From the NCBI GenBank assembly GCA_016190505.1, contig JACPQM010000023.1:1-64000 (forward strand): a stretch of DNA of 64,000 bases, written 5' to 3'. The translations under genes and the position numbers were made by a program. The DNA is from Chloroflexota bacterium. GTDB lineage: Bacteria; Chloroflexota; Dehalococcoidia; JACPQK01. Positions 1 to 64,000 of the stretch are shown piece after piece. The notes under the pieces are model-generated. The model was not told the origin of the DNA. It saw only the letters and a list, made by a program, of their open reading frames with translations, and searched no databases. How positions within the stretch are numbered: the stretch's first letter is position 1; each line of letters opens with the position of its first letter.

Positions 1-315
1 CGCGTCGGGACTCCCCTACGTCTTGGGTCCCCTGCGGGGACGTCGGTGGGTTGCAGCGCCGCCCCGATATCCGTTTGCGCAGGCGTCCCGGCTTGTAGCC
101 ACCCCAACACCCATTGTGTCAAGTGTGTGCTAGGTTCAGCCGTTTCGGAGAGGGGGCCAGGCGCTGTCCTGAGCCCGTCGAAGACGGGAGAGGTTTCAAG
201 ACCTAGTCCCGCCCTTCAGGGCGGGTTCCTTGATCCCTTGTGACAACTGCCCCTTGACCCTGGGCGTACAGATGTTCTATCGTTCTTCCACATAAGCACG
301 CACAGGAGGTGCCCC

Positions 316-639
316 ATGCCACGAGGCGGTCCCAGGTCCGGAGCTGGTGCCCCTATCGCCAACACCAATGCCTTCAAGCACGGACGCTCTTCCCCCGAGG
401 CCCGCGCCCTGGCCCGTGCCCTCTTCACTATCCCCGCCTTTCGCCGCTACCAGCTCGCCCTCGCCCGCGAACAATCAAAGAATCGGGCACTGTTCGAAGC
501 TAAATGCCGCGAAATTCTAGCGAACAATCAAACGCCCAGGCGTAGGGGCGAGCCGGTGGCTCGCCCTTACCTATCTAGCTCTGGACAATCAGAAGACCAG
601 GACCCTCGTCGAGACCTTATGCCCTTTCGCCCGGCATAG
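316..639 (+). CDS. Hypothetical protein with GAPxxNTNAxKHG motif; C-terminus probably altered by a palindromic repeat
   Basis: ORF MPRGGPRSGAGAPIANTNAFKHG...; repeat gtaggggcgagccggtggctcgccctta at about 543-570 inside the ORF. Confidence 0.45.
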   Translation: MPRGGPRSGAGAPIANTNAFKHGRSSPEARALARALFTIPAFRRYQLALAREQSKNRALFEAKCREILANNQTPRRRGEPVARPYLSSSGQSEDQDPRRDLMPFRPA

Positions 640-809
640 CAAACAAAAGGAGACAGACCATGGCATTAAGGGCTGAGGCCGCCAGGCTGTACAACGATGT
701 CCTGCTCACCGCCGTCATCGTGACCATCAACACTACGCCCCTTAACCGCTATCCCCTTTTGTGCTAACATTTACCCCAGTGAGTTGGCGACGCAGGGAGG
801 TCGTGTCCC

Positions 810-1253
810 ATGTATCCTAAAGACTGGACCGCCCATTTCTCCAGCATTAACCAGGAAATGGAGCGCCTTCTGGACCATCTCGGGGGCAGCAAACCCCCGG
901 CTGCCCGGTTCTGCCCCAGCATGGTGGAGCTGGCCGTGGACGTGTATGAGACCATGGAGGAGGTGGTGGTGGTCATGGAGCTGGCCGGCCTCCAGGCCGA
1001 GGACGACGTGGAGCTGATCGTGGAAGGGGCTAGCCTGTCCATCCGCGGACAACGGAAAGACCCTCGCATGGGTGCCCCTCGAACGTATCACTCTATGGAG
1101 ATTTGCTACGGCCCCTTCGACCGCTCCCTGGTGCTCCCCACCACTGTGGACGCTGATGGCGCCAGCGTGTCCTATCGGGACGGCCTTCTGGAGATAACCC
1201 TCCCCAAATCGCCGCAGGCTAAGGCCCGCCGCATCCCCATCAAGGCCAGGTAG
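810..1253 (+). CDS. Hsp20/alpha-crystallin family small heat shock protein
   Basis: [29 protein letters not shown]...[31 protein letters not shown] is typical alpha-crystallin domain. Confidence 0.9.
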
Positions 1254-1267
1254 CCCGGGAGGCGACC

Positions 1268-3652
1268 ATGACTACACACGAGATTTCCGAGTCGCGACGG
1301 ACGAAGCCGGGCTTGCCGCGCGAGTTGCCCGTTATCCCCAGTGGGGACAACATCCTGTTCCCGTTTCTCATCGCTCCCATCAGCGCCGCGGACGAGGCGA
1401 CCATACGGCTGATTGACGCCGTGGTGTCCGGGGACAAGATGGTGGCCCTCTTCGCCGAGAAAGAGCCTCTCTCGGAAACCGGTGAGCCCGGAGATGGGCT
1501 CTACACCTTCGGCACCGCAGCCAACGTCGCCCGGATGTTCCGTATGCCCGATGGCTCTGTGCGCGCCTTCCTCCAGGGAGTCGGTCGCGTCCGGCTGCTC
1601 AGGATCACCCAGCGGGAACCCTTCCTGAAGGCGGAGGTAGAGGAAGCGCTGGAGGTGGTGGAGAACAACACGGAGCTGGAGGCGGCGGCCCGCAACGTGT
1701 TGGGCCTGTTCCAGAAGGTCGTTGACCTGGCCCCCAACCTGCCCGCGGAGGTGGCTGCCGCCGCCGCCAATGTCCCCGAGCCGGGCATGCTGGCCGACTT
1801 TGTGGCCGCCCACATCAACCTCAAAGCCGCGGAGCGCCAGCAGGTCCTGGAAGCGCTGGTGGTGTCCCAACGCATACACCTGATCACCAGCCTCCTGAAC
1901 CGTGAGATAGACATACTCGAGATCGGCAGCAAGATCCAGAGCCAGATGAAGGAGCAGGTGGACAAGGCCCAGCGGGAGTTCTACCTGCGGGAGCAGCTCA
2001 AGGCGATCCAGAAGGAGCTGGGCGAGACCGACGAACGGGACGTGGAGCTGAACGAGCTCCGCCTGCGACTCAAGGAGGCGCAGCTCCCCGAGGAGGCCAT
2101 GAAAGAGGCGGACCGCGAGCTGGACCGCCTCTCCAGGATGCCTCAGGCCGCCGCTGAGTACAGTGTGGCCCGCACCTATCTGGACTGGCTCGCCGACCTG
2201 CCCTGGGCCAGGACTACCCAGGATAGCCTGGACATTGCCCAGGCCCGGCGCATCCTGGACGAGGACCACTACGACCTAGAGAAGGTCAAGGAGCGCATCC
2301 TGGAGTACCTGGCGGTGAGCAAGGCCAAGGGCGGGATGAAAGGCCCGATCCTTTGCTTCGTGGGCCCTCCAGGCACTGGCAAGACATCGGTGGGCATGTC
2401 CATTGCTCGGGCACTGGGCCGCAAGTTCATCCGCTTGTCGCTGGGCGGTATCCGCGACGAGGCGGAGGTCCGTGGCCACCGCCGGACCTACGTGGGGGCC
2501 TTGCCCGGGCGTATCATCCAGGGCATCCGCCGCGCGGGCACCAGAAACCCCGTGTTCATGCTGGACGAGATAGATAAGATCGGCATGGACTTCCGCGGAG
2601 ACCCCTCGGCGGCGCTGCTCGAGGTGCTCGACCCGCAGCAGAACAACGCCTTCTCCGACCACTATCTGGATGTGGCCTTCGACCTGTCGCAGGTCATGTT
2701 CATCACCACGGCCAACATGACCGATACCATCCCCCCTGCCCTGCTCGACCGCATGGAGATGCTGGAGCTTCCCGGCTATACCGAGGAAGAGAAGCTCCAC
2801 ATTGCCCGGCGCTATCTGCTGCCTCGCCAGTTGTCCGAGAACGGCGTGCCCGCGGACAAGCTAGATCTGCCCGACGACACGGTCAGGGGCGTCATCGCCA
2901 GATACACGCGCGAGGCCGGGGTGCGCAACCTGGAGCGGGAGATCGGCACGGTCTGCCGTAAAGTCGCCCGCCGCCTAGCGGAGGGGGAGAGTGGTCCTTA
3001 CACCGTATCGCCCGACGACCTGGCCACCTACCTCGGGCCTACCAGGTTCCGGTCCGAGACCGCCGAGGCTAGCGACGAAGTCGGCGTGGCCACCGGCCTG
3101 GCCTGGACCCCGGTGGGCGGCGAGATCCTGCACGTGGAGGCGACCATCGTGCCAGGCAGGGGCAACCTCATCCTCACCGGTAAGCTGGGCGACGTCATGC
3201 AGGAGTCGGCCAAGGCAGCTCTGACCTATGCCCGCTCCCGGGCCGAGTCGCTGGGGGCTCCCAAGGACTTCTATGAGAAGTACGATATCCACGTCCATCT
3301 GCCGGCCGGGGCCATTCCTAAGGACGGCCCGTCCGCGGGCATCACCATGACCACGGCCCTGGTCTCTGCCCTCACCAAACGTCCGGTGAGACGCGAGGTG
3401 GGCATGACGGGCGAGGTCACCCTGCGGGGCAAGGTCTTGCCCATTGGCGGTCTCAAGGACAAGGTGCTGGCTGCCCACCGCGCCGGCCTCAAGCGCATCA
3501 TCATGCCCAAAGATAACGAGAAGGACCTTCCTGAAATCCCCGAGCAGGTGCGCCGCGAGCTGCACTTCGTGCTGGTGGACCACATGGACCAGGTGCTCCA
3601 GGAGGCGCTCAGAGACCACGTGGCCCCCGCGCAGGCGGAGGCCGCCAGCTAG
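1268..3652 (+). CDS. lon: ATP-dependent protease Lon
   Basis: Walker [30 protein letters not shown], catalytic [10 protein letters not shown]; full-length 794 aa. Confidence 0.97.
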
Positions 3653-3699
3653 GCCCTCTCGCGCTGGGTCCCGCAAACCGTGGATTGGGAAATCTCTTT

Positions 3700-4040
3700 C
3701 GTCATTGCGAGCGAAGCGAAGTCCCGACAAGTCGGGAACGTCGGCACCGTCTGCAGGTTGCTTCGTCGTCCTTCCCCGGAAGGACTCCTTTCAATGAACC
3801 GAGCCCCCATGTCAATAGGGGAGTCGGACAGGACGACGTATCAGAGTCGTGCCCCTGGCACCGGGCATGCCCCGTCATTGCGAGCGCAGCGAAGTCCCGA
3901 CACGTCGGGACCCATCGCGCCGTCAGTAGATTGCTTCGTCGTTACGCTCCTCGCAACGACGGAATGCGCACGCCGCGAGCCGGTTCATTGCTCTACATTG
4001 GGTCCCGACGGCTCGGGACCTGTAAGACTCGCAATGACGT
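3700..4040. repeat. Dispersed composite repeat (GTCATTGCGAG...CTCGCAATGAC hairpins plus TCCCGACnnGTCGGGA palindromes)
   Basis: cgtcattgcgagcgaagcgaagtcccgac...cattgctctacattgggtcccgacggctcgggacctgtaagactcgcaatgacg; related copy at 24590-24795. Confidence 0.8.
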
Positions 4041-4108
4041 CAAGTGCCGCCGATTGACGCTTCGGGCGTATTCTTCCTATAATGGGCCAGCCCCCTGAAG
4101 GAGTAGCT

Positions 4109-4459
4109 ATGAGCGCTTTGCAGCACAAAGTTGAAGCCCTGGCCCGGAGCCGGGGAGTAGACCTCTTCGGCGTGGCCGACATGACGCCGGCCCACCCCCT
4201 GATGGCCAGCCTGGGTGGCGACTACCTGACCCGTTTCCCCCGGGCCATCGCCCTGGGCAAGCGCCTGTCGAATACCGTCGTGGAGCAGCTTCCCAGGGCC
4301 AGGGGCGGGCGCCAGCACCTGTCTATCTTCTACACCTACCGTGCCCACAACGATATGGTCGTGCAGGCCCTCAAGGACGTTGCCTTCCGGAAACAGAGGC
4401 CGCCGAGGTTGGCGCTTAGTGGACCAATGGGAAAGGAGCAGTACCAACAGCATGGCTGA
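4109..4459 (+). pseudogene. Truncated epoxyqueuosine reductase-like/Fe-S protein
   Basis: MSALQHKVEALARSRGVDLFGVADMTPA...FPRAIALGKRLSNTVVEQLP matches only the N-terminal part of this family; C-terminal ferredoxin part absent. Confidence 0.55.
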
Positions 4460-5279
4460 ACCCAAGTACACCCAGATCCTGTGGAGTGTCCCCGAGCCGG
4501 GCATCGCCCTGATCACCCTCAACCGGCCAGACAGGCTCAACGCCTTCACGGCCACTATGATCACGGAGTGGGTGGATGCCATTAACCGCGTCAAGACCGA
4601 CCGGGCGCTCAGGGTGCTGGTAGTCACCGGCGCCGGTCGGGGTTTCTGCTCAGGAGCGGATGTCAGCGGCGAGCCAGGCACGGGCCTCCACTGGACTGAC
4701 GAAAAGAAGGACGCCAAGCCCATAGACCGGCGCAACGTCCTCCGCGAGGGCGTCCAGAAGATACCGCGTGCTCTGGTGGACCTGGACAAGCCCTACATCG
4801 CCGCCATCAACGGGGTCTGCGTGGGCGGCGGCATGGAAATGGCCAACATGTGCGACATCCGCATCGCCTCCACCCAGGCCCGCTTCGGCGAGATCTTCAT
4901 GAAACTGGGTTCGATACCTGGCGACGGTGGCTGCTATTTCCTGCCCCGCATCGTGGGCATCGCCAAAGCCATTGAGCTGATCTGCACCGGCGACATCATT
5001 GATGCCCAGGAGGCCCTCCGCATCAACTACGTGAGCAAAGTTGTCCCTCCTGACCAGCTTCTACCGGCCGCCATGGAGTTGGCCCGCAGGCTGGCCAAAG
5101 GGCCTCCGATAGCTGTGGGTATGGCCAAGAGGCTCATCTATCGGGCTTGGGACATGGAGATGAACACCGCTCTGGAGATGACCGAGCTTATGACGTACAT
5201 GAACATGACCACCGAGGACCGTGAGGAAGCTAAACGAGCCAAGCGCGAGAAGCGGGAGCCCGTGTTCAAGGGCGAGTAG
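4452..5279 (+). CDS. Enoyl-CoA hydratase/isomerase family protein
   Basis: NRPDRLNAFTATM, GAGRGFCSGADVS, PYIAAINGVCVGGGMEMANMCDIRIAS; start placed at MAEPKYTQ. Confidence 0.92.
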   Translation: MAEPKYTQILWSVPEPGIALITLNRPDRLNAFTATMITEWVDAINRVKTDRALRVLVVTGAGRGFCSGADVSGEPGTGLHWTDEKKDAKPIDRRNVLREGVQKIPRALVDLDKPYIAAINGVCVGGGMEMANMCDIRIASTQARFGEIFMKLGSIPGDGGCYFLPRIVGIAKAIELICTGDIIDAQEALRINYVSKVVPPDQLLPAAMELARRLAKGPPIAVGMAKRLIYRAWDMEMNTALEMTELMTYMNMTTEDREEAKRAKREKREPVFKGE

Positions 5280-5326
5280 GGGCCACCATCACCAACGAGT
5301 TCGGACTACTGCTATTTCCCAGACAT

Positions 5327-5887
5327 ATGCGTACCGGCCTCAGGCGGGATAGGCCACTAACCAAGGAGCTGACCGTGGAGTTGAAGACACTTATCCGGGA
5401 CGTCCCTGACTTTCCCAAAAAGGGGATCATCTTCAAGGACATCTGCCCACTGCTTCAAAACCATACGGCCTTCAGCCAGGCCGTGGACCAGTTTGCGCGG
5501 CGATTCGAGGGCAGTGGGGTGGATGTGATAGTGGGTATCGAGTCCCGGGGGTTCATATTCGGGGCCGCCCTGGCCTACAAGATGGGCGCGGCCTTCGTGC
5601 CGGTGCGCAAGGTGGGTAAGCTCCCCAGCGAGGTCATCCAGGAGAGCTATGCCCTGGAGTATGGCAATGGCACCGTGGAGATGCACCGCGACGCCATCGT
5701 CTCCGGCCAGAGGGTGCTGCTAGTGGACGACCTGCTGGCCACGGGGGGCACCATGTCCGCTGCGGTGAACCTGGTGAAGCGCCTGGGTGGCCACGTAGTG
5801 GGAGCCGCCTTCCTGGTAGAGCTGACCTTCCTCGATGGCCGCAAGGCCTTGCCGGGCCAGGATGTGGTATCCCTTATCCAGTACTAG
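5327..5887 (+). CDS. apt: Adenine phosphoribosyltransferase
   Basis: LKTLIRDVPDFPKKGIIFKDICPLL; IESRGFIFGAALA; VLLVDDLLATGGTM PRPP motif. Confidence 0.95.
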   Translation: MRTGLRRDRPLTKELTVELKTLIRDVPDFPKKGIIFKDICPLLQNHTAFSQAVDQFARRFEGSGVDVIVGIESRGFIFGAALAYKMGAAFVPVRKVGKLPSEVIQESYALEYGNGTVEMHRDAIVSGQRVLLVDDLLATGGTMSAAVNLVKRLGGHVVGAAFLVELTFLDGRKALPGQDVVSLIQY

Positions 5888-5898
5888 TCATACTCATA

Positions 5899-6981
5899 AT
5901 GGTGCCGATGTCTTCGACAAAGATCAGGCCCATCGAATGGCGTGAGGGCAGGGTCCGCCTGCTGGACCAAACTCGACTGCCGGGCGAGGTAGTCTATCTG
6001 GACATCACTGACTACAGGGATATGGCCCAGGCCATCAAGACCCTTCAGGTAAGGGGGGCGCCCGCTCTGGGCGTCGCCGGGGCGTACGGCCTGGTGCTGG
6101 CCGCCCAGGCGATCACCGCCGGCGACTGCAGCGCGTTCCTGGCCTCGGTGAAGAAAGCAGCAGTGGAGCTTCGAGCCACTCGCCCCACGGCCGTGAACCT
6201 GGGCTGGGCACTGGACCGGCTTCTGCGGGTAGCCGACCAGGGCGCTCGTGAGGCCGTAGGGGCAATTCATGAATTGCCCCTACGCTTGTTGAACGAGGCC
6301 CACCGAATTGCCCAGGAGGATGAGGCGGGCAACCTGGCCATCGGCCGCCACGGGGCGGAGCTTGTCCCCCAGGGCGCCAGCGTGCTTACCCACTGTAACG
6401 CGGGTGCTCTGGCCACCTCAGCCTACGGTACGGCGCTGGGGGTAGTCCGGGCCGCCTGGGAGCAGGGCAGGATCAGGCGCGTGTTCAACACTGAGACCCG
6501 CCCTTTGCTCCAGGGTGCCCGGCTCACCGCCTGGGAGCTTCTCCAGGACGGTATCCAGACCACCCTCATAACCGACTCTATGGCGGGCTACTTCATCCAC
6601 CGCGGGGAAATAGACTGCGTGGTGGTGGGGGCCGATCGCATCGCCGCCAACGGTGACGTGGCCAATAAGATCGGCACCTACACCATCGCCGTGTTGGCGG
6701 CGGAGCACGGTATCCCTTTCTATGTGGCGGCGCCAACCTCTACCATTGACCTGTCGGTGCCCAACGGGGAGGCAATCCCCATCGAGGAGCGGCGCCCGGA
6801 GGAGGTAACGCATATTCAGGGCGTGGCCACCGCGCCGGCCGGGGTGTGGGTGGCCAACCCGGCGTTTGACATAACGCCACACCAGTACGTTACGGCGATA
6901 ATCACGGAGAAAGGTGTAGTCCGTGAGCCTTACCAGGAGCGGCTCCGGCGGCTAGTTGGAGAAGTCCAGGCTGCAGGCTAG
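5899..6981 (+). CDS. mtnA: S-methyl-5-thioribose-1-phosphate isomerase
   Basis: KTLQVRGAPALGVAGAYG, LTHCNAGALAT, NTETRPLLQGARLTAWEL, VGADRIAANGDVANKIGTY. Confidence 0.95.
   Translation: MVPMSSTKIRPIEWREGRVRLLDQTRLPGEVVYLDITDYRDMAQAIKTLQVRGAPALGVAGAYGLVLAAQAITAGDCSAFLASVKKAAVELRATRPTAVNLGWALDRLLRVADQGAREAVGAIHELPLRLLNEAHRIAQEDEAGNLAIGRHGAELVPQGASVLTHCNAGALATSAYGTALGVVRAAWEQGRIRRVFNTETRPLLQGARLTAWELLQDGIQTTLITDSMAGYFIHRGEIDCVVVGADRIAANGDVANKIGTYTIAVLAAEHGIPFYVAAPTSTIDLSVPNGEAIPIEERRPEEVTHIQGVATAPAGVWVANPAFDITPHQYVTAIITEKGVVREPYQERLRRLVGEVQAAG
6255..6284. repeat. Perfect 30-bp palindrome inside mtnA coding sequence
   Basis: CGTAGGGGCAATTCATGAATTGCCCCTACG equals its own reverse complement; same outer arms as the 30-bp intergenic family. 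Confidence 0.95.
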
Positions 6982-7014
6982 AATAAACGTGCATGTGTAT
7001 GAGGAGGCGTTGAA

Positions 7015-7329
7015 ATGGCTAAGGTAGCTGCTCTGCGGCCAGGACCCGTGCGCGCGGCGGCACTTAACAGGGCCGGAGGCAAGGATGAGGCTGAGGTGGT
7101 ACTCACGCGGGAGCAGGTCTTTGAGGCTGTGAGCCGGTTGCCTGTTGAGGACAAGGTGAAGCTGAAGGCGCTATTGGAGGCCGAGTTCAAGAAGATTGAC
7201 CGGGAATTCGCTAAGGCCTTGAGGATCCTGGGGACAGAGTATCGGCACATACCAGCGGAGGAGGTGGAGAGGGATGTCAATGAGCTTGTCTCTGTGGTAA
7301 GGAGCGACCGTGCTGAGGGCCGTGATTGA
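7015..7329 (+). CDS. Putative antitoxin partner of downstream PIN protein
   Basis: 104 aa ORF overlapping the following PIN-domain ORF by 20 bp. Confidence 0.5.
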   Translation: MAKVAALRPGPVRAAALNRAGGKDEAEVVLTREQVFEAVSRLPVEDKVKLKALLEAEFKKIDREFAKALRILGTEYRHIPAEEVERDVNELVSVVRSDRAEGRD

Positions 7330-7738
7330 CACGAACGTTGTGGTCAGTGCCGCTATTTCAGCATCGGGGAGCCCACGCAGGATTGTGAACAGTGCCTTGC
7401 GGGGGTTCTTCGTTGCGCTGACATCAGACCCTTTGCTCGCCGAGTTTGAGGATGTGGCTACGCGGGCGCATGGAATCGGAAAGTACCCTGGATTGCTCAG
7501 ACAAAGCTCAAGGATTAGTGTTTTCCTCAGCGTGTGGTCTGTCGGCGATCCCACCCGGCTGAATCAAACGATTGTGCGGGAACACCCAGCCGATGACCGC
7601 GTGCTGGAGTGTGCCGTTGCGGGGAAGGCAGATTACGTTGTTTCTGGGGACAGGCACTTACTGGCCCTAAGGGAGTTCCAGGGTATTCCTATCGTAACCC
7701 CGACCGAATTCCTCGGGGTACTGAAGCGAGCGAGGTGA
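7310..7738 (+). CDS. PIN-domain putative toxin
   Basis: MLRAVIDTNVVVSAAISASGSPRRIVNSALRG...DRVLECAVAGKADYVVSGDRHLLAL. Confidence 0.85.
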   Translation: MLRAVIDTNVVVSAAISASGSPRRIVNSALRGFFVALTSDPLLAEFEDVATRAHGIGKYPGLLRQSSRISVFLSVWSVGDPTRLNQTIVREHPADDRVLECAVAGKADYVVSGDRHLLALREFQGIPIVTPTEFLGVLKRAR

Positions 7739-7740
7739 AC

Positions 7741-8604
7741 ATGGCGCAAGCACGACTTGGCATTATCGGGGGCAGCGGCCTCTATGAGATGGAGGGGCTC
7801 ACCGAAGTGCGCGAAGTTGACATAAACACGCCCTGGGGCAAGCCCAGCGACCTGATTGCGGTGGGCAAGCTGGGCGACGTCGGCGTGGCCTTTCTGCCCC
7901 GGCACGGAAAGGGCCACCGCATACTGCCCACCGAGGTGCCCCAGGAAGCAAACATATATGCCCTGAAGTCGCTGGGCGTGGAGTTCATCGTATCGGTCAA
8001 CGCGGTGGGCAGCCTCCAGGAGGAGATCCACCCCCGGGACCTGGTCATTCCCGACCAGGTCATAGACCGGACCAAGAGCCGGGCCAACACCTTCTTTGGC
8101 CGCGGCATCGTGGCCCATCTGGTATTCGCAGACCCCTTCTGCCCCGTGCTCAGCGACATCCTGTACCGGGCGTCGGTGGAAGCTGGCGCTACCGTCCACC
8201 TGGGCGGCACCTGCGTGTGCATGGAGGGACCGCTGTTCTCGACGCGGGCAGAGTCCCATCTCTATCGCTCGTGGGGGGCCAGCATCATCGGCATGACCGC
8301 CCTGCCCGAGGCCAAGCTGGCCCGAGAAGCTGAGATATGCTATGCCTCCCTGGCCTGCGCCACCGACTACGATTGCTGGCACCAGGCCCACGAGTCGGTA
8401 ACCATCGAGATGGTCATCGCCAACCTCCAGGCGAACGTGGCCACGTCCAAACACGTCCTGCGCAGCGTGGCGGACAGCCTGCCCGACCACCGGGCCTGTG
8501 ACTGTGCCACAGCGCTGCAAGATGCCATAATCACGGACCCCAAGCTCATACCGCCAGACGTCAAACAGAAGCTGTCCCTGCTCATTGGCAAGTATGTCAA
8601 ATAG
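7741..8604 (+). CDS. mtnP: S-methyl-5'-thioadenosine phosphorylase
   Basis: ARLGIIGGSGLYEMEGL, FLPRHGKGHRILPTEVP, CVCMEGPLFSTRAES, IGMTALPEAKLAREAEICYA. Confidence 0.93.
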   Translation: MAQARLGIIGGSGLYEMEGLTEVREVDINTPWGKPSDLIAVGKLGDVGVAFLPRHGKGHRILPTEVPQEANIYALKSLGVEFIVSVNAVGSLQEEIHPRDLVIPDQVIDRTKSRANTFFGRGIVAHLVFADPFCPVLSDILYRASVEAGATVHLGGTCVCMEGPLFSTRAESHLYRSWGASIIGMTALPEAKLAREAEICYASLACATDYDCWHQAHESVTIEMVIANLQANVATSKHVLRSVADSLPDHRACDCATALQDAIITDPKLIPPDVKQKLSLLIGKYVK

Positions 8605-8611
8605 AGGGTGC

Positions 8612-9664
8612 ATGGGGAAGCCCTTCGTGCCCCGGGGCCTGGCCACCGCCATCGGCAGCCTGCCCCACACTGACCCGGAAGCTGGTTGCGCGCTGATGAG
8701 GCGCCATCTCCCCGAGATACCGTTGTGGCCGCAGTTGCCCAGGCGCTCGCCACTGGAAAACATGTACGCCCAGTACAGCCGCGCCTTCCCGGGGGTGCAA
8801 GTTGGCGATGACCGGGTGTGGGTGGACCGCGCTCTGGACCTGACAGAGGGCCTGGCCCGCATCCTGGCCGATTCGGAGGCGGGCCAGGTCAGCGGCTACG
8901 GCCTGACGCCGCAGTATGCCGCGGGGTTCGGAGCTTTCCTTGAGCGCGTCCAGGGAGGTCCGTTGGTAGCGGCAAAGGGACAGGTCACTGGCCCGGTGAG
9001 CTGGGGCCTGACGGTCACCGACGAGGCGAGGCGGCCCCTGCTCTACGACGAGACCCTGGCCCAGGCCATTGCCCAGATGCTGCGCCTGCAGGCTGCCTGG
9101 CAGGAGGGTGCCCTCCGGGCGGTGTGTCTCCAGACCATCGTGTTCCTCGACGAGCCCTATCTAAGTGCCTTCGGGTCGGCCTTCGTGTCCCTGTCCCGGG
9201 AGCAGGCGGCGTCCCTGATTACCACCACGCTCGAAGGCATCTCTGGGCTGAGGGGTGTTCACTGCTGCGGCAATACCGACTGGTCCCTGCTGCTGGAGAC
9301 GCCCCTGGACATCCTCAATTTCGATGCCTACAGCTTCGCCGTGTCCCTCAGCCTCTATCCCGAGGCGCTGTCCGCGTTTCTGGAGAGGGGTGGCGTGATT
9401 GCCTGGGGCATTGTGCCTAACGAGGCCGGTGCCCTGGCCGGAGAAGATGTGGACAGCCTGCTGGCCCGCCTGGAGGAGGCCATGGGTCTGCTCGTTGCCA
9501 AAGGTCTGGACGTTCACCGGTTGCGGGCCCAGTGCCTGATTACGCCATCGTGCGGTCTGGCGGGACTGACTGAAGTGCAGGCTGGGCAGGCCCTGTCGCT
9601 GACCGCGGCCGTGTCCCGGGCCTTTCGGGCCAGGTACTGGCCCCAGACTCAACGGGGCCATTGA
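8612..9664 (+). CDS. Methionine synthase II (cobalamin-independent MetE)-like protein
   Basis: RGLATAIGSLPHTDPEAGCALM...VKGQVTGPVS-like segment...GVHCCGNTDWSLLLETPLDILNFDAY. Confidence 0.7.
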   Translation: MGKPFVPRGLATAIGSLPHTDPEAGCALMRRHLPEIPLWPQLPRRSPLENMYAQYSRAFPGVQVGDDRVWVDRALDLTEGLARILADSEAGQVSGYGLTPQYAAGFGAFLERVQGGPLVAAKGQVTGPVSWGLTVTDEARRPLLYDETLAQAIAQMLRLQAAWQEGALRAVCLQTIVFLDEPYLSAFGSAFVSLSREQAASLITTTLEGISGLRGVHCCGNTDWSLLLETPLDILNFDAYSFAVSLSLYPEALSAFLERGGVIAWGIVPNEAGALAGEDVDSLLARLEEAMGLLVAKGLDVHRLRAQCLITPSCGLAGLTEVQAGQALSLTAAVSRAFRARYWPQTQRGH

Positions 9665-9716
9665 ACGACCTGTGGCATAATAGGGGGACACTTGTGGTTG
9701 CGAAGAGGGAACGGTC

Positions 9717-10061
9717 ATGAAACGAGAGCCGGGAGAACCCTACTACCGGATTGATGCCGCTGAGGCGGAGCAGATGCTGGACAAAGACCAGGTTGTGTTG
9801 GTGGACGTGCGGGGCAAAGAGGACTACGGCAAGGGTCATATCCCCGGGGCTCGCTCCATAGAGCTGGAGCAAGTCTACTCCCGGATCAAGGAGCTGAGCG
9901 GGGCACCGGCCCTTGTGTTTGTGTGCTACCGGGGGGTCACCAGCGCCCTGGCCTGCGAGGTGGCGGCCGCCGCCGGCCACCAGAAGGTGTACAACCTTGA
10001 GGGGGGCATGGAGAGTTGGGCATCCCGTCGCCTTCCCACCAAGCCGGGTCTCACGCCCTAG
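9717..10061 (+). CDS. Rhodanese-like domain protein
   Basis: VVLVDVRGKEDYGKGHIPGARSIEL...VFVCYRGVTSALAC...VYNLEGGMESW. Confidence 0.92.
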   Translation: MKREPGEPYYRIDAAEAEQMLDKDQVVLVDVRGKEDYGKGHIPGARSIELEQVYSRIKELSGAPALVFVCYRGVTSALACEVAAAAGHQKVYNLEGGMESWASRRLPTKPGLTP

Positions 10062-10104
10062 GTCAGCAGGCCCCGTTGGCATTGTGACCCCCAATAGTCC
10101 TTGC

Positions 10105-10320
10105 TCTGAAAATGCGCCAAGGCGCTGCCCTAACCCCTGGCCCCTTCCCGCTTCGGGAAGGGGTCCCGACAGGTCGGGATTCCCGTGTCGGGGAGAGGCA
10201 GGGAGAGAGGGCCAAAGCGCCATTTTCATCCCCTGTGGTGCTTGTTTCAAGCATGGACGATTCTTGGCAAGTTGACCCTCCGTTGTCCCCCTTGCCAAGG
10301 GGGACAACAGGGGGTGAGGG
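10105..10320. repeat. Composite palindromic repeat cluster
   Basis: gaaaatgcgccaaggcgct...aaagcgccattttc enclosing cccttcccgcttcgggaaggg and tcccgacaggtcggga, followed by cccccttgccaaggggg. Confidence 0.75.
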
Positions 10321-10329
10321 CCGACTGCC

Positions 10330-10845
10330 ATGGGGCGCGCTTGTCTCCTCACTGGGGTGCCGGGGGTGGGCAAGACCAGCCTGCTTCGCGAGATTCTCGC
10401 GGAGTGCGGCCGCAGCGCCGGCGGGTTCTTTACGGTCGAGGTACGGCAGTCAGGGGAGCGCGTGGGCTTCGACGTCGTGACCCTCACCGGCGAGGTGGCC
10501 ACGCTCGCCCGCGTGGGGTTGCGCTCGCCATATCGCGTGGGTAAATATGGCGTAGAGGTGGGCAGCCTGGAAAGAGTTGGCGTGCCGGCCCTGTCAATGG
10601 CGCTCGGTTCTTGTGATATAGTAGTCTGCGATGAGATCGGCAGGATGGAGTTGGAGTCCATTGCCTTTCGGGAGGCAATGAACGCGGCACTGACGAGCTC
10701 GAAGCTGGTCCTAGGTACGATAATGCTGGCCCCTCATCCTTGGGCGGACTGGGTGAAGGCCCAGCCTCAGGTCATGGTGGTCAACTTGCACCGGGGAAAC
10801 CGGCAGCAGGTGAAGCAGTTTGTTCTGGAGTGGCTGGGACCATGA
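10330..10845 (+). CDS. Nucleoside-triphosphatase (THEP1 family)
   Basis: LLTGVPGVGKTSLLREIL; CDIVVCDEIGRMELES; 171 aa. Confidence 0.85.
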   Translation: MGRACLLTGVPGVGKTSLLREILAECGRSAGGFFTVEVRQSGERVGFDVVTLTGEVATLARVGLRSPYRVGKYGVEVGSLERVGVPALSMALGSCDIVVCDEIGRMELESIAFREAMNAALTSSKLVLGTIMLAPHPWADWVKAQPQVMVVNLHRGNRQQVKQFVLEWLGP

Positions 10846-10949
10846 ACAAGGCGAGGCGCATGGCGGTGCTCAAACACCGCCGCAGGTACAAGAAGCTCGA
10901 AGAGAAGAGGCGCGCTCAGGCGTCTGCACCCGGGAGCGCGAAGAAGTAA
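10842..10949 (+). CDS. 35-aa highly basic microprotein
   Basis: MNKARRMAVLKHRRRYKKLEEKRRAQASAPGSAKK; ATGA overlap with the upstream NTPase stop. Confidence 0.5.
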   Translation: MNKARRMAVLKHRRRYKKLEEKRRAQASAPGSAKK

Positions 10950-12533
10950 GTGGTTGCGGTGGTCTCACTGGCCTCAGAGCTCTTGCGGCCCGAGGTCTAT
11001 CCCACGCCGCCTGGGCCCATCGAGCTGGTACAGACTCACCTCTCGCTGGTCTTCGTGACCGAGCGCTATGCCTACAAGGTCAAGAAGCCAGTCAACTTTG
11101 GCTTCGTTGACTACACGACGGTCGAGCGACGGCGCTACTTCTGCCGGCGCGAAGTAGATCTGAACCGGCGCCTCTGCCCCGATATGTACCTGGGTGTGGC
11201 GGCCATCTATCAGGACCCCCACGGCCAGTTGCGGCTCACCGAGCCCGACGGGGAGCCGCCCGGGACCGTGGTGGACTACGCGGTGGTGATGTGCCGCCTG
11301 CCCGCCCAGCGCATGATGGACGTGCTGCTGGCTGGGGGCAAAGTCACCGAGGGCATGGTGGCCCAAATCGCCTCCTGCCTGGCCCGGTTCCACGCTGAGG
11401 CCGAGACCAACGAGCAGATCGCTGTCTATGGTCACCCCGAGGCCATTGGCTTCAACTGGGAGGAGAACTTCCAGCAGACGAAGCGTTACTTCGGCAATAC
11501 CGTCTTTCAGGAGCAGTTTGACGCTATCAGTGCCTACGCTGAGGGGTTCCTCGGGGGCAAGCGTGGGCTGTTTCTGGGGCGAATGGAGCGGGGGCGGGTG
11601 CGCGACGGCCACGGCGACCTCCATTCCGCCAACGTGTGCTTTGGCGACAACCTCTATATCTACGACTGCATCGAGTTCAACGAACGCTTTCGCTATTTGG
11701 ACGTGGCCAGCGACGTCGCTTTCATGGCCATGGACCTGGACTTCTACGGGCGCCCTGACCTTTCCCGTGCCTTTGCTGAGCAGTACATTCGCGAGTCGGG
11801 CGACGACGAGGTTGCGGAGCTGTTGCCCTTCTACAAGTGCTACCGGGCCTACGTGCGGGGCAAGGTGGAGTCCTTCCCGCTCGAAGACCCGCTGGCGCTC
11901 CCGGAGGCGAGGGAACGTGCTTGCCAGCGGGCCGGGCGCTATTTCCGATTAGCGCACAGCTACACCCGGCGGCTCGAGCGGCCTACGGTGGTCATCACGG
12001 TAGGACTCATCGGCACAGGCAAGAGCACCCTGGCCCGAGCGCTGGCCCACCGGACCGGGATGGAGGTGGTCTCCTCAGACGAGGTCCGCAAGCGGCTCCA
12101 GGGCCTATCGGCTGATGAGCGCCGGCTGGAGCCTTTCCAGGGGGGCATATACAGTGCCGAGGTCTCCCGGCTGACCTACGACGAGATGTTCCGCCAGGCC
12201 GGAGAGGTCCTGGCCGCTGGGCGTTCAGTTCTCCTCGATGCGTCCTTCCGCCGGGCAGAGGAGCGTGCCCGCGCCGTGGAGGTGGCCCGTGCCGCTGGTG
12301 CCGACTTCTGGGCCATCGAGTGCGTGGCTTCTGAGGCGACCATCCGCGAGCGGCTGGAACGCCGGGCACGGGATTGGCCTGACGCCTCCGACGCCCGCTG
12401 GGAGCTGTTCCCACAGATCAAGGGCGAGCACGAGCCGGTCCGGGAGATTCCCTCGCGGTGCCATTTGGTGGTAGACTGTTCCGGTCTTGTTGGTGATGCG
12501 TTGGACACCGTCGTGTCCGCCATCACCAATTGA
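10950..12533 (+). CDS. Bifunctional phosphotransferase-like/AAA P-loop kinase-like protein
   Basis: VRDGHGDLHSANVCFGDNLYIYDCIEFNERFRYLDVASDVAFMAMDLDF plus VGLIGTGKSTLARALAHRTG. Confidence 0.88.
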   Translation: MVAVVSLASELLRPEVYPTPPGPIELVQTHLSLVFVTERYAYKVKKPVNFGFVDYTTVERRRYFCRREVDLNRRLCPDMYLGVAAIYQDPHGQLRLTEPDGEPPGTVVDYAVVMCRLPAQRMMDVLLAGGKVTEGMVAQIASCLARFHAEAETNEQIAVYGHPEAIGFNWEENFQQTKRYFGNTVFQEQFDAISAYAEGFLGGKRGLFLGRMERGRVRDGHGDLHSANVCFGDNLYIYDCIEFNERFRYLDVASDVAFMAMDLDFYGRPDLSRAFAEQYIRESGDDEVAELLPFYKCYRAYVRGKVESFPLEDPLALPEARERACQRAGRYFRLAHSYTRRLERPTVVITVGLIGTGKSTLARALAHRTGMEVVSSDEVRKRLQGLSADERRLEPFQGGIYSAEVSRLTYDEMFRQAGEVLAAGRSVLLDASFRRAEERARAVEVARAAGADFWAIECVASEATIRERLERRARDWPDASDARWELFPQIKGEHEPVREIPSRCHLVVDCSGLVGDALDTVVSAITN

Positions 12534-12559
12534 CAAGCAGATGGAACAACGGGCCGCCA

Positions 12560-12680
12560 CTCGCCCGATACTGGTGTGCCGTCTGGGCTGGTGGGCCTCT
12601 GTAGGTGGCCGTCCCCACTGGTGGCACACGGCGAGTTGATGCCCTGGTCGGGCGACAGCCGGTGGCCGTGTGGGTAGGAA
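12560..12680 (+). promoter_or_regulatory. Structured 5' leader of MFS gene (candidate)
   Basis: ctcgcc(12560)...gtgtgcc(12574)...ggcacac(12623)ggcgag(12630) complementary arms; competing tcgcccga/gtcgggcga pairing. Confidence 0.3.
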
Positions 12681-12692
12681 GAGAGCATACGC

Positions 12693-13943
12693 ATGGCAGC
12701 AACCGCCGTTTGGCTGAACCGGACCTTCTCTTCGCTCAAGCTGCGGAACTATCGTCTGCTCTGGCTGGGCTCGGCCTCGGAGCACACCGGCGAGTGGATG
12801 GAGCGTACCGCCATTGGCTGGACGGTGCTTCAACTCACCGACTCCCCGTTCATGCTGGGACTGAACGAGGCCCTGCGTTTCATCGCGCTGATCGTTTTCC
12901 CCTTCGTAGGCGGGGCCGTGGCGGACCGGTGGAACCGCAAGAAGCTGCTAATCGCCACCCTCATCGGGATGGCCCTGCTCTCGGCGATCATTGTGGCGCT
13001 GATGTGGTCGGGCGTTCTGGTGAAGGCGAACCCCATCGCCGTCTATTACATCCTGATGTACTCATTGCTGAGCGGCGTAATGACCGCCTTCAATCACCCG
13101 GCGCGAGGCACGCTCCTGGCCAGCATTGTAGACAAGAGCAGCTATGCCAACGCTGTGTCACTGGACAGTATCTCTGTCATGGCCAGCCGCCTCGTGGGCA
13201 TGCCCCTGGCTGTCGGCTGGACGTTAATAGCCAACAATGACGTCAGCGGCATCATAGGGATGCGATTCGTTGGCTGCATGCTGGCGGTAATGTGGCTGCT
13301 GTGGCTGAGGGCGCCGTCCACTCCCCCCCAGGCCCGGCGGGAAAGTATGACGGCAAACGTGAAAGAGGGGCTTCGCTACGTGGCCAAGGACGAGGCCGTA
13401 CTGGGGGTTACCTTGCTGGCCTTCATTCCCAGCTTCTTTGTCACGGGCTATGTTAGCCAGCTCCCTGTCTTTGCCGAGAGCGTGCTGGACATCGGGCCGG
13501 CGGGCCTGTACTTGATGAACTTCACGGCTGGGCTTGGCTCCCTCATTGGCCTGCTCGGCCTGGCCTCGCTGGGAGACTACAAGCACAAAGGCGTACACCT
13601 GTTTGTGTCCATCATCGGATCAGGTGTCTCCCTGGCCTTGTTCGCGGTGAGTGCCTGGGTGCCATTATCTTTTGCCATGCTGTTCGTGAGTGGGGCCACC
13701 ATTAGCATGTTCACTGCACTGCGCTCCACGGTAGTCCTGCTCATAGTTCCGGACCACCTGAGGGGTAGGGTGATCGCGCTGAGGGAGCTGGCGACAGGCA
13801 CCCAGCCTGTGGGTAGCTTGCTGCTGGGGTCCATGTCGGAGGCGTGGGGAGCGCCTATGGGTCTTGGGATAATGTCCGGTCTGTGTGCCGTGACCAGCGC
13901 CGGGGCGATGGTACGGCTCAAGCGGGTGAGGGACCTGGAGTGA
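12693..13943 (+). CDS. MFS transporter
   Basis: 12-TM-like protein, NYRLLWLGSASEHTGEWMERTAIGWTVLQLTDSPFMLGL...GAVADRWNRKKLL. Confidence 0.9.
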   Translation: MAATAVWLNRTFSSLKLRNYRLLWLGSASEHTGEWMERTAIGWTVLQLTDSPFMLGLNEALRFIALIVFPFVGGAVADRWNRKKLLIATLIGMALLSAIIVALMWSGVLVKANPIAVYYILMYSLLSGVMTAFNHPARGTLLASIVDKSSYANAVSLDSISVMASRLVGMPLAVGWTLIANNDVSGIIGMRFVGCMLAVMWLLWLRAPSTPPQARRESMTANVKEGLRYVAKDEAVLGVTLLAFIPSFFVTGYVSQLPVFAESVLDIGPAGLYLMNFTAGLGSLIGLLGLASLGDYKHKGVHLFVSIIGSGVSLALFAVSAWVPLSFAMLFVSGATISMFTALRSTVVLLIVPDHLRGRVIALRELATGTQPVGSLLLGSMSEAWGAPMGLGIMSGLCAVTSAGAMVRLKRVRDLE

Positions 13944-14013
13944 GACAGCTCGGCGCCTCAGGCGAATTGGACAAAGTTGCCCCCTGTTGAGGGGCGTTGA
14001 AAGGGGTTATTAG

Positions 14014-15282
14014 ATGGTGTCCAGCGTTCAAGGCGATGTCAGGGACATGGGCTTGGCCGGGCAGGGGGACCAGCGCATCGAGTGGGCCAGCCGGGAGATG
14101 CCTGTGCTGCGTCTCATCGGCGACCGCTTTGAGAAGGAAAAGCCTCTGCGCGGCCTGTCCTTGTCGGCCTGTCTCCACATCACTACGGAGACGGCCAACC
14201 TCGTACTGGCGCTCCATCGGGGCGGCGCCCAGATCGCCCTTTGCGCAAGCAACCCCCTGTCCACTCAGGACGAGGTGGCGGCGGCCCTGGTGCGCCGGGG
14301 TATCCCCACCTTTGGCATCCGGGGCGAGGACCAGCCCACGTACTACAAGCATATCCACAGCGCCCTGGTCCAGGAGCCTCAAGTGACTTTGGACGACGGT
14401 GCTGACTTGGTGACCACTCTCCATCGCGAGCGACGTGACCTGCTGCCCAACGTCATCGGCGGCACGGAGGAGACTACCACCGGCGTAATCCGGCTGCACA
14501 ATCAGGCCAAAGACGGCCAGCTCCGCTATGCCATCATTGCGGTCAACGAGGCTGAGACCAAGCATCTGTTCGACAATCGCTACGGCACCGGCCAGAGCAC
14601 CATAGACGGCGTGACCCGGGCCACCAACATACTTTGGGCGGGCAAACAGGTAGTGGTGGCCGGCTATGGCTGGTGCGGGAGGGGTATCGCCCGGCGCGCC
14701 GCCGGCATGGGCGCTCAGGTCATCGTCACCGAGGTGGAGCCCATTCGCGCTCTCGAGGCGGTCATGGACGGCTACCGGGTCATGCCCATGGTGGAGGCGG
14801 CTCGGAGCGGCGACGTGTTCATCACTGCCACAGGAGACATCAACGCCATTGGGCGTGAACACTTGGAGGTCATGAAGGACGGGGCCATCCTGGCTAACAG
14901 CGGGCACTTCAACGTGGAGATAGACATCCCGGTCCTGGAGTCACTGTCACGCGGGCACCGCACCATGCGGCCCCAGGTGGAGGAGTACACGCTCCGGGAT
15001 GGGCGCCGGCTGTACCTGCTGGCGGAGGGCCGCCTGATTAACCTGGCGGCGGCGGAAGGACATCCCGCGGCCGTCATGGACATGTCCTTCGCTAACCAGG
15101 CGCTATGTGTGGAGTACCTGGCCAAGCAGCAGAAAGGGCGCCTGGACCCAGGGGTGTACCCGGTGCCTCGGGAGATAGACCGGGAGGTGGGCCGGCTCAA
15201 GCTTGAGGCCATGGGCGTGGGCCTGGACACCTTGACCCCCGAGCAGCACGAGTACCTTACCGGCTGGGAGAAGGGGACCTAG
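14014..15282 (+). CDS. ahcY: Adenosylhomocysteinase
   Basis: [66 protein letters not shown]. Confidence 0.97.
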
Positions 15283-15300
15283 GCCGGCACCCGCAAGGGC

Positions 15301-15699
15301 CTAGGGCGCGATACTGAAGGGTACCTCCTCGGCCATGGAGTGGAGTGCTATGATGGTCAGCAGCGCTGCGGCCAGGGCAATGTTCTTCATGAAGTGCGCC
15401 ATCTGGTTGGCGGCCATCATCTGGTCGGCCAGTCCCCAGAACTTGTGCATGATGAAGGCCACCGGCACCAGGAAGGCGATGAGCACGGAGGCGCCCACGT
15501 CCATCCAGATGCCCAGCAGGAGGCTGGCGCCGCCGAACAGGAGCATGAGGCCCGTGAACGGTACAGCCAACTCGGGGGCAGGCGTCTCCATGCTCTTGGC
15601 GTAGGGGACGAGCATTTGGCGTTTGGTGAAATGGCCTACGCCATTGTACAGGAAATACAGTCCTAGGATGGTCCGCCCGATGAGGAACAGAATGTCCAT
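15301..15699 (-). CDS. DoxX family membrane protein
   Basis: MDILFLIGRTILGLYFLYNGVGHFTK...PFTGLMLLFGGASLLLGIW. Confidence 0.85.
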   Translation of the reverse strand: MDILFLIGRTILGLYFLYNGVGHFTKRQMLVPYAKSMETPAPELAVPFTGLMLLFGGASLLLGIWMDVGASVLIAFLVPVAFIMHKFWGLADQMMAANQMAHFMKNIALAAALLTIIALHSMAEEVPFSIAP

Positions 15700-15847
15700 T
15701 TTCTCCCTCCCACCGCTGAGAATAATGCTATAGTGACGCATGGTATGGCGTGGGCGCGCTCTAGTCAAGCCCCTGGCTTTAGCCAGGGGTGCCCTGTCTG
15801 AATCCAGGGTTTCAACAGCCGGTCTCATACCAGGAGGGGACGCAACA

Positions 15848-16669
15848 ATGGAAAACGTTGAACTGCCTGGCTGCCTGGCGGGCAGGGTGGCCGTTGTCAC
15901 CGGGGCCAGCCGCGGCATCGGCAAGGCGCTGGCCATTGCCTTTGCCAAGGAGGGCGCCAGGGTGGTGGTGGCCGCCCGCAGCGAGACGGAAGGCTCTCTA
16001 CCCGGGACCATTTACCAGACGGCGGAAGAGATCAAAAACGCCGGCGGTGTGGCCTTGCCGGTGCGCTGCGACCTGATGAAGTCCGAGGATGTGGAGGCCC
16101 TGGGCCGGCGGGCCCTCGATGAGTTCGGCACCGTGGACATCCTGGTCAACAATGCCGGGACAGGTTCCTTCTCCTCGATCCTGAAGGTCTCCGTGGACCG
16201 CTGGGACAAGGTTTTCGCCACCAATATCCGCGGGGCGTTCCTGTGCAGCCGGGCGGTGCTGCCCACCATGATCAAGAACCGGCGAGGGAGCATAATCAAC
16301 ATAACGTCCATGGCGGCCCGCGTGGTAGATGCCTCCCACGGCCCGTATGCTGCCTCCAAGGCTGCCCTGGAGCGCTTCACCCTGTGTTTAGCGGAAGAGG
16401 TGCGGGGCTACAACATCGCCGTCAACGCGCTCGACCCGGGTCTCATCCTGGCCCCCGGAGTTGCGGAGGGGGTTACGGGCCACGGGCGGGCGTGGACCCT
16501 GGTGGGCCGGAGGCCCCCCGAGACGGTGGCCCCGGCGGCTATCTTCATGGCCTATCAGGACGCTCATTTCACCGGCCGGGTGATGAAGGCCCAGGAGTTC
16601 TATGTGACCTGGCCCCATTACATCGAGGGCCGGGCCCAGTCTCTTGATAACCCAGCCCCGCCGGGCTAA
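15848..16669 (+). CDS. SDR family oxidoreductase
   Basis: [47 protein letters not shown]. Confidence 0.93.
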
Positions 16670-16710
16670 TATATCAGGCGATTGCCATATTTCATGACGA
16701 GGGGTGTATA

Positions 16711-17967
16711 ATGCTCAGTCGGTTTTCCTCTAGCTCCTATCTGGCGACCTCCGAGTCGGTGACCGAGGGCCATCCGGACAAGCTCTGCGACCAGATCTCC
16801 GATGCTATTCTCGACGCCATGCTGGCCCAGGACCCCATGTCCCGGGTGGCCTGCGAGACCACAGCCACCACCGGGCTGATCCTGGTCACTGGCGAGGTGA
16901 CCACCGAGGGCTACGTAGACATCCCTCATATCATCCGCCATGCCGTCCAGGAAGCTGGCTATACCAGGGCTGAGTATGGGTTTGACTACCAGACCTGCGG
17001 CGTGATGGTATCGCTCAAGGAGCAGTCCAAGGACATTGATGCTGGCGTGAGCCGCTCCCGGGAGGCACGCCAGAAACAGGACTCCCCTTTCAACAATGAT
17101 GACTATGACCGCATCGGGGCCGGAGACCAGGGACTGATGATTGGCTACGCGTGCACGGAGACGCCCGAGCTCATGCCCCTGCCCATAGTCCTGGCCCACA
17201 GGCTGTGCAAGGAGCTGGCCCACGCTCGCAAGGACCGGGTACTCCCCTACCTCCGGCCGGATGGGAAAGCCCAGGTGACGGTGGAGTACTCTTACGGTGT
17301 CCCGCAGCGGGTCACCTCGGTGGTGGTCGCCGCGCAGCACGATCCCGAGGTGAGCCACGACGTCATCGAGCGGGACATCATCGAGTACGTCGTCCCCGTG
17401 GGCGTCCCCCGGCAGTTGCTGGACAAGCACACCAAGTTCTACATCAATGCCACAGGCCGCTTCGTCATCGGCGGGCCTATGGGCGACGCCGGGCTCACTG
17501 GGCGCAAGATCCTGGTGGACTCCTACGGTGGCGCGGCCCGCCACGGTGGCGGCTGTTTCTCGGGGAAGGACCCTACCAAGGTGGACCGCTCCGGGGCTTA
17601 CGCAGCCCGCTACGTGGCCAAGAACGTGGTGGCCGCGGGCCTGGCCGACCGGGCCGAGATCGAGGTGGCGTACTCCATCGGCGTGGCCCACCCGCTGGCC
17701 ATCTCCGTGGAGACCTTCGGCACGGGGCGGGTGGACGACCAGGTCATTGTCAAGCTGATCAACAAGCATTTCGACCTCCGGCCGGCGGCCATCATTGACA
17801 ACCTTCAGTTGCGCCGCCCCATTTTCAAAGCTACCGCCGCCTACGGCCACTTCGGCCGCGAGGACATAGACGCTCCCTGGGAGAGGACCGACAAGGCGGC
17901 TATACTTCGAGCCGAGGCCGGCATCCGGCTGCCGGAGGAAGGCACCGGGACCTCCACCGCCAGCTAG
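16711..17967 (+). CDS. metK: S-adenosylmethionine synthetase
   Basis: [58 protein letters not shown]. Confidence 0.98.
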
Positions 17968-17984
17968 TCGGCAAGGGTGGTCCG

Positions 17985-19061
17985 GTGAAAGCTGTTATTC
18001 TGGCTGGGGGCGAGGGCACCAGGCTCCGCCCCCTCACGCTCACGGTTCCCAAGGCATTGGTGCCGGTGGTGAACCAGCCCTTCCTGGAGCACGTCCTGAC
18101 CTATTTGCGGCGCCACGGGGTGGACCAGGCCGTGCTCACAGTGAGCTATCTGGCGGACCGCCTGAAGGAGCACTTCGGCGCCGGTGGGAACCACGGCCTC
18201 TCCCTCGTCTATTCTGTGGAGGAGCAACCCCGGGGCACGGCCGGAGCGGTGAGAGCGGTAGCAGGCCTGCTGGACGGAGCTTTCCTGGTACTGAACGGAG
18301 ACCTGTTCACCGACATAGACCTGACCGGCCTGGTGGCCTTTCACCGCCAGAAGGGTGCGGCGGCGACCATTGCTTTGATCAGGGTGGATGACCCGACGAC
18401 CTTTGGCATGGTGGAGACCGATGGCCAGGGCCGGGTGCTACGCTTCGTGGAGAAACCGCGACGGGAGCAAGTCACCACTCACTACGTGAACGGCGGTATT
18501 TACGTACTGGAACCTGAGGCCCTCGCCCTGGTGCCGGAGAGCATGCACTACATGTTCGAGAGCGGCCTGTTTCCCCGGCTACTGGCAGAGGGCTGGCCCG
18601 TCTACGGCTATGCTACCGAGCCTTTTTGGCACGACATAGGCACGCCGGAGCGCTATCTTCAGCTCCACGCCGAGCTCCTGGGGGGGCGCTGCCCGTCCAT
18701 ATGGCCCGGAGCGCCCTCTGATCCCACTCGCGGTTGTTATGCTGATCCAACGGCAGTTGTGGAGGGCCAGGTGCTTCTGGGGCTGGGTGCGGTGTTGGGC
18801 CCCGAGTCACGGGTGTTGGGCCCCGCGGTGCTGGGCGCGGGCTGTCGCCTGGAAAGGGGTGCCGTGGTGGATGGGGGTGTGCTCTGGTCGGGGGTCTCGG
18901 TGGGGGCGGGGGCACACCTGGAGCGCTGCCTGGTGGGCAGCGGCTGCCGGCTTGGGCCGGGGGTGGTCGCGGAGGCGGCGGTCATCGGCAATAACGTGGC
19001 TGTGCCGGAGGGCGGTCGCCTGGCCCGAGGGGCGAAACTGCCGGTAGTGGCTCAGACCTGA
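17985..19061 (+). CDS. Nucleotidyltransferase (sugar-phosphate) with left-handed beta-helix C-terminus
   Basis: MKAVILAGGEGTRLRPLTLTVPKALVPVVNQPFLEH; C-terminal hexapeptide-like repeats. Confidence 0.92.
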   Translation: MKAVILAGGEGTRLRPLTLTVPKALVPVVNQPFLEHVLTYLRRHGVDQAVLTVSYLADRLKEHFGAGGNHGLSLVYSVEEQPRGTAGAVRAVAGLLDGAFLVLNGDLFTDIDLTGLVAFHRQKGAAATIALIRVDDPTTFGMVETDGQGRVLRFVEKPRREQVTTHYVNGGIYVLEPEALALVPESMHYMFESGLFPRLLAEGWPVYGYATEPFWHDIGTPERYLQLHAELLGGRCPSIWPGAPSDPTRGCYADPTAVVEGQVLLGLGAVLGPESRVLGPAVLGAGCRLERGAVVDGGVLWSGVSVGAGAHLERCLVGSGCRLGPGVVAEAAVIGNNVAVPEGGRLARGAKLPVVAQT

Positions 19062-19122
19062 GACTGGGCCGGTCCTGTCCGGCCATTGAGTGGCCCTACG
19101 GGCCTGGGAGAGGGGTTGGCCG

Positions 19123-20550
19123 ATGAGCAACGTGATCAAGTTCGGTACCGAAGGTTGGCGTGGCATCATCGCCGAGGACTTCACCTTCGATAACGTGCGA
19201 GCTTGCAGCGAGGGGCTGGCATGCTACATGGAGGAAGCGGGGCTGGCCAGCCGCGGGTTGGTGATTGGCTACGACACGCGCTTCGCCTCCGAGCATTTCG
19301 CGGCGGCGGTGGCGGAGGTGGCCGCCGGGCATGGCATCAGGAGTTACCTCGGGGTCAAACCGCTGCCCACGCCCCTGCTAAGCTTCGCCGTCAAACGGTG
19401 GGGTGCCGGCGCCGCGGTCATTATTACTGCCAGTCACAATCCTGCCCCCTGGAACGGGTTCAAGATCAAGACGGGGGATGGCGTAAGCGCCTCACCGGAG
19501 ATCATCGGTCGCATCGAGGGCCTTATCGAGCGTGTGCAGCACAGGGGCCGCGTTGCCCGCATGCCCCTGGATAGCGCGCGGGCAGACGGCCTGGTCAGCG
19601 ACCTGGACCCGGAGCCGCAGTACTTCGAACAGGTCGGAAAACTGGTTGACCTGGCCGCGCTGCGGCGGGCCGGCCTCAAGGTGGTGGTGGACTCCATGTA
19701 CGCCACTGCCTCGGGCTACCTGCGCCGTCTGTTGGAAGGCGGCAGCACCAGCGTTGTGGAAATACATGCCGAGCGCAACCCCATTTTCCCCGGCATGCGC
19801 AACCCCGAGCCGATTGACATTAACCTGGGCGAGCTCTGCCGCACGGTGGTTGAGGCCGGGGGCAGCGTGGGCGTGGCCACCGATGGCGACGCCGACCGGC
19901 TGGGCGTGGTGGACGAGAACGGCCGCTACGTGACCACGCTCCAGGTGTTACCGCTGCTCGCCCTATACCTGCTGGAGGTGCGCGGAGAGCGGGGGGCCAT
20001 CGTGCGCTCCCATACCACTAGCAACATGCTGGCCCGCCTTGGTGAGCGCTTCGGGGTCCCGGTTTTCGAGACGCCCGTGGGGTTCAAGTACGTCGGCAAC
20101 AGGATGCTGGAGGTAGATGCGCTCCTCGGCGGCGAGGAGAGCGGCGGCTACGCCTTCCGTGGCCATGTCCCCGAGCGGGACGGCATTCTCTCCGCGCTCT
20201 ACTTCCTCGACCTCCTGGTCCGCCGCAGCCAGACCCCGTCGCAGTGTCTGGACTACCTTTACTCGTTGGTCGGTCCTCACCACTATCAGCGGTCGGACTT
20301 CACTTTTCCAGCGGAGCAGCGAGACCAGATATGGGAGCGGATGCAGGAGGCAGCCCCCGACCTCGTGGATGGAACGCCGGTGGCCCAGCGCCACGTGAAC
20401 GACGGATACCGCTTCGTGCTGGCGGATGGCTCCTGGCTCATGGTCCGTTTCTCGGGCACGGAGCCTCTGGTCCGCATCTACGCGGAAAGCTCGACGCCGG
20501 TGCGTGCCGCCCAACTGGTGGACGCAGGCAGGCGGCTGGCCGGGCTGTGA
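19123..20550 (+). CDS. Phosphoglucomutase/phosphomannomutase family protein
   Basis: FGTEGWRGIIAEDFT; AVIITASHNPAPWNGFKIK; VATDGDADRLGVVD. Confidence 0.95.
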   Translation: MSNVIKFGTEGWRGIIAEDFTFDNVRACSEGLACYMEEAGLASRGLVIGYDTRFASEHFAAAVAEVAAGHGIRSYLGVKPLPTPLLSFAVKRWGAGAAVIITASHNPAPWNGFKIKTGDGVSASPEIIGRIEGLIERVQHRGRVARMPLDSARADGLVSDLDPEPQYFEQVGKLVDLAALRRAGLKVVVDSMYATASGYLRRLLEGGSTSVVEIHAERNPIFPGMRNPEPIDINLGELCRTVVEAGGSVGVATDGDADRLGVVDENGRYVTTLQVLPLLALYLLEVRGERGAIVRSHTTSNMLARLGERFGVPVFETPVGFKYVGNRMLEVDALLGGEESGGYAFRGHVPERDGILSALYFLDLLVRRSQTPSQCLDYLYSLVGPHHYQRSDFTFPAEQRDQIWERMQEAAPDLVDGTPVAQRHVNDGYRFVLADGSWLMVRFSGTEPLVRIYAESSTPVRAAQLVDAGRRLAGL

Positions 20551-20568
20551 TGAGGGCGAACACGGCGT

Positions 20569-20667
20569 GTAGGGGCGAAGCATCTGGCAACAAGTAACCC
20601 CCCTACTGTCCCCCTTGGCAAGGGGGACCATAGGGGGTAAAGAACCGCCCGGATGCTTCGCCCCTAC
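20569..20667. repeat. Nested palindromic repeats
   Basis: Outer GTAGGGGCGAAGCATC...GATGCTTCGCCCCTAC enclosing inner CCCCCTACTGTCCCCCTTGGCAAGGGGGACCATAGGGGGT. Confidence 0.9.
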
Positions 20668-21756
20668 TGTAAGAACGTGGAGGGATGCGCGTTGGTTGAC
20701 CTGGATGATCTCCCTGTCTATCCGAAGCTAGACCCCTCGGGCATGCGGGTGCACCTCAGGGGCATGGCTGCCCAATGCGTCAGGGCGTGGGAGCGGGCCT
20801 TGGCTTTCCCTCTGCCCGCGGACTACGCTCTAGCCGATAAGGTGCTGGTGCTGGGCATGGGTGGCTCAGCCATCGGCGCCGACCTGGTGGCTGGGCTGGT
20901 GCGAGACCAGGCCCGGGGGCCGTTAATCACCCACCGGGGCTACGGCTTGCCGTCGTTCGTGGATGCTCGCACCCTGGTGGTCGCTTCCAGCTACTCGGGG
21001 GCTACCGAGGAGACGCTGTCGGGCTTCCAGGAGGCCCTGGACCGGCCCTGCCCCAAGCTGGCCCTGACCACCGGCGGCCCGCTGCTCAGCCTGGCCAGGG
21101 AGCGCGGTGTGCCCGTGTTCGAGATTGACTACCTCCGGTCGCCACCTCGAGCCGCGTTAGCCTACAGTCTCATGCCGCTGCTGGCCTTCCTCTACCGGAT
21201 GGGCTTCATCCCTGACCCGGCATCGGCGGCCAACGAGATGGTGGCGTTGCTGGAGGGACTGGCTCCCGCCCTGGCCGAAGGCTCCCCGGCCGAGCGCAAT
21301 CCCGCCAAACAACTGGCACAGCATATGGCCGGGCGGACGGTGGTGGCCTACGGCGCCGGTTTCCTTTCCGCGGCGGCCCGCCGGTTCAAGACCCAGGTCA
21401 ACGAGAATGCCAAGGGCTGGGCGTTCTACGAGTCCCTCCCCGAGCTCAACCACAACGCTGTGGTGGGCTACTCCTACCCCACCGACGCCGCGCGCCATGT
21501 GTGCGTGGTCATGTTCAACAGCCCGCTCTTGTCGGAGCCCGTGCGGCGTCGCTATGAGGTTACGGCAGAGCTGCTCAGCAAAGCTGGGCAGGAGCCGTAC
21601 GTGCTCTCCGGCCAGGGTCAGCAGCCCCTGGCCCAGATGATGTCCCTGGTGCTCCTGGGGGACTACGCCAGCTACTACCTGGCGTTGCTCAACGGCGTGG
21701 ACCCCTACCCGGTCCCCGCTGTGGACTACCTGAAACGTCGCCTCGCCGAGCGCTAG
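20653..21756 (+). CDS. Bifunctional phosphoglucose/phosphomannose isomerase (start uncertain; ATG 20653 lies inside a repeat)
   Basis: VLGMGGSAIGADLVAGLV; VVASSYSGATEETLS; NENAKGWAFYESLPELNHNAVVGY. Confidence 0.9.
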   Translation: MLRPYCKNVEGCALVDLDDLPVYPKLDPSGMRVHLRGMAAQCVRAWERALAFPLPADYALADKVLVLGMGGSAIGADLVAGLVRDQARGPLITHRGYGLPSFVDARTLVVASSYSGATEETLSGFQEALDRPCPKLALTTGGPLLSLARERGVPVFEIDYLRSPPRAALAYSLMPLLAFLYRMGFIPDPASAANEMVALLEGLAPALAEGSPAERNPAKQLAQHMAGRTVVAYGAGFLSAAARRFKTQVNENAKGWAFYESLPELNHNAVVGYSYPTDAARHVCVVMFNSPLLSEPVRRRYEVTAELLSKAGQEPYVLSGQGQQPLAQMMSLVLLGDYASYYLALLNGVDPYPVPAVDYLKRRLAER

Positions 21757-21962
21757 GTGAGTTCCCTCTCCCTCTGGGAGAGGGCCAGGGTGAGGGTCCC
21801 TTAGTCTGCCCCTTGCAAAACGTGGCGGCTGTGGTATCCTAATTCCGTTCAGGTGAGGCGGCGCCGAATGGCCCTGATTTCACTGTGTTATGGCTGTCAC
21901 TGACTATTATCGGCTAATAGGGCTGGGCCATCGCGCCATAGTTCCGGTCAAGGAGGTGCCCC

Positions 21963-23210
21963 TTGGTGAAGATGGCCCCCAAGCTTACCTTCGGCCCGGC
22001 TACCGCCGACTGGCAGGAGCGCATTAACCCCGAGCGCATGCGCCAGCAACGGGTAGCCCGCGCCCAGAAGGTCCTGAAGAAGAACGGCATCCCTGCCATG
22101 CTGGAAGCGGGCTCCGCCAACATCCGCTATCTGACGGGCCTGCGGGGCTTTGACTATCCCATGTGCCGCTTTGTCCTTTTCTTCGCTGACCACGACCCCA
22201 TCATGTTCGAGCATGACGGCTGGTATCACCAGATGCCCGACCAGTGTCCCTGGATCAAAGAGTGGCGCCCGGCCCGTTCGTGGCTCACCGGCGCCCCGGG
22301 CATGGACGCCTCCCAGGACGAGGCCAGGCAGTTCGCCGCCGACATCGCCCGCGAGCTCAAAGCAAAGGGCTTGCTCAACGAGAAGCTGGCGTTTGGCGGG
22401 TTCGACGGCCTGGCCCGCGAGGCCCTGGCGGCTGAGGGCGTCAAGAACATCGTGGACAGCCGGCCCACCATGCTCGAGGCCCGGAGGATCAAGAACCCGG
22501 ACGAGATCAACTGCCTCAAGATGGTGGCCTCCATTGTGGACGGTGTCTGGTTCAAGGTCTGGGAGAACCTCCGGCCGGGCATCAAGGACAGCGACCTCAC
22601 CGTGATCGCCTCGAGCACCGGGTACGAGTACGGCGCCGAGTTCGCCACCCCCGGCGGCTGGCGCACCGGCCCCAGCACCTTCGACCGCGGCTTCCACGGC
22701 GGCAGCCGTATCCTCCAGTTCGGAGACCTGGTCTATGGCTCCCTTTGCGGCAGCACCTACCTCGGGTATGCAAGCTGCTCCTACCGGACCTTCATCGTGG
22801 GGCGCCAGCCCACCGACAGGGAGAAGGACTGGTACAAGCGGATGAAGGACCGCATAGACGCCTGCATCAGCGAGATCAAGCCGGGCAAGACCACCGCCGA
22901 CGCCGCCAAGCACTTCCCACCCGCCTCCACCTGGGGCTACAAGGAGGAGGTCGAGGTGCTGGCCAGCGAGATCGGCCACGGCATAGGTCTGGGCGGCGGT
23001 ATGGGCTACGACCACCCCATCATCAACCGCCAGTGGTCTCTCAAGTTCCCCCAGGTGTTCGAGGAGGGCATGACCATTGCTGTCGAGTGCCGGGAGGGGA
23101 TACACCGTGAGGGCGGCGTCCGCCTGGAGGACATGATGGTGGTCACCAAGGACGGCGCCGAGATCTTTGACCACTTCCCCCGGGAGGAGATCACCGTAGC
23201 CCCACGGTAG
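21963..23210 (+). CDS. M24 family metallopeptidase/creatinase-like (Xaa-Pro peptidase family)
   Basis: GSANIRYLTGLRG; ARRIKNPDEINCLKMVASIVD; GHGIGLGGGMGYDHP; EGMTIAVECREG. Confidence 0.88.
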   Translation: MVKMAPKLTFGPATADWQERINPERMRQQRVARAQKVLKKNGIPAMLEAGSANIRYLTGLRGFDYPMCRFVLFFADHDPIMFEHDGWYHQMPDQCPWIKEWRPARSWLTGAPGMDASQDEARQFAADIARELKAKGLLNEKLAFGGFDGLAREALAAEGVKNIVDSRPTMLEARRIKNPDEINCLKMVASIVDGVWFKVWENLRPGIKDSDLTVIASSTGYEYGAEFATPGGWRTGPSTFDRGFHGGSRILQFGDLVYGSLCGSTYLGYASCSYRTFIVGRQPTDREKDWYKRMKDRIDACISEIKPGKTTADAAKHFPPASTWGYKEEVEVLASEIGHGIGLGGGMGYDHPIINRQWSLKFPQVFEEGMTIAVECREGIHREGGVRLEDMMVVTKDGAEIFDHFPREEITVAPR

Positions 23211-23219
23211 CTGAAGCCC

Positions 23220-23380
23220 CTTGTCATTCTGAGTCCCGACGCCTCGGGACTGCGGCTAAGGACGAACGAAGAATCCGTACCCTCGCGCTGATGGTGAGGC
23301 CGGGCTTGCACTTTGGCCTCCCCATCAGCCCTGGATTAGCCAATGCACTCCGTAGGGGCGACCGGCCGGTCGCCCTACAG
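23220..23380. repeat. GTCATTCTGAG half-element plus GTAGGGGCGACCGGCCGGTCGCCCTAC palindrome
   Basis: gtcattctgagtcccgacgcctcgggact...gaagaatccgta; palindrome at 23351-23378. Confidence 0.8.
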
Positions 23381-23470
23381 CGTTTGCCCGCCCGGGAGGT
23401 ACGATTGAAGACAGCCCACGGCAAACAGGTCACTGATGCGGGATGAAAACAGGCTCGATAGGGGGGTATC

Positions 23471-23785
23471 ATGTCTTTCGTTATGCGAAGAGTCATGTAC
23501 GGTAGACCAGGTACTGCCGACCAGATTGTTCAAGTCATGAAAGACAGCGAGCGATTTGTGCGCCGCTATGACGCCCACGCAAGGATGCGTGTTCTTGTGG
23601 ACCACATGAGCGGGCGTTCGGACAGAGTAGTCGGCGAGTTTGAGATGGACGACATTGCCGACTTCTATGCCTTTATGGCGCAAGTCATGTCTAGGCCCGA
23701 AGCCGCCGCCGAATACAAAGCCCTGGAAGAAAGGGGCTTCCGGCTCATAGACTACACTGAAGCAGAGTGGTGGCGAGTGGTCTAG
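23471..23785 (+). CDS. Hypothetical protein (104 aa)
   Basis: Intact ORF MSFVMRRVMYGRPGTADQIVQVMKDSERFVRRYDAHARMRV...; flanked by a 26-nt direct duplication. Confidence 0.55.
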   Translation: MSFVMRRVMYGRPGTADQIVQVMKDSERFVRRYDAHARMRVLVDHMSGRSDRVVGEFEMDDIADFYAFMAQVMSRPEAAAEYKALEERGFRLIDYTEAEWWRVV

Positions 23786-23853
23786 TTTTCCGCCCCTACA
23801 GTATCAGCCCACCCTGAATTCATGCCAATATCCAAGGTGAGAGGGAAGTTCAG

Positions 23854-24519
23854 TTGAGGACAGCCCACGGCAAACAGGTAATGGACAGCCTGGAGGAGGT
23901 CGTCGCCCCAGGGCACACGGCCTTGCTCATGCTGGACATGATCAACGACTTCCTGTCCCCCGGTGGCAAGCTGTTCAACCCCAATGCGACCGACCTGGAC
24001 CAGGTTCTGGCCATCATACCCCGCACCGCCCAGTTGCTGGAGGCCGCTCGCAAGGCGGGTGCCCTGCCAGTCTATGTACAGAACACCTTCCTGCCCAAAG
24101 GGGCCGACCTACCCGCAGGCTATCTGTATTTCCTGTTCAAGCGCGGTGTCACCCTGGGTGAGCCGCTGCCCACACTGGAAGGCACCTGGGGTGCCGAGAC
24201 CATCCCGCAACTGAAGCCGCGGGAGGGCGAGCCCGTAATCACCAAGCGCAGCTACAGCGGCTTTCTGGACACCCGCCTGGACGCGGTCCTCAAGGCCCAC
24301 GACGTCAAGACCATCGTTGTCACCGGCGCCTCCAGCTATGGGTGCATCGTGACCACGGCGCTGGAGGGCTTCTGCTACGGCTACTATGTCGCCGTGCCCC
24401 GGGAGTGCACCGCGGGCACCATCCGGGACTGGCACCAGGCCGCCATGACCCTGATGTCGCCGCTGGTGGTGGACTACGAGGACGTGCTCAAAGTGTGGCA
24501 GAAGTCTGCCGGTTATTGA
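23854..24519 (+). CDS. Isochorismatase-family cysteine hydrolase
   Basis: ALLMLDMINDFL; KRSYSGFLDTRLDAVLKAHDVKTIVVTGASSYGCIVTTALEGFCYGYYV. Confidence 0.9.
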   Translation: MRTAHGKQVMDSLEEVVAPGHTALLMLDMINDFLSPGGKLFNPNATDLDQVLAIIPRTAQLLEAARKAGALPVYVQNTFLPKGADLPAGYLYFLFKRGVTLGEPLPTLEGTWGAETIPQLKPREGEPVITKRSYSGFLDTRLDAVLKAHDVKTIVVTGASSYGCIVTTALEGFCYGYYVAVPRECTAGTIRDWHQAAMTLMSPLVVDYEDVLKVWQKSAGY

Positions 24520-24589
24520 AGGTGGCTCAACGTATGACCAGGGGGCGGGTTGCTTCGTCCCGGTGCGCCGGGACTTTCAATGAGCCGAC

Positions 24590-24795
24590 CGTCCCGTCAT
24601 TGCGAGCCGCAGCGAAGCAATCTCCAGCCAGTGTGCGCATCAGAAGGTTGCTTCGTCGTCCTTCGCCGGAAGGACTCCTCGCAATGACGGAATATGGCTT
24701 CGTCGCTCTGCTGCTTTCAACGAAACGCGCCATCTCGGTTCATTGCTCTACATTGGGTCCAGACGGGCCGGGACCTGTAAGACTCGCAACGACAG
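24590..24795. repeat. Second copy of the composite CATTGCGAG repeat
   Basis: cgtcattgcgagccgcagcgaagcaatctcc...ctcgcaatgacgg...cggttcattgctctacattgggtccagacgggccgggacctgtaagactcgcaacgac. Confidence 0.85.
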
Positions 24796-24824
24796 TTGGA
24801 TATCATCGTGTAAAGGACAGAACA

Positions 24825-26225
24825 ATGTACGACATACTCATCACCGGTGGCACCGTAGTCTCGCCCCAGGCCAGCGAGACGTTGGACGTGGCCGTCCAGG
24901 GGGGCAAGGTCGTGGCCCTGGCCAAGCCCGGAACCTTGCCCGATGACGCCAAGCGCCAGGTGGACGCCAAGGGGCTGTACGTGCTGCCCGGAGTCATTGA
25001 CCCGCACGTCCACAGCTTCTCCCAGTGGCTGGGCCAGAAAATGCCCGGCTTTGGCGTGGACAGCATGGCCGCCGCCTGCGGGGGCACCACCACCATCATT
25101 GACTTCACCTACCCCCACGAGGGAATGACCCTCCAGAAGGCCATAGACGACCGGCGCACCGAGTTCCAGGGGAATGCCTGTGTGGACTTCTCCCTGCACG
25201 CCCGCCCCCATCCCTCCTGGGACATGCTGAAAGAGGTGGACGGGGCCTTCGCCCAGGGCATGCCCAGCTTCAAGATACTGCTCCACGAGAGGGAGGGCGA
25301 GCCGCCCGAGGAGGCCCTGTGCTACGCCCTGATGCAGCAGGTGGCCCAACGGGGTGGGCTGGTGGGCATCCACGCCGAGAACGCCTCCATCTGCAAGCAC
25401 TTCATCCAGAAGCTGGTGAGCGAGGGCAAGACCGGCACCGAGTGGTTCACCCACTCGCGGCCGGCCGTCGCCGAGGCGGAATCGGTGAACCGCATGATCT
25501 TCTTCGCCGAGCGCACGGGGTGTGCCATATACTTCTTCCACATCAGCGCGGCAGCCTCCCTTGAGCTGATAGCGGCGGCCCAGGCCCGGGGGCTTGCCGT
25601 CTACTGCGAGACCTGCCCCCACTACCTGGTGTTCAACGACGAGGTATACAGCCAGGCCGACGCCATCCAGTTCATCCGCTTCCCGCCCATCAAGAGCGCG
25701 GCGGACCAGGCAGCCCTGTGGCAGGGCGTCCAGAGTGGGAATATCAACTGTATCGGCACGGACCACGTGCCCGCCTACCTGTGGTACAAGAAGCAGGCGT
25801 CGGAGGGCAAGCCCTTCACAGAGATGCCCGGCGGCATGGGGCAGATTGAGACCACGCTTCAGGTGATGTACACCGAGGCCGTGGCCAGCGGCAAGATAAC
25901 GGTGAATCGGCTGGTGGAGATGCTGTGCGCCAACCCCTCCCGCATCTTCGGCCTGTATCCCCGCAAGGGGACCATCTCCGTGGGCAGCGACGCCGACATC
26001 GTGCTCTACGACCCCAAACCCCACCGCAAGCTGACGTCGTCCGACCTGCACATGGGCCTCGACTACACCGTGTTCGAGGGCCGCACCGTTGTGGGCGCCC
26101 CCACCATGACCATCGTTCGGGGCGAGGTGGCCGTGGAGCGCGGCAAGTACGTGGGCACCCCCGGCAAAGGCGAGTTCCTGAAGCGGGAAATAGGGAAGGA
26201 GGTGCTGGGGGGGAAGCTGCGGTAG
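24825..26225 (+). CDS. Dihydropyrimidinase/D-hydantoinase family amidohydrolase
   Basis: YDILITGGTVVSPQ; GVIDPHVHSFSQ; GTDHVPAY; GSDADIVLYDPK. Confidence 0.92.
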   Translation: MYDILITGGTVVSPQASETLDVAVQGGKVVALAKPGTLPDDAKRQVDAKGLYVLPGVIDPHVHSFSQWLGQKMPGFGVDSMAAACGGTTTIIDFTYPHEGMTLQKAIDDRRTEFQGNACVDFSLHARPHPSWDMLKEVDGAFAQGMPSFKILLHEREGEPPEEALCYALMQQVAQRGGLVGIHAENASICKHFIQKLVSEGKTGTEWFTHSRPAVAEAESVNRMIFFAERTGCAIYFFHISAAASLELIAAAQARGLAVYCETCPHYLVFNDEVYSQADAIQFIRFPPIKSAADQAALWQGVQSGNINCIGTDHVPAYLWYKKQASEGKPFTEMPGGMGQIETTLQVMYTEAVASGKITVNRLVEMLCANPSRIFGLYPRKGTISVGSDADIVLYDPKPHRKLTSSDLHMGLDYTVFEGRTVVGAPTMTIVRGEVAVERGKYVGTPGKGEFLKREIGKEVLGGKLR

Positions 26226-26412
26226 GTGGGCTTGGAGCAAGTGCCGTCATGTGTTGCATGGAGCACGGCTCTAGAAACTGAAGCTGCCACGCAGCCGACC
26301 GCGACCCGTTGCCTCGGGGGTTCGATGTGCAGGTGTGGTCATTCGTTCCCACTTCGTGCGACAATATGGCTGGCGTTGTGATGGTTTGTTACATGCCGCA
26401 AAGGAGGTGCAG

Positions 26413-27330
26413 ATGAAGTATCGGTGGGTGTCCACCCTTGGCCGTTTTGAACACGCTGATGACCTCATCACCTTTCGTGGTGCTACGGTAGCTATCGCTG
26501 GCAGCGCAGGCCCTGCAATTGGCAACTACATATCCGACCAGCGGTTTTCCGGCGGCTCAATCAGCGCCCAAATTACGTTCACGGAGGTCAGTCCACAGAG
26601 CGCGTGCGAATTTATCCTCTACTATGACCCTTCGACTCGTGGTTTCGTTACCGCGGGGCTTGGGGGTGGGGGCACCATGTTCTCGATCCGCTATTTCTCC
26701 GGCTCGTGGGTGAATCATTTCATCACAGGAGACCGGGCAAACCTTCAACCCGGCAAGGCGTATGAGGTTCGCGTTCTGCTGCAGGGGTCACGCGTTACGC
26801 TGACCGTAGACGGCGTGGACGTCGCAGCGTCGCTTCTTCCGTTTCATCTGCCGTCGGGCCAGGTCGGCCTGTGGTGTCTTGATACGCACGACATCCGAAT
26901 CCAAGATTTCACCGTCGCCGCCGTACCCTCGAAGGCGTTTGTCATTATGCAGTTTACGTCGCCGTACAATGAACTGTACCAAGATGTTGTGAAGCCTGTT
27001 TGCAGCGCGTTTCAACTGGAACCCATGCGAGCCGATGAAGCCGTTGGTCCCGGGATCATACTAGCGGACATCGTCAAGCAGATCAATGACTCCAGGGTCA
27101 TCATCGCTGACGTCTCACCAGCCAACCCGAACGTATACTACGAACTGGGTTACGCCCACGCCCTAAACAAGCCGACGATCCTGATCGCGGAGCATGAAAC
27201 GAAGCTGCCGTTCGATGTATCGCCTTTCCGGGTCCTCTTGTACGAGAATACGATACGCGGGAAGATGCAGATCGATGAGGGACTTCGCCGTCATCTGCAG
27301 GCTGTGCTATCGGCCTGGGGTGGCGTCTAG
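26413..27330 (+). CDS. Two-domain protein: N-terminal concanavalin/LamG-like beta-sandwich, C-terminal nucleoside deoxyribosyltransferase-like/TIR-like domain
   Basis: N-term SGGSISAQITFTEVSPQSACEFILYYD...VRVLLQGSRVTLTVDGVDV; C-term AFVIMQFTSPYNELYQDVVKPVC...RADEAVGPGIILADIVKQINDSRVIIADVSPANPNVYYELGYAHALNKPTILIAE. Confidence 0.7.
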   Translation: MKYRWVSTLGRFEHADDLITFRGATVAIAGSAGPAIGNYISDQRFSGGSISAQITFTEVSPQSACEFILYYDPSTRGFVTAGLGGGGTMFSIRYFSGSWVNHFITGDRANLQPGKAYEVRVLLQGSRVTLTVDGVDVAASLLPFHLPSGQVGLWCLDTHDIRIQDFTVAAVPSKAFVIMQFTSPYNELYQDVVKPVCSAFQLEPMRADEAVGPGIILADIVKQINDSRVIIADVSPANPNVYYELGYAHALNKPTILIAEHETKLPFDVSPFRVLLYENTIRGKMQIDEGLRRHLQAVLSAWGGV

Positions 27331-27334
27331 TCGT

Positions 27335-27407
27335 ACGGTGGGTGAAGTGAAAGGGGACCCACCGCAGAGGTAATGGGGGGCTTCGCTGCGCTACACCCAC
27401 CCTACCG
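27335..27407. repeat. About 65-bp imperfect palindromic repeat
   Basis: gggtgaagtgaaaggggacccaccgcagaggtaatggggggcttcgctgcgctacacccaccctac; relatives at 28205-28250, 28798-28863, 30162-30226. Confidence 0.85.
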
Positions 27408-27439
27408 CTGGATGTTAGGTCGCAGAGGGCCTGATCGTA

Positions 27440-27682
27440 TTGGCAAAACCTGTGGTATTCACCCGCCATGCACGGCGCCGCATGGTTGACCCAGAGCGTG
27501 GTATTATCACGGAGGAAGAGGTGCTGTCCATCCTCGCAAATCCGACGGCAAGCTATGTCGGCATTGACGGCAAACAGAACGTGCTTGGGGAAGTGAACGG
27601 GAAACGAGTGCGTGTGTGCTTCGTAGAGGAAGCAGAGCGCCTGTTGGTCATTACCGTAATTAACCGGGGAGCAGGTAGATGA
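27440..27682 (+). CDS. DUF4258-like protein (putative toxin of RelE-like fold)
   Basis: KPVVFTRHARRRMVDPERGIITEEEVLSILANPTASY; overlaps next ORF by 4 bp; TTG start. Confidence 0.7.
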   Translation: MAKPVVFTRHARRRMVDPERGIITEEEVLSILANPTASYVGIDGKQNVLGEVNGKRVRVCFVEEAERLLVITVINRGAGR

Positions 27683-27936
27683 GGATAGAGTACGACGGTG
27701 AAGCTGACGCGGCATACATTCGCCTGTCTGACACGCCCAGCAGCCGCACGGAAGAGGAATCAGACGTTTGTATCGTAGATCTCGATGCGCAGGGCAACCT
27801 GGTTGCCATTGAGTTGCTGTCCGTGTTCGGTTTTGCCGGCGCTTCGCTATATGCTCTCGTGCAGAAGGGACTACTCTCCAGCCAAGACGCGGAGCGGCTA
27901 CTTAGCGCCCTACGTAAGGAACTTGTCGCTGCATAG
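27679..27936 (+). CDS. DUF2283 family protein (putative antitoxin)
   Basis: MRIEYDGEADAAYIRLSD...SDVCIVDLDAQGNLVAIELL. Confidence 0.8.
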   Translation: MRIEYDGEADAAYIRLSDTPSSRTEEESDVCIVDLDAQGNLVAIELLSVFGFAGASLYALVQKGLLSSQDAERLLSALRKELVAA

Positions 27937-27967
27937 AACCGGGAGCCGCGATTTGGGAGTCAAAGCG

Positions 27968-28207
27968 ATGAGCAAAGGTGATAGGTATACAAGGCTTGTT
28001 GAGTGGTCCGAGGAGGACGGCTGCTTCATTGGGAGCTGTCCCGAGCTGTTCTATGGCGGTTGCCACGGCCCAGACGCCAAGAGCGTTTTCGCGGAGCTAT
28101 GCGACATTATCGAAGAGACCATTCAACTCTATGAACAGGATGGCAAGCCCCTCCCCGCCCCCATGTCGGGCCGGGAGTTCGTCAACGCCATGCAGAGGAT
28201 TGCGTAG
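27968..28207 (+). CDS. HicB-like antitoxin
   Basis: MSKGDRYTRLVEWSEEDGCFIGSCPELFYGGCHGPDAKSVFAELCDIIEETIQLYEQDGKPLP. Confidence 0.75.
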   Translation: MSKGDRYTRLVEWSEEDGCFIGSCPELFYGGCHGPDAKSVFAELCDIIEETIQLYEQDGKPLPAPMSGREFVNAMQRIA

Positions 28208-28362
28208 TAGGGGCGAAGGTGGGTCTCGCTGCGCTACACCACCCTACTTCTGCTGGCGCTAGTGGGCCAAATTGGGCAGGAACGGGCTATTGACAAGATA
28301 GCATGGAAGTGCTACATATACAACAGAATCACGATGGAAAGGTTCCCCATGAGGTTCCGTCC

Positions 28363-28713
28363 TTATGGGGAGCTTTCCTTTTTGTACTCCAACTTTCCTC
28401 TCAGGTTGTCTACGAATGCAATTCGGAGGCCGGCGGCCCTCCTCAAGAGATGGGAACACCCGCCCACGCTTGAAGCCAGAACTATTCCAACTTGCCCATT
28501 CTCTGAAGGTAGGTCACCAGGCAGGCAAAGTCACCGTCGCTGGTCACTATGATCGCCTTCTGATATGCATCGAAGTCAATCATCGCCTGCAAGACCAACT
28601 CGGCATCACAGTTGCCCTTTGGCTTACCTCACCACATACCACCCCATCGCTCGTGTGGCCAAGTTAAGGTTCTGGCCATCTATGAAGGCGTAGTTCTCTT
28701 GGGGCTTCTTCAT
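28363..28713 (-). pseudogene. Degraded NYN/DUF88 (LabA-like) PIN-superfamily nuclease
   Basis: Minus-strand fragments in shifting frames: MKKPQENYAFIDGQNLNLATRAMGW / KPKGNCDAELVLQAMIDFDAYQKAIIVTSDGDFACLVTYLQRMGKLE / HLLRRAAGLRIAFVDNLRGKLEYKKESSP. Confidence 0.75.
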
Positions 28714-28797
28714 TTGTGTTGTAAAGGCGCACCCTATCGGCGCCTACGGTACTGCTCGGCCACCTTTTGAGTCAAGGTCTAGCAGCAGTCGTAGTCT

Positions 28798-28863
28798 GGG
28801 TGAAGTGAAACGGAACCCACCGTAGGGGCGGTGGTGGGTTTCGCTGCGCTGCACCCACCCTAC
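28798..28863. repeat. About 65-bp imperfect palindromic repeat (copy)
   Basis: gggtgaagtgaaacggaacccaccgtaggggcggtggtgggtttcgctgcgctgcacccaccctac. Confidence 0.9.
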
Positions 28864-28951
28864 TATCTATTCAGCCCGACATCATCGGGGGTAGCTTGGT
28901 GTAGAATAGGAGAGCGTATTACACTAGTCCGAACGATGAGGGGAGGCCGGC

Positions 28952-29155
28952 ATGGAAGTGGTAACAGTCTCACCCAAGTACCAGGTGGTGATTCCCCTGA
29001 GTGTGCGACGGCTGCTCGGGATACGGCCCGGCCAAAAGGTACAGGTGATCCCCTACGAGGGACGAGTCGAGCTTATCCCCGTGAAGCCAGCCAAAGAGAT
29101 GCGCGGCTTTCTCAAAGGCATTGATACGAGGTTGGAGAATCGGCATGGCGACTAA
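28952..29155 (+). CDS. AbrB/MazE-type SpoVT-domain antitoxin
   Basis: MEVVTVSPKYQVVIPLSVRRLLGIRPGQKVQVIPYEGRVELIP. Confidence 0.88.
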   Translation: MEVVTVSPKYQVVIPLSVRRLLGIRPGQKVQVIPYEGRVELIPVKPAKEMRGFLKGIDTRLENRHGD

Positions 29156-29471
29156 GACCCTGGACCAACACATTGAGATCACTGCCGGCGTAGCGGGAGG
29201 CAAACCTCGTATTTCTGGGCGCCGCATCACTGTGCAGAGCATTGTGATATGGCACGAGCGGATGGGCAAGAGTCCTGATGAAATCGCCGCGGAATACGAC
29301 TTGACGCTGGCAGATGTCCATGCAGCCCTGGCCTACTACTTTGACCATCGGGCCGAGATTGACCAGTCCATCGAGGACAGCCAGGCTTTCGTAAAGGCTT
29401 TGCGGCGGCGCACTCCATCAAGGCTCAGGCAAAAGCTTCACGAGCGGAAGCTGCGTGGGCCAGAAGATTAG
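29145..29471 (+). CDS. DUF433-containing putative antitoxin
   Basis: HIEITAGVAGGKPRISGRRITVQSIVIWHERMGKSPDEIAAEYDLTLADVHAALAYYFDHRAEID. Confidence 0.88.
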   Translation: MATKTLDQHIEITAGVAGGKPRISGRRITVQSIVIWHERMGKSPDEIAAEYDLTLADVHAALAYYFDHRAEIDQSIEDSQAFVKALRRRTPSRLRQKLHERKLRGPED

Positions 29472-29787
29472 GTTCTATACCGACGAGCACGTTGCCAAGG
29501 CTGTGATCAGGGCGCTTCGCCAGCGTGGCGTGGACGTACTTACAGTGCAGGAAGCCGGCATGTCTGGCGCTTCTGACAGGGAGCACCTGGAACTGGCTAG
29601 GAGGCAAGGACGGGTGGTCTTCACGCAAGACGACGACTTTCTGCGGTTACACGCAGCAGGCGCGGACAATGCCGGGATCGTCTACGCGCCTCAGCAGGCT
29701 TCAATCGGTGACATTGTCTACGGACTGATGCTGGTCTACCAGGTGCTGGATGCGGGGGACATGGTAGGGCAGGTGGAGTATCTGTAA
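29455..29787 (+). CDS. DUF5615 PIN-like putative toxin
   Basis: IRFYTDEHVAKAVIRALRQRGVDVLTVQEAGMSGASDREHLELARRQGRVVFTQDDDFLRL. Confidence 0.88.
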   Translation: MGQKIRFYTDEHVAKAVIRALRQRGVDVLTVQEAGMSGASDREHLELARRQGRVVFTQDDDFLRLHAAGADNAGIVYAPQQASIGDIVYGLMLVYQVLDAGDMVGQVEYL

Positions 29788-29797
29788 GTCTTAAGCG

Positions 29798-30049
29798 ATG
29801 AGCAAAGGTGATAGGTATACAAGGCTCGTTGAGTGGTCCGAGGAGGGCATCCCGCAGTTGCAAACAGTCAAATATGTCTACTGGGAAGAAAACGGGGCCT
29901 GGATTGGCTATCTCCAGGACTACCCCGATTATTGGACTCAAGGCGAGACCCTCGACGACCTGAAGGAGCATCTGCGAGACCTCTATCACGACCTGACGAG
30001 TGGTGAACTACCGGGCATTCGCAAGGTGGACGAACTAGCCGTCTCATGA
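29798..30049 (+). CDS. HicB-family antitoxin with substituted N-terminus
   Basis: YVYWEENGAWIGYLQDYPDYWTQGETLDDLKEHLRDLYHDLTSGELPGIRKV; first about 50 bp match the HicB-like gene at 27968. Confidence 0.85.
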   Translation: MSKGDRYTRLVEWSEEGIPQLQTVKYVYWEENGAWIGYLQDYPDYWTQGETLDDLKEHLRDLYHDLTSGELPGIRKVDELAVS

Positions 30050-30150
30050 GGCGGCTGGACCTGATCAAGACCATCGAGGGGTTCGGGTGCGTAAACACAT
30101 CATCAAGATGCTGGGCAACCCACCAGATGGGCTCTGGCTCTGGCCTATAG
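30046..30150 (+). pseudogene. hicA toxin relic with internal deletion
   Basis: MRRLDLIKTIEGFGC then, in a different frame, RKHIIKMLGNPP; the intervening HicA core is missing. Confidence 0.7.
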
Positions 30151-30161
30151 ACTGGCAACGT

Positions 30162-30226
30162 GGGTGAAGTGAAACGGGACCCACCGCCAAGGTACAGGTG
30201 GGTTTCGCTGCGCTACACCCACCCTA
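30162..30226. repeat. About 65-bp imperfect palindromic repeat (copy)
   Basis: gggtgaagtgaaacgggacccaccgccaaggtacaggtgggtttcgctgcgctacacccaccctac. Confidence 0.9.
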
Positions 30227-30232
30227 CTTCTG

Positions 30233-30616
30233 GTGAATGACTGTATGACCAAGGGCATGAAAGACCCAGAGCGCGAGGACCGGATCACGGAGGAAATCAT
30301 CGTTGACGCATACGGCCCAGAAGAGCAGGCCATGGGTTGGTACTACTATCTCGAAGACAAGCTGCAATTCCCGTTCCTTGCCAAATGTGTCGCCGAAAGA
30401 GCCGTCTCACCCCTACGCAAAGGGGATGAGGTTGAAGTCCTTAAAATGGCCCTTGAAGATGAATGCGCGCGTGAGATGTTTGTGAGCATCCGATGGAAGA
30501 AACGCCGACTCGCAGTGCCTTTGTCGCAATTGAAACCCGTCGCCAAGACTGATGAGGTAACAAAGCAAGCCATCGAAGACTGGCACTACTGGGTCAGCCA
30601 AGGGTACGAGTTCTAG
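30233..30616 (+). CDS. Conserved hypothetical protein (resembles proteins annotated as calcium-binding)
   Basis: YGPEEQAMGWYYYLEDKLQFPFLAKCVAERAVSPLRKGDEVEVLKMALEDEC...IEDWHYWVSQGYEF. Confidence 0.65.
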   Translation: MNDCMTKGMKDPEREDRITEEIIVDAYGPEEQAMGWYYYLEDKLQFPFLAKCVAERAVSPLRKGDEVEVLKMALEDECAREMFVSIRWKKRRLAVPLSQLKPVAKTDEVTKQAIEDWHYWVSQGYEF

Positions 30617-30647
30617 CCCCGACCTTCAGGGCGGGATGAGATGATAT

Positions 30648-30953
30648 ATGCCCAAGCACCTTTGGGTACTGGCCTGTTTGTGGGTAGCCTACGGGGCTGG
30701 AGTGGCCTCGCTGGCCACGGCGGCTGGCCTGTGGTACTACTCGTCGAACGCCAGCTCTCCCGTCGCGGTCGAACTCGTTGCCATAGCGGCGGTCGCGCTG
30801 CTGGGCGTCGTGGGCGGTGTTGCTCTGCTGGGGGGCCAGCGCTGGGCGCGCGCCCTGCTAGTGGCGGTGGCTGTCCCGAATCTTGCCGTTTTCCCGGTGG
30901 GTACGGCGCTGGGGGCCTATACGTTCTGGGCGTTTCTGAGGGTCAAGGCGTAG
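30648..30953 (+). CDS. Small membrane protein
   Basis: Three hydrophobic helices; stop codon TAG lies within a 30-bp palindrome. Confidence 0.55.
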   Translation: MPKHLWVLACLWVAYGAGVASLATAAGLWYYSSNASSPVAVELVAIAAVALLGVVGGVALLGGQRWARALLVAVAVPNLAVFPVGTALGAYTFWAFLRVKA

Positions 30954-30978
30954 GGGCATGGCGCGCCATGCCCCTACG
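30949..30978. repeat. 30-bp palindrome CGTAGGGGCATGGCGCGCCATGCCCCTACG
   Basis: Exact palindrome; identical copies at 34064-34093 and 60175-60204. Confidence 0.97.
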
Positions 30979-31095
30979 GGCTGTGCCCTCACCGCTTCGG
31001 CAAGCTCGGGGCAAGCTCTCGGCGTCTCCCAAAGGGAGAGGGAAATGCCCGAAGCCTGAAGTCCGGAGCCCGAGGCCCGTTTCCGGCGGGTAGGG

Positions 31096-31124
31096 TTGAC
31101 CTTCGCTTCTCGCGCTGCTACAAT
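31096..31124 (+). promoter_or_regulatory. Sigma70-like promoter
   Basis: TTGACC (31096-31101), 17-bp spacer, TACAAT (31119-31124). Confidence 0.65.
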
Positions 31125-31182
31125 ACAAAATTGGTTCTGCCTTGATCATATCCAAGACACGTCTGGGCGCTTTCAGGGATAG

Positions 31183-31226
31183 GCCTCTGCCCATGTGGAG
31201 TCCTAAAGGGGGAGAGGCTTTTTTTT
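31183..31226 (+). terminator. Leader intrinsic terminator/attenuator-like hairpin
   Basis: GCCTCT...AGAGGC followed by TTTTTTTT, about 20 nt before the start at 31248. Confidence 0.6.
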
Positions 31227-31247
31227 GCCCAGCGAAAGGGGTGAGCG

Positions 31248-31763
31248 TTGTCTAAGGCACCGGTGAAGTTCTTCCGCAACACTGAGCATGCCCAGAACGC
31301 CCTTAAAGAGCTGACGGCCCACGGATACAAGCCGGAAGAGATCGGCGTGCTCACACGGGACCGGCCTGGGGCCGAGGCCTTCGTGGCTGGCAAAGGCCCT
31401 GTGGTCCGTGATGTCATGGTCACCAATATCGGCCCAGTCCTGGCCACGGGACCGCTGGCCGAGGCGCTCAAGACCGTGAGCAACGGCGATGCGGGGGAGG
31501 TCCTGGCCAAGGTCGCCGAGCTGCCGGAAGGGCGCATCGGCTTCTACCAGTTCGGCCTGGCCACTGGCGGCGTGCTCATCAGCGTGCACGCCGAGGGCAA
31601 GCGGGCCGAAGAGGCCCGGACTCTGCTTCGCCAGCTCGAGACCGCTACCATTGGCACCACCGGACAGACCTGGGTCAACTGCCCCAGCTTCGTGGGTGGG
31701 AACCGCATGACGGAGACGAATCCCAGAGATGCCGAGATGACAGGAGACTTCCGCCGCTACTAA
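31248..31763 (+). CDS. Hypothetical protein (possible general-stress-type domain)
   Basis: VKFFRNTEHAQNALKELTAHGYKPEEIGVLTRD; TTG start after leader hairpin. Confidence 0.6.
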   Translation: MSKAPVKFFRNTEHAQNALKELTAHGYKPEEIGVLTRDRPGAEAFVAGKGPVVRDVMVTNIGPVLATGPLAEALKTVSNGDAGEVLAKVAELPEGRIGFYQFGLATGGVLISVHAEGKRAEEARTLLRQLETATIGTTGQTWVNCPSFVGGNRMTETNPRDAEMTGDFRRY

Positions 31764-31795
31764 GCGGGTCCGATAATTTTGGGAGGTAGAGTGAA

Positions 31796-34021
31796 ATGTC
31801 CAGGTTTATAGCCACTTCCGCCATCCGGGGGGCGAACCAGATCGTCGCCCAGGCGGAGGGCATGTACCAGAAGGCCCTGAAGGAGCTGGGGCCAGAGACG
31901 CCCATCGCCTTTACCAACACGGCCTATTTCCTGCCAGTAATCTACGGCTTCACGGGGCACAAGGTGCAGAAGCTGGCTGACCTGGCTGTGCCATTGGACT
32001 ACGCCCGCGGTCTTCTCTCCCCCGTCCCCAAGCAGAGCGTGTGGCTGCCCTACCTCGGCGAGGCCCTGGACTCGGGTGTGGCCACGCTGTTCGCTGAGGA
32101 GGCCATCGAGGGAATCCGCTTCGCCCGGGGCGAGCAGCCCGAGGTGAAGAACGGTTACACGTTCAACGGCCCCATTGACGACGTGCAGATGCGCGCCTGG
32201 GGTGTGGCGCTGGTGGACGGGCGTATGCCTGGCTTCGCCGCCATTGTGGGCGCCGCCAAGAGTAACGAGGTCGCTGTCAAGATATTCCGAGAGCTCCAGG
32301 CCCGGGGCTTGCTGGTCTTCCTGTGCAGCGACGTCAACGGGCGTACCATCACCGACCAGCTCCTGGAGTCCGGCGTCGAGTTGGGCTATGGGACATACAG
32401 CGTTCCCTTCGGCTCGGACACCATCTCGGCTGTCTATGCCCTGGGCTTCGCCACCCGGGCCGCTTTCTCCTTCGGCAACTTCAAGCCTGGGAACTACCGC
32501 GACATCCTGTTCTACAACAAGTTCCGCTGCTTCGCCTTTGGCTTGGCCCTGGGGCAGGTGGACGACCTGAAGTACGCCACCGCCGCCGGCGTCATCAACT
32601 ACGGCTTCCCCATTATTGCCGACACTGTCATCCCCAACGTGCTGCCCACGGGCGTTACTGAGCACGAGCACGTGGTAAGCCTGCCCTTCGACGACATCCC
32701 GGGCAAGGACGACCTGGAGCGGGCGGAGCGTCTGGTCCAGCGCTGCGTCGAGATCCGGGGCATCCGCATCAAGATCAAGGCGGTGGAGATCCCGGTGGCC
32801 TATGGCGCCGCCTTCGAGGGCGAGATCGTGCGGCGCAACCAGATCCATGCTGAGTTCGGCGGCAAGGGCGGCACCTGCTTCGAGCTGCTCACCACCCGCA
32901 AGGCAGACCAGGTGGAAGATGGCAAGGTCACCGTGGTGGGCCCGGACATTGACAGCATCACGCCGGGCGCCAACATCCCGCTGGGCATACTGGTCGAGGT
33001 GGCCGGCGCCAAGATGGACAAAGACTTCGAGCCTGTCATCGAGCGCCAGTTCCACCACTTCGTGAACATGGCCGAAGGCCTCCAGCACATCGGACAGCGG
33101 GACATCGCCTGGATTCGGGTGTCCAAGACCGCCTTCGAGAAGGGCTTCCGCCTCCAGCACTTCGGTAAGATCCTCCACGCCAAGGTCCACGAGGACTTCG
33201 GCGCCCTGGTGGACAAGGTCCAGGTGACCATCTTCGCCGACCCGGCACAGGTCAAGGCCCGCCGCGAGGCGGCCCAGGTGGTATACCGCGAGCGCAACCA
33301 GCGGCTCATGGGCCTCAAGGACGAGGCCGTGGACGTGTTCTATAGCTGCTCCCTGTGCCAGTCCTTTGCCCCTACCCACATCTGCGCCATCCCGCCCGAG
33401 AGGTCGGGCCTGTGCGGCGCCTATAGCTGGCTGGACTGCAAGGCAGCCTACCAGATCAACCCGCGCGGCCCCAACCAGCCCATCGCCAAGGGGCAGGTCA
33501 TTGACCAGGCGAAGGGCGAGTTCGAGGGCATCAACGAGTTCGTGTTCAACAATACCCAGCGCAGTGTGCAGAGGGTCACCCTCTACTCCGTGATGGACGC
33601 CCCCATGACCTCCTGCGGCTGCTTCGAGTGCATCATGGTGGTCATCCCCGAGGCCAACGGCTTCATGGTGGTCTCCCGGGAAGACCCCAGCATGACCCCC
33701 TGCGGCATGACCTTCTCCACCCTGGCCGGCACGGCCGGCGGCGGCTTGCAGAACCCGGGCGTGATGGGCCACGGCAAGATGTTCGTGATCAGTGAGAAGT
33801 TCCTCAAGGCCGACGGTGGCCTGAAGCGGGTAGTGTGGATGTCCTCCAACCTCAAGGAGGAGCTGGGTGAGCAGCTCAAGGACGCAGCCGCCCGGGAAGG
33901 CGAGCCTGACCTGCTCGACAAGATCGCCGACGAGAAGGTGGCCACCTCCGTCGAGGACCTGCTGCCTTTCCTCCAGGAGAGGGGGCATCCCGCTCTCACT
34001 ATGGACTCCCTCCTGGGCTAG
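31796..34021 (+). CDS. acsB: CO dehydrogenase/acetyl-CoA synthase, acetyl-CoA synthase subunit
   Basis: A-cluster motifs CSLCQSFAPTHIC...ERSGLCGAYSWLDCKAAYQINPRGPNQPI...SCGCFECIMVVIPE; 741 aa. Confidence 0.97.
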   Translation: MSRFIATSAIRGANQIVAQAEGMYQKALKELGPETPIAFTNTAYFLPVIYGFTGHKVQKLADLAVPLDYARGLLSPVPKQSVWLPYLGEALDSGVATLFAEEAIEGIRFARGEQPEVKNGYTFNGPIDDVQMRAWGVALVDGRMPGFAAIVGAAKSNEVAVKIFRELQARGLLVFLCSDVNGRTITDQLLESGVELGYGTYSVPFGSDTISAVYALGFATRAAFSFGNFKPGNYRDILFYNKFRCFAFGLALGQVDDLKYATAAGVINYGFPIIADTVIPNVLPTGVTEHEHVVSLPFDDIPGKDDLERAERLVQRCVEIRGIRIKIKAVEIPVAYGAAFEGEIVRRNQIHAEFGGKGGTCFELLTTRKADQVEDGKVTVVGPDIDSITPGANIPLGILVEVAGAKMDKDFEPVIERQFHHFVNMAEGLQHIGQRDIAWIRVSKTAFEKGFRLQHFGKILHAKVHEDFGALVDKVQVTIFADPAQVKARREAAQVVYRERNQRLMGLKDEAVDVFYSCSLCQSFAPTHICAIPPERSGLCGAYSWLDCKAAYQINPRGPNQPIAKGQVIDQAKGEFEGINEFVFNNTQRSVQRVTLYSVMDAPMTSCGCFECIMVVIPEANGFMVVSREDPSMTPCGMTFSTLAGTAGGGLQNPGVMGHGKMFVISEKFLKADGGLKRVVWMSSNLKEELGEQLKDAAAREGEPDLLDKIADEKVATSVEDLLPFLQERGHPALTMDSLLG

Positions 34022-34063
34022 GCCAGGGCCTCCAGAGGGGTGGGTTGTATATGGGAAGGCAAC

Positions 34064-34093
34064 CGTAGGGGCATGGCGCGCCATGCCCCTACG
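34064..34093. repeat. 30-bp palindrome CGTAGGGGCATGGCGCGCCATGCCCCTACG
   Basis: Exact palindrome between acsB and acsD. Confidence 0.97.
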
Positions 34094-34159
34094 AAATGAC
34101 CACCCCCTGGCTGGGACGTGTCCTGAGTTGCAGGGACGGTCCCTTCATAAGGAGAACAC

Positions 34160-35122
34160 ATGCCGAAAGTCGAAGCGCCCGTAGAGAAATGGCGGGGCCG
34201 GGTCCAAGAGGTCCGGCTGGGCGGTGACGGACGCAAACAGGTGACAGTGGGGGGCGAGAGCACCCTGCCCTTTCTCCATTTCGACGGCGAGATCCCCCAC
34301 CGCCCGGTGATCGCCGCGGAGGTGCTGGACATGCCCCCTGCGGATTGGGCCGAGAATGTGGTGTCCGCCTGGGGGGATGCCCTCAAGTCCCCGGCGGCCT
34401 GGGCCAAGAAGGCGGCCCAGCTCGGCGCCGACCTCATTTTCCTGCGCCTGGCCAGCGCCCACCCCGAGCAGGGCAATACCTCCGGTGCCCAGGCGGCCAA
34501 GACCGTGTCCCAGGTCATGGAGGCCACCGACCTGCCCCTGATCGTGGTGGGCCCGGATGTGGCCGAGAAGGACAACGAGGTTATCGTGGCGGTGGCCGAG
34601 GCGGCCCGGGGCCAGCGCCTGGCCCTGGGTACGGTCACCGACAAGAACTATCGCACTATCGTGGCTACAGCCATGGCCGGCGGCCACGCAGTAGTTGCCC
34701 AGGCGCCCATGGACATGAACCTTTCCAAGCAGCTCAACATCCTGTGCTGCGACGTGGGGCTGCCCAAGGACTCGCTAGTCATGGACCCGACTACAGGCGC
34801 TCTGGGCTATGGCATGGAGTACGCCCTGTCGGTCTTCGAGCGATTGCGGCTGGCCGCCCTCCAGGGCGATGCCATGACGGCCATGCCTATCCTGTGCCAC
34901 GCCGGGTACGAGTCCTGGAGACAGAAGGAGGCCAAGGCGGTGGAGGGCGTGCCTGTGTCCTGGGGCGACCAGAAGGTGCGGTCCCTGCTCTGGGAGCAGA
35001 TGACGGCCCTGACCCTGCTTCAGAGCGGGGCGGAGATTATGGTGCTGCGACACCCCCGCTCCATGGATGTTGTCCGCGGCGTGATTGACCGACTCATGGC
35101 CCGCCAGGGGCCAGTTAGCTAG
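34160..35122 (+). CDS. acsD: Corrinoid iron-sulfur protein small subunit (acetyl-CoA decarbonylase/synthase delta)
   Basis: LIVVGPDVAEKDNEVIVAVAEAARGQRLALGTVTDKNYRTIVATAMAGGHAVVAQAPMDMNLSKQLN. Confidence 0.93.
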   Translation: MPKVEAPVEKWRGRVQEVRLGGDGRKQVTVGGESTLPFLHFDGEIPHRPVIAAEVLDMPPADWAENVVSAWGDALKSPAAWAKKAAQLGADLIFLRLASAHPEQGNTSGAQAAKTVSQVMEATDLPLIVVGPDVAEKDNEVIVAVAEAARGQRLALGTVTDKNYRTIVATAMAGGHAVVAQAPMDMNLSKQLNILCCDVGLPKDSLVMDPTTGALGYGMEYALSVFERLRLAALQGDAMTAMPILCHAGYESWRQKEAKAVEGVPVSWGDQKVRSLLWEQMTALTLLQSGAEIMVLRHPRSMDVVRGVIDRLMARQGPVS

Positions 35123-35133
35123 GGAGGGTGGCC

Positions 35134-36489
35134 ATGGCGCTCACCGCCATCGAGATCTACAAATACCTGCCCAAGACCAACTGTAAGGACTGCGGTTTCC
35201 CCACCTGCCTGGCCTTCGCCATGAAGCTGGCGCAAAAGGGGGCCGAGCTGTCGGCCTGCAAGCACGTTTCCGAGGAGGCCAAGAGCGCCTTAGAGGCCGC
35301 CTCCCGACCTCCCATCCGTCTGGTCACTATCGGCAAGGATGGGCGCAAGGTAGAGGTGGGCAACGAGGTGGCGATGTTCCGCCACGAGAAGACCTTCTAC
35401 CACCAGCCCGGGCTGCTGCTGCGGGTCAAGGACTCCGCAGCCCCTGATAAGGTGGCCCAGGAGATGGCTGCCGTGGCCAGCTACAAGGTGGAGCGCGTGG
35501 GGATGCAGTTGAGTTGGAATGGCCTGGCGATCCAGAACGATGGCGGCGACAAGGCCGCCTTCCTGGCGGCGGTGAAGCTGGCGCAGGCCCACCCCGAGCT
35601 GGCCCTGGTGCTCATGTCCGATGACCCCGACACCATGGCCGCGGCACTTGGCGACCCCGCCGTGGCTGGACGCCTGCCTCTGATATACGCGGCCACCGAG
35701 GCCAACTGGCAGAAGATGGCGGCACTGGCCAAGCAACACAAGTGCCCTCTGGCCGTGCGCGCCGGTGGCCTGGATGCCCTGGCCACGCTCACCGAGCAGG
35801 TGGCCGCGGCTGGCATCGAGGACATAGTGGTGGACCCGGGCGCCCGCGACTTCGGCGATTCGCTGAATGCGCTGACCCAGATCCGACGCCTCGCCCTCAA
35901 GAAGAGCTTCCGACCCCTGGGCTACCCGGTGATCACCTTCCCGGGTGAGAAGGCCAGCTCCCAGGAGGAGGAGGTGCTGCTGGCCACGCAGCACATCGCC
36001 AGGTACGCCGGTGTCATCGTGCTGGACCATTTCTCACCGGCAATGGCATATCCCCTGCTCACCGAGCGTCTCAACATCTACACTGACCCGCAGAAGCCGC
36101 TCCAGATGCAGGCGGGGGTCTATCCCTTTGGCAAGCCGGACCCGGCTAGCCCGCTGCTGGTAACGACTAACTTCTCCCTCACCTACTTCTCGGTGTCCTC
36201 CGAGATCGAGTCCAGTGGCTTCCCCACCTGGCTTATGGTGGTGGACACCGAGGGCCAGTCGGTGCTCACCTCGTGGGCCTCGGGCAAGTTCGACGCTGAG
36301 AAGATCTCCAAGGCGGCCAAGAACTTTAAGGTGGAGGAGAAGATCGGCCATCGGAGCCTGGTCATCCCCGGTGCGGTGGCTGTCCTCAGGGGCGAGCTCG
36401 AGGGGGAGTTCCCCGAGTGGAAGATCATGGTGGGGCCACGGGAAGCGGTGGGCATCGGGCCTTTCCTCAAGCAGAACTGGGCCAGGTAG
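35134..36489 (+). CDS. acsC: Corrinoid iron-sulfur protein large subunit (acetyl-CoA decarbonylase/synthase gamma)
   Basis: ALTAIEIYKYLPKTNCKDCGFPTCLAFAMKLAQKGAELSACKHVSEEAKSAL four-Cys motif. Confidence 0.95.
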   Translation: MALTAIEIYKYLPKTNCKDCGFPTCLAFAMKLAQKGAELSACKHVSEEAKSALEAASRPPIRLVTIGKDGRKVEVGNEVAMFRHEKTFYHQPGLLLRVKDSAAPDKVAQEMAAVASYKVERVGMQLSWNGLAIQNDGGDKAAFLAAVKLAQAHPELALVLMSDDPDTMAAALGDPAVAGRLPLIYAATEANWQKMAALAKQHKCPLAVRAGGLDALATLTEQVAAAGIEDIVVDPGARDFGDSLNALTQIRRLALKKSFRPLGYPVITFPGEKASSQEEEVLLATQHIARYAGVIVLDHFSPAMAYPLLTERLNIYTDPQKPLQMQAGVYPFGKPDPASPLLVTTNFSLTYFSVSSEIESSGFPTWLMVVDTEGQSVLTSWASGKFDAEKISKAAKNFKVEEKIGHRSLVIPGAVAVLRGELEGEFPEWKIMVGPREAVGIGPFLKQNWAR

Positions 36490-36618
36490 CCCAGCCTCCA
36501 CTGCCCCGACATGAAGACCTGTCAGAATGCTGTAGGCCGTCCCGACCTGTCGGGACAACCCGACCGACGCGTGTCTGGGCAGGTTAGGAAACCTGCCCTA
36601 CCAAGGCTGGACTAGGCC

Positions 36619-38532
36619 ATGAAGACCTGCCGGGTCTCTTTCCAGCCCGGGGGAGCTGTGGTCTCGGTGTCGGAAGGGACGCTGCTCCTGGACGCCGCAG
36701 CCAGGGCCGGTATCCTTCTGGACATGCCCTGCGGCGGGCAGGGCCGCTGTGGCCGCTGCCGGGTCAAGGTGGAGTCGGGCGAGGTCACCGGCCGGGAGAA
36801 CATTCACCTTAGCCAGGAGGACATGGCTCAGGGCTGGGTGCTCTCCTGCACTGCCCGCGTGGTTGGCGACCTGGCGATTACCGTGCCGCCCAAGGTGGAG
36901 CGGGACCGGGCCATCGTGGAGCTGCCCTCGGCCCGGGCCGCAGCCCAGATCGCCCTGCACTGGCCGCGCTATCCCGCCCTGCGTCGCGCCTATCTCGAGC
37001 TAACGCCGCCCAGCCTGGAGGACAACGCTCCAGACCTGGAGCGGTTGCGCCGGGGCCTGCGCCAGGAGGCCAACCTCGAAGGGCTGGAGCTCGACGTGTA
37101 CCAGATGCGGGAGCTGGGCGCCACTCTGCGGCAGGACAACTGGCGGGTAAGCGCTACCCTCGATGCCAGCGGCCCGGGCAATCGCTTGGTGGACCTGCGC
37201 CCGGGCCGGATCAAAGGGCCCCTCCTCGGTCTGGCCGTGGACATCGGCACCACCAACGTGGTGGCCTATCTGGTCAACCTGGACAATGGCCGGCTGCTGG
37301 GCAAAGCATCCCGCATGAACCGGCAGGTGTCTTGCGGCGAGGATGTGATCTCCCGCATCGTTTTCTCCCAGCGCGAGGGCGGCGTGGACACCCTCCAGAA
37401 CCTGGCGGTGGACACCATAAACGTGCTGGTCAAGGAGCTTGCCCAGGCCCACGGGGCTTCCCCGGAGGACATCGGGGACATGGTGATGGCGGGCAACACC
37501 ACCATGGCCCATCTTTTCCTGGGCATCCCGCCGCGCTACATCCGGGAGGAGCCCTACGTGCCTACGGCTACACACTTCCCGGTGTGCACCGCCCGGGATC
37601 TGGGGCTGGCCATTCATCCGAGGGCATCGGTGTACTGCGTGCCCAGCGTGGCCGCCTACGTGGGCGGCGACATTACGGCGGGGGTGCTGGCGTCCAAGCT
37701 GTACGAATCTGATACGCTCAGTCTGTTCCTGGACGTGGGCACTAACGGGGAGATCGTTCTGGGCAACAAGGACTTCATGATGACCGATGCCTGCAGCGCC
37801 GGTCCGGCGCTGGAGGGTGCCGGCATGCGCTGCGGCATGCGGGCCATGCCGGGGGCCATCGAGGACGTGCGTATCTCCTCGCTCACCCTGGAGCCGACCA
37901 TCAAAGTGATCGGTGACGTGCCTGCCCAGGGCATTTGTGGCTCTGGCCTGATCTCGGCGGTGGCTGAGATGCTGGTTACCGGCGTGATTAGCAAGGGGGG
38001 CAAGATAGACCTGGACTATGTGCTCAGCCGCCAGCCGGAGCGGCCCCGCGCCAGGCCCGGCGAGTCCGGCCCGGAATACGTTCTGGTCTGGGCCGGCGAG
38101 GCCGGCGGAGGCACGGACATCACACTCTCCGAGGTGGACCTGGAGAACCTTGTCCGGGTGAAGGCCGCCATCTACGCGGGCATTATGGTCATGGCTGAGA
38201 AGTCGGGGATACCCCTGGACACAGTGGAGCGGGTGCTGATCGGCGGCGCCTTCGGCCAGCATATCAACGTGGAGCAGGCCATCCAGATCGGTCTGCTTCC
38301 GGACCTGCCCTGGGACAAGTTCCACTTCCTGGGCAACACGTCCGCCTGGGGGGCCTATAACATCCTTCTCTCCAAGCACGCTCGGAGCAAAGTGGAGGAG
38401 TTGGTGGCGGGCATGACCTACGTCGAGTTGATCGCTGACAACTCCTTCATGAACGAGTTCACCGCTTCCCTCTTCTTGCCCCACACCGACGCGGACCGCT
38501 TCCCTTCGGTGGCGCACCTGCTGTCCCGCTGA
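36619..38532 (+). CDS. 2Fe-2S/ASKHA corrinoid activation protein (AcsV/RamA-like)
   Basis: CGGQGRCGRCRVKVESGEV ferredoxin motif; AVDIGTTNVVAYLVNL; NGEIVLGNKDFMMTDACSAGPALEGA. Confidence 0.93.
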   Translation: MKTCRVSFQPGGAVVSVSEGTLLLDAAARAGILLDMPCGGQGRCGRCRVKVESGEVTGRENIHLSQEDMAQGWVLSCTARVVGDLAITVPPKVERDRAIVELPSARAAAQIALHWPRYPALRRAYLELTPPSLEDNAPDLERLRRGLRQEANLEGLELDVYQMRELGATLRQDNWRVSATLDASGPGNRLVDLRPGRIKGPLLGLAVDIGTTNVVAYLVNLDNGRLLGKASRMNRQVSCGEDVISRIVFSQREGGVDTLQNLAVDTINVLVKELAQAHGASPEDIGDMVMAGNTTMAHLFLGIPPRYIREEPYVPTATHFPVCTARDLGLAIHPRASVYCVPSVAAYVGGDITAGVLASKLYESDTLSLFLDVGTNGEIVLGNKDFMMTDACSAGPALEGAGMRCGMRAMPGAIEDVRISSLTLEPTIKVIGDVPAQGICGSGLISAVAEMLVTGVISKGGKIDLDYVLSRQPERPRARPGESGPEYVLVWAGEAGGGTDITLSEVDLENLVRVKAAIYAGIMVMAEKSGIPLDTVERVLIGGAFGQHINVEQAIQIGLLPDLPWDKFHFLGNTSAWGAYNILLSKHARSKVEELVAGMTYVELIADNSFMNEFTASLFLPHTDADRFPSVAHLLSR

Positions 38533-38533
38533 C

Positions 38534-39982
38534 ATGGAAACGCACCCTCTGGAGTTCCTGTTCCACCCCCGGTCTGTGGCTATAGCCGGCATTTCACCGG
38601 ACCTGCGGAGCCAGGGTCGCGAGTATCTGCTTAACCTTCAGCAGTTCGAGTTTCCTGGGGACATATACCTGGTCAATCCCAACTACGCCGAGGTGGAGGG
38701 TATCCCCTGCTACCCGGCTTTGCGGGACATACCTGGTCCTGTGGACTATGTGGTCTCGTGCGTGCCGGCTACAGCCTTGCTTCCCCTGGTGGATGATGCC
38801 ATTGCCAAGCGGGTGCGGGCCATCCAGATGTACACTGCCCGCATGGCCGAGAGCGGCCTCTCCGAGGGCCAGGCGCTGGAGGCGGAGGTGGGCCGCCGGG
38901 CGAAACAGGCGGGTGTACGTCTCATCGGCCCCAACTGCATGGGCATCTACTACCCTCGCGGGGGCCTCTCTTTTCGCCTGGGGTATCCCCGCGAGCCGGG
39001 TGTGGTGGGCGTGCTGTCCCAGAGCGGGGGGAACTCTGCTTACCTGGAGTATCTGGGTGTAGGCCGCGGCCTGCGGTTCAGCAAGATCATCAGCTACGGC
39101 AACGGGGTGGACCTCAACGAGGCCGATCTCATGGACTACTTCGCTGACGACCCGGAGACCCGGGTCATCGGCGCGTACATCGAAGGAGCCAGGGAGGGCT
39201 GGCGCTTCTTCCAGGCCCTGTCCCGGGCCGCTGCCGCCAAGCCGGTGGCCATCTTCAAGGGTGGCGCTACTGCTACCGGCCAGCGGGCAATCTCCACGCA
39301 CACGGCCTCCCTGGCGGGTCAGGACCGGGTGTGGGATGCCCTGTGCCGCCAGGCCGGGGCGGTGCGCGTGGGCAACATGGAGGAGCTGTCCGACCTGCTA
39401 CTCGCTTTCTCGCTGCTGCCGCCGCCCTCGGGCAACCGGCTGGCGGTGCTGGGCGGTGGCGGCGGCTACAGCGTCTACACAGCGGATACAGCCGAGCGGG
39501 CAGGTCTGGTGCTGCCTCCCCTGCCTCAGGGCATCAAGCTGCGGCTCAAGGAGATGCTGCCCCAGGTGTGGAGCCTGGTCTCCAACCCGGTGGACCACTC
39601 GGTAGTCCCTGACCCGCTGCAATACCTGGAGGTCGCCCGTCTGGTGGCCGGGCATCCGGGCACAGACCTGGCGCTGTTCAACCTTGACCCGGCGTGGTAC
39701 CTGGATACGCCCGGAGGAGTAACTCGCGTGCTGGGTGTAGTGGACGGTCTGCTCAACATAGCCAAGGAGTGCGGCAAGCCAGCGGCAGTGATGCTAGCCT
39801 ACTCCGACTCGCTGGAACCGTGGAGGTGGGAGACTGCCGCCGAGGTCCAGCGGCGCTGTGTGGCTGGGGGTCTCCCTGTTTTCCTTAGCATAGACCGGGC
39901 GATCAGAGCCCTGAGCTACTTCGCAGGCTATTACCGCTCCGCAGTGCGGAGGCAGGAACGAAAAGAGGGGGTGGACCTATGA
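38534..39982 (+). CDS. CoA-binding/ligase protein related to the alpha subunit of NDP-forming acyl-CoA synthetase
   Basis: FHPRSVAIAGISPDLRSQG...RLIGPNCMGIYYPRGGLSF...GVLSQSGGNSAY...AISTHTASLAGQDRVWDALCRQAGAVRV. Confidence 0.88.
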   Translation: METHPLEFLFHPRSVAIAGISPDLRSQGREYLLNLQQFEFPGDIYLVNPNYAEVEGIPCYPALRDIPGPVDYVVSCVPATALLPLVDDAIAKRVRAIQMYTARMAESGLSEGQALEAEVGRRAKQAGVRLIGPNCMGIYYPRGGLSFRLGYPREPGVVGVLSQSGGNSAYLEYLGVGRGLRFSKIISYGNGVDLNEADLMDYFADDPETRVIGAYIEGAREGWRFFQALSRAAAAKPVAIFKGGATATGQRAISTHTASLAGQDRVWDALCRQAGAVRVGNMEELSDLLLAFSLLPPPSGNRLAVLGGGGGYSVYTADTAERAGLVLPPLPQGIKLRLKEMLPQVWSLVSNPVDHSVVPDPLQYLEVARLVAGHPGTDLALFNLDPAWYLDTPGGVTRVLGVVDGLLNIAKECGKPAAVMLAYSDSLEPWRWETAAEVQRRCVAGGLPVFLSIDRAIRALSYFAGYYRSAVRRQERKEGVDL

Positions 39983-40899
39983 TCGTGATTGGCGAGTGCA
40001 TTCATGTCATCGCCGGGACCGTGAAGAAGGCTATCGAGACCAGGGACAAGGCGCCCATTCAGGGCCTGGCCAAGGCCCAGGTGGACAAGGGCGCTCACTA
40101 CCTGGAGCTCAACATCGGGCCCCAGCGTCGCGCCGGGCCCGAGGTCATGCGCTGGATGGTGGATACGGTGCGCGAGGTCACGGACTCGCCACTATCCTTG
40201 GACACCAGCAACGTGGCGGCCATGGAGGCCGGGCTTGGGCTGTGTCAGGGCAAGGCCCTGGTCAACAGCACCGACGCCACCGAGGAGCGGCTGCACAACT
40301 TCATGCCTCTATCGGCGAAGTACAAAACACCTATCATCGCCCTGACCATGGGCAAGGGGGGCATACCGGCCAACGCCGACGCCCGTCTGGAGCTGGCCTC
40401 CAACGTGATCTTCCCCTCCGCTGCCGAGTGGGGCGTGCCCGTGGAGGACCTGTTTCTGGACCCACTGGTGCTAACCGTGACCTGCAACCAGGACCACTGC
40501 CAGGAGAGCATCAAGGCCATCCGCTATTTCAAGATGATGAACGAGCCTGCCCCCAGGACCACGTGCGGCCTGTCCAACATCTCCAACGGTGCGCCCGCTG
40601 AGGTCAGGCCCCTGCTCAACAAGGTGTTCCTGGTGATGATGATGGGCGGTGGCCTGGACTCGGCCATTATGGACCCGCTGGACGCTGACCTCATGGAGAC
40701 TATCCGGGTCATCGAGTCCCGGGACGACTCCACGCCCGAGGGTGAGCTTCTCATCCGGCTCTACGACACGTACGTGGCGGCGGAGCAGTTCGATACCATT
40801 GACGTGGACGTCAGCCTACCCGGTCTACGGGACATCGCCAAGACCATAGATATCCTCCAGAACACCACCGTCTACGCCCATTCGTACCTGCGGGTGTAG
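39979..40899 (+). CDS. acsE: Methyltetrahydrofolate:corrinoid/iron-sulfur protein methyltransferase
   Basis: MIVIGECIHVIAGTVKKAIETRDKAPIQGLAKAQVDKGAHYLELNIGPQRRAGPEVM; TTCGLSNISNGAP. Confidence 0.95.
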   Translation: MIVIGECIHVIAGTVKKAIETRDKAPIQGLAKAQVDKGAHYLELNIGPQRRAGPEVMRWMVDTVREVTDSPLSLDTSNVAAMEAGLGLCQGKALVNSTDATEERLHNFMPLSAKYKTPIIALTMGKGGIPANADARLELASNVIFPSAAEWGVPVEDLFLDPLVLTVTCNQDHCQESIKAIRYFKMMNEPAPRTTCGLSNISNGAPAEVRPLLNKVFLVMMMGGGLDSAIMDPLDADLMETIRVIESRDDSTPEGELLIRLYDTYVAAEQFDTIDVDVSLPGLRDIAKTIDILQNTTVYAHSYLRV

Positions 40900-40936
40900 T
40901 ATTATCCCTTCCCCCCTTGCGGGGGAAGGGATTAGT

Positions 40937-41590
40937 TTAGGGGTGCTCGTGGGACACGCCTTCCGGCTCGGGCACCCCGTCAGGGTCGTGGCCTTCCAGG
41001 GCTCTCACGTGGCGGGGAAGGACGTGCTGTTGATACACGCGCTCTAGCTGGTCCAGCAGGCGCTCCGGGTCGGCATCGTAGCATATAACGGCGCCCGTTT
41101 TCTTCTCGACCATGCCAATAATCTGTTTCAGGTGCTGGGTGATGCCCCCGGTTCCTTCCAGGACCCCTATTACCTTGCCCTCGTCATAGGCGATGGCGAA
41201 CTCGCCCAGCGTCCCGGAGCGGCCGCCAGCGAAGACTACCACGTCACAGCTCCTGATGTTCTCGATCTCCCGCCCCATCAGCCCGCTTCCCGTGTAGATG
41301 ATGGCGTCATAGCCCCGGGTGGGCGAGTGGTACTTCCTCACGTGCTCCTCCAGGTTGAGGGCGGGCGACACGCCCACCACGGTGCCGCCTCCCGCTTTGG
41401 CCCCCTTCACGGCCTCCTGGGGCAGCCCGGGACAGGCCCCGGTCACCAGCACGTAGCCCCGTTTGGCCACGGCGACGCCCAGCCGGCGCACCGGCTCGCA
41501 CACCGTCTCCGGCAGGTAGCCACCCGCCGAACCCATTACCCCAACGGTCATCCGCGGGAATACTGAATCCTGATGCGGCTTATCGCCCAT
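40937..41590 (-). CDS. TIGR00725-like LOG family protein
   Basis: VGVMGSAGGYLPE...VLVTGACPGLPQEAVKGAKAGGGTVVGVSPA...FAGGRSGTLGEFAIAYDEGKVIGVL. Confidence 0.85.
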   Translation of the reverse strand: MGDKPHQDSVFPRMTVGVMGSAGGYLPETVCEPVRRLGVAVAKRGYVLVTGACPGLPQEAVKGAKAGGGTVVGVSPALNLEEHVRKYHSPTRGYDAIIYTGSGLMGREIENIRSCDVVVFAGGRSGTLGEFAIAYDEGKVIGVLEGTGGITQHLKQIIGMVEKKTGAVICYDADPERLLDQLERVYQQHVLPRHVRALEGHDPDGVPEPEGVSHEHP

Positions 41591-41602
41591 GGGGCACTCC
41601 CT

Positions 41603-43471
41603 TCAATGTCGCCCGAACTCGCGCTCGAGCTGCGCCTGGCTCAGGTGAAGCATGATGGGCCGGCCATGGGGACAGGTGCGTGGGGACTCGCAGGCCTCCA
41701 GTTCGCGCAGCAGGCCCCGCATCTCCTGGTCGCCCAGGGACTGACCGGCTTTGACCGCGCCATGGCAGGCCAGGGATATGGCGATGGCGTCGGCCCAATC
41801 GCCAGGGGAACCTGCCTTGAGGGTGTCCAGGAGGTCTGGGAGCACCCGGGCGACGTCTTTGCCCGCCAGGACAGCGGGCACCGACCGCACCAGGTACGTT
41901 CGGTCGCCGAAGTGCTCGATGTCGAAGCCATAGGCGGCCAGGGCCGCCCGCTGCTCTTCGAGTCCCGAATCTCGGGAATGGGGCGATAGCTCCACAGTGG
42001 CTGGCTGGAGCATGCCCTGGACCTGGGGCTGCCGGCGCTTCTGCTGTGACCGGAGCTGCTCGTAGAGCACGCGCTCGTGGGCGGCGTGCTGGTCCACCAG
42101 GTACACTCCGTCCGGCCCTTCGGCCACGATGTAGGTGCTGGCAATCTGGCCCATGACCCGGAGCACAGGCAGCCGGGCCGTGACTGCGGGTGCCGGCGAG
42201 GCCGCAGCCGGGGGGCCGCTAGCGGCGCCTGGTGGGGCTGGAACGGGCGCCTGTGGCGAGCGCCAGTATTGGGGGGCCAGGGCGTCGGGCAACATGCCCT
42301 GAGTGGGCTGGGCATGCAGTGCCAGCGGCGGAGGCGGCGCCCAGGGCCTGCCTTGGCCGGGGTCCAGTCCTGATCGGTCGGCTCGGTCCCATCCGTCGGG
42401 TCCGTCCGATCGGTGGTGAGGGGGGGACTCAAACGGCGGCGGCACCCGCAGGCTGGGCACCGGCGCATGGCGATTGAGGGTGGCCGCCACCGCCTCTTTG
42501 ACCGCAACGAACACGGCCGACTCCAGGCGGAAGCGCACCTCGCGCTTGGCGGGGTGGACGTTAACGTCCACCTCTGCTGGTGGGAGGGCCAGGTGCAGGA
42601 TGGCGATGGGGTGGCGCCCCACCATCAGGTGTGTCCGGTAGGCCTCGGCGACGGCCGCGCGCAGGCTGCCGCTGTGCACCCAGCGCCGGTTGACGAAGGT
42701 GCTGATGTGCGCGGGGCTGGCCCGGCTCAGTGAGGGCGGGCTGACCAGCCCCCACAGCCGGGGCCGGGCCGTGGGCACCTCGCCCTCCTGCGTTACACTG
42801 TCTACTTCGAGCAAGGCGCCCGCAACCTCCGCCGAATAGACCGCGGCGGCCACCTCGCGGAGCTGTCCACTGCCCGGCGAACGGAACGCCTCGCGGCCAT
42901 CGAGCAGCAGGACGAAGGCCACCTCGGGGAAGGCCAGGGCGTACTGGTGGACCAGGCTAGAGATGTGGCCGCCCTCGGTGGCCGCCGAGCGCAGGAACTT
43001 GAGCCGGGCGGGCAAATGGTGGAAAAGCTGGCGCACCGTCACCGTGGTGCCCACGGGGCAGGCAGCCTTGCCTTTCTGGATCGTGGCCCCACCCTGGATC
43101 TGCACCTGGTAGCCGGCCATCTCGTTGGCGGTGCGGGTCACCAGCCGGACCTCGGCCACGGCGGCGATGGAAGGCAGCGCCTCGCCCCGGAAGCCCAGGG
43201 TGACGATGGCCTCCAGGTCCCTGTCAGACGAAAGCTTGCTGGTGGCATGGCGGTGGAAGGCCAGCTCAACCTCGTGGGAGGGGATGCCGCCGCCGTCGTC
43301 GGTGATGCGGATAAGCTGGAGGCCACCGCCCCGTGCCTCGATGGTGATGTGATGGGTGCCGGCATCCAGGGAGTTCTCCAGCAGCTCCTTGACCACCGAG
43401 GCTGGGCGCTCCACCACCTCGCCGGCGGCGATCTTGGCGGCCACCTCAGGCGTCAGCACCTGTATAGGCAT
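41603..43471 (-). CDS. mutL: DNA mismatch repair protein MutL
   Basis: PEVAAKIAAGEVVERPASVVKELLENSLDAG; DDGGGI; TLGFRGEALPSIAAVA; C-term CHGAVKAGQSL...CPHGRPIMLHLSQAQLEREFGR. Confidence 0.97.
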   Translation of the reverse strand: MPIQVLTPEVAAKIAAGEVVERPASVVKELLENSLDAGTHHITIEARGGGLQLIRITDDGGGIPSHEVELAFHRHATSKLSSDRDLEAIVTLGFRGEALPSIAAVAEVRLVTRTANEMAGYQVQIQGGATIQKGKAACPVGTTVTVRQLFHHLPARLKFLRSAATEGGHISSLVHQYALAFPEVAFVLLLDGREAFRSPGSGQLREVAAAVYSAEVAGALLEVDSVTQEGEVPTARPRLWGLVSPPSLSRASPAHISTFVNRRWVHSGSLRAAVAEAYRTHLMVGRHPIAILHLALPPAEVDVNVHPAKREVRFRLESAVFVAVKEAVAATLNRHAPVPSLRVPPPFESPPHHRSDGPDGWDRADRSGLDPGQGRPWAPPPPLALHAQPTQGMLPDALAPQYWRSPQAPVPAPPGAASGPPAAASPAPAVTARLPVLRVMGQIASTYIVAEGPDGVYLVDQHAAHERVLYEQLRSQQKRRQPQVQGMLQPATVELSPHSRDSGLEEQRAALAAYGFDIEHFGDRTYLVRSVPAVLAGKDVARVLPDLLDTLKAGSPGDWADAIAISLACHGAVKAGQSLGDQEMRGLLRELEACESPRTCPHGRPIMLHLSQAQLEREFGRH

Positions 43472-43503
43472 GCCTTCAGTTTACGCGACAGGGGGTATCT
43501 CCG

Positions 43504-43970
43504 GTAGGGGCAAGGCGCGCCATGCCCCTACGTTTGCCTGCCCACATGCGCCTTACCTCAGAGGGAATGGGTTCAGCCTGCAAACCGGGACCCACACCGG
43601 GGGCCGTAGGGGCAAGGCGTTGCCTTGCCCCACGTTTGTTCGACCCCACACGGCTTATCCTTGAAAAATGGGTCCAGGTTACAAACCCAATGCGCGTGAT
43701 AGGCCGGTTGGCGGTGCACAGCGCGGGGGCAAGGCGCGCCATGCCCCTACGTTTGCCTGCCCATATCGCCTTACCCCAGAGGGAATGGGTTCAGCCTGCA
43801 AACCGGGACCCACACCGGGGGCCGTAGGGGCAAGGCGTTGCCTTGCCCCACGTTTGTTCGACCCCACACGGCTTATCCTTGAAAAATGGGTCCAGGTTAC
43901 AGACCCGAAGCCGCGTGATAGGCCGGTTGGCGGTGCACAGCGCGGGGGCATGGCGCGCCATGCCCCTACC
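43504..43970. repeat. Two-copy tandem array, period about 218 bp, built from GTAGGGGC-type palindromes
   Basis: gagggaatgggttcagcctgcaaaccgggacccacaccgggggccgtaggggcaaggcgttgccttgcccc at 43561 and again at 43779. Confidence 0.95.
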
Positions 43971-44014
43971 CATATACAGCTTATCGTTGAAGAATCAGGC
44001 CAGTGGGTGGTGCA

Positions 44015-44458
44015 TTACCGGCGGCAGGGGATGGCCTCCAGGCGGGCGATGTAGTCCGGCGGCAGGCCGCGGGCGCGGGCGCCCCGCAGGATGCGCTCCA
44101 TATAGTCCTTGCTGGGCAGGAACTTGCCTGTCCTGTGGGCGAAATAGACGACCGCCTGGTACTTGGTCCCGTCCTGGGCCACCACCTCGACCTCGCCCCG
44201 GCGGTAGGCGTAGGGCACGCCCTCCCACTTGTCCAATGCCGACAGGCCGGCCTCGTCCACCTCGTACAGGGCGCCCCAGACGGCGTCCTCCGGCGCCTCG
44301 ACCATGTCGGCGGAGCCGCCCCTGCGCTGGGTGGAGTAGCGAGTGAAGGCCAAAGTGTAACCCTGGGCGGCGGCGGGGCGCAAGAACTTCGCCCCGGGAC
44401 ACCGCCGCCGCATCTGCACCGGGTCCATGTTAGAGGCGTAGGCAAAGTAGAGGGGCAT
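44015..44458 (-). CDS. Gamma-glutamylcyclotransferase-like family protein
   Basis: MPLYFAYASNMDPVQMRRRCPGAKFLRPAAAQGYTLAFTRYST...WGALYEVDEAGLSALDKWEGV. Confidence 0.85.
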   Translation of the reverse strand: MPLYFAYASNMDPVQMRRRCPGAKFLRPAAAQGYTLAFTRYSTQRRGGSADMVEAPEDAVWGALYEVDEAGLSALDKWEGVPYAYRRGEVEVVAQDGTKYQAVVYFAHRTGKFLPSKDYMERILRGARARGLPPDYIARLEAIPCRR

Positions 44459-44675
44459 ATCACCTCGATCCGCAGATTCCACTGGGGTACGGATTGCTTC
44501 GCTGCGCTCGCAATGACCTACTATGTGTCGTTGCGAGGCCCCACAGGGCCGAAGCAACCCGTACCCCTGGCCGTGAGTGGAGAGAACGGGTTGCTTCGCC
44601 CGCCTCGGGCTGGCTCGCAAAGACAAAACACTCCTCATCAACCTTCAATAACAACCGTTGGATGTCATTCTGGTT

Positions 44676-44750
44676 GCCTGGAGCTCATACAGCTTGGTGA
44701 GGGCTTCCAGCGGGGTCATGGCGTCTACCTCCAGGTGGGCCAATTCCTCT
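44676..44750 (-). repeat. mutS 3'-end duplicate, copy C
   Basis: Minus strand encodes EELAHLEVDAMTPLEALTKLYELQA, versus the mutS C-terminus LSRLELDALTPLEALTKLYELQARAKQP. Confidence 0.92.
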
Positions 44751-44765
44751 ACATTTGACAGGAGT

Positions 44766-45455
44766 CTACTGTGCTGGGAAGAGGCCAAGCTCTACAGCCA
44801 GGTCGTAGACCGTCACCGATAAGCCGGATACATTGGCGCCTATGCGATAGGCTGTATCGTCAAAGCTCCGGGCGCTGAATACCCATCGCAGTTTTTGCCA
44901 GGTCAAAGACTCGTCGAGAGATTGCGGCCCCGGGTAGCCAGTCTTGACCACATGGACCGCTGGAGCGCCCCGGAAGGTGGCATTGGCCGTACCCAAGGCG
45001 TCTTTCGCATCCTGCTCCGAGCCGTATCGCTCAATGGACAGCGACCTGGAATGGCCAGCCGCAGTCATAATGTTGGCAGAAACACCGTTGGCGACGCATC
45101 TCAAGTCACGTTGTAGGAACAGTGTGTCGGCTAGCTCCGGCATAGCACGCAACACGATCCTGCTCTCAACCTCGAAGCTGGGGCAGGGCTGTAGAGGAGT
45201 GGCAGCCGGCGTGGAAGTGGGCGTAGGCTTAGGAGTAGGCGTAGGGGTCGGCTTGGGTGTAGGCGTTGGTGTGGGCACAGGCGTGGGAGTAGGTGGGGGT
45301 ACTGGCGTAGCAGCAGGTAGCGACGTGGGACTTGGCGGTGGGACTGGCGTATCAGTGGGCACGCCCGTCGGGGTAGCTGGGGGCTGACAAGCCCCGAGCA
45401 CAGCCGCTAGTCCGAGCAACGTACACACCAGGATGCCATTGTGGTTCTTGAGCAT
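44766..45455 (-). CDS. Predicted lipoprotein with long Pro/Thr repeat linker
   Basis: Signal peptide with lipobox LAAVLGAC; PTPTPVPTPTPTPKPTPTPTPKPTPTST linker. Confidence 0.75.
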   Translation of the reverse strand: MLKNHNGILVCTLLGLAAVLGACQPPATPTGVPTDTPVPPPSPTSLPAATPVPPPTPTPVPTPTPTPKPTPTPTPKPTPTSTPAATPLQPCPSFEVESRIVLRAMPELADTLFLQRDLRCVANGVSANIMTAAGHSRSLSIERYGSEQDAKDALGTANATFRGAPAVHVVKTGYPGPQSLDESLTWQKLRWVFSARSFDDTAYRIGANVSGLSVTVYDLAVELGLFPAQ

Positions 45456-45465
45456 CTTAGCCCCC

Positions 45466-45544
45466 TTTCGCCCTCGCCTGTAGCTCGTACAGCTTGGTGA
45501 GGGCCTCCAGCGGGGTCATGGCGTCGGAGTGGAGGTGGGACAGC
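45466..45544 (-). repeat. mutS 3'-end duplicate, copy B
   Basis: Minus strand encodes LxSDAMTPLEALTKLYELQARAKGG*. Confidence 0.93.
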
Positions 45545-45761
45545 TACGCCGCCGCTCGTACTCCTCACAGGTCACCGTGCCCTCTGTGTCGGCCAGGGCC
45601 TTTGTGCCCTCTTGGACGTCCTCGGCGTCTTCCAGCACTTCCAGGGCGGCATCTCGGATGACCCTGGCCATGGACGTGTGTCGCTCGTAGGCCAGGCGGC
45701 GCAGGCGTTCGTGTTGATCTGCGGTCAGGAAGGTGGTGGCGCGCCTGAAGTTTGTGGCCAT
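45516..45761 (-). CDS. Ribbon-helix-helix antitoxin-like protein
   Basis: MATNFRRATTFLTADQHERLRRLAYERHTSMARVIRDAALEVLEDAED; last codons run into mutS copy B. Confidence 0.7.
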   Translation of the reverse strand: MATNFRRATTFLTADQHERLRRLAYERHTSMARVIRDAALEVLEDAEDVQEGTKALADTEGTVTCEEYERRRSCPTSTPTP

Positions 45762-45829
45762 TACATCTCACCTTGGTCGCAGGATAGCATATATATGTTA
45801 CCATGCCTCGGAGGGGACGCTTTCCTCCT

Positions 45830-45933
45830 GTCATTCTGAGTCCCGACGCATCGGGACGAAGAATCCGTAGCCCTTGGTTCTGCAAAACGCCGAGATACGG
45901 ATTCTTCGGTCGCTGCGCTCCCTCAGAATGACA
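45830..45933. repeat. About 104-bp hairpin repeat GTCATTCTGAG...CTCAGAATGAC
   Basis: Arms gtcattctgag.../...ctcagaatgac and gaagaatccgta/tacggattcttc. Confidence 0.9.
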
Positions 45934-45973
45934 TGGAATATCGCCTTTTCTGCTCAATAGGCACAAGGTGCGC

Positions 45974-48694
45974 CTAGGGCTGTTTCGCCCTCGCCTGTAG
46001 CTCATAGAGCTTGGTGAGGGCTTCCAGCGGGGTCAGGGCGTCCAGCTCCAGGCGGGAGAGCTCTTCCAGCAGCTCGTGGTGGGGAGGGAACAGTGGCAAC
46101 TGGGGCGGGCGCTCGCGGCGACGGGTCCGACTAGGGCCGGACTGGTCGCGGCTGGCCTCTAGCTCGGAGAGGATCTCCTCGGCCCGCTGGACCACGGGCC
46201 GGGGCAGGCCGGCCAGCCGAGCAACGTGGATGCCGTAGGACCTGTCGGCGCCGCCTGGTATCACCTGGCGCAGGAACACCACCTGGCCCCCCTCGTCGCT
46301 CACCGCCATCTGCAGGTTCCGCACCCGCGGCAGGTAGCGGGCCAGCTCGGTAAGCTCGTGGTAGTGGGTGGCGAACACCGTGCGCGCCCCCAGGCGGGGG
46401 TGGTTGTGGATGAACTCGGCCACGGCGCGGGCAATGGAGATGCCATCGTAGGTGGAGGTGCCCCGGCCAATCTCGTCCAGCACCAGCAGCGAGCGCGGGG
46501 TGGCCTGGTTCAGGATGGCGGCGGTCTCCATCATCTCCACCAGGAACGTGGAGCGGCCCAGGGCGAGGTCGTCGCGGGCGCCCACCCGGGTGAAGATGCG
46601 GTCCACCAGGCCGATGCTGGCCGCACGGGCGGGGACGAAGCTGCCTACCTGGGCCATGAGCACCATGAGGGCCACCTGGCGCAGGTAGGTGCTCTTGCCC
46701 GACATGTTGGGCCCGGTGAGCACCAGGAGCTGCGCATCCCGGCAGGCGAGGTGGACGTCGTTGGGGACGAAGGGGTCGCTGGTGCTCCGTTCCACCACGG
46801 GGTGGCGCCCGACCTCGATGGTCAGGGTGTCGCCCTCGTTCAGCTCGGGGCGGATGTAGCCGTAGCGGGCCGCTGCCTCAGCCAGGGCGGAGAGCACGTC
46901 GAGTTGGGCGATGGCCGACGCCGTGGCCAGCAGCTCGGCGCCAGCCGCCCCGACCTGGGCGCACACCTGGCGGAACAGGCTGGCCTCCAGGTCGCTCATG
47001 CGCTCCTGGGCGGTGAGCACCAGGGACTCGTACTCCTTCAGCTCGGGGGTGTAGAAGCGCTCCGCCCCCACCAGCGTCTGTTTGCGGATGTAGTGGGCGG
47101 GCACGCGCTCCAAATGGGCGTTGGTCACCTCGATGTAGTAGCCGAAGACCTTGTTGTAGCCCACCTTGAGGGAGCGGATGCCGGTGCGCTCCCGCTCCAC
47201 GCTCTCCAGGTTGGCCAGGTAGTCGCGGGCGCCCCGGGAGGACGAGCGTAGCTCGTCCAACTCCGGGGAGAAGCCCTCCCGGATCAGGCCGCCCTCGGTG
47301 GCTGTCGGTGGAGGGTCGTCCACGATGGCCTTCTCCACAAGCTCGGCTAGCTCGGTGTGAGGTCGCAGGAGCGCTAGCAGGGGGGCCAGAGGCTGTCCCG
47401 GACCTGCTGCCGGGGCTGCAGTGTGGACCTCACCCTCACCCTGCCCTCTCCCATCGAGGGAGAGGGGAACCCCTCTCTCCCCTGGAGGGAGAGAGTTGGA
47501 GAGAGGGGGAGGTTCGCTGCCCAACACGCGTTCTGTCCCCACCCCACGCGCTGCATCCGCCGGGGCCAGTGCCTCGCGCAGGCGGGGGATGGCCTCCAGG
47601 GTGCGCCGCAGCGCGAGCAGCTCTCGGGGCGATACCATCCCGACTTGTCGGGACCGGATTCGGTTGACCAGCCGCTCCAGGTCGGCCAGCGGGCCCAGGA
47701 TGGAGGCGGCCTGTGCCCGCTCCAGGGAGTGGGCATGGAGCCAGGCCACGGCGTCCAGCCGGGCATTGAGCTGGGCCAGGTCCAGCAGAGGTTGCCCGAG
47801 CCAACGCTTGAGCAACCGTCCGCCCATTGCGGTGCGGGTGAGGTCCAGGACGTGCAGTAGCGAGTGTCCCGACTTGTCGGGACCTTCGGGGAAGACGTCC
47901 AGGTTGTGCCGGGTCTGGGCGTCCAGCAGCATGTACTGCCCCGTGGAGTAGGTGGCCAGCCCGGTGAGCTGGCTGAGGGCGCCCTTCTGGGTCTCTTCCA
48001 GGTAGTGGAGGATGGCCCCCGCCGCGCAGACCGCCAGGGGCAATCCCTGGCAGCCGAAGCTGTCCAGGGAAGCGACCTGGAATTGCCGCAGCAGCCGCTC
48101 CTGGGCGGCATCTGGCTCGAAGGCCGGCGCGGGAAGGGGGGTGACGATGGCTGAGGTCTGGGGCGGCTCCCCTCCGAAAGGTGTGAGCACCTCGGCGGGG
48201 TGCAGCCGATCCAGCTCGGCGGCAAGTTGGGCTACTGGCAACTGCGTGGCGGCGAACTCGCCGGTGGTGATGTCGGCGTAGGCAACGCCAGCCTGTTCGC
48301 CCTCAACCACCACGGCGCAGAGGTAGTTGTTGGACTTCTGCTCCAGCATGGCAGGCTCGACCACGGTGCCCGGCGTGACCACGCGCACCACGTCGCGCTC
48401 CACCAGTCCCCTGCCCGGCTCGGTAAGCTGCTCGCAGAGGGCCACCTTGTAGCCCCTGGCGATGAGCTTGGCCAGGTAGGAGTCCAGGGCGTGGTAGGGG
48501 ATCCCCGCCATGGGCACCCTTTGTCCTTTGCCCATCTCGCGGCCGGTGAGGGTGATCTCCAGCTCGCGGGCGGCGATGCGGGCGTCCTCCTCGAAGGTCT
48601 CGTAGAAGTCGCCCAGCCGGAAAAAGAGGATAGCGTTGGGGTGCTGCTGCTTGACGCGCAGGTACTGGCGGCGGAGGGGGGTGACGTCGGACAT
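45974..48694 (-). CDS. mutS: DNA mismatch repair protein MutS, with internal repeat-derived insertion
   Basis: MSDVTPLRRQYLRVKQQHPNAILFFRLGDFYETFEEDA; TGPNMSGKSTYLRQVALMVLMAQVGSFVPA; DEIGRGTSTYDGISIA. Confidence 0.97.
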   Translation of the reverse strand: MSDVTPLRRQYLRVKQQHPNAILFFRLGDFYETFEEDARIAARELEITLTGREMGKGQRVPMAGIPYHALDSYLAKLIARGYKVALCEQLTEPGRGLVERDVVRVVTPGTVVEPAMLEQKSNNYLCAVVVEGEQAGVAYADITTGEFAATQLPVAQLAAELDRLHPAEVLTPFGGEPPQTSAIVTPLPAPAFEPDAAQERLLRQFQVASLDSFGCQGLPLAVCAAGAILHYLEETQKGALSQLTGLATYSTGQYMLLDAQTRHNLDVFPEGPDKSGHSLLHVLDLTRTAMGGRLLKRWLGQPLLDLAQLNARLDAVAWLHAHSLERAQAASILGPLADLERLVNRIRSRQVGMVSPRELLALRRTLEAIPRLREALAPADAARGVGTERVLGSEPPPLSNSLPPGERGVPLSLDGRGQGEGEVHTAAPAAGPGQPLAPLLALLRPHTELAELVEKAIVDDPPPTATEGGLIREGFSPELDELRSSSRGARDYLANLESVERERTGIRSLKVGYNKVFGYYIEVTNAHLERVPAHYIRKQTLVGAERFYTPELKEYESLVLTAQERMSDLEASLFRQVCAQVGAAGAELLATASAIAQLDVLSALAEAAARYGYIRPELNEGDTLTIEVGRHPVVERSTSDPFVPNDVHLACRDAQLLVLTGPNMSGKSTYLRQVALMVLMAQVGSFVPARAASIGLVDRIFTRVGARDDLALGRSTFLVEMMETAAILNQATPRSLLVLDEIGRGTSTYDGISIARAVAEFIHNHPRLGARTVFATHYHELTELARYLPRVRNLQMAVSDEGGQVVFLRQVIPGGADRSYGIHVARLAGLPRPVVQRAEEILSELEASRDQSGPSRTRRRERPPQLPLFPPHHELLEELSRLELDALTPLEALTKLYELQARAKQP
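47429..47512. repeat. CTCACCCTCACC/CTCTCCC-GAGGGAGAGGG repeat inside mutS
   Basis: ctcaccctcaccctgccctctcccatcgagggagaggggaacccctctctcccctggagggagagagttggagagagggggagg; same family as 56516-56622 and 57180-57292. Confidence 0.93.
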
Positions 48695-48742
48695 GGGCGG
48701 CTTGTGCCTATTCTAGCCCGAGGGGGTCGATGGTGGAAAGGG

Positions 48743-48997
48743 TTAGCGGTAGACCTCACGGCGGTGGCCGACGGCGGAGACGATGACTAGGCCATTCGCG
48801 TCATCCACCGTGTAGAGTAGCCGGTAGTCGCCGAGGCGAAGCCGATACTCCTGTCGCCCCCTCAGCTTCCTGGCACCTGAAGGGCGCGGGTTGATTTCCA
48901 AGGATAGTATTAGGCGACTAACTCGGGCGTGGGTGGTCGCAGGAAGTCTGTTCATTTCCTTTTGGGCGTCTCGAAGGATATGGAGAGTATAGGTCAC
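48743..48997 (-). CDS. RelE/ParE-type toxin
   Basis: YTLHILRDAQKEMNRLPATTHARVSRLILSLEINPRPSGARKLRGRQEYRLRLGDYRLLYTVDD. Confidence 0.88.
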   Translation of the reverse strand: MTYTLHILRDAQKEMNRLPATTHARVSRLILSLEINPRPSGARKLRGRQEYRLRLGDYRLLYTVDDANGLVIVSAVGHRREVYR

Positions 48998-49209
48998 CGC
49001 CGACTCTGGGCTCTATACTCGTCCAAGTATTCCCGAAATGGCCGGGAAGGCTGGCCCCGCCGCTGCCGGATGAGGGCAATGTCCAGGATGTCCTCTCGCA
49101 GCTTCGGATCATCCAAGAGCCGGGAGATGACGGCGTCCCGCTCCGCTTTAGGCAGGGCTTGCAGCGCCATAAGGAACACTTCCGCCTTGGATTCGATGGT
49201 GGTCATCAA
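48994..49209 (-). CDS. Putative antitoxin upstream of RelE-like toxin
   Basis: 4-bp overlap with toxin ORF; MALQALPKAERDAVISRLLDDPKLREDILDIALIRQRR. Confidence 0.65.
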   Translation of the reverse strand: MMTTIESKAEVFLMALQALPKAERDAVISRLLDDPKLREDILDIALIRQRRGQPSRPFREYLDEYRAQSRR

Positions 49210-49228
49210 TGCTCCCTCCTTGCCTTCA

Positions 49229-49429
49229 CTACGTCCGCGCTAGGGCCCACTTCTTTTCCAGGCGCGCCTTGACCGGTTCCCAGGGCTCAGAAGGCTCGTC
49301 TCGTCTTTCGGCAATGGTGGCCAAGTCCTCCAAGTCCTCAAGCAGCGCCTGGTACTCACGAAGGGGCAGTAGGACAGCGGTCCGCCGACCCTTCTGAGTG
49401 ACGACAAAACGTTTGCGTTCAACAGCCAT
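49229..49429 (-). CDS. Phd/YefM-like antitoxin
   Basis: KRFVVTQKGRRTAVLLPLREYQALLEDLEDLATIAERRDE. Confidence 0.7.
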   Translation of the reverse strand: MAVERKRFVVTQKGRRTAVLLPLREYQALLEDLEDLATIAERRDEPSEPWEPVKARLEKKWALART

Positions 49430-49560
49430 AACACGGTCTCCTGTTGAGCCATTGTAGCAGGGACAGGTAGTAGAAACTACGGCCTACGTTGCTTGGCTAA
49501 GCGCGACGAGTGGGCGGGTCGACAGCATACATATGTTAGTATGGAAAGAGGTGAAGCATT

Positions 49561-49761
49561 ATGGCCACTAATCTGAAGCGGACCACAGTCTTTCTGACCC
49601 CAGAGCTACACGAGCGGCTGCGCCGCCTGGCCTTTGAGAACCGGACGTCAATAGCTGCCCTGATGCGGGAGGCCACCCTGGAGTTCCTGGAAGAGGCCGA
49701 GGACATCCACCTGGGGGCCAAGGCACAGGCCGAGGAAGAGTACGTCGAGGTCTACCAGTAG
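49561..49761 (+). CDS. Ribbon-helix-helix antitoxin-like protein (paralogue of 45516-45761)
   Basis: MATNLKRTTVFLTPELHERLRRLAFENRTSIAALMREATLEFLEEAEDI. Confidence 0.75.
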   Translation: MATNLKRTTVFLTPELHERLRRLAFENRTSIAALMREATLEFLEEAEDIHLGAKAQAEEEYVEVYQ

Positions 49762-49806
49762 CTCAGTAGGGCTATTATCCCAGAGGCACCGCTGTCGGTC
49801 GGCGGC

Positions 49807-50259
49807 TCACCTGGCCAGGGGTTCCAGGTCGAAGTCCGGGGCAAACGGATTGATGAACCGGACGCCTTCCAACAGCCGGCCATGCTGAAAGTCCTCGCTC
49901 AGGACAGTGGGGACCCGATTCAGCTTGGCGGTGGCCCATATCAGGCCATCCCAGTAGCTCATCTGATAGCGGCCACTGGCTTGCGCCGCTTCTCCGACTG
50001 TCCAGCCCGATATGCCATACACAACCCATGACCGCAGGAAACGGGCTACGCTCTGTTCGGCCTGTGCCGGCGACAAGGGCGAAGCGATACGGCACGTGGC
50101 TACATGATAGAACTCGCCCAGTACCTGGGTGCTAAGCGCACCGTTGCCAGCCGAGCGGATGCGCTCTAGTACATCCCGCGCCCGCTGCCGCTTCCTGTGG
50201 TCGGCAGTGTCGTAGCGATAGACCAGCACATTAGTGTCGACGAGATAGGCGATCGTCAT
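49807..50259 (-). CDS. PIN-domain toxin (VapC-like)
   Basis: MTIAYLVDTNVLVYRYDTADHRKRQRARDVLE...SYWDGLIWATAKLNRVPTVLSEDFQHG. Confidence 0.9.
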   Translation of the reverse strand: MTIAYLVDTNVLVYRYDTADHRKRQRARDVLERIRSAGNGALSTQVLGEFYHVATCRIASPLSPAQAEQSVARFLRSWVVYGISGWTVGEAAQASGRYQMSYWDGLIWATAKLNRVPTVLSEDFQHGRLLEGVRFINPFAPDFDLEPLAR

Positions 50260-50506
50260 AGAGCTCGTCTCGGGTCCACGTGCGCTGGCCACCCGAGCTG
50301 GGCAGCTTGTCCCGCTCTCGCATGAAGGCCAATTCTTCCTCCCAGGCTTGGTGGTCGAGAATAGGTGTTTCGCCGCGGGCCAGGGCCAGGTCTACTCCCT
50401 GGCGGATGAGCTCTGCCTCGGACACCCCTCGCTCCTTGGCCAGCGCCTTGAGCCGCTTCTGTTGCTCTACCTCGATATACACTTGTTTTCTTACCATGCG
50501 CGCCAT
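50231..50506 (-). CDS. RHH/CopG-type antitoxin (VapB-like)
   Basis: VRKQVYIEVEQQKRLKALAKERGVSEAELIRQGVDLAL; overlaps PIN ORF. Confidence 0.8.
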   Translation of the reverse strand: MARMVRKQVYIEVEQQKRLKALAKERGVSEAELIRQGVDLALARGETPILDHQAWEEELAFMRERDKLPSSGGQRTWTRDELYDDRLSRRH

Positions 50507-50636
50507 AGCTTGCTCCCGCGGCGCTCGCAGCCTTGCCGCCGGCATGTCACGGTGACACACACACAACGTGAGGGCAAGGCAACGCCAGGGCAAGGCAACG
50601 CCTTGCCCCTACAGGATATAGGGCGTCGTGTTCTCT

Positions 50637-52109
50637 CTATCCTGCGCCTTTGCCCTGTCTGGCCAGCCAGATGGTGGGTTGGGCCAGGCGCCACTGGTCG
50701 CACTTGAGGCAGCGGTTGGCCTCCTCCAGGGCCTGGGCCTCGGTGTAGCCAGTCTCCACCTCGTCGAAGCTGGCACGCCGGCGCGACAGGGGGATGGAGG
50801 GCATAGGCACCCGCAGGCCCTCGGGGACGTTCTGGACGTCCTCGGCGGCGACTTTGTACTCGGGGGCCAGCGCCTCCTCAATGTTGCCGCTGCCGCCCAG
50901 CTCGATATCCATGGAGATGGCGGCCTGCCTCCCGTGGGCGATGGCCTCCACGAACGAGGCCGGTCCCAGGACGGCGTCGCCGCCGGAGAACACTCCCTGG
51001 CGGCTGACGGCCATGGTGGCCGGGTCGGCCTCGATGGTCCCCCGGCGGGTCAGGTTGACCCCCAGCTTGGGGGTGACACGGGGCCGCTGGCCGATGGCTG
51101 CCAGCAGGCTGTCCATCTCGGTCCAGTACTCGGAGCCTACGATAGTAACAGGCCGGGGACGGCCGGTGGCGTCAGGCTCGCCCAGCTTCATACGGATGGC
51201 CTGGACCTTCAACCGCCCGTCGGCGGCGGCTATGCGGACGGGCGCGGCCAGGAACTCCAGCTTGACGCCCTCCAGATCAGCGGCATCCACGTCAAAGTCG
51301 TGGGCCGGCATCTCGGCGCGGGTGCGCCGGTAGAGGATGGTCACGTCCCGGGCGCCCAGGCGCAGGGAGGCGCGGGCGCCGTCCACAGCCACGCAGCCGC
51401 CACCGACTACAATGACCCTGGCGCCCACCTGGACGCGCTCCCCGAGGTTCACCTTGCGCAGGAAGCTCACTGCATCGCTCACTCCGGGCAGGTCCTCACC
51501 CTCTACCATCAGGCCGCTGCCCTCCTGGGCGCCCAGGCCCAGGAACACGGCCTGGTAGTCCTGGCGGAGCAAATCCTCCACCGAGTCCACGGCCGTGTTC
51601 AGGCGGATGTCCACTCCTACCTCACCGAGCTGGGCCATCTCTTTGTCCAGGATGGTCCGGGGCAACCGGTAGAGGGGCATCCCCGTGCGCATGGTGCCGC
51701 CCAGGAAGGGAGTGGCCTCGAACAGGGTGACCGAGTGGCCCAGCTTGGCCAGGTAGTAGGCGCAGGCGAAGCCAGCGGGGCCGGAGCCGGCCACCGCTGC
51801 CTTTTTGCCGGTGGGGGGCAGGCGGTAGGCCCTGGCCCGCCATGAGCCATCGTCAAACTGGGCGCAGAAGCGCTTGAGGGCGTTGATGGCGATGGGCTGC
51901 TCCACCCGGCCCCGGCGGCATACGGTCTCGCAAGGGTGGTAGCATACGTGGCCGCAGATGTCGGGCAGGGGCATGCGCTCGCGCACCGCGGCCAGCGCCG
52001 CCGGGTAGTTGCGCTGGGTGATGAAACCGATGTACTTGGGGATGTCCAGGCCGGCGGGGCAGCCGCGGACGCAGGGGGCAACAAGACGGCGCACCGGTAG
52101 TGTAGTCAT
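50637..52109 (-). CDS. GltD-like FAD/Fe-S NAD(P) oxidoreductase
   Basis: AVAGSGPAGFACAYYLAKLGHSVTLFEA; VIVVGGGCVAVDGARASLRLGARDVTILYRRTRAEMPA; 490 aa. Confidence 0.9.
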   Translation of the reverse strand: MTTLPVRRLVAPCVRGCPAGLDIPKYIGFITQRNYPAALAAVRERMPLPDICGHVCYHPCETVCRRGRVEQPIAINALKRFCAQFDDGSWRARAYRLPPTGKKAAVAGSGPAGFACAYYLAKLGHSVTLFEATPFLGGTMRTGMPLYRLPRTILDKEMAQLGEVGVDIRLNTAVDSVEDLLRQDYQAVFLGLGAQEGSGLMVEGEDLPGVSDAVSFLRKVNLGERVQVGARVIVVGGGCVAVDGARASLRLGARDVTILYRRTRAEMPAHDFDVDAADLEGVKLEFLAAPVRIAAADGRLKVQAIRMKLGEPDATGRPRPVTIVGSEYWTEMDSLLAAIGQRPRVTPKLGVNLTRRGTIEADPATMAVSRQGVFSGGDAVLGPASFVEAIAHGRQAAISMDIELGGSGNIEEALAPEYKVAAEDVQNVPEGLRVPMPSIPLSRRRASFDEVETGYTEAQALEEANRCLKCDQWRLAQPTIWLARQGKGAG

Positions 52110-52191
52110 GTCAACATCTTACCCCTCTTTCCCGCCCTTGGCTGCCCCGATGGTGGCCGGACCTATGGCAGGGCTACCGCCAACTTCTCAG

Positions 52192-53664
52192 TCAGTCTGC
52201 CCCTTTACCTTTCCTGGCCAGCCAGAGCTTGGGCTGGGCCTGCTTCCATTGATCGCACTTGAGGCAGCGATGGGCCTCTTCGATAGCCTGCGCCTCGGAG
52301 TAGCCCAACTCCACAAGACCGAAGCTGCTGCACCGCTCGCCTCGGGTGATCTCCGCCACGTGCACGCGGGGACTGTCAGGCACCTCTGTTACGTCCTGGG
52401 GGCGGACGGCGTACTCCGGCGACAGGGCCTCCTCTATGTTGCCGTGGCCTCCAAGGTAAGCGTCCATGGAGGCTGCCGCCTTGCGGCCCTGGGCGACGGC
52501 CTCCGCGAACGAGGCGGGGCCCAGGACGACGTCGCCGCCGGAGAACACCCCGTCCCGGCTGGTAGCCAGAGTCTCGGCGTTGGCTTCCACGGTGCCCCAT
52601 CGGGTGACGGTTATGCCTATCTGGCTGGGGACCTGGCAACGCTGGCCGATGGCTGCTAGCAGGGTGTCTACCTCCGTCCAGAACTCGGACCCCTCGAGGG
52701 GGACGGGGCGGGGGCGACCGGAGGCGTCGGGCTCGCCGAGCTGCATTCTGATGGACTGCACTTGGAGATGCCCGTCTGCCTGGCGCACCAGGACGGGGGC
52801 GGCCAGGAACTCGATGGTTATCCCTTCGCACTCGGTTGCCGCAATCTCAGCGACATCAGCCGGCATCTCGGCCCGGGTGCGCCGGTATAGCATAGTGACG
52901 TCTGTAGCCCCCAGACGCAGGGCTGTCCTGGCCGCATCCACCGCGACATTGCCCCCGCCCACTACCATCACCTTGGGGCCAACGGGAAGCTTCTCGCCCA
53001 GGTTGGCCTTGCCCAGGAAGGAGACGGCATCACTGACCCCCGCCAGTTCCTCCCCCTCGATGCTGAGCGAGCTGCCATCCTGGGCTCCCAGCCCCAGAAA
53101 GACGGCCTGGTAGCCCTGGCCAAACAGCTCGTCTACAGATTCCACCGGGCTATTGAGCTTCAGGGTGACCCCCAGTTCCTCAAGCTGGGCTAGCTCCTTG
53201 TCCAGGATGGCCCTGGGCAACCGGAACCGGGGTATGCCCGTGCGCAACATGCCCCCGAGGAAGGGGTGGGCCTCAAAGATAGTCACGCAGTGGCCCAGCT
53301 TGGCCAGGTAGTAGGCGCAGGCGAAGCCCGCGGGACCGGAGCCTACCACGGCGGCTCTCATGCCGGCGAGGGGGCGCCGCGTCTCCCTTGCTCTCCAGGC
53401 CAGATCGTCCTGGTAGGCCACGAAGCGCTTCAGCTCCCGGATGGCAACGGGCTGGTCCACGCGGCCCCGGCGGCACTCGTTCTCGCAGAGATGGAAGCAA
53501 ATGTGCCCGCAGACGCCCGGAAGGGGCATACGCTCCCGGACCGTTGCTATGGCCGCCGAGTAGTTACCTTGAGCTATGAATCCAACGTACTTGGGTATGT
53601 CTATGCCTAGTGGACATGCCCGCACACACGGGGCCACCAGGCGACGCACCGCCGCTGTGGTCAT
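52192..53664 (-). CDS. GltD-like FAD/Fe-S NAD(P) oxidoreductase (tandem paralogue)
   Basis: Same length and architecture; VVGSGPAGFACAYYLAKLGHCVTIFEA. Confidence 0.9.
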   Translation of the reverse strand: MTTAAVRRLVAPCVRACPLGIDIPKYVGFIAQGNYSAAIATVRERMPLPGVCGHICFHLCENECRRGRVDQPVAIRELKRFVAYQDDLAWRARETRRPLAGMRAAVVGSGPAGFACAYYLAKLGHCVTIFEAHPFLGGMLRTGIPRFRLPRAILDKELAQLEELGVTLKLNSPVESVDELFGQGYQAVFLGLGAQDGSSLSIEGEELAGVSDAVSFLGKANLGEKLPVGPKVMVVGGGNVAVDAARTALRLGATDVTMLYRRTRAEMPADVAEIAATECEGITIEFLAAPVLVRQADGHLQVQSIRMQLGEPDASGRPRPVPLEGSEFWTEVDTLLAAIGQRCQVPSQIGITVTRWGTVEANAETLATSRDGVFSGGDVVLGPASFAEAVAQGRKAAASMDAYLGGHGNIEEALSPEYAVRPQDVTEVPDSPRVHVAEITRGERCSSFGLVELGYSEAQAIEEAHRCLKCDQWKQAQPKLWLARKGKGAD

Positions 53665-53702
53665 AGCGCCTCCCAGTCACAGTCATTCAAACTCAACGCT
53701 TA

Positions 53703-56465
53703 CTACTGTATCTTCTCCACCCGGACGGCGCAGCCCTTGTACTCGGGCAGCTTGGTGCTGGGGTCCAGGGCGGGATTGGTCAGGATGTTGGCCCGCGGGT
53801 CCGGGTAGTGGAACAGCATCCAGGTGAGCCCGGGCGGGCAGTCAAGCGAGATACGTGCCGGCGCGTTGACCTCGCCCCGGCGGCTGACCACGCGGACCAA
53901 CTCGCCATCGGATATGCCCATGGCGCCGGCATCGTCGGGGTTTATCTCGATGTGCCCGTTGCCCTTTATGGCCGCAAACCCAGGCGACTTGTCCATCAGG
54001 TTATCAGTGTCGAAGTGCCAGTAGGAGCGCCCCGTAGTCAGGGTCAGGGGGAAGTCGCTGGTGGGCGGCTCCTGGCAGTGGCGCTCGGCCAGCGGCGTGA
54101 ACAGGCCCTTGCCCCTGGCAACGCCCTCGGCGTGAAGGGACCGCGTGCCAGGATGGTCGGCGGTGGGGCAAGGCCACTGGATGCCAGCCACGCCCGCCTT
54201 GTCCAGCCGCTCATAAGAGATGCCGGCCCAGTCTGGGGTAAGGCGCGCGATCTCGTCCATGACCTGCGAGGGGTGGGTGTAGCCGAAGCCCTGGGCGCCC
54301 ATGCGCTGGGCGAGCTGGCTGATGGTCCACCAGTCTGCCTTTGACTCACCCTTGGGCTCGAAGCACTGGCGTACCCGCTGCACCCGGCGCTCGGTATTGG
54401 TGAAGGTGCCGTCCTTCTCGGCGAAGGAGCAAGCCGGGAGCACCACATCGGCGAGCTGGGCTTCCTCGGTAAGGAAAAGGTCCTGGACCACCAGGAAGTC
54501 CAGCCTCTTGAGGGCGGCGCTCACCCTGGTGGCGTCGGGGTGGGTCTGGGCCACCCGTTCGCCCATGATGAGCATGGCCCTGACCTTACTCTGCTCCACA
54601 GCATGGGGCAAGACCTCGGTGGAGGTCAGGCCACGGCCAGCGGGAAGGGAGCAGGCCCAGGTCTTTTCGAACTTGTCGCGGACTGCCGTGTTGTCCAGGT
54701 GCTGGCCGCCGGTCAGACTGCTTGGGATAGCGCCCATGTCCGTGGCGCCCTGGAGGTTGTTGTGGCCCCACAGGGGGCTCACCCCCGAACCGGGCATGCC
54801 CAGGTTGCCGGTCAGTAATGCCAGGTCGGCCAGGGCCAGCACGTTCTCCGTGCCGTGCTCGTGCTGGGTTATGCCCGTGGCCCAGGTGATCACCGCTGGC
54901 TTCGACGCGGCGAAGGTGCGGGCGGCCTGCGCTATTCTGTCGGCGGGGACGCCGGTTGTCCTGGACACCGTTTCCAGGTCGAAGGCCTGGAGGGAGTTCT
55001 TGAATTCCTCGTAGTTCTCGCAGCGTTCCTCGATAAACTTCCTGTCCTCCAGGCCCTCGTCCACAATCAGTTTCATCATGGCGCCGACGAGGGCGATGTC
55101 GGTGCCTGGGCGTACCTGGAGGAACAAGGTGGCATCCTTGCAGATGTCAATCCAGCGGGGGTTGATGACGATGAGCTTGGCCCCTTTGTTCCGGGCGCGG
55201 GTGTAGCTGAGCTCCAGGACTGAGTGGTTGGCCGTGGTGTTGGTGCCTACGGCCAGGATGCATTTGGCCTGGGCGATGTCGTCCATGGAGTTGGACATGG
55301 CGCCTATGCCGAGCGCTGTGGTCAGGCCGGCCACGGTGGTGGCGTGGCACAGCCTGGCGCAGTGGTCCACGTTGTTGGTCTGCATCACCGCCCGGGCGAA
55401 CTTCATGGCCACGTAGTTGTCCTCGTTGGTGGCCTTGGCCGAGGTGAGCATGGCGAAGGAATCGCCCTTGTGCTCGGCCAGCTTGCTGGCGACAAGGTTG
55501 AGGGCCTCGTCCCAGGAGGCCGGCTCCAGCTTGCCGTCCCGCCTAATCAGGGGGGTGGTCAGGCGCTGGGGGCTCTGGGCGAAATCCAGGGAGAACCTGC
55601 CCCGGACGCAGGCCTGGCCCCGGTTAGCGGGCGCGTCCCGGTTGGGGGTGCAACGGACGATCTTGTCGTTCTTGATGGCTAGGTCGAGGACGCAGCCCAC
55701 GCCGCAATAGGGGCAGGTAGTGGTCACTGTCCGCTCGGTGAAGCCGTCCCAGCGCCCGGAGCGCTCCAGCAGCGCGGCGCAGGGGCAGGCGTCCACGCAG
55801 GCGCCGCAGAAGATGCACCGGGAGTTTACGAGCGGGACGTTGTACAGGGTGCCGGGCACGGTAGGGTTGCCCCGGCTGGTCATGGAGATGGCCTGCACGT
55901 TGCGGACCTCGTCGCACATGCGAACGCAGCGGGCGCACACGATGCAGTAGTTGTACTCCCGGTCGTAGTACGGATCCTGCTGGTTGACCGGGTAGCCCTT
56001 GGGGTAGAAGGGCAGCTCCGAGCCATGCAGGTTTACATAATGCGAGACCTCTTGAAGCTCGCAGCGCTTGTTCTTGGGGCACAGCACGCAACGCGGGGTG
56101 ACGCCGGCACTCCGCAGGCAGACCATGGTGGGGTCGCAGTGGTATAGTCGCCAGCAGGTGAGACAGACGTTGGGGTGCTCGGTGATCAGCAAGGCCAGGA
56201 TCTGGCGGCGGAGCTGCTGGACCTCGGGGGTCTCGGTGCGCACGATCATGCCCTCGGATACGGGGGTGGTGCACGAGGCGGGGAAGCCGGGCATCTTCTC
56301 GATCTGCACCAGGCAGATGCGGCAGGCGCCGAAGGGCTTCATGTCGCGATGCCAGCACAGCGTGGGGATGTAGATGCCGTTGGCCCGGGCAGCCTCTAGC
56401 ACGGTCATCCCGCGCTGGGCGACCACTGGCTTTTCGTTGATGGTAAGGTTTATGCCGTCGGCCAT
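53703..56465 (-). CDS. fdhA: Formate dehydrogenase alpha subunit (molybdopterin, NuoG-like N-terminus), Cys variant
   Basis: 2Fe-2S PTLCWHRDMKPFGACRICLVQI; ferredoxin motifs; CPYCGVGCVLDL; DHCARLCHATTVAGL; SMDDIAQAKCILAVGTNT. Confidence 0.93.
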   Translation of the reverse strand: MADGINLTINEKPVVAQRGMTVLEAARANGIYIPTLCWHRDMKPFGACRICLVQIEKMPGFPASCTTPVSEGMIVRTETPEVQQLRRQILALLITEHPNVCLTCWRLYHCDPTMVCLRSAGVTPRCVLCPKNKRCELQEVSHYVNLHGSELPFYPKGYPVNQQDPYYDREYNYCIVCARCVRMCDEVRNVQAISMTSRGNPTVPGTLYNVPLVNSRCIFCGACVDACPCAALLERSGRWDGFTERTVTTTCPYCGVGCVLDLAIKNDKIVRCTPNRDAPANRGQACVRGRFSLDFAQSPQRLTTPLIRRDGKLEPASWDEALNLVASKLAEHKGDSFAMLTSAKATNEDNYVAMKFARAVMQTNNVDHCARLCHATTVAGLTTALGIGAMSNSMDDIAQAKCILAVGTNTTANHSVLELSYTRARNKGAKLIVINPRWIDICKDATLFLQVRPGTDIALVGAMMKLIVDEGLEDRKFIEERCENYEEFKNSLQAFDLETVSRTTGVPADRIAQAARTFAASKPAVITWATGITQHEHGTENVLALADLALLTGNLGMPGSGVSPLWGHNNLQGATDMGAIPSSLTGGQHLDNTAVRDKFEKTWACSLPAGRGLTSTEVLPHAVEQSKVRAMLIMGERVAQTHPDATRVSAALKRLDFLVVQDLFLTEEAQLADVVLPACSFAEKDGTFTNTERRVQRVRQCFEPKGESKADWWTISQLAQRMGAQGFGYTHPSQVMDEIARLTPDWAGISYERLDKAGVAGIQWPCPTADHPGTRSLHAEGVARGKGLFTPLAERHCQEPPTSDFPLTLTTGRSYWHFDTDNLMDKSPGFAAIKGNGHIEINPDDAGAMGISDGELVRVVSRRGEVNAPARISLDCPPGLTWMLFHYPDPRANILTNPALDPSTKLPEYKGCAVRVEKIQ

Positions 56466-56515
56466 AGGCGGGCCTCCTCCGCTGTCGTGCTCTGAGACTG
56501 GGGGTGATGTGGGGT

Positions 56516-56622
56516 CCCCCTCTCCCTCGACGGGAGAGGACTAAGGTGAGGGTGAGGCATGCCCATGAACACGTTCAGCCTCCCCCTCACTCTCGCTCTC
56601 TCCCGCTAGGGGAGAGAGGGGA
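56516..56622. repeat. Direct repeat R, right copy, flanking SET gene
   Basis: ccccctctccctcgacgggagaggactaaggtgagggtgag...cctccccctcactctcgctctctcccgctaggggagagagg. Confidence 0.95.
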
Positions 56623-57255
56623 TGCAATCATCGTCTGGTATTCGTCAATCATCTCTTGGATGTACAAAGACATGTAGCCAGCGTTACGCGCCTGGAACGC
56701 GGGGTCCTTCCAATCATCGCTGGTCACCCGGCCCCGGCATGAGGGCGCACCGCAGTGGCACTCGACGTCGAGGCCGATGGTGTCCGTGGTGGCGTAGTCG
56801 AAGGTCAGCTCCTCACCTGGCGCGATGTCCCGGCGGGCCAACACAATGATCTGGCCTTTCACGCCGCAAGAGGGCTCGCAGGAGTGGTTCATGTAGTCCA
56901 CAGGCTCCATCTCTGCGGCCGTCCTTGGCCCGACAAAGAGGTCATGCCAGACCTGGACCGGGTGCTCCCGCACTTCCGGGGGCAGTTGCTGCATGTCTTC
57001 CCTGGTGATAAGGTGGCCGCCCCAGACGGCGACCAGCTCGCCACTGGCGATTGCCTGTACGGCTATGATGCCTTTGCCGGAGATATGGCTAGGGCCTACG
57101 GCAACCTTGCGTGTCAGGTAGGAAGCAAAAAGGTTGACGTTCGGGATGTCATTGCCCCTGACAGGAGGGGTGCGGAGACTCCCCCTCTCCCTCGACGGGA
57201 GAGGATTAAGGTGAGGGTGAGGTCCGCCGGTGACCACGTCCAACCTCCCCCTCAC
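56587..57255 (-). CDS. SET-domain protein (putative protein-lysine methyltransferase); true start uncertain
   Basis: SYLTRKVAVGPSHISGKGIIAVQAIASGELVAVWGG...VDYMNHSCEPSCGVKG...RDIAPGEELTFDYATTD...CHCGAPSCRG. Confidence 0.88.
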   Translation of the reverse strand: MRGRLDVVTGGPHPHLNPLPSRERGSLRTPPVRGNDIPNVNLFASYLTRKVAVGPSHISGKGIIAVQAIASGELVAVWGGHLITREDMQQLPPEVREHPVQVWHDLFVGPRTAAEMEPVDYMNHSCEPSCGVKGQIIVLARRDIAPGEELTFDYATTDTIGLDVECHCGAPSCRGRVTSDDWKDPAFQARNAGYMSLYIQEMIDEYQTMIASPLSPSGRERE

Positions 57256-57292
57256 TCTCGCTCTCTCCCGCCAGGGGAGAGAGGAGATACTT
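57180..57292. repeat. Direct repeat R, left copy, flanking SET gene
   Basis: ccccctctccctcgacgggagaggattaaggtgagggtgagg...cctccccctcactctcgctctctcccgccaggggagagagg. Confidence 0.95.
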
Positions 57293-57377
57293 CCTCCCGC
57301 TGTCGAAGCTGTTTCAAGTATGAAAGATGTTGAGGCAGTGCGGTCCTCCCCGCCGGGGCGGGCACGGAGTCCCGCCC

Positions 57378-57674
57378 CTACACAAGATAATCACCCATTC
57401 TTCCTGTGTGCAGCTTTATCTCGTTTCGTTTGAGCACTTTCTCTATCGCAGCGGGAATGTCCATCAACGAGCCAAAGTGTGCTCCGCGCCCTTGCGACGG
57501 AATTCCATGCGATGCATGCTTCGTGATATATACGATGCCGTTTGTCCAGGCGTGTTTGGGTAGGATATCCCCTTTCGCGCTGGCGCCAGACATCCCACCA
57601 GTGAAAAAGCGAATCCTGACCTCGATCGTTCTTTCATTAGCGGCGGCTTTGATGATTCTGCTTGTCCCAGGCAT
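57378..57674 (-). CDS. Hypothetical protein (98 aa)
   Basis: Intact ORF MPGTSRIIKAAANERTIEVRIRFFTGGMSGASAKGDILPKHAWTNGIVYI... Confidence 0.5.
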   Translation of the reverse strand: MPGTSRIIKAAANERTIEVRIRFFTGGMSGASAKGDILPKHAWTNGIVYITKHASHGIPSQGRGAHFGSLMDIPAAIEKVLKRNEIKLHTGRMGDYLV

Positions 57675-57689
57675 CGGGGCCTCCTTGCG

Positions 57690-59366
57690 CTATTCTTTGC
57701 CCATGTCGCACTGGCCGGTGGGGCAGCGCTTGTCCTTGACGTGGGCCTCGTATTCTTCCTTGAAGTAGCGCAGGCTGGCCCGCAAGGGGGTACCGGCGAG
57801 CTGGCCCAGTCCGCATAGAGAGCCGGAGGTCATGGTCTGTGCCAGCTCCAGGATGCGGTCCAGGTGCTCAGGCCGGCCCTGGCCGTGGACAATGGCGTCG
57901 TAGATCTCCAGTACCCGCTTGGTGCCCACCCGGCATGGTATGCACTTGCCACAGGACTCCTTCTGGTTGAAGGCGGTGAGCAGACGGGTGAACTGCACGA
58001 TGCACTGGTCCTGGTCCAGCACCACATTCCCCCCGGAGCCAAGCATGGCCCCGGTCCCCGCCAGGGAGTCGAAGTCCAACACCATATCCAGGGCGGAAGG
58101 TGGCAGGAACCCGCCCAGCGGGCCACCAAGCTGCATGGCCTTGAGGGCCTTGCCGTTGGGGATACCTCCGCCCACCACTTCGATAGCCTGGCGCAGGGTG
58201 ATGCCCATGGGCACCTCGCTGAGGCCGGGCCGGACGATGTTACCCGAGAGGCACAGCAGGATGGTCCCCTTGCTCTTCTCGGTGCCGTAGCTGGCGTACC
58301 ACTGGGCGCCCCGGGCCATGATGATGGGCGCGAAGGCATAGCTCTTGACGTTGTTCACGTTGGTGGGCTTGCCGAAGATGCCCACCTGGGCCGGGAACGG
58401 CGGGCGGGCGCGAGGGAATCCACGCTTGCCCTCCACTGACTCCATGAGGGCGGTCTCCTCGCCGCACTCGTAGGCCTCACCCGTCTCTTTGATCTCGATG
58501 TCGTAAGAAAAACTGCTGCCCAGGATGTTCTGGCCCAGCAGGTTGTTGGCGTACATCTGCTCCAGGGCGCGACGCAGCCGGGCCACCGACAGCGCGGACT
58601 CTGTGCGCACGTGGATAAAGCCCTTGACGGCTCCAGTGGCGTAGCCGCAAATGGTCACGCCCTCGAGCACCAGATGGGGGTTGCTCTCCATGAGACGGCG
58701 GTCGTTATAGGCGCCGGGGTCGCCCTCTTCCGCGTTGCAGGCAACGTATTTCACCGGGCCGGGTGCGGTGGCCAGGAACTCCCACTTGCGGCCCACGGGA
58801 AAAGCGGCGCCACCCCGGCCCCGCAGTCCGGAGTTCTTTACTTCGTCCAGTACTTGCTGTGGAGTCATGCCCAGCGCGCGACCGAGTCCCGTGTAGCCTC
58901 CGTTGGCGATGTAGTGGTCTATGTCCCACGGGTCTATAGAGCCGCAGTCCTGGGTGGCGATCCGGGTCTGGAGGCGCAGCCCCGGGTCCTCCAGCAGGTT
59001 AGGCAGGCCCCAGCCGTTGGAGTCGCCCCAGGTGCCCAGGGCCATGTCCCGGGGACGGTCGCTGGTCAGGGCGTCCTCAACGACGGCGGGTACTCTGGTC
59101 GGCGTCACCGACCCATATACTATTGGCGGCTTGCCCGGCCTGATAACGCGGACCAGGACCTCGGAGGAGCACAATCCCAGACAGCCCACGGGCATAACCG
59201 TGGCCGAGAGGTGGCGCCGCTCGATCTCCTGGCGGAAGGCGGAGAGCACCCCCTGGGAGCCCTGGGCACGGCCGCAATCGGCATCCCCCACCAGGATACG
59301 GGGCGCCTGTTCCAGGGCCTCCCACTTGGCTTTGGCTGTCTCCTGGAGAGCGCGCAGGTCTGCCAT
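57690..59366 (-). CDS. NuoF-like NADH dehydrogenase/NAD-reducing subunit
   Basis: NSGLRGRGGAAFPVGRKWEF; VACNAEEGDPGAYNDR; GAYECGEETALMES-like motif; ESCGKCIPCRVGTKR. Confidence 0.95.
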   Translation of the reverse strand: MADLRALQETAKAKWEALEQAPRILVGDADCGRAQGSQGVLSAFRQEIERRHLSATVMPVGCLGLCSSEVLVRVIRPGKPPIVYGSVTPTRVPAVVEDALTSDRPRDMALGTWGDSNGWGLPNLLEDPGLRLQTRIATQDCGSIDPWDIDHYIANGGYTGLGRALGMTPQQVLDEVKNSGLRGRGGAAFPVGRKWEFLATAPGPVKYVACNAEEGDPGAYNDRRLMESNPHLVLEGVTICGYATGAVKGFIHVRTESALSVARLRRALEQMYANNLLGQNILGSSFSYDIEIKETGEAYECGEETALMESVEGKRGFPRARPPFPAQVGIFGKPTNVNNVKSYAFAPIIMARGAQWYASYGTEKSKGTILLCLSGNIVRPGLSEVPMGITLRQAIEVVGGGIPNGKALKAMQLGGPLGGFLPPSALDMVLDFDSLAGTGAMLGSGGNVVLDQDQCIVQFTRLLTAFNQKESCGKCIPCRVGTKRVLEIYDAIVHGQGRPEHLDRILELAQTMTSGSLCGLGQLAGTPLRASLRYFKEEYEAHVKDKRCPTGQCDMGKE

Positions 59367-59370
59367 TGGT

Positions 59371-59916
59371 CTATCCCTCGCTTCGACCGCCCCGATGCAT
59401 CGGGGCGGTCTCCGGGCGTCCCCGGGCCAGGGCCTGGTCTACCTGTTCTGGAGCTACCAGGCCCACCGGCTCCGTATCCACCGCCAGGGCCGGCGCATTG
59501 GCGCAGGTCCCCAGGCAGGAGACGGTCTCCAGGAAGTACTGGCCGTCGGGCGTGGTGCCCCCCACTGGCACGCCCAGGTGCCCTTCCACAGCCCTCAGCA
59601 GGCGCAGCGCCCCGCGGACGTGGCAGGCGGGGCCCGTGCACACACGGACGGCGTGCTGCCCGTGAGGCTTGGCCCGGAGGTCGCCGTAGAAGCTGACCAC
59701 CCCGTAGACGAAGTTGGGGGACACGCCCAGCAACCGGGACACCTCGCGGGCGGCGGCTTCGGGCACGTAACCCAAGCGCTCCTGTATCCGCTGCAGAGCG
59801 GGAATGACCTGGTCGCGCTGTCCGGCGAAGGGTTTCAGGACCTCCCTTATCTGCGCCTCCAGGCCAGTCTCGGGCACATCTTTGGCGGTAATGGGCTCAA
59901 GACCTCGGGGGGACAT
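59371..59916 (-). CDS. NuoE-like 2Fe-2S thioredoxin-fold subunit
   Basis: RIQERLGYVPEAAAREVSRLLGVSPNFVYGVVSFYGDLRAKPHGQHAVRVCTGPACHVRGA...VSCLGTCANAPAL. Confidence 0.95.
   Translation of the reverse strand: MSPRGLEPITAKDVPETGLEAQIREVLKPFAGQRDQVIPALQRIQERLGYVPEAAAREVSRLLGVSPNFVYGVVSFYGDLRAKPHGQHAVRVCTGPACHVRGALRLLRAVEGHLGVPVGGTTPDGQYFLETVSCLGTCANAPALAVDTEPVGLVAPEQVDQALARGRPETAPMHRGGRSEG
59385..59410. repeat. Perfect 26-bp palindrome at the 3' end of the nuoE-like gene
   Basis: GACCGCCCCGATGCATCGGGGCGGTC equals its reverse complement. Confidence 0.95.
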
Positions 59917-59999
59917 AGCTCCTCCTCGTTGTGGCCCCGACACGTTGGGGCATAGGGGCAACGCGCTATCCCTGGCATTCGTAGGGAAATATATCACAC

Positions 60000-60250
60000 A
60001 CCAAGGGGCGCTTCAAGGCGGGCTACGGGCTACGGGTGGTAGGGCGCACGCCATGCGCCCCTACGGGCTGCGGGCTGCACATGGGCCAGGTGGGTACGAA
60101 GGGCGTAGGGGCGCCCTGATCCATCGGGGCGCCCCTACGGCTGCATGGCCAGCCCCGATCGGGGCTGCCGCAAGCGTAGGGGCATGGCGCGCCATGCCCC
60201 TACGGCTCTACATCTCCCCGAAGCCTGAAGCCCGGAGCCCGGAGCCCGAA
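60000..60250. repeat. Cluster of four short palindromes between the nuoE-like gene and the FAD-protein gene
   Basis: gtagggcgcacgccatgcgcccctac; gtaggggcgccctgatccatcggggcgcccctac; agccccgatcggggct; cgtaggggcatggcgcgccatgcccctacg (60175-60204). Confidence 0.9.
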
Positions 60251-61552
60251 TCATACCAGCGAGGCCACCTGGCGGGCGAGGCCCACGCTCTGGTTGAGCC
60301 CGCGGTCCTCGGGGTAGATCTGGGTGGTGTTGGCCAGGAAAAGGCCCGGAATAGGGGTTCGGAGGTCAGGGACCAGCCTGGAGTAGTGCGTGGTGATTAT
60401 GGGCTGGCCGGAGGGGTCATTGAACAGGTAGGTGGCCTCGACCCAGTCCGGGCGGAAGCCAGGGTTGAGCCGGGACAGGTGGGGCAGGTACGCCTCCAGC
60501 AGTTCCTCGCGGCTGGCCTGGGCCAGAGGCTCTGTGGGGGCCAGGTAGTTGGAGAGATATAATACGTGCCTGCCGCCGTAGTGCTCCGGTCCCACGAAGT
60601 TGGTGTGCTCGATGGCGGCCACAAAAGGAACAGTAGCGTCGGAGATGTTTAGCCAGTAGATAGGCGTGAGGCGCTGCCGCAGCAGGAGCACCAGGCACAC
60701 CGCGGCCTGATACCGGCCCTGGCTTAGCTTCAGGGCGTAGTCACCAGACAGCTCGGGCGCGATTCGCAGCGCCACGAAGGAGGGGACCGTGGCGATGACG
60801 GCGTCGAAGTCCAGGTGGCGCTCGCCCAGGCGCCCGGCCACCTCGACGCCAGTGGCGCGGCCGCCGGCCACGGTCACACGTCGCACCTCCTGGCCGGTGT
60901 GCACCTCGCCTCCTGCCTGGCGGATGCGCTGGGCCAGGGCATCGGCGACCTGGGCGAAGCCGCCCATCATGTAGCCCAGGCTCTCTCGCTGGCCCAGGCC
61001 CTTGCGGGAGGCGAAGCGCAGGTGGATCTTGCCCCAGAACCAGGGCATGCCAATCTCGTCGGCGCTGGCCCCGAACTTGCCGCGGAGCAGCGGGCCCCAT
61101 ACCACGTCGAAGTTGCGCCGGCCCGCATTGCGGATGATCCACTCCCGGGCGGTGACCCCCTCCCAGCGGCGCCAGTCCTTGGCCCGCCGCAGGTACATGC
61201 CCAGCAGCCCCAGGCGCACCCGGTCGGTCAGGCCGATGGGCGAGAAGCGGAGCAAATCGCCGGGGGTCACGAATTTGTATATCTTGCCCCCGTGGAAGAA
61301 GCCTACTTTGGAGTCCAGCCACACCAGGCGCGGCCCCAGCCCTAGCTCCTGGACCAGGGCAATGAACTGGGTATCTGATGTGAAGATATGGTGGTAGAAG
61401 CGCTCCAGGGGCTCGCCCGGGGTGTTGAAGGTGCTCATCTGCCCGCCCAGCTCGCCCCCGCGCTCGAGCACGGTGACCTGGTGGCCGCGTTGGGCCAGGG
61501 TGTAGGCCGCGCACAGTCCGGTCAGCCCTCCGCCCACAATGCCCACCCTCAA
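60251..61552 (-). CDS. NAD(P)/FAD-dependent oxidoreductase (amine oxidase/protoporphyrinogen oxidase-like)
   Basis: MRVGIVGGGLTGLCAAYTLAQRGHQVTVLERGGELGGQMSTF. Confidence 0.9.
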   Translation of the reverse strand: MRVGIVGGGLTGLCAAYTLAQRGHQVTVLERGGELGGQMSTFNTPGEPLERFYHHIFTSDTQFIALVQELGLGPRLVWLDSKVGFFHGGKIYKFVTPGDLLRFSPIGLTDRVRLGLLGMYLRRAKDWRRWEGVTAREWIIRNAGRRNFDVVWGPLLRGKFGASADEIGMPWFWGKIHLRFASRKGLGQRESLGYMMGGFAQVADALAQRIRQAGGEVHTGQEVRRVTVAGGRATGVEVAGRLGERHLDFDAVIATVPSFVALRIAPELSGDYALKLSQGRYQAAVCLVLLLRQRLTPIYWLNISDATVPFVAAIEHTNFVGPEHYGGRHVLYLSNYLAPTEPLAQASREELLEAYLPHLSRLNPGFRPDWVEATYLFNDPSGQPIITTHYSRLVPDLRTPIPGLFLANTTQIYPEDRGLNQSVGLARQVASLV

Positions 61553-62565
61553 TGGCGTTCACCCCCCGATGGATTGGCCAGTGCCTCGCCCGCCGGGCGG
61601 CGCAAGGCCTCGCTCAGGGACAGATTGCGCCACCACAGGAATGCCAGCCCCAGCAGGGTCACCGGCACCAGCAGGGCCGCGTGCAGGGCGATGCTGAAGG
61701 CGGTGGCTGCCTCGGGGTCTGTCCCGAAGATCTGCAGGCTCTTGGCGGCGAAGAACTCGAAAGGCCCGATGCCTCCGGAGGACGAGGGCAGGCTGATGGC
61801 CAGGTTGGCCGCCGCGGTGGCCATCATGTAGGGCGCCACTCCGAGGCCCAGGCTGAAGGAGCGGGCCAGGACGTAGGCCATGAGGGACTCGCATACCCAG
61901 ATGGTGAGCGATACTGCCATCACCTTCAGCGCTTGCCCAGGCTGGCGCAGGGACTCCAGGCCGCCCAGGAAGCGCGTGGCCAGGCCCGCAAAGCGGCCGT
62001 GGAACCGGGCGGGCAGCCTTTTCTCGAAAGCTGAGACCAGCCTCTCCAGAGTGTGTGGCTTGGCCAGGGCCAGCAGCACAACTACCAGCGCTCCCCCGAA
62101 GAGCAGCGCCATTACGCCCTCGATGCTGCGCACCCAGGGTGCGGGCGGTGACACTGCGGCCAGCACCACGAGGAATAGCAGCAGGCTCAGGCCGTCGAAA
62201 ATGCGCTCGGCGGCGATGGTGCCCAATGCCCCTGCCTTGCTTACCCGCTCCTGCTCGCCCAGGAAGTAGGCCCGCACGAGCTCTCCCAGGCGCAGGGGCA
62301 GGATGTTGTTGGCCATGTAGCCGATGGTCAGCACTGGAAACAGGCGCCCCGAGGCGACGTGGCGCATGGGTGCCAGCAGTAGGCGCCAGCGCACAGCCCG
62401 CAGGTAGAAGCCGACGAAGTAGACGGCCAGCGCGGGGAACAGATAGGCATAGTTAGCCTGGACCAGGGCTCGCAACATCTTGCCCAGGTCCAGCCGGTAG
62501 AGCAAAAGGCCAAGGAAGACCAGGCTGACGGCCAGCCCCAGCCACAATCGTCTGCGATTCAGCAA
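61549..62565 (-). CDS. Lysylphosphatidylglycerol synthase TM region/UPF0104 flippase-like membrane protein
   Basis: AVRWRLLLAPMRHVASGRLFPVLTIGYMANNILPLRLGELVRAYFLG; NLAISLPSSSGGIGPFEF. Confidence 0.88.
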   Translation of the reverse strand: MLNRRRLWLGLAVSLVFLGLLLYRLDLGKMLRALVQANYAYLFPALAVYFVGFYLRAVRWRLLLAPMRHVASGRLFPVLTIGYMANNILPLRLGELVRAYFLGEQERVSKAGALGTIAAERIFDGLSLLLFLVVLAAVSPPAPWVRSIEGVMALLFGGALVVVLLALAKPHTLERLVSAFEKRLPARFHGRFAGLATRFLGGLESLRQPGQALKVMAVSLTIWVCESLMAYVLARSFSLGLGVAPYMMATAAANLAISLPSSSGGIGPFEFFAAKSLQIFGTDPEAATAFSIALHAALLVPVTLLGLAFLWWRNLSLSEALRRPAGEALANPSGGERH

Positions 62566-62669
62566 CCTATAATCTCTGGGGCATTATAGCTGGCCGTTCG
62601 GCCCGAGGCAAGAAAGTTGCCGCGTAGCGAAGGCCAATGCTATAATGGCCTCGTTCCGCTATCTACGCT

Positions 62670-63443
62670 ATGGGTCAACAAGGCGAGCTCAAGAAGATAG
62701 ACCTGCATGTGCACACCCCTGGTTCGGGCTGCTACGAGGACCACGTGGTGCCCGAGCTGAACCTGCGCACTTCTCCCGAAGACCTGGTGTCCGCCGCCCG
62801 CGTGGCGGGCCTCGATGCCATCGCCATCACCGACCACAATACGGTCAAGGGCGTGGCCGGCATACAGGCCACGGCGCGAGGCAATGGTCTGGTGGTGTGG
62901 CCGGGAGTAGAGGTGACCACCAGAGGGGGCCATCTGCTCGCTATCTTCGATACGGACATGCCCCTGGCCGACCTGAGCGCCTGGTTGCGCACCCTGGGGT
63001 TCAAGCCAGAGGAGGAGGGCGACGGCTACTACCAGACCGAGCTCTGGCTGGACGAGGTCGCCGCCCGGGTGGCTGAGATGGGGGGGCTGGCCATCGCTGC
63101 CCACGTGGACCGGCGCCCCAGGGGCTTCGCCGCCTCGGAGGAGGCGCTTTCGGTGAAGGTCCGCATCCACAACTCGCCCCATCTCAGTGCCCTGGAGATC
63201 ACGACTCCCATGGACAAGGCGGTGTGGAACCAGGGGAAGGTCCCCAACTACCCGAAGAAGTACGCTTGCATCCAGGGCTCCGACGCCCACGGCCGCGCGG
63301 AGGTCGGGCGGCGCCCGGTCTACGTCCGCACCCAGCGCCTCACCCTGGAGGACCTTCGGGAGGTCCTGGCCGACTACGAGGCCCGCCTTCGCTTCCCCCA
63401 GGAAATGGACTCTGGTGCCCCGGACCCTCGCGGGGGCAAATAG
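62670..63443 (+). CDS. PHP-domain phosphoesterase
   Basis: KIDLHVHTPGSGCYEDH; ITDHNTVKG; GVEVTTRGGHLLAIF; SDAHGRAEVGRR. Confidence 0.9.
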   Translation: MGQQGELKKIDLHVHTPGSGCYEDHVVPELNLRTSPEDLVSAARVAGLDAIAITDHNTVKGVAGIQATARGNGLVVWPGVEVTTRGGHLLAIFDTDMPLADLSAWLRTLGFKPEEEGDGYYQTELWLDEVAARVAEMGGLAIAAHVDRRPRGFAASEEALSVKVRIHNSPHLSALEITTPMDKAVWNQGKVPNYPKKYACIQGSDAHGRAEVGRRPVYVRTQRLTLEDLREVLADYEARLRFPQEMDSGAPDPRGGK

Positions 63444-63510
63444 GCGCATGGTGCGCCACGCCTCTACACCTCCAGTTTCCCGCGCTCCGGGGTAACCACG
63501 GGGCCTGCCC

Positions 63511-63768
63511 CTACAGGCTCTGCACCGTTACGCTCAGCCCCTGAAGCAGCAAGATTGCTATGAAGGGTGTGATATCTATCATGCCCAGGCGAGGGATAAC
63601 CCGGCGTAGCGGGGCCAGGATGGGCTCGGTGATCTGGTGCATGATGACCACCAGGGGATTGTCCGGGCTGATGGGGAACCAGGACAGAATGGCCCGCCCG
63701 AAGATGGCTATGGTGAGGACCTGGGCAAACAGGTTGATGAAGCTGAAGATGAATTCCAACGGCTCTAC
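63511..63768 (-). CDS. YggT family membrane protein
   Basis: INLFAQVLTIAIFGRAILSWFPISPDNPLVVIMHQITEPILAPLRRVIPRLGMIDITPFIAILLLQ. Confidence 0.85.
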   Translation of the reverse strand, partial: VEPLEFIFSFINLFAQVLTIAIFGRAILSWFPISPDNPLVVIMHQITEPILAPLRRVIPRLGMIDITPFIAILLLQGLSVTVQSL

Positions 63769-63877
63769 CCCTTCGTTGTCTCTTGTGGTGTGAGTACTGC
63801 GATAACATGGCTGCCTCTTTGCTTCTGTTCTTGGTTCCAGGTTGCCAGAGGTAAGGCTGGCATCAACCACGAACACC

Positions 63878-64000
63878 CTAGAGTTCCCGCCGCTGTTCCT
63901 TCACCGCATCTGCGGCGGACATGCTCTTGGGCTGCCAGTGCTTCCCTATCTCCTCAGCCAGTTCGTCGGCCTCAGCCAACAGGGCCTCCACGTCGTATGT
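63878..64000 (-). CDS. Partial hypothetical protein, runs off window
   Basis: Minus strand ...TYDVEALLAEADELAEEIGKHWQPKSMSAADAVKEQRREL*. Confidence 0.5.
   Translation of the reverse strand, partial: TYDVEALLAEADELAEEIGKHWQPKSMSAADAVKEQRREL

Follow-up and report, generated by a model that had tools for sequence, protein, structure and literature searches.

This locus raises the question of whether a gene for a SET-domain protein, packed between two copies of a ~110-bp repeat, has moved as a single-gene cassette. A sequence-only reading of the window, by which we mean the whole 64,000-nt stretch of Dehalococcoidia DNA analysed here (Table 1), had proposed a repeat-mobilised cassette whose open reading frame (ORF) begins and ends inside the repeats. 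Our analysis favours a different history. Two members of a dispersed palindrome family were very probably inserted independently of each other beside a SET gene that was itself added between nuoF and fdhA, and the cassette-like look of the locus most likely results from these two separate repeat insertions.

Table 1 Features of the window around the SET gene.
Feature	Position	Strand	Remarks
Repeat-family member in mutS	47422..47532	-	Halves in B-A order; in frame inside mutS (45974-48694, -)
fdhA, formate dehydrogenase alpha subunit	53703..56465	-	TIGR01591 above cut-off
Repeat copy 1	56514..56623	+	Near-palindrome of ~108 bp, in which half A and an inverted half B enclose a variable loop of ~20 nt; gives the last codons and stop of the SET ORF
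SET ORF	56587..57255	-	Mechanical call from the first GTG; first and last codons are repeat sequence
SET core	56608..57135	-	Repeat-coded start left out; AlphaFold2 on an alignment of 22
Out-of-frame ATG	57150..57152	-	Close to the start point of homologs; shifted +1 from the frame of the SET core; may be the true start or a former one
Repeat copy 2	57179..57288	+	90% identity with copy 1 across 109 nt; nearest relative is a copy on contig C53 (95%)
Second, shorter dispersed palindrome (GGGGCGGGCACGGAGTCCCGCCCC; CCCCGCCGGGGCGGGCACGGAGTCCCGCCCC)	about 57345..57381		14 matches in the genome
98-aa ORF	57378..57674	-	Outside its own genome, 4 of 393 class genomes have a homolog; an additional ORF between nuoF and fdhA
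nuoF-like subunit	57690..59366	-	
nuoE-like subunit	59371..59997	-	

The SET ORF is indeed flanked by two copies of one repeat in the same orientation, aligned over 109 nt (56515-56623 and 57180-57288) with a start-to-start distance of 665. This shared orientation says little, since each copy is itself a near-perfect palindrome in which conserved arms A and B enclose the variable loop. In an identity matrix, the right-hand copy is 95% identical to the C53 copy and 91% to a copy on contig C8, and 88% identical to its partner. The flanks of the two copies are unrelated, with no shared sequence or target duplication around either, and no target-site duplication of the kind that defines a composite transposon surrounds the whole unit. 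Two insertions are the best reading of the pair, given the separate closest relatives, the unlike flanks and the missing target duplication. The repeat folds far better than shuffled sequence (z = -5.9 as RNA and -3.8 as DNA), and this folding model predicts that the RNA of each copy adopts a very stable hairpin between cistrons. As two such hairpins would surround the SET cistron within a co-directional gene cluster, an effect on the transcript is likely, and we suggest that they act on expression or mRNA stability rather than on mobility. The repeat is not unusually stop-free, an average of 2.5 of its six reading frames being open, compared with 2.3 when one copy is shuffled.

The repeat is dispersed through the genome, a 3.23-Mb draft in 100 contigs that holds 35 blastn matches and, by covariance model, 14 full-length elements. 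The true copy number is probably higher, since at least seven contigs (C7, C46, C74, C78, C88, C89 and C94) end in a copy or within ~35 bp of one, as is expected of an assembly-breaking repeat. Exact palindromes number 65, against three in a reversed control, and matches to the repeat query were found in 22 of the 60 class genomes searched. Twelve of the 14 elements examined lie outside long genes, where, the SET pair apart, they stand 23-300 bp from the nearest ORFs; the exceptions are in mutS and mfd. A weak tandem-like array of repeat-related sequences with ~160-bp spacing was also seen (L054 1432-1883; G000:C94:7429-8017).

Half A of the repeat matches the published type A intrastrand triplex motif (TM) of E. 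coli at 32/35 and 31/35 positions, far above shuffles, and E. coli chromosomes match the repeat at 80-95% identity over ~40 nt. The TM core (CCCTCTCCC-loop-GGGAGAGGG-loop-GGGTGAGGG) is present. In E. coli, A and B types of the motif are paired as inverted repeats, and the motif has been linked to local instability (PMC4666352); CCCTCTCCC-XX(X)-GGGAGAGGG palindromes have also been reported from Enterobacter sp. 638 (PMC2869309). Judged from its sequence, each repeat is an inverted pair of this putative CCCTCTCCC...GGGAGAGGG motif in a REP-doublet-like layout. The sequence likeness to the E. coli elements lies in the 32/35 match of half A, the inverted A and B pairs and a dispersed, mostly intergenic distribution. 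What sets the present family apart is the complete A-loop-B unit of ~108 bp, of which there are 14 full-length copies whose arms are conserved while the loop varies; two of its members lie inside long genes. REPINs and BIMEs (PMC3116915) offer a further parallel: here too, palindromic units stand inverted on either side of a short spacer, copies are dispersed outside genes, and the genome has a clear gene for a REP-associated tyrosine transposase (RAYT; NF047646, 198 bits; L114 3306-3848, G000:C59). Unlike a cognate RAYT flanked by its own repeat, however, this gene has no copy in the ~3 kb searched on either side, and the units here are longer and carry the TM core. The genome also encodes an IS200/IS605-type transposase. 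An E. coli-type triplex palindrome is hereby documented as an abundant family in Dehalococcoidia.

Is the bracketing of the SET gene more than chance? Pair statistics rest on a 464-kb sample of the genome, window included, in which palindrome clusters occur at ~43 per Mb; two gene-sized neighbouring pairs were seen there against 1.44 expected at random. The SET-flanking pair is the only close pair among the full-length elements. A comparable arrangement was found in G024, a genome from another family of the class, where a SET gene 42.5% identical to that of the window lies between a DnaJ-domain gene and dnaA and is bracketed by two 32-nt palindromes with the same core, 97% identical and 615 bp apart (L089 4260-4291 and 4875-4906; G024:C17). 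Upstream of its SET core, the G024 homolog lacks any start codon in frame. Among about 40 SET homolog loci searched, bracketing of this kind occurs only here and in the window. At the palindrome densities of the 464-kb sample, independent insertion would yield a second bracketed SET gene with a chance of roughly 1-2%, an estimate that is rough because the G024 regions were chosen for containing palindromes. We regard the G024 bracketing as unexplained and as no proof of mobility.

The SET gene lies, as first described, inside a formate dehydrogenase/NuoEF cluster, between fdhA and nuoF of a nuoE-nuoF-fdhA array. Where nuoF and fdhA are adjacent in class relatives, the gap between them measures 68-522 bp (median 256) and holds no SET gene, and a second nuoE-nuoF-fdhA cluster in the same genome (contig C64) has a SET-free gap of 556 bp. 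These SET-free junctions come from distant class relatives and the in-genome paralog, none from the same genus, family or order. They bear out the late arrival that the cassette proposal implied for the SET gene, and the 98-aa ORF is a late arrival on the same grounds. The locus without the cassette was thus found in so far as it lacks the SET gene; an empty site with a single repeat was noted at none of these junctions, whose gaps were not individually scanned. The 98-aa ORF belongs to a sporadic, unnamed family and has 51% G+C, against 66-68% in neighbouring genes. Since the gap also holds this ORF and a second dispersed palindrome, it is an insertion-tolerant site, and because both lie outside the bracketed unit, the added DNA comprises more than one gene. 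A promoter scan of the gap and an Rfam search of the window returned no match. We propose that horizontal transfer or translocation brought the SET gene into the nuoF-fdhA gap, and that two members of the repeat family would have been inserted separately next to it.

The gene between the repeats is a SET-domain gene, as had been read, with a Pfam match to PF00856 (E = 2.6e-14) in the minus-strand ORF. The NHSC.P, EELTFDY and C.C....C motifs are all kept in the SET core, and in an alignment with 21 homologs (n = 22 sequences) every invariant residue is retained. An alignment-based AlphaFold2 model has a mean pLDDT of 94.5 for the residues coded by 56608-57135, confidence dropping only in the repeat-coded tail, and Foldseek matches it to MLL, NSD, ASH1L and bacterial BurB. 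The predicted SET fold needs no residues from the repeat-coded start to be complete. With the SET profile, the catalytic motifs and the fold all present, the protein is a predicted SAM-dependent methyltransferase and is probably active.

The ends of the ORF are a different matter. Repeat copy 1 does encode the final residues (..SPLSPSGRERE) and the stop codon. The claim that the sole in-frame ATG lies in the other copy was mistaken, however: the start codon inside copy 2 is a GTG, and no in-frame ATG occurs anywhere upstream of the SET core. Because homologs begin only a few residues ahead of the SET core and the fold is complete without repeat residues, the repeat-coded ends look like ORF read-through, and the repeat-coded N terminus is the least likely native start of the protein. 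The ATG near the homologous start is one frame off, which suggests a frame change in the gene or in the assembly. A T5 run (57127-57131) lies between this ATG and the SET core, and the two together may reflect a sequencing error, a real frameshift or an unusual start. In the two-insertion history that we favour, the copy at the 3' end would have replaced or extended the native end of the gene, supplying tail and stop, and the copy at the 5' end would stand just upstream of the native start, merely in open frame. The locus shows how gene calling can be misled by a dispersed palindrome, which can mimic the look of a cassette and give predicted proteins artificial ends.

Two other accounts of these ends were weighed. 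Translation from a GTG in copy 2, with the repeat-coded peptides part of a working protein, would fit the purine run GGGGGAGG about 6 nt before the second GTG and the lack of an in-frame ATG, GTG or TTG nearer the SET core. We consider it unlikely, given where homologs start, a predicted fold that loses confidence only in the repeat-coded tail, and the ATG that sits one frame off near the homologous start. That the gene is instead a decaying pseudogene, its start lost by frameshift and its end cut by the repeat, could be argued from the out-of-frame ATG followed by the T5 run and from a stop codon taken from repeat sequence. Decay is, however, quite unlikely in a gene that keeps all residues invariant among the 22 aligned sequences, has no internal stops and is predicted to fold with high confidence.

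The remaining alternatives concern mobility. Movement of the SET gene as one unit with both palindromes, through a Y1/RAYT-type transposase acting on both hairpins, would account for the tight bracketing and for the missing SET gene at this site in relatives; the RAYT and IS200/IS605-type transposase genes could supply the enzyme, and the G024 gene, which comes from another family, lies between dnaJ-like and dnaA genes and has palindromes of this class on both sides, would be a second case. Yet the repeats are dispersed, the two copies are not mutual closest relatives and lack a target duplication, and pairs occur near chance density. The other SET homolog loci among the roughly 40 searched have no such bracketing, the genome has one SET gene only, and a second extra ORF lies outside the repeats. 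The cassette of the sequence-only reading is therefore not upheld, and a transposed unit of this kind is highly improbable. We likewise give very little credence to the broader proposal that pairs of triplex-type palindromes captured or transported SET genes at least twice, in the window genome and in G024, by recombination or hairpin-directed transposition, which would make them single-gene vehicles. Recombination guided by the repeats offers another route, in which incoming DNA with a SET gene beside a repeat would have undergone recombination with a repeat already present between nuoF and fdhA, so that one copy was left on each side. This would explain both the bracketing at two unrelated loci and the different closest relatives of the two copies, and the tie of the triplex motif to local instability in E. 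coli (PMC4666352) speaks for it. It is nonetheless very unlikely, as it calls for donor loci and for a repeat residing at the junction that lacks SET, and neither was found (in distant relatives, with gaps not individually scanned).

The distribution of SET homologs was also surveyed. The window SET gene is the only one in its genome, and homologs occur sporadically across the class, in 27 of 393 genomes sampled, and more often across the phylum, in 58 of 400. The nearest, 60% identical, immediately follows a Lon protease gene. The three loci inspected have different neighbours (Lon protease; alcohol dehydrogenase/esterase; DnaJ-like/DnaA) and thus provide no conserved neighbourhood as a clue to substrate. 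A scan of genome contigs for close relatives gave one distant match only, plasmids gave distant matches (26-39% identity among the matches listed), and a search of viral contigs found no mobile context for the gene; PADLOC had no match to the SET protein or the 98-aa ORF. The window protein resembles described bacterial SET-domain proteins (PMC3980110) in its compact SET domain and post-SET cysteine motif, and BurB (9l4t) is a solved bacterial structure found for it by both sequence and fold searches. As the titles of the solved BurB complexes name methionine and SMM/SAM, a protein substrate is not to be assumed for the window protein.

Two members of the repeat family lie in frame inside long genes. 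In mutS, the repeat-coded stretch corresponds to protein residues 388-425, and residues 384-438 of the window MutS face only about three residues in solved MutS. As read from this alignment, the segment is a clean in-frame insertion of ~51 aa, mostly repeat-coded. The gene mfd (TRCF, 1277 aa) carries a full-length copy in frame at residues 330-366 (L041 3970-4078; G000:C31:7969-8078), which is probably likewise an in-frame insertion, its flanks being too divergent to prove a clean one. Both recall the Rickettsia palindromic elements (reviewed in PMC10969869), which also lie in frame within genes, add a peptide and keep the frame open. The present family differs from these in host phylum and in being mostly intergenic, and the two are likened here by layout. 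A clean in-frame repeat insertion in a mismatch-repair gene is directly testable.
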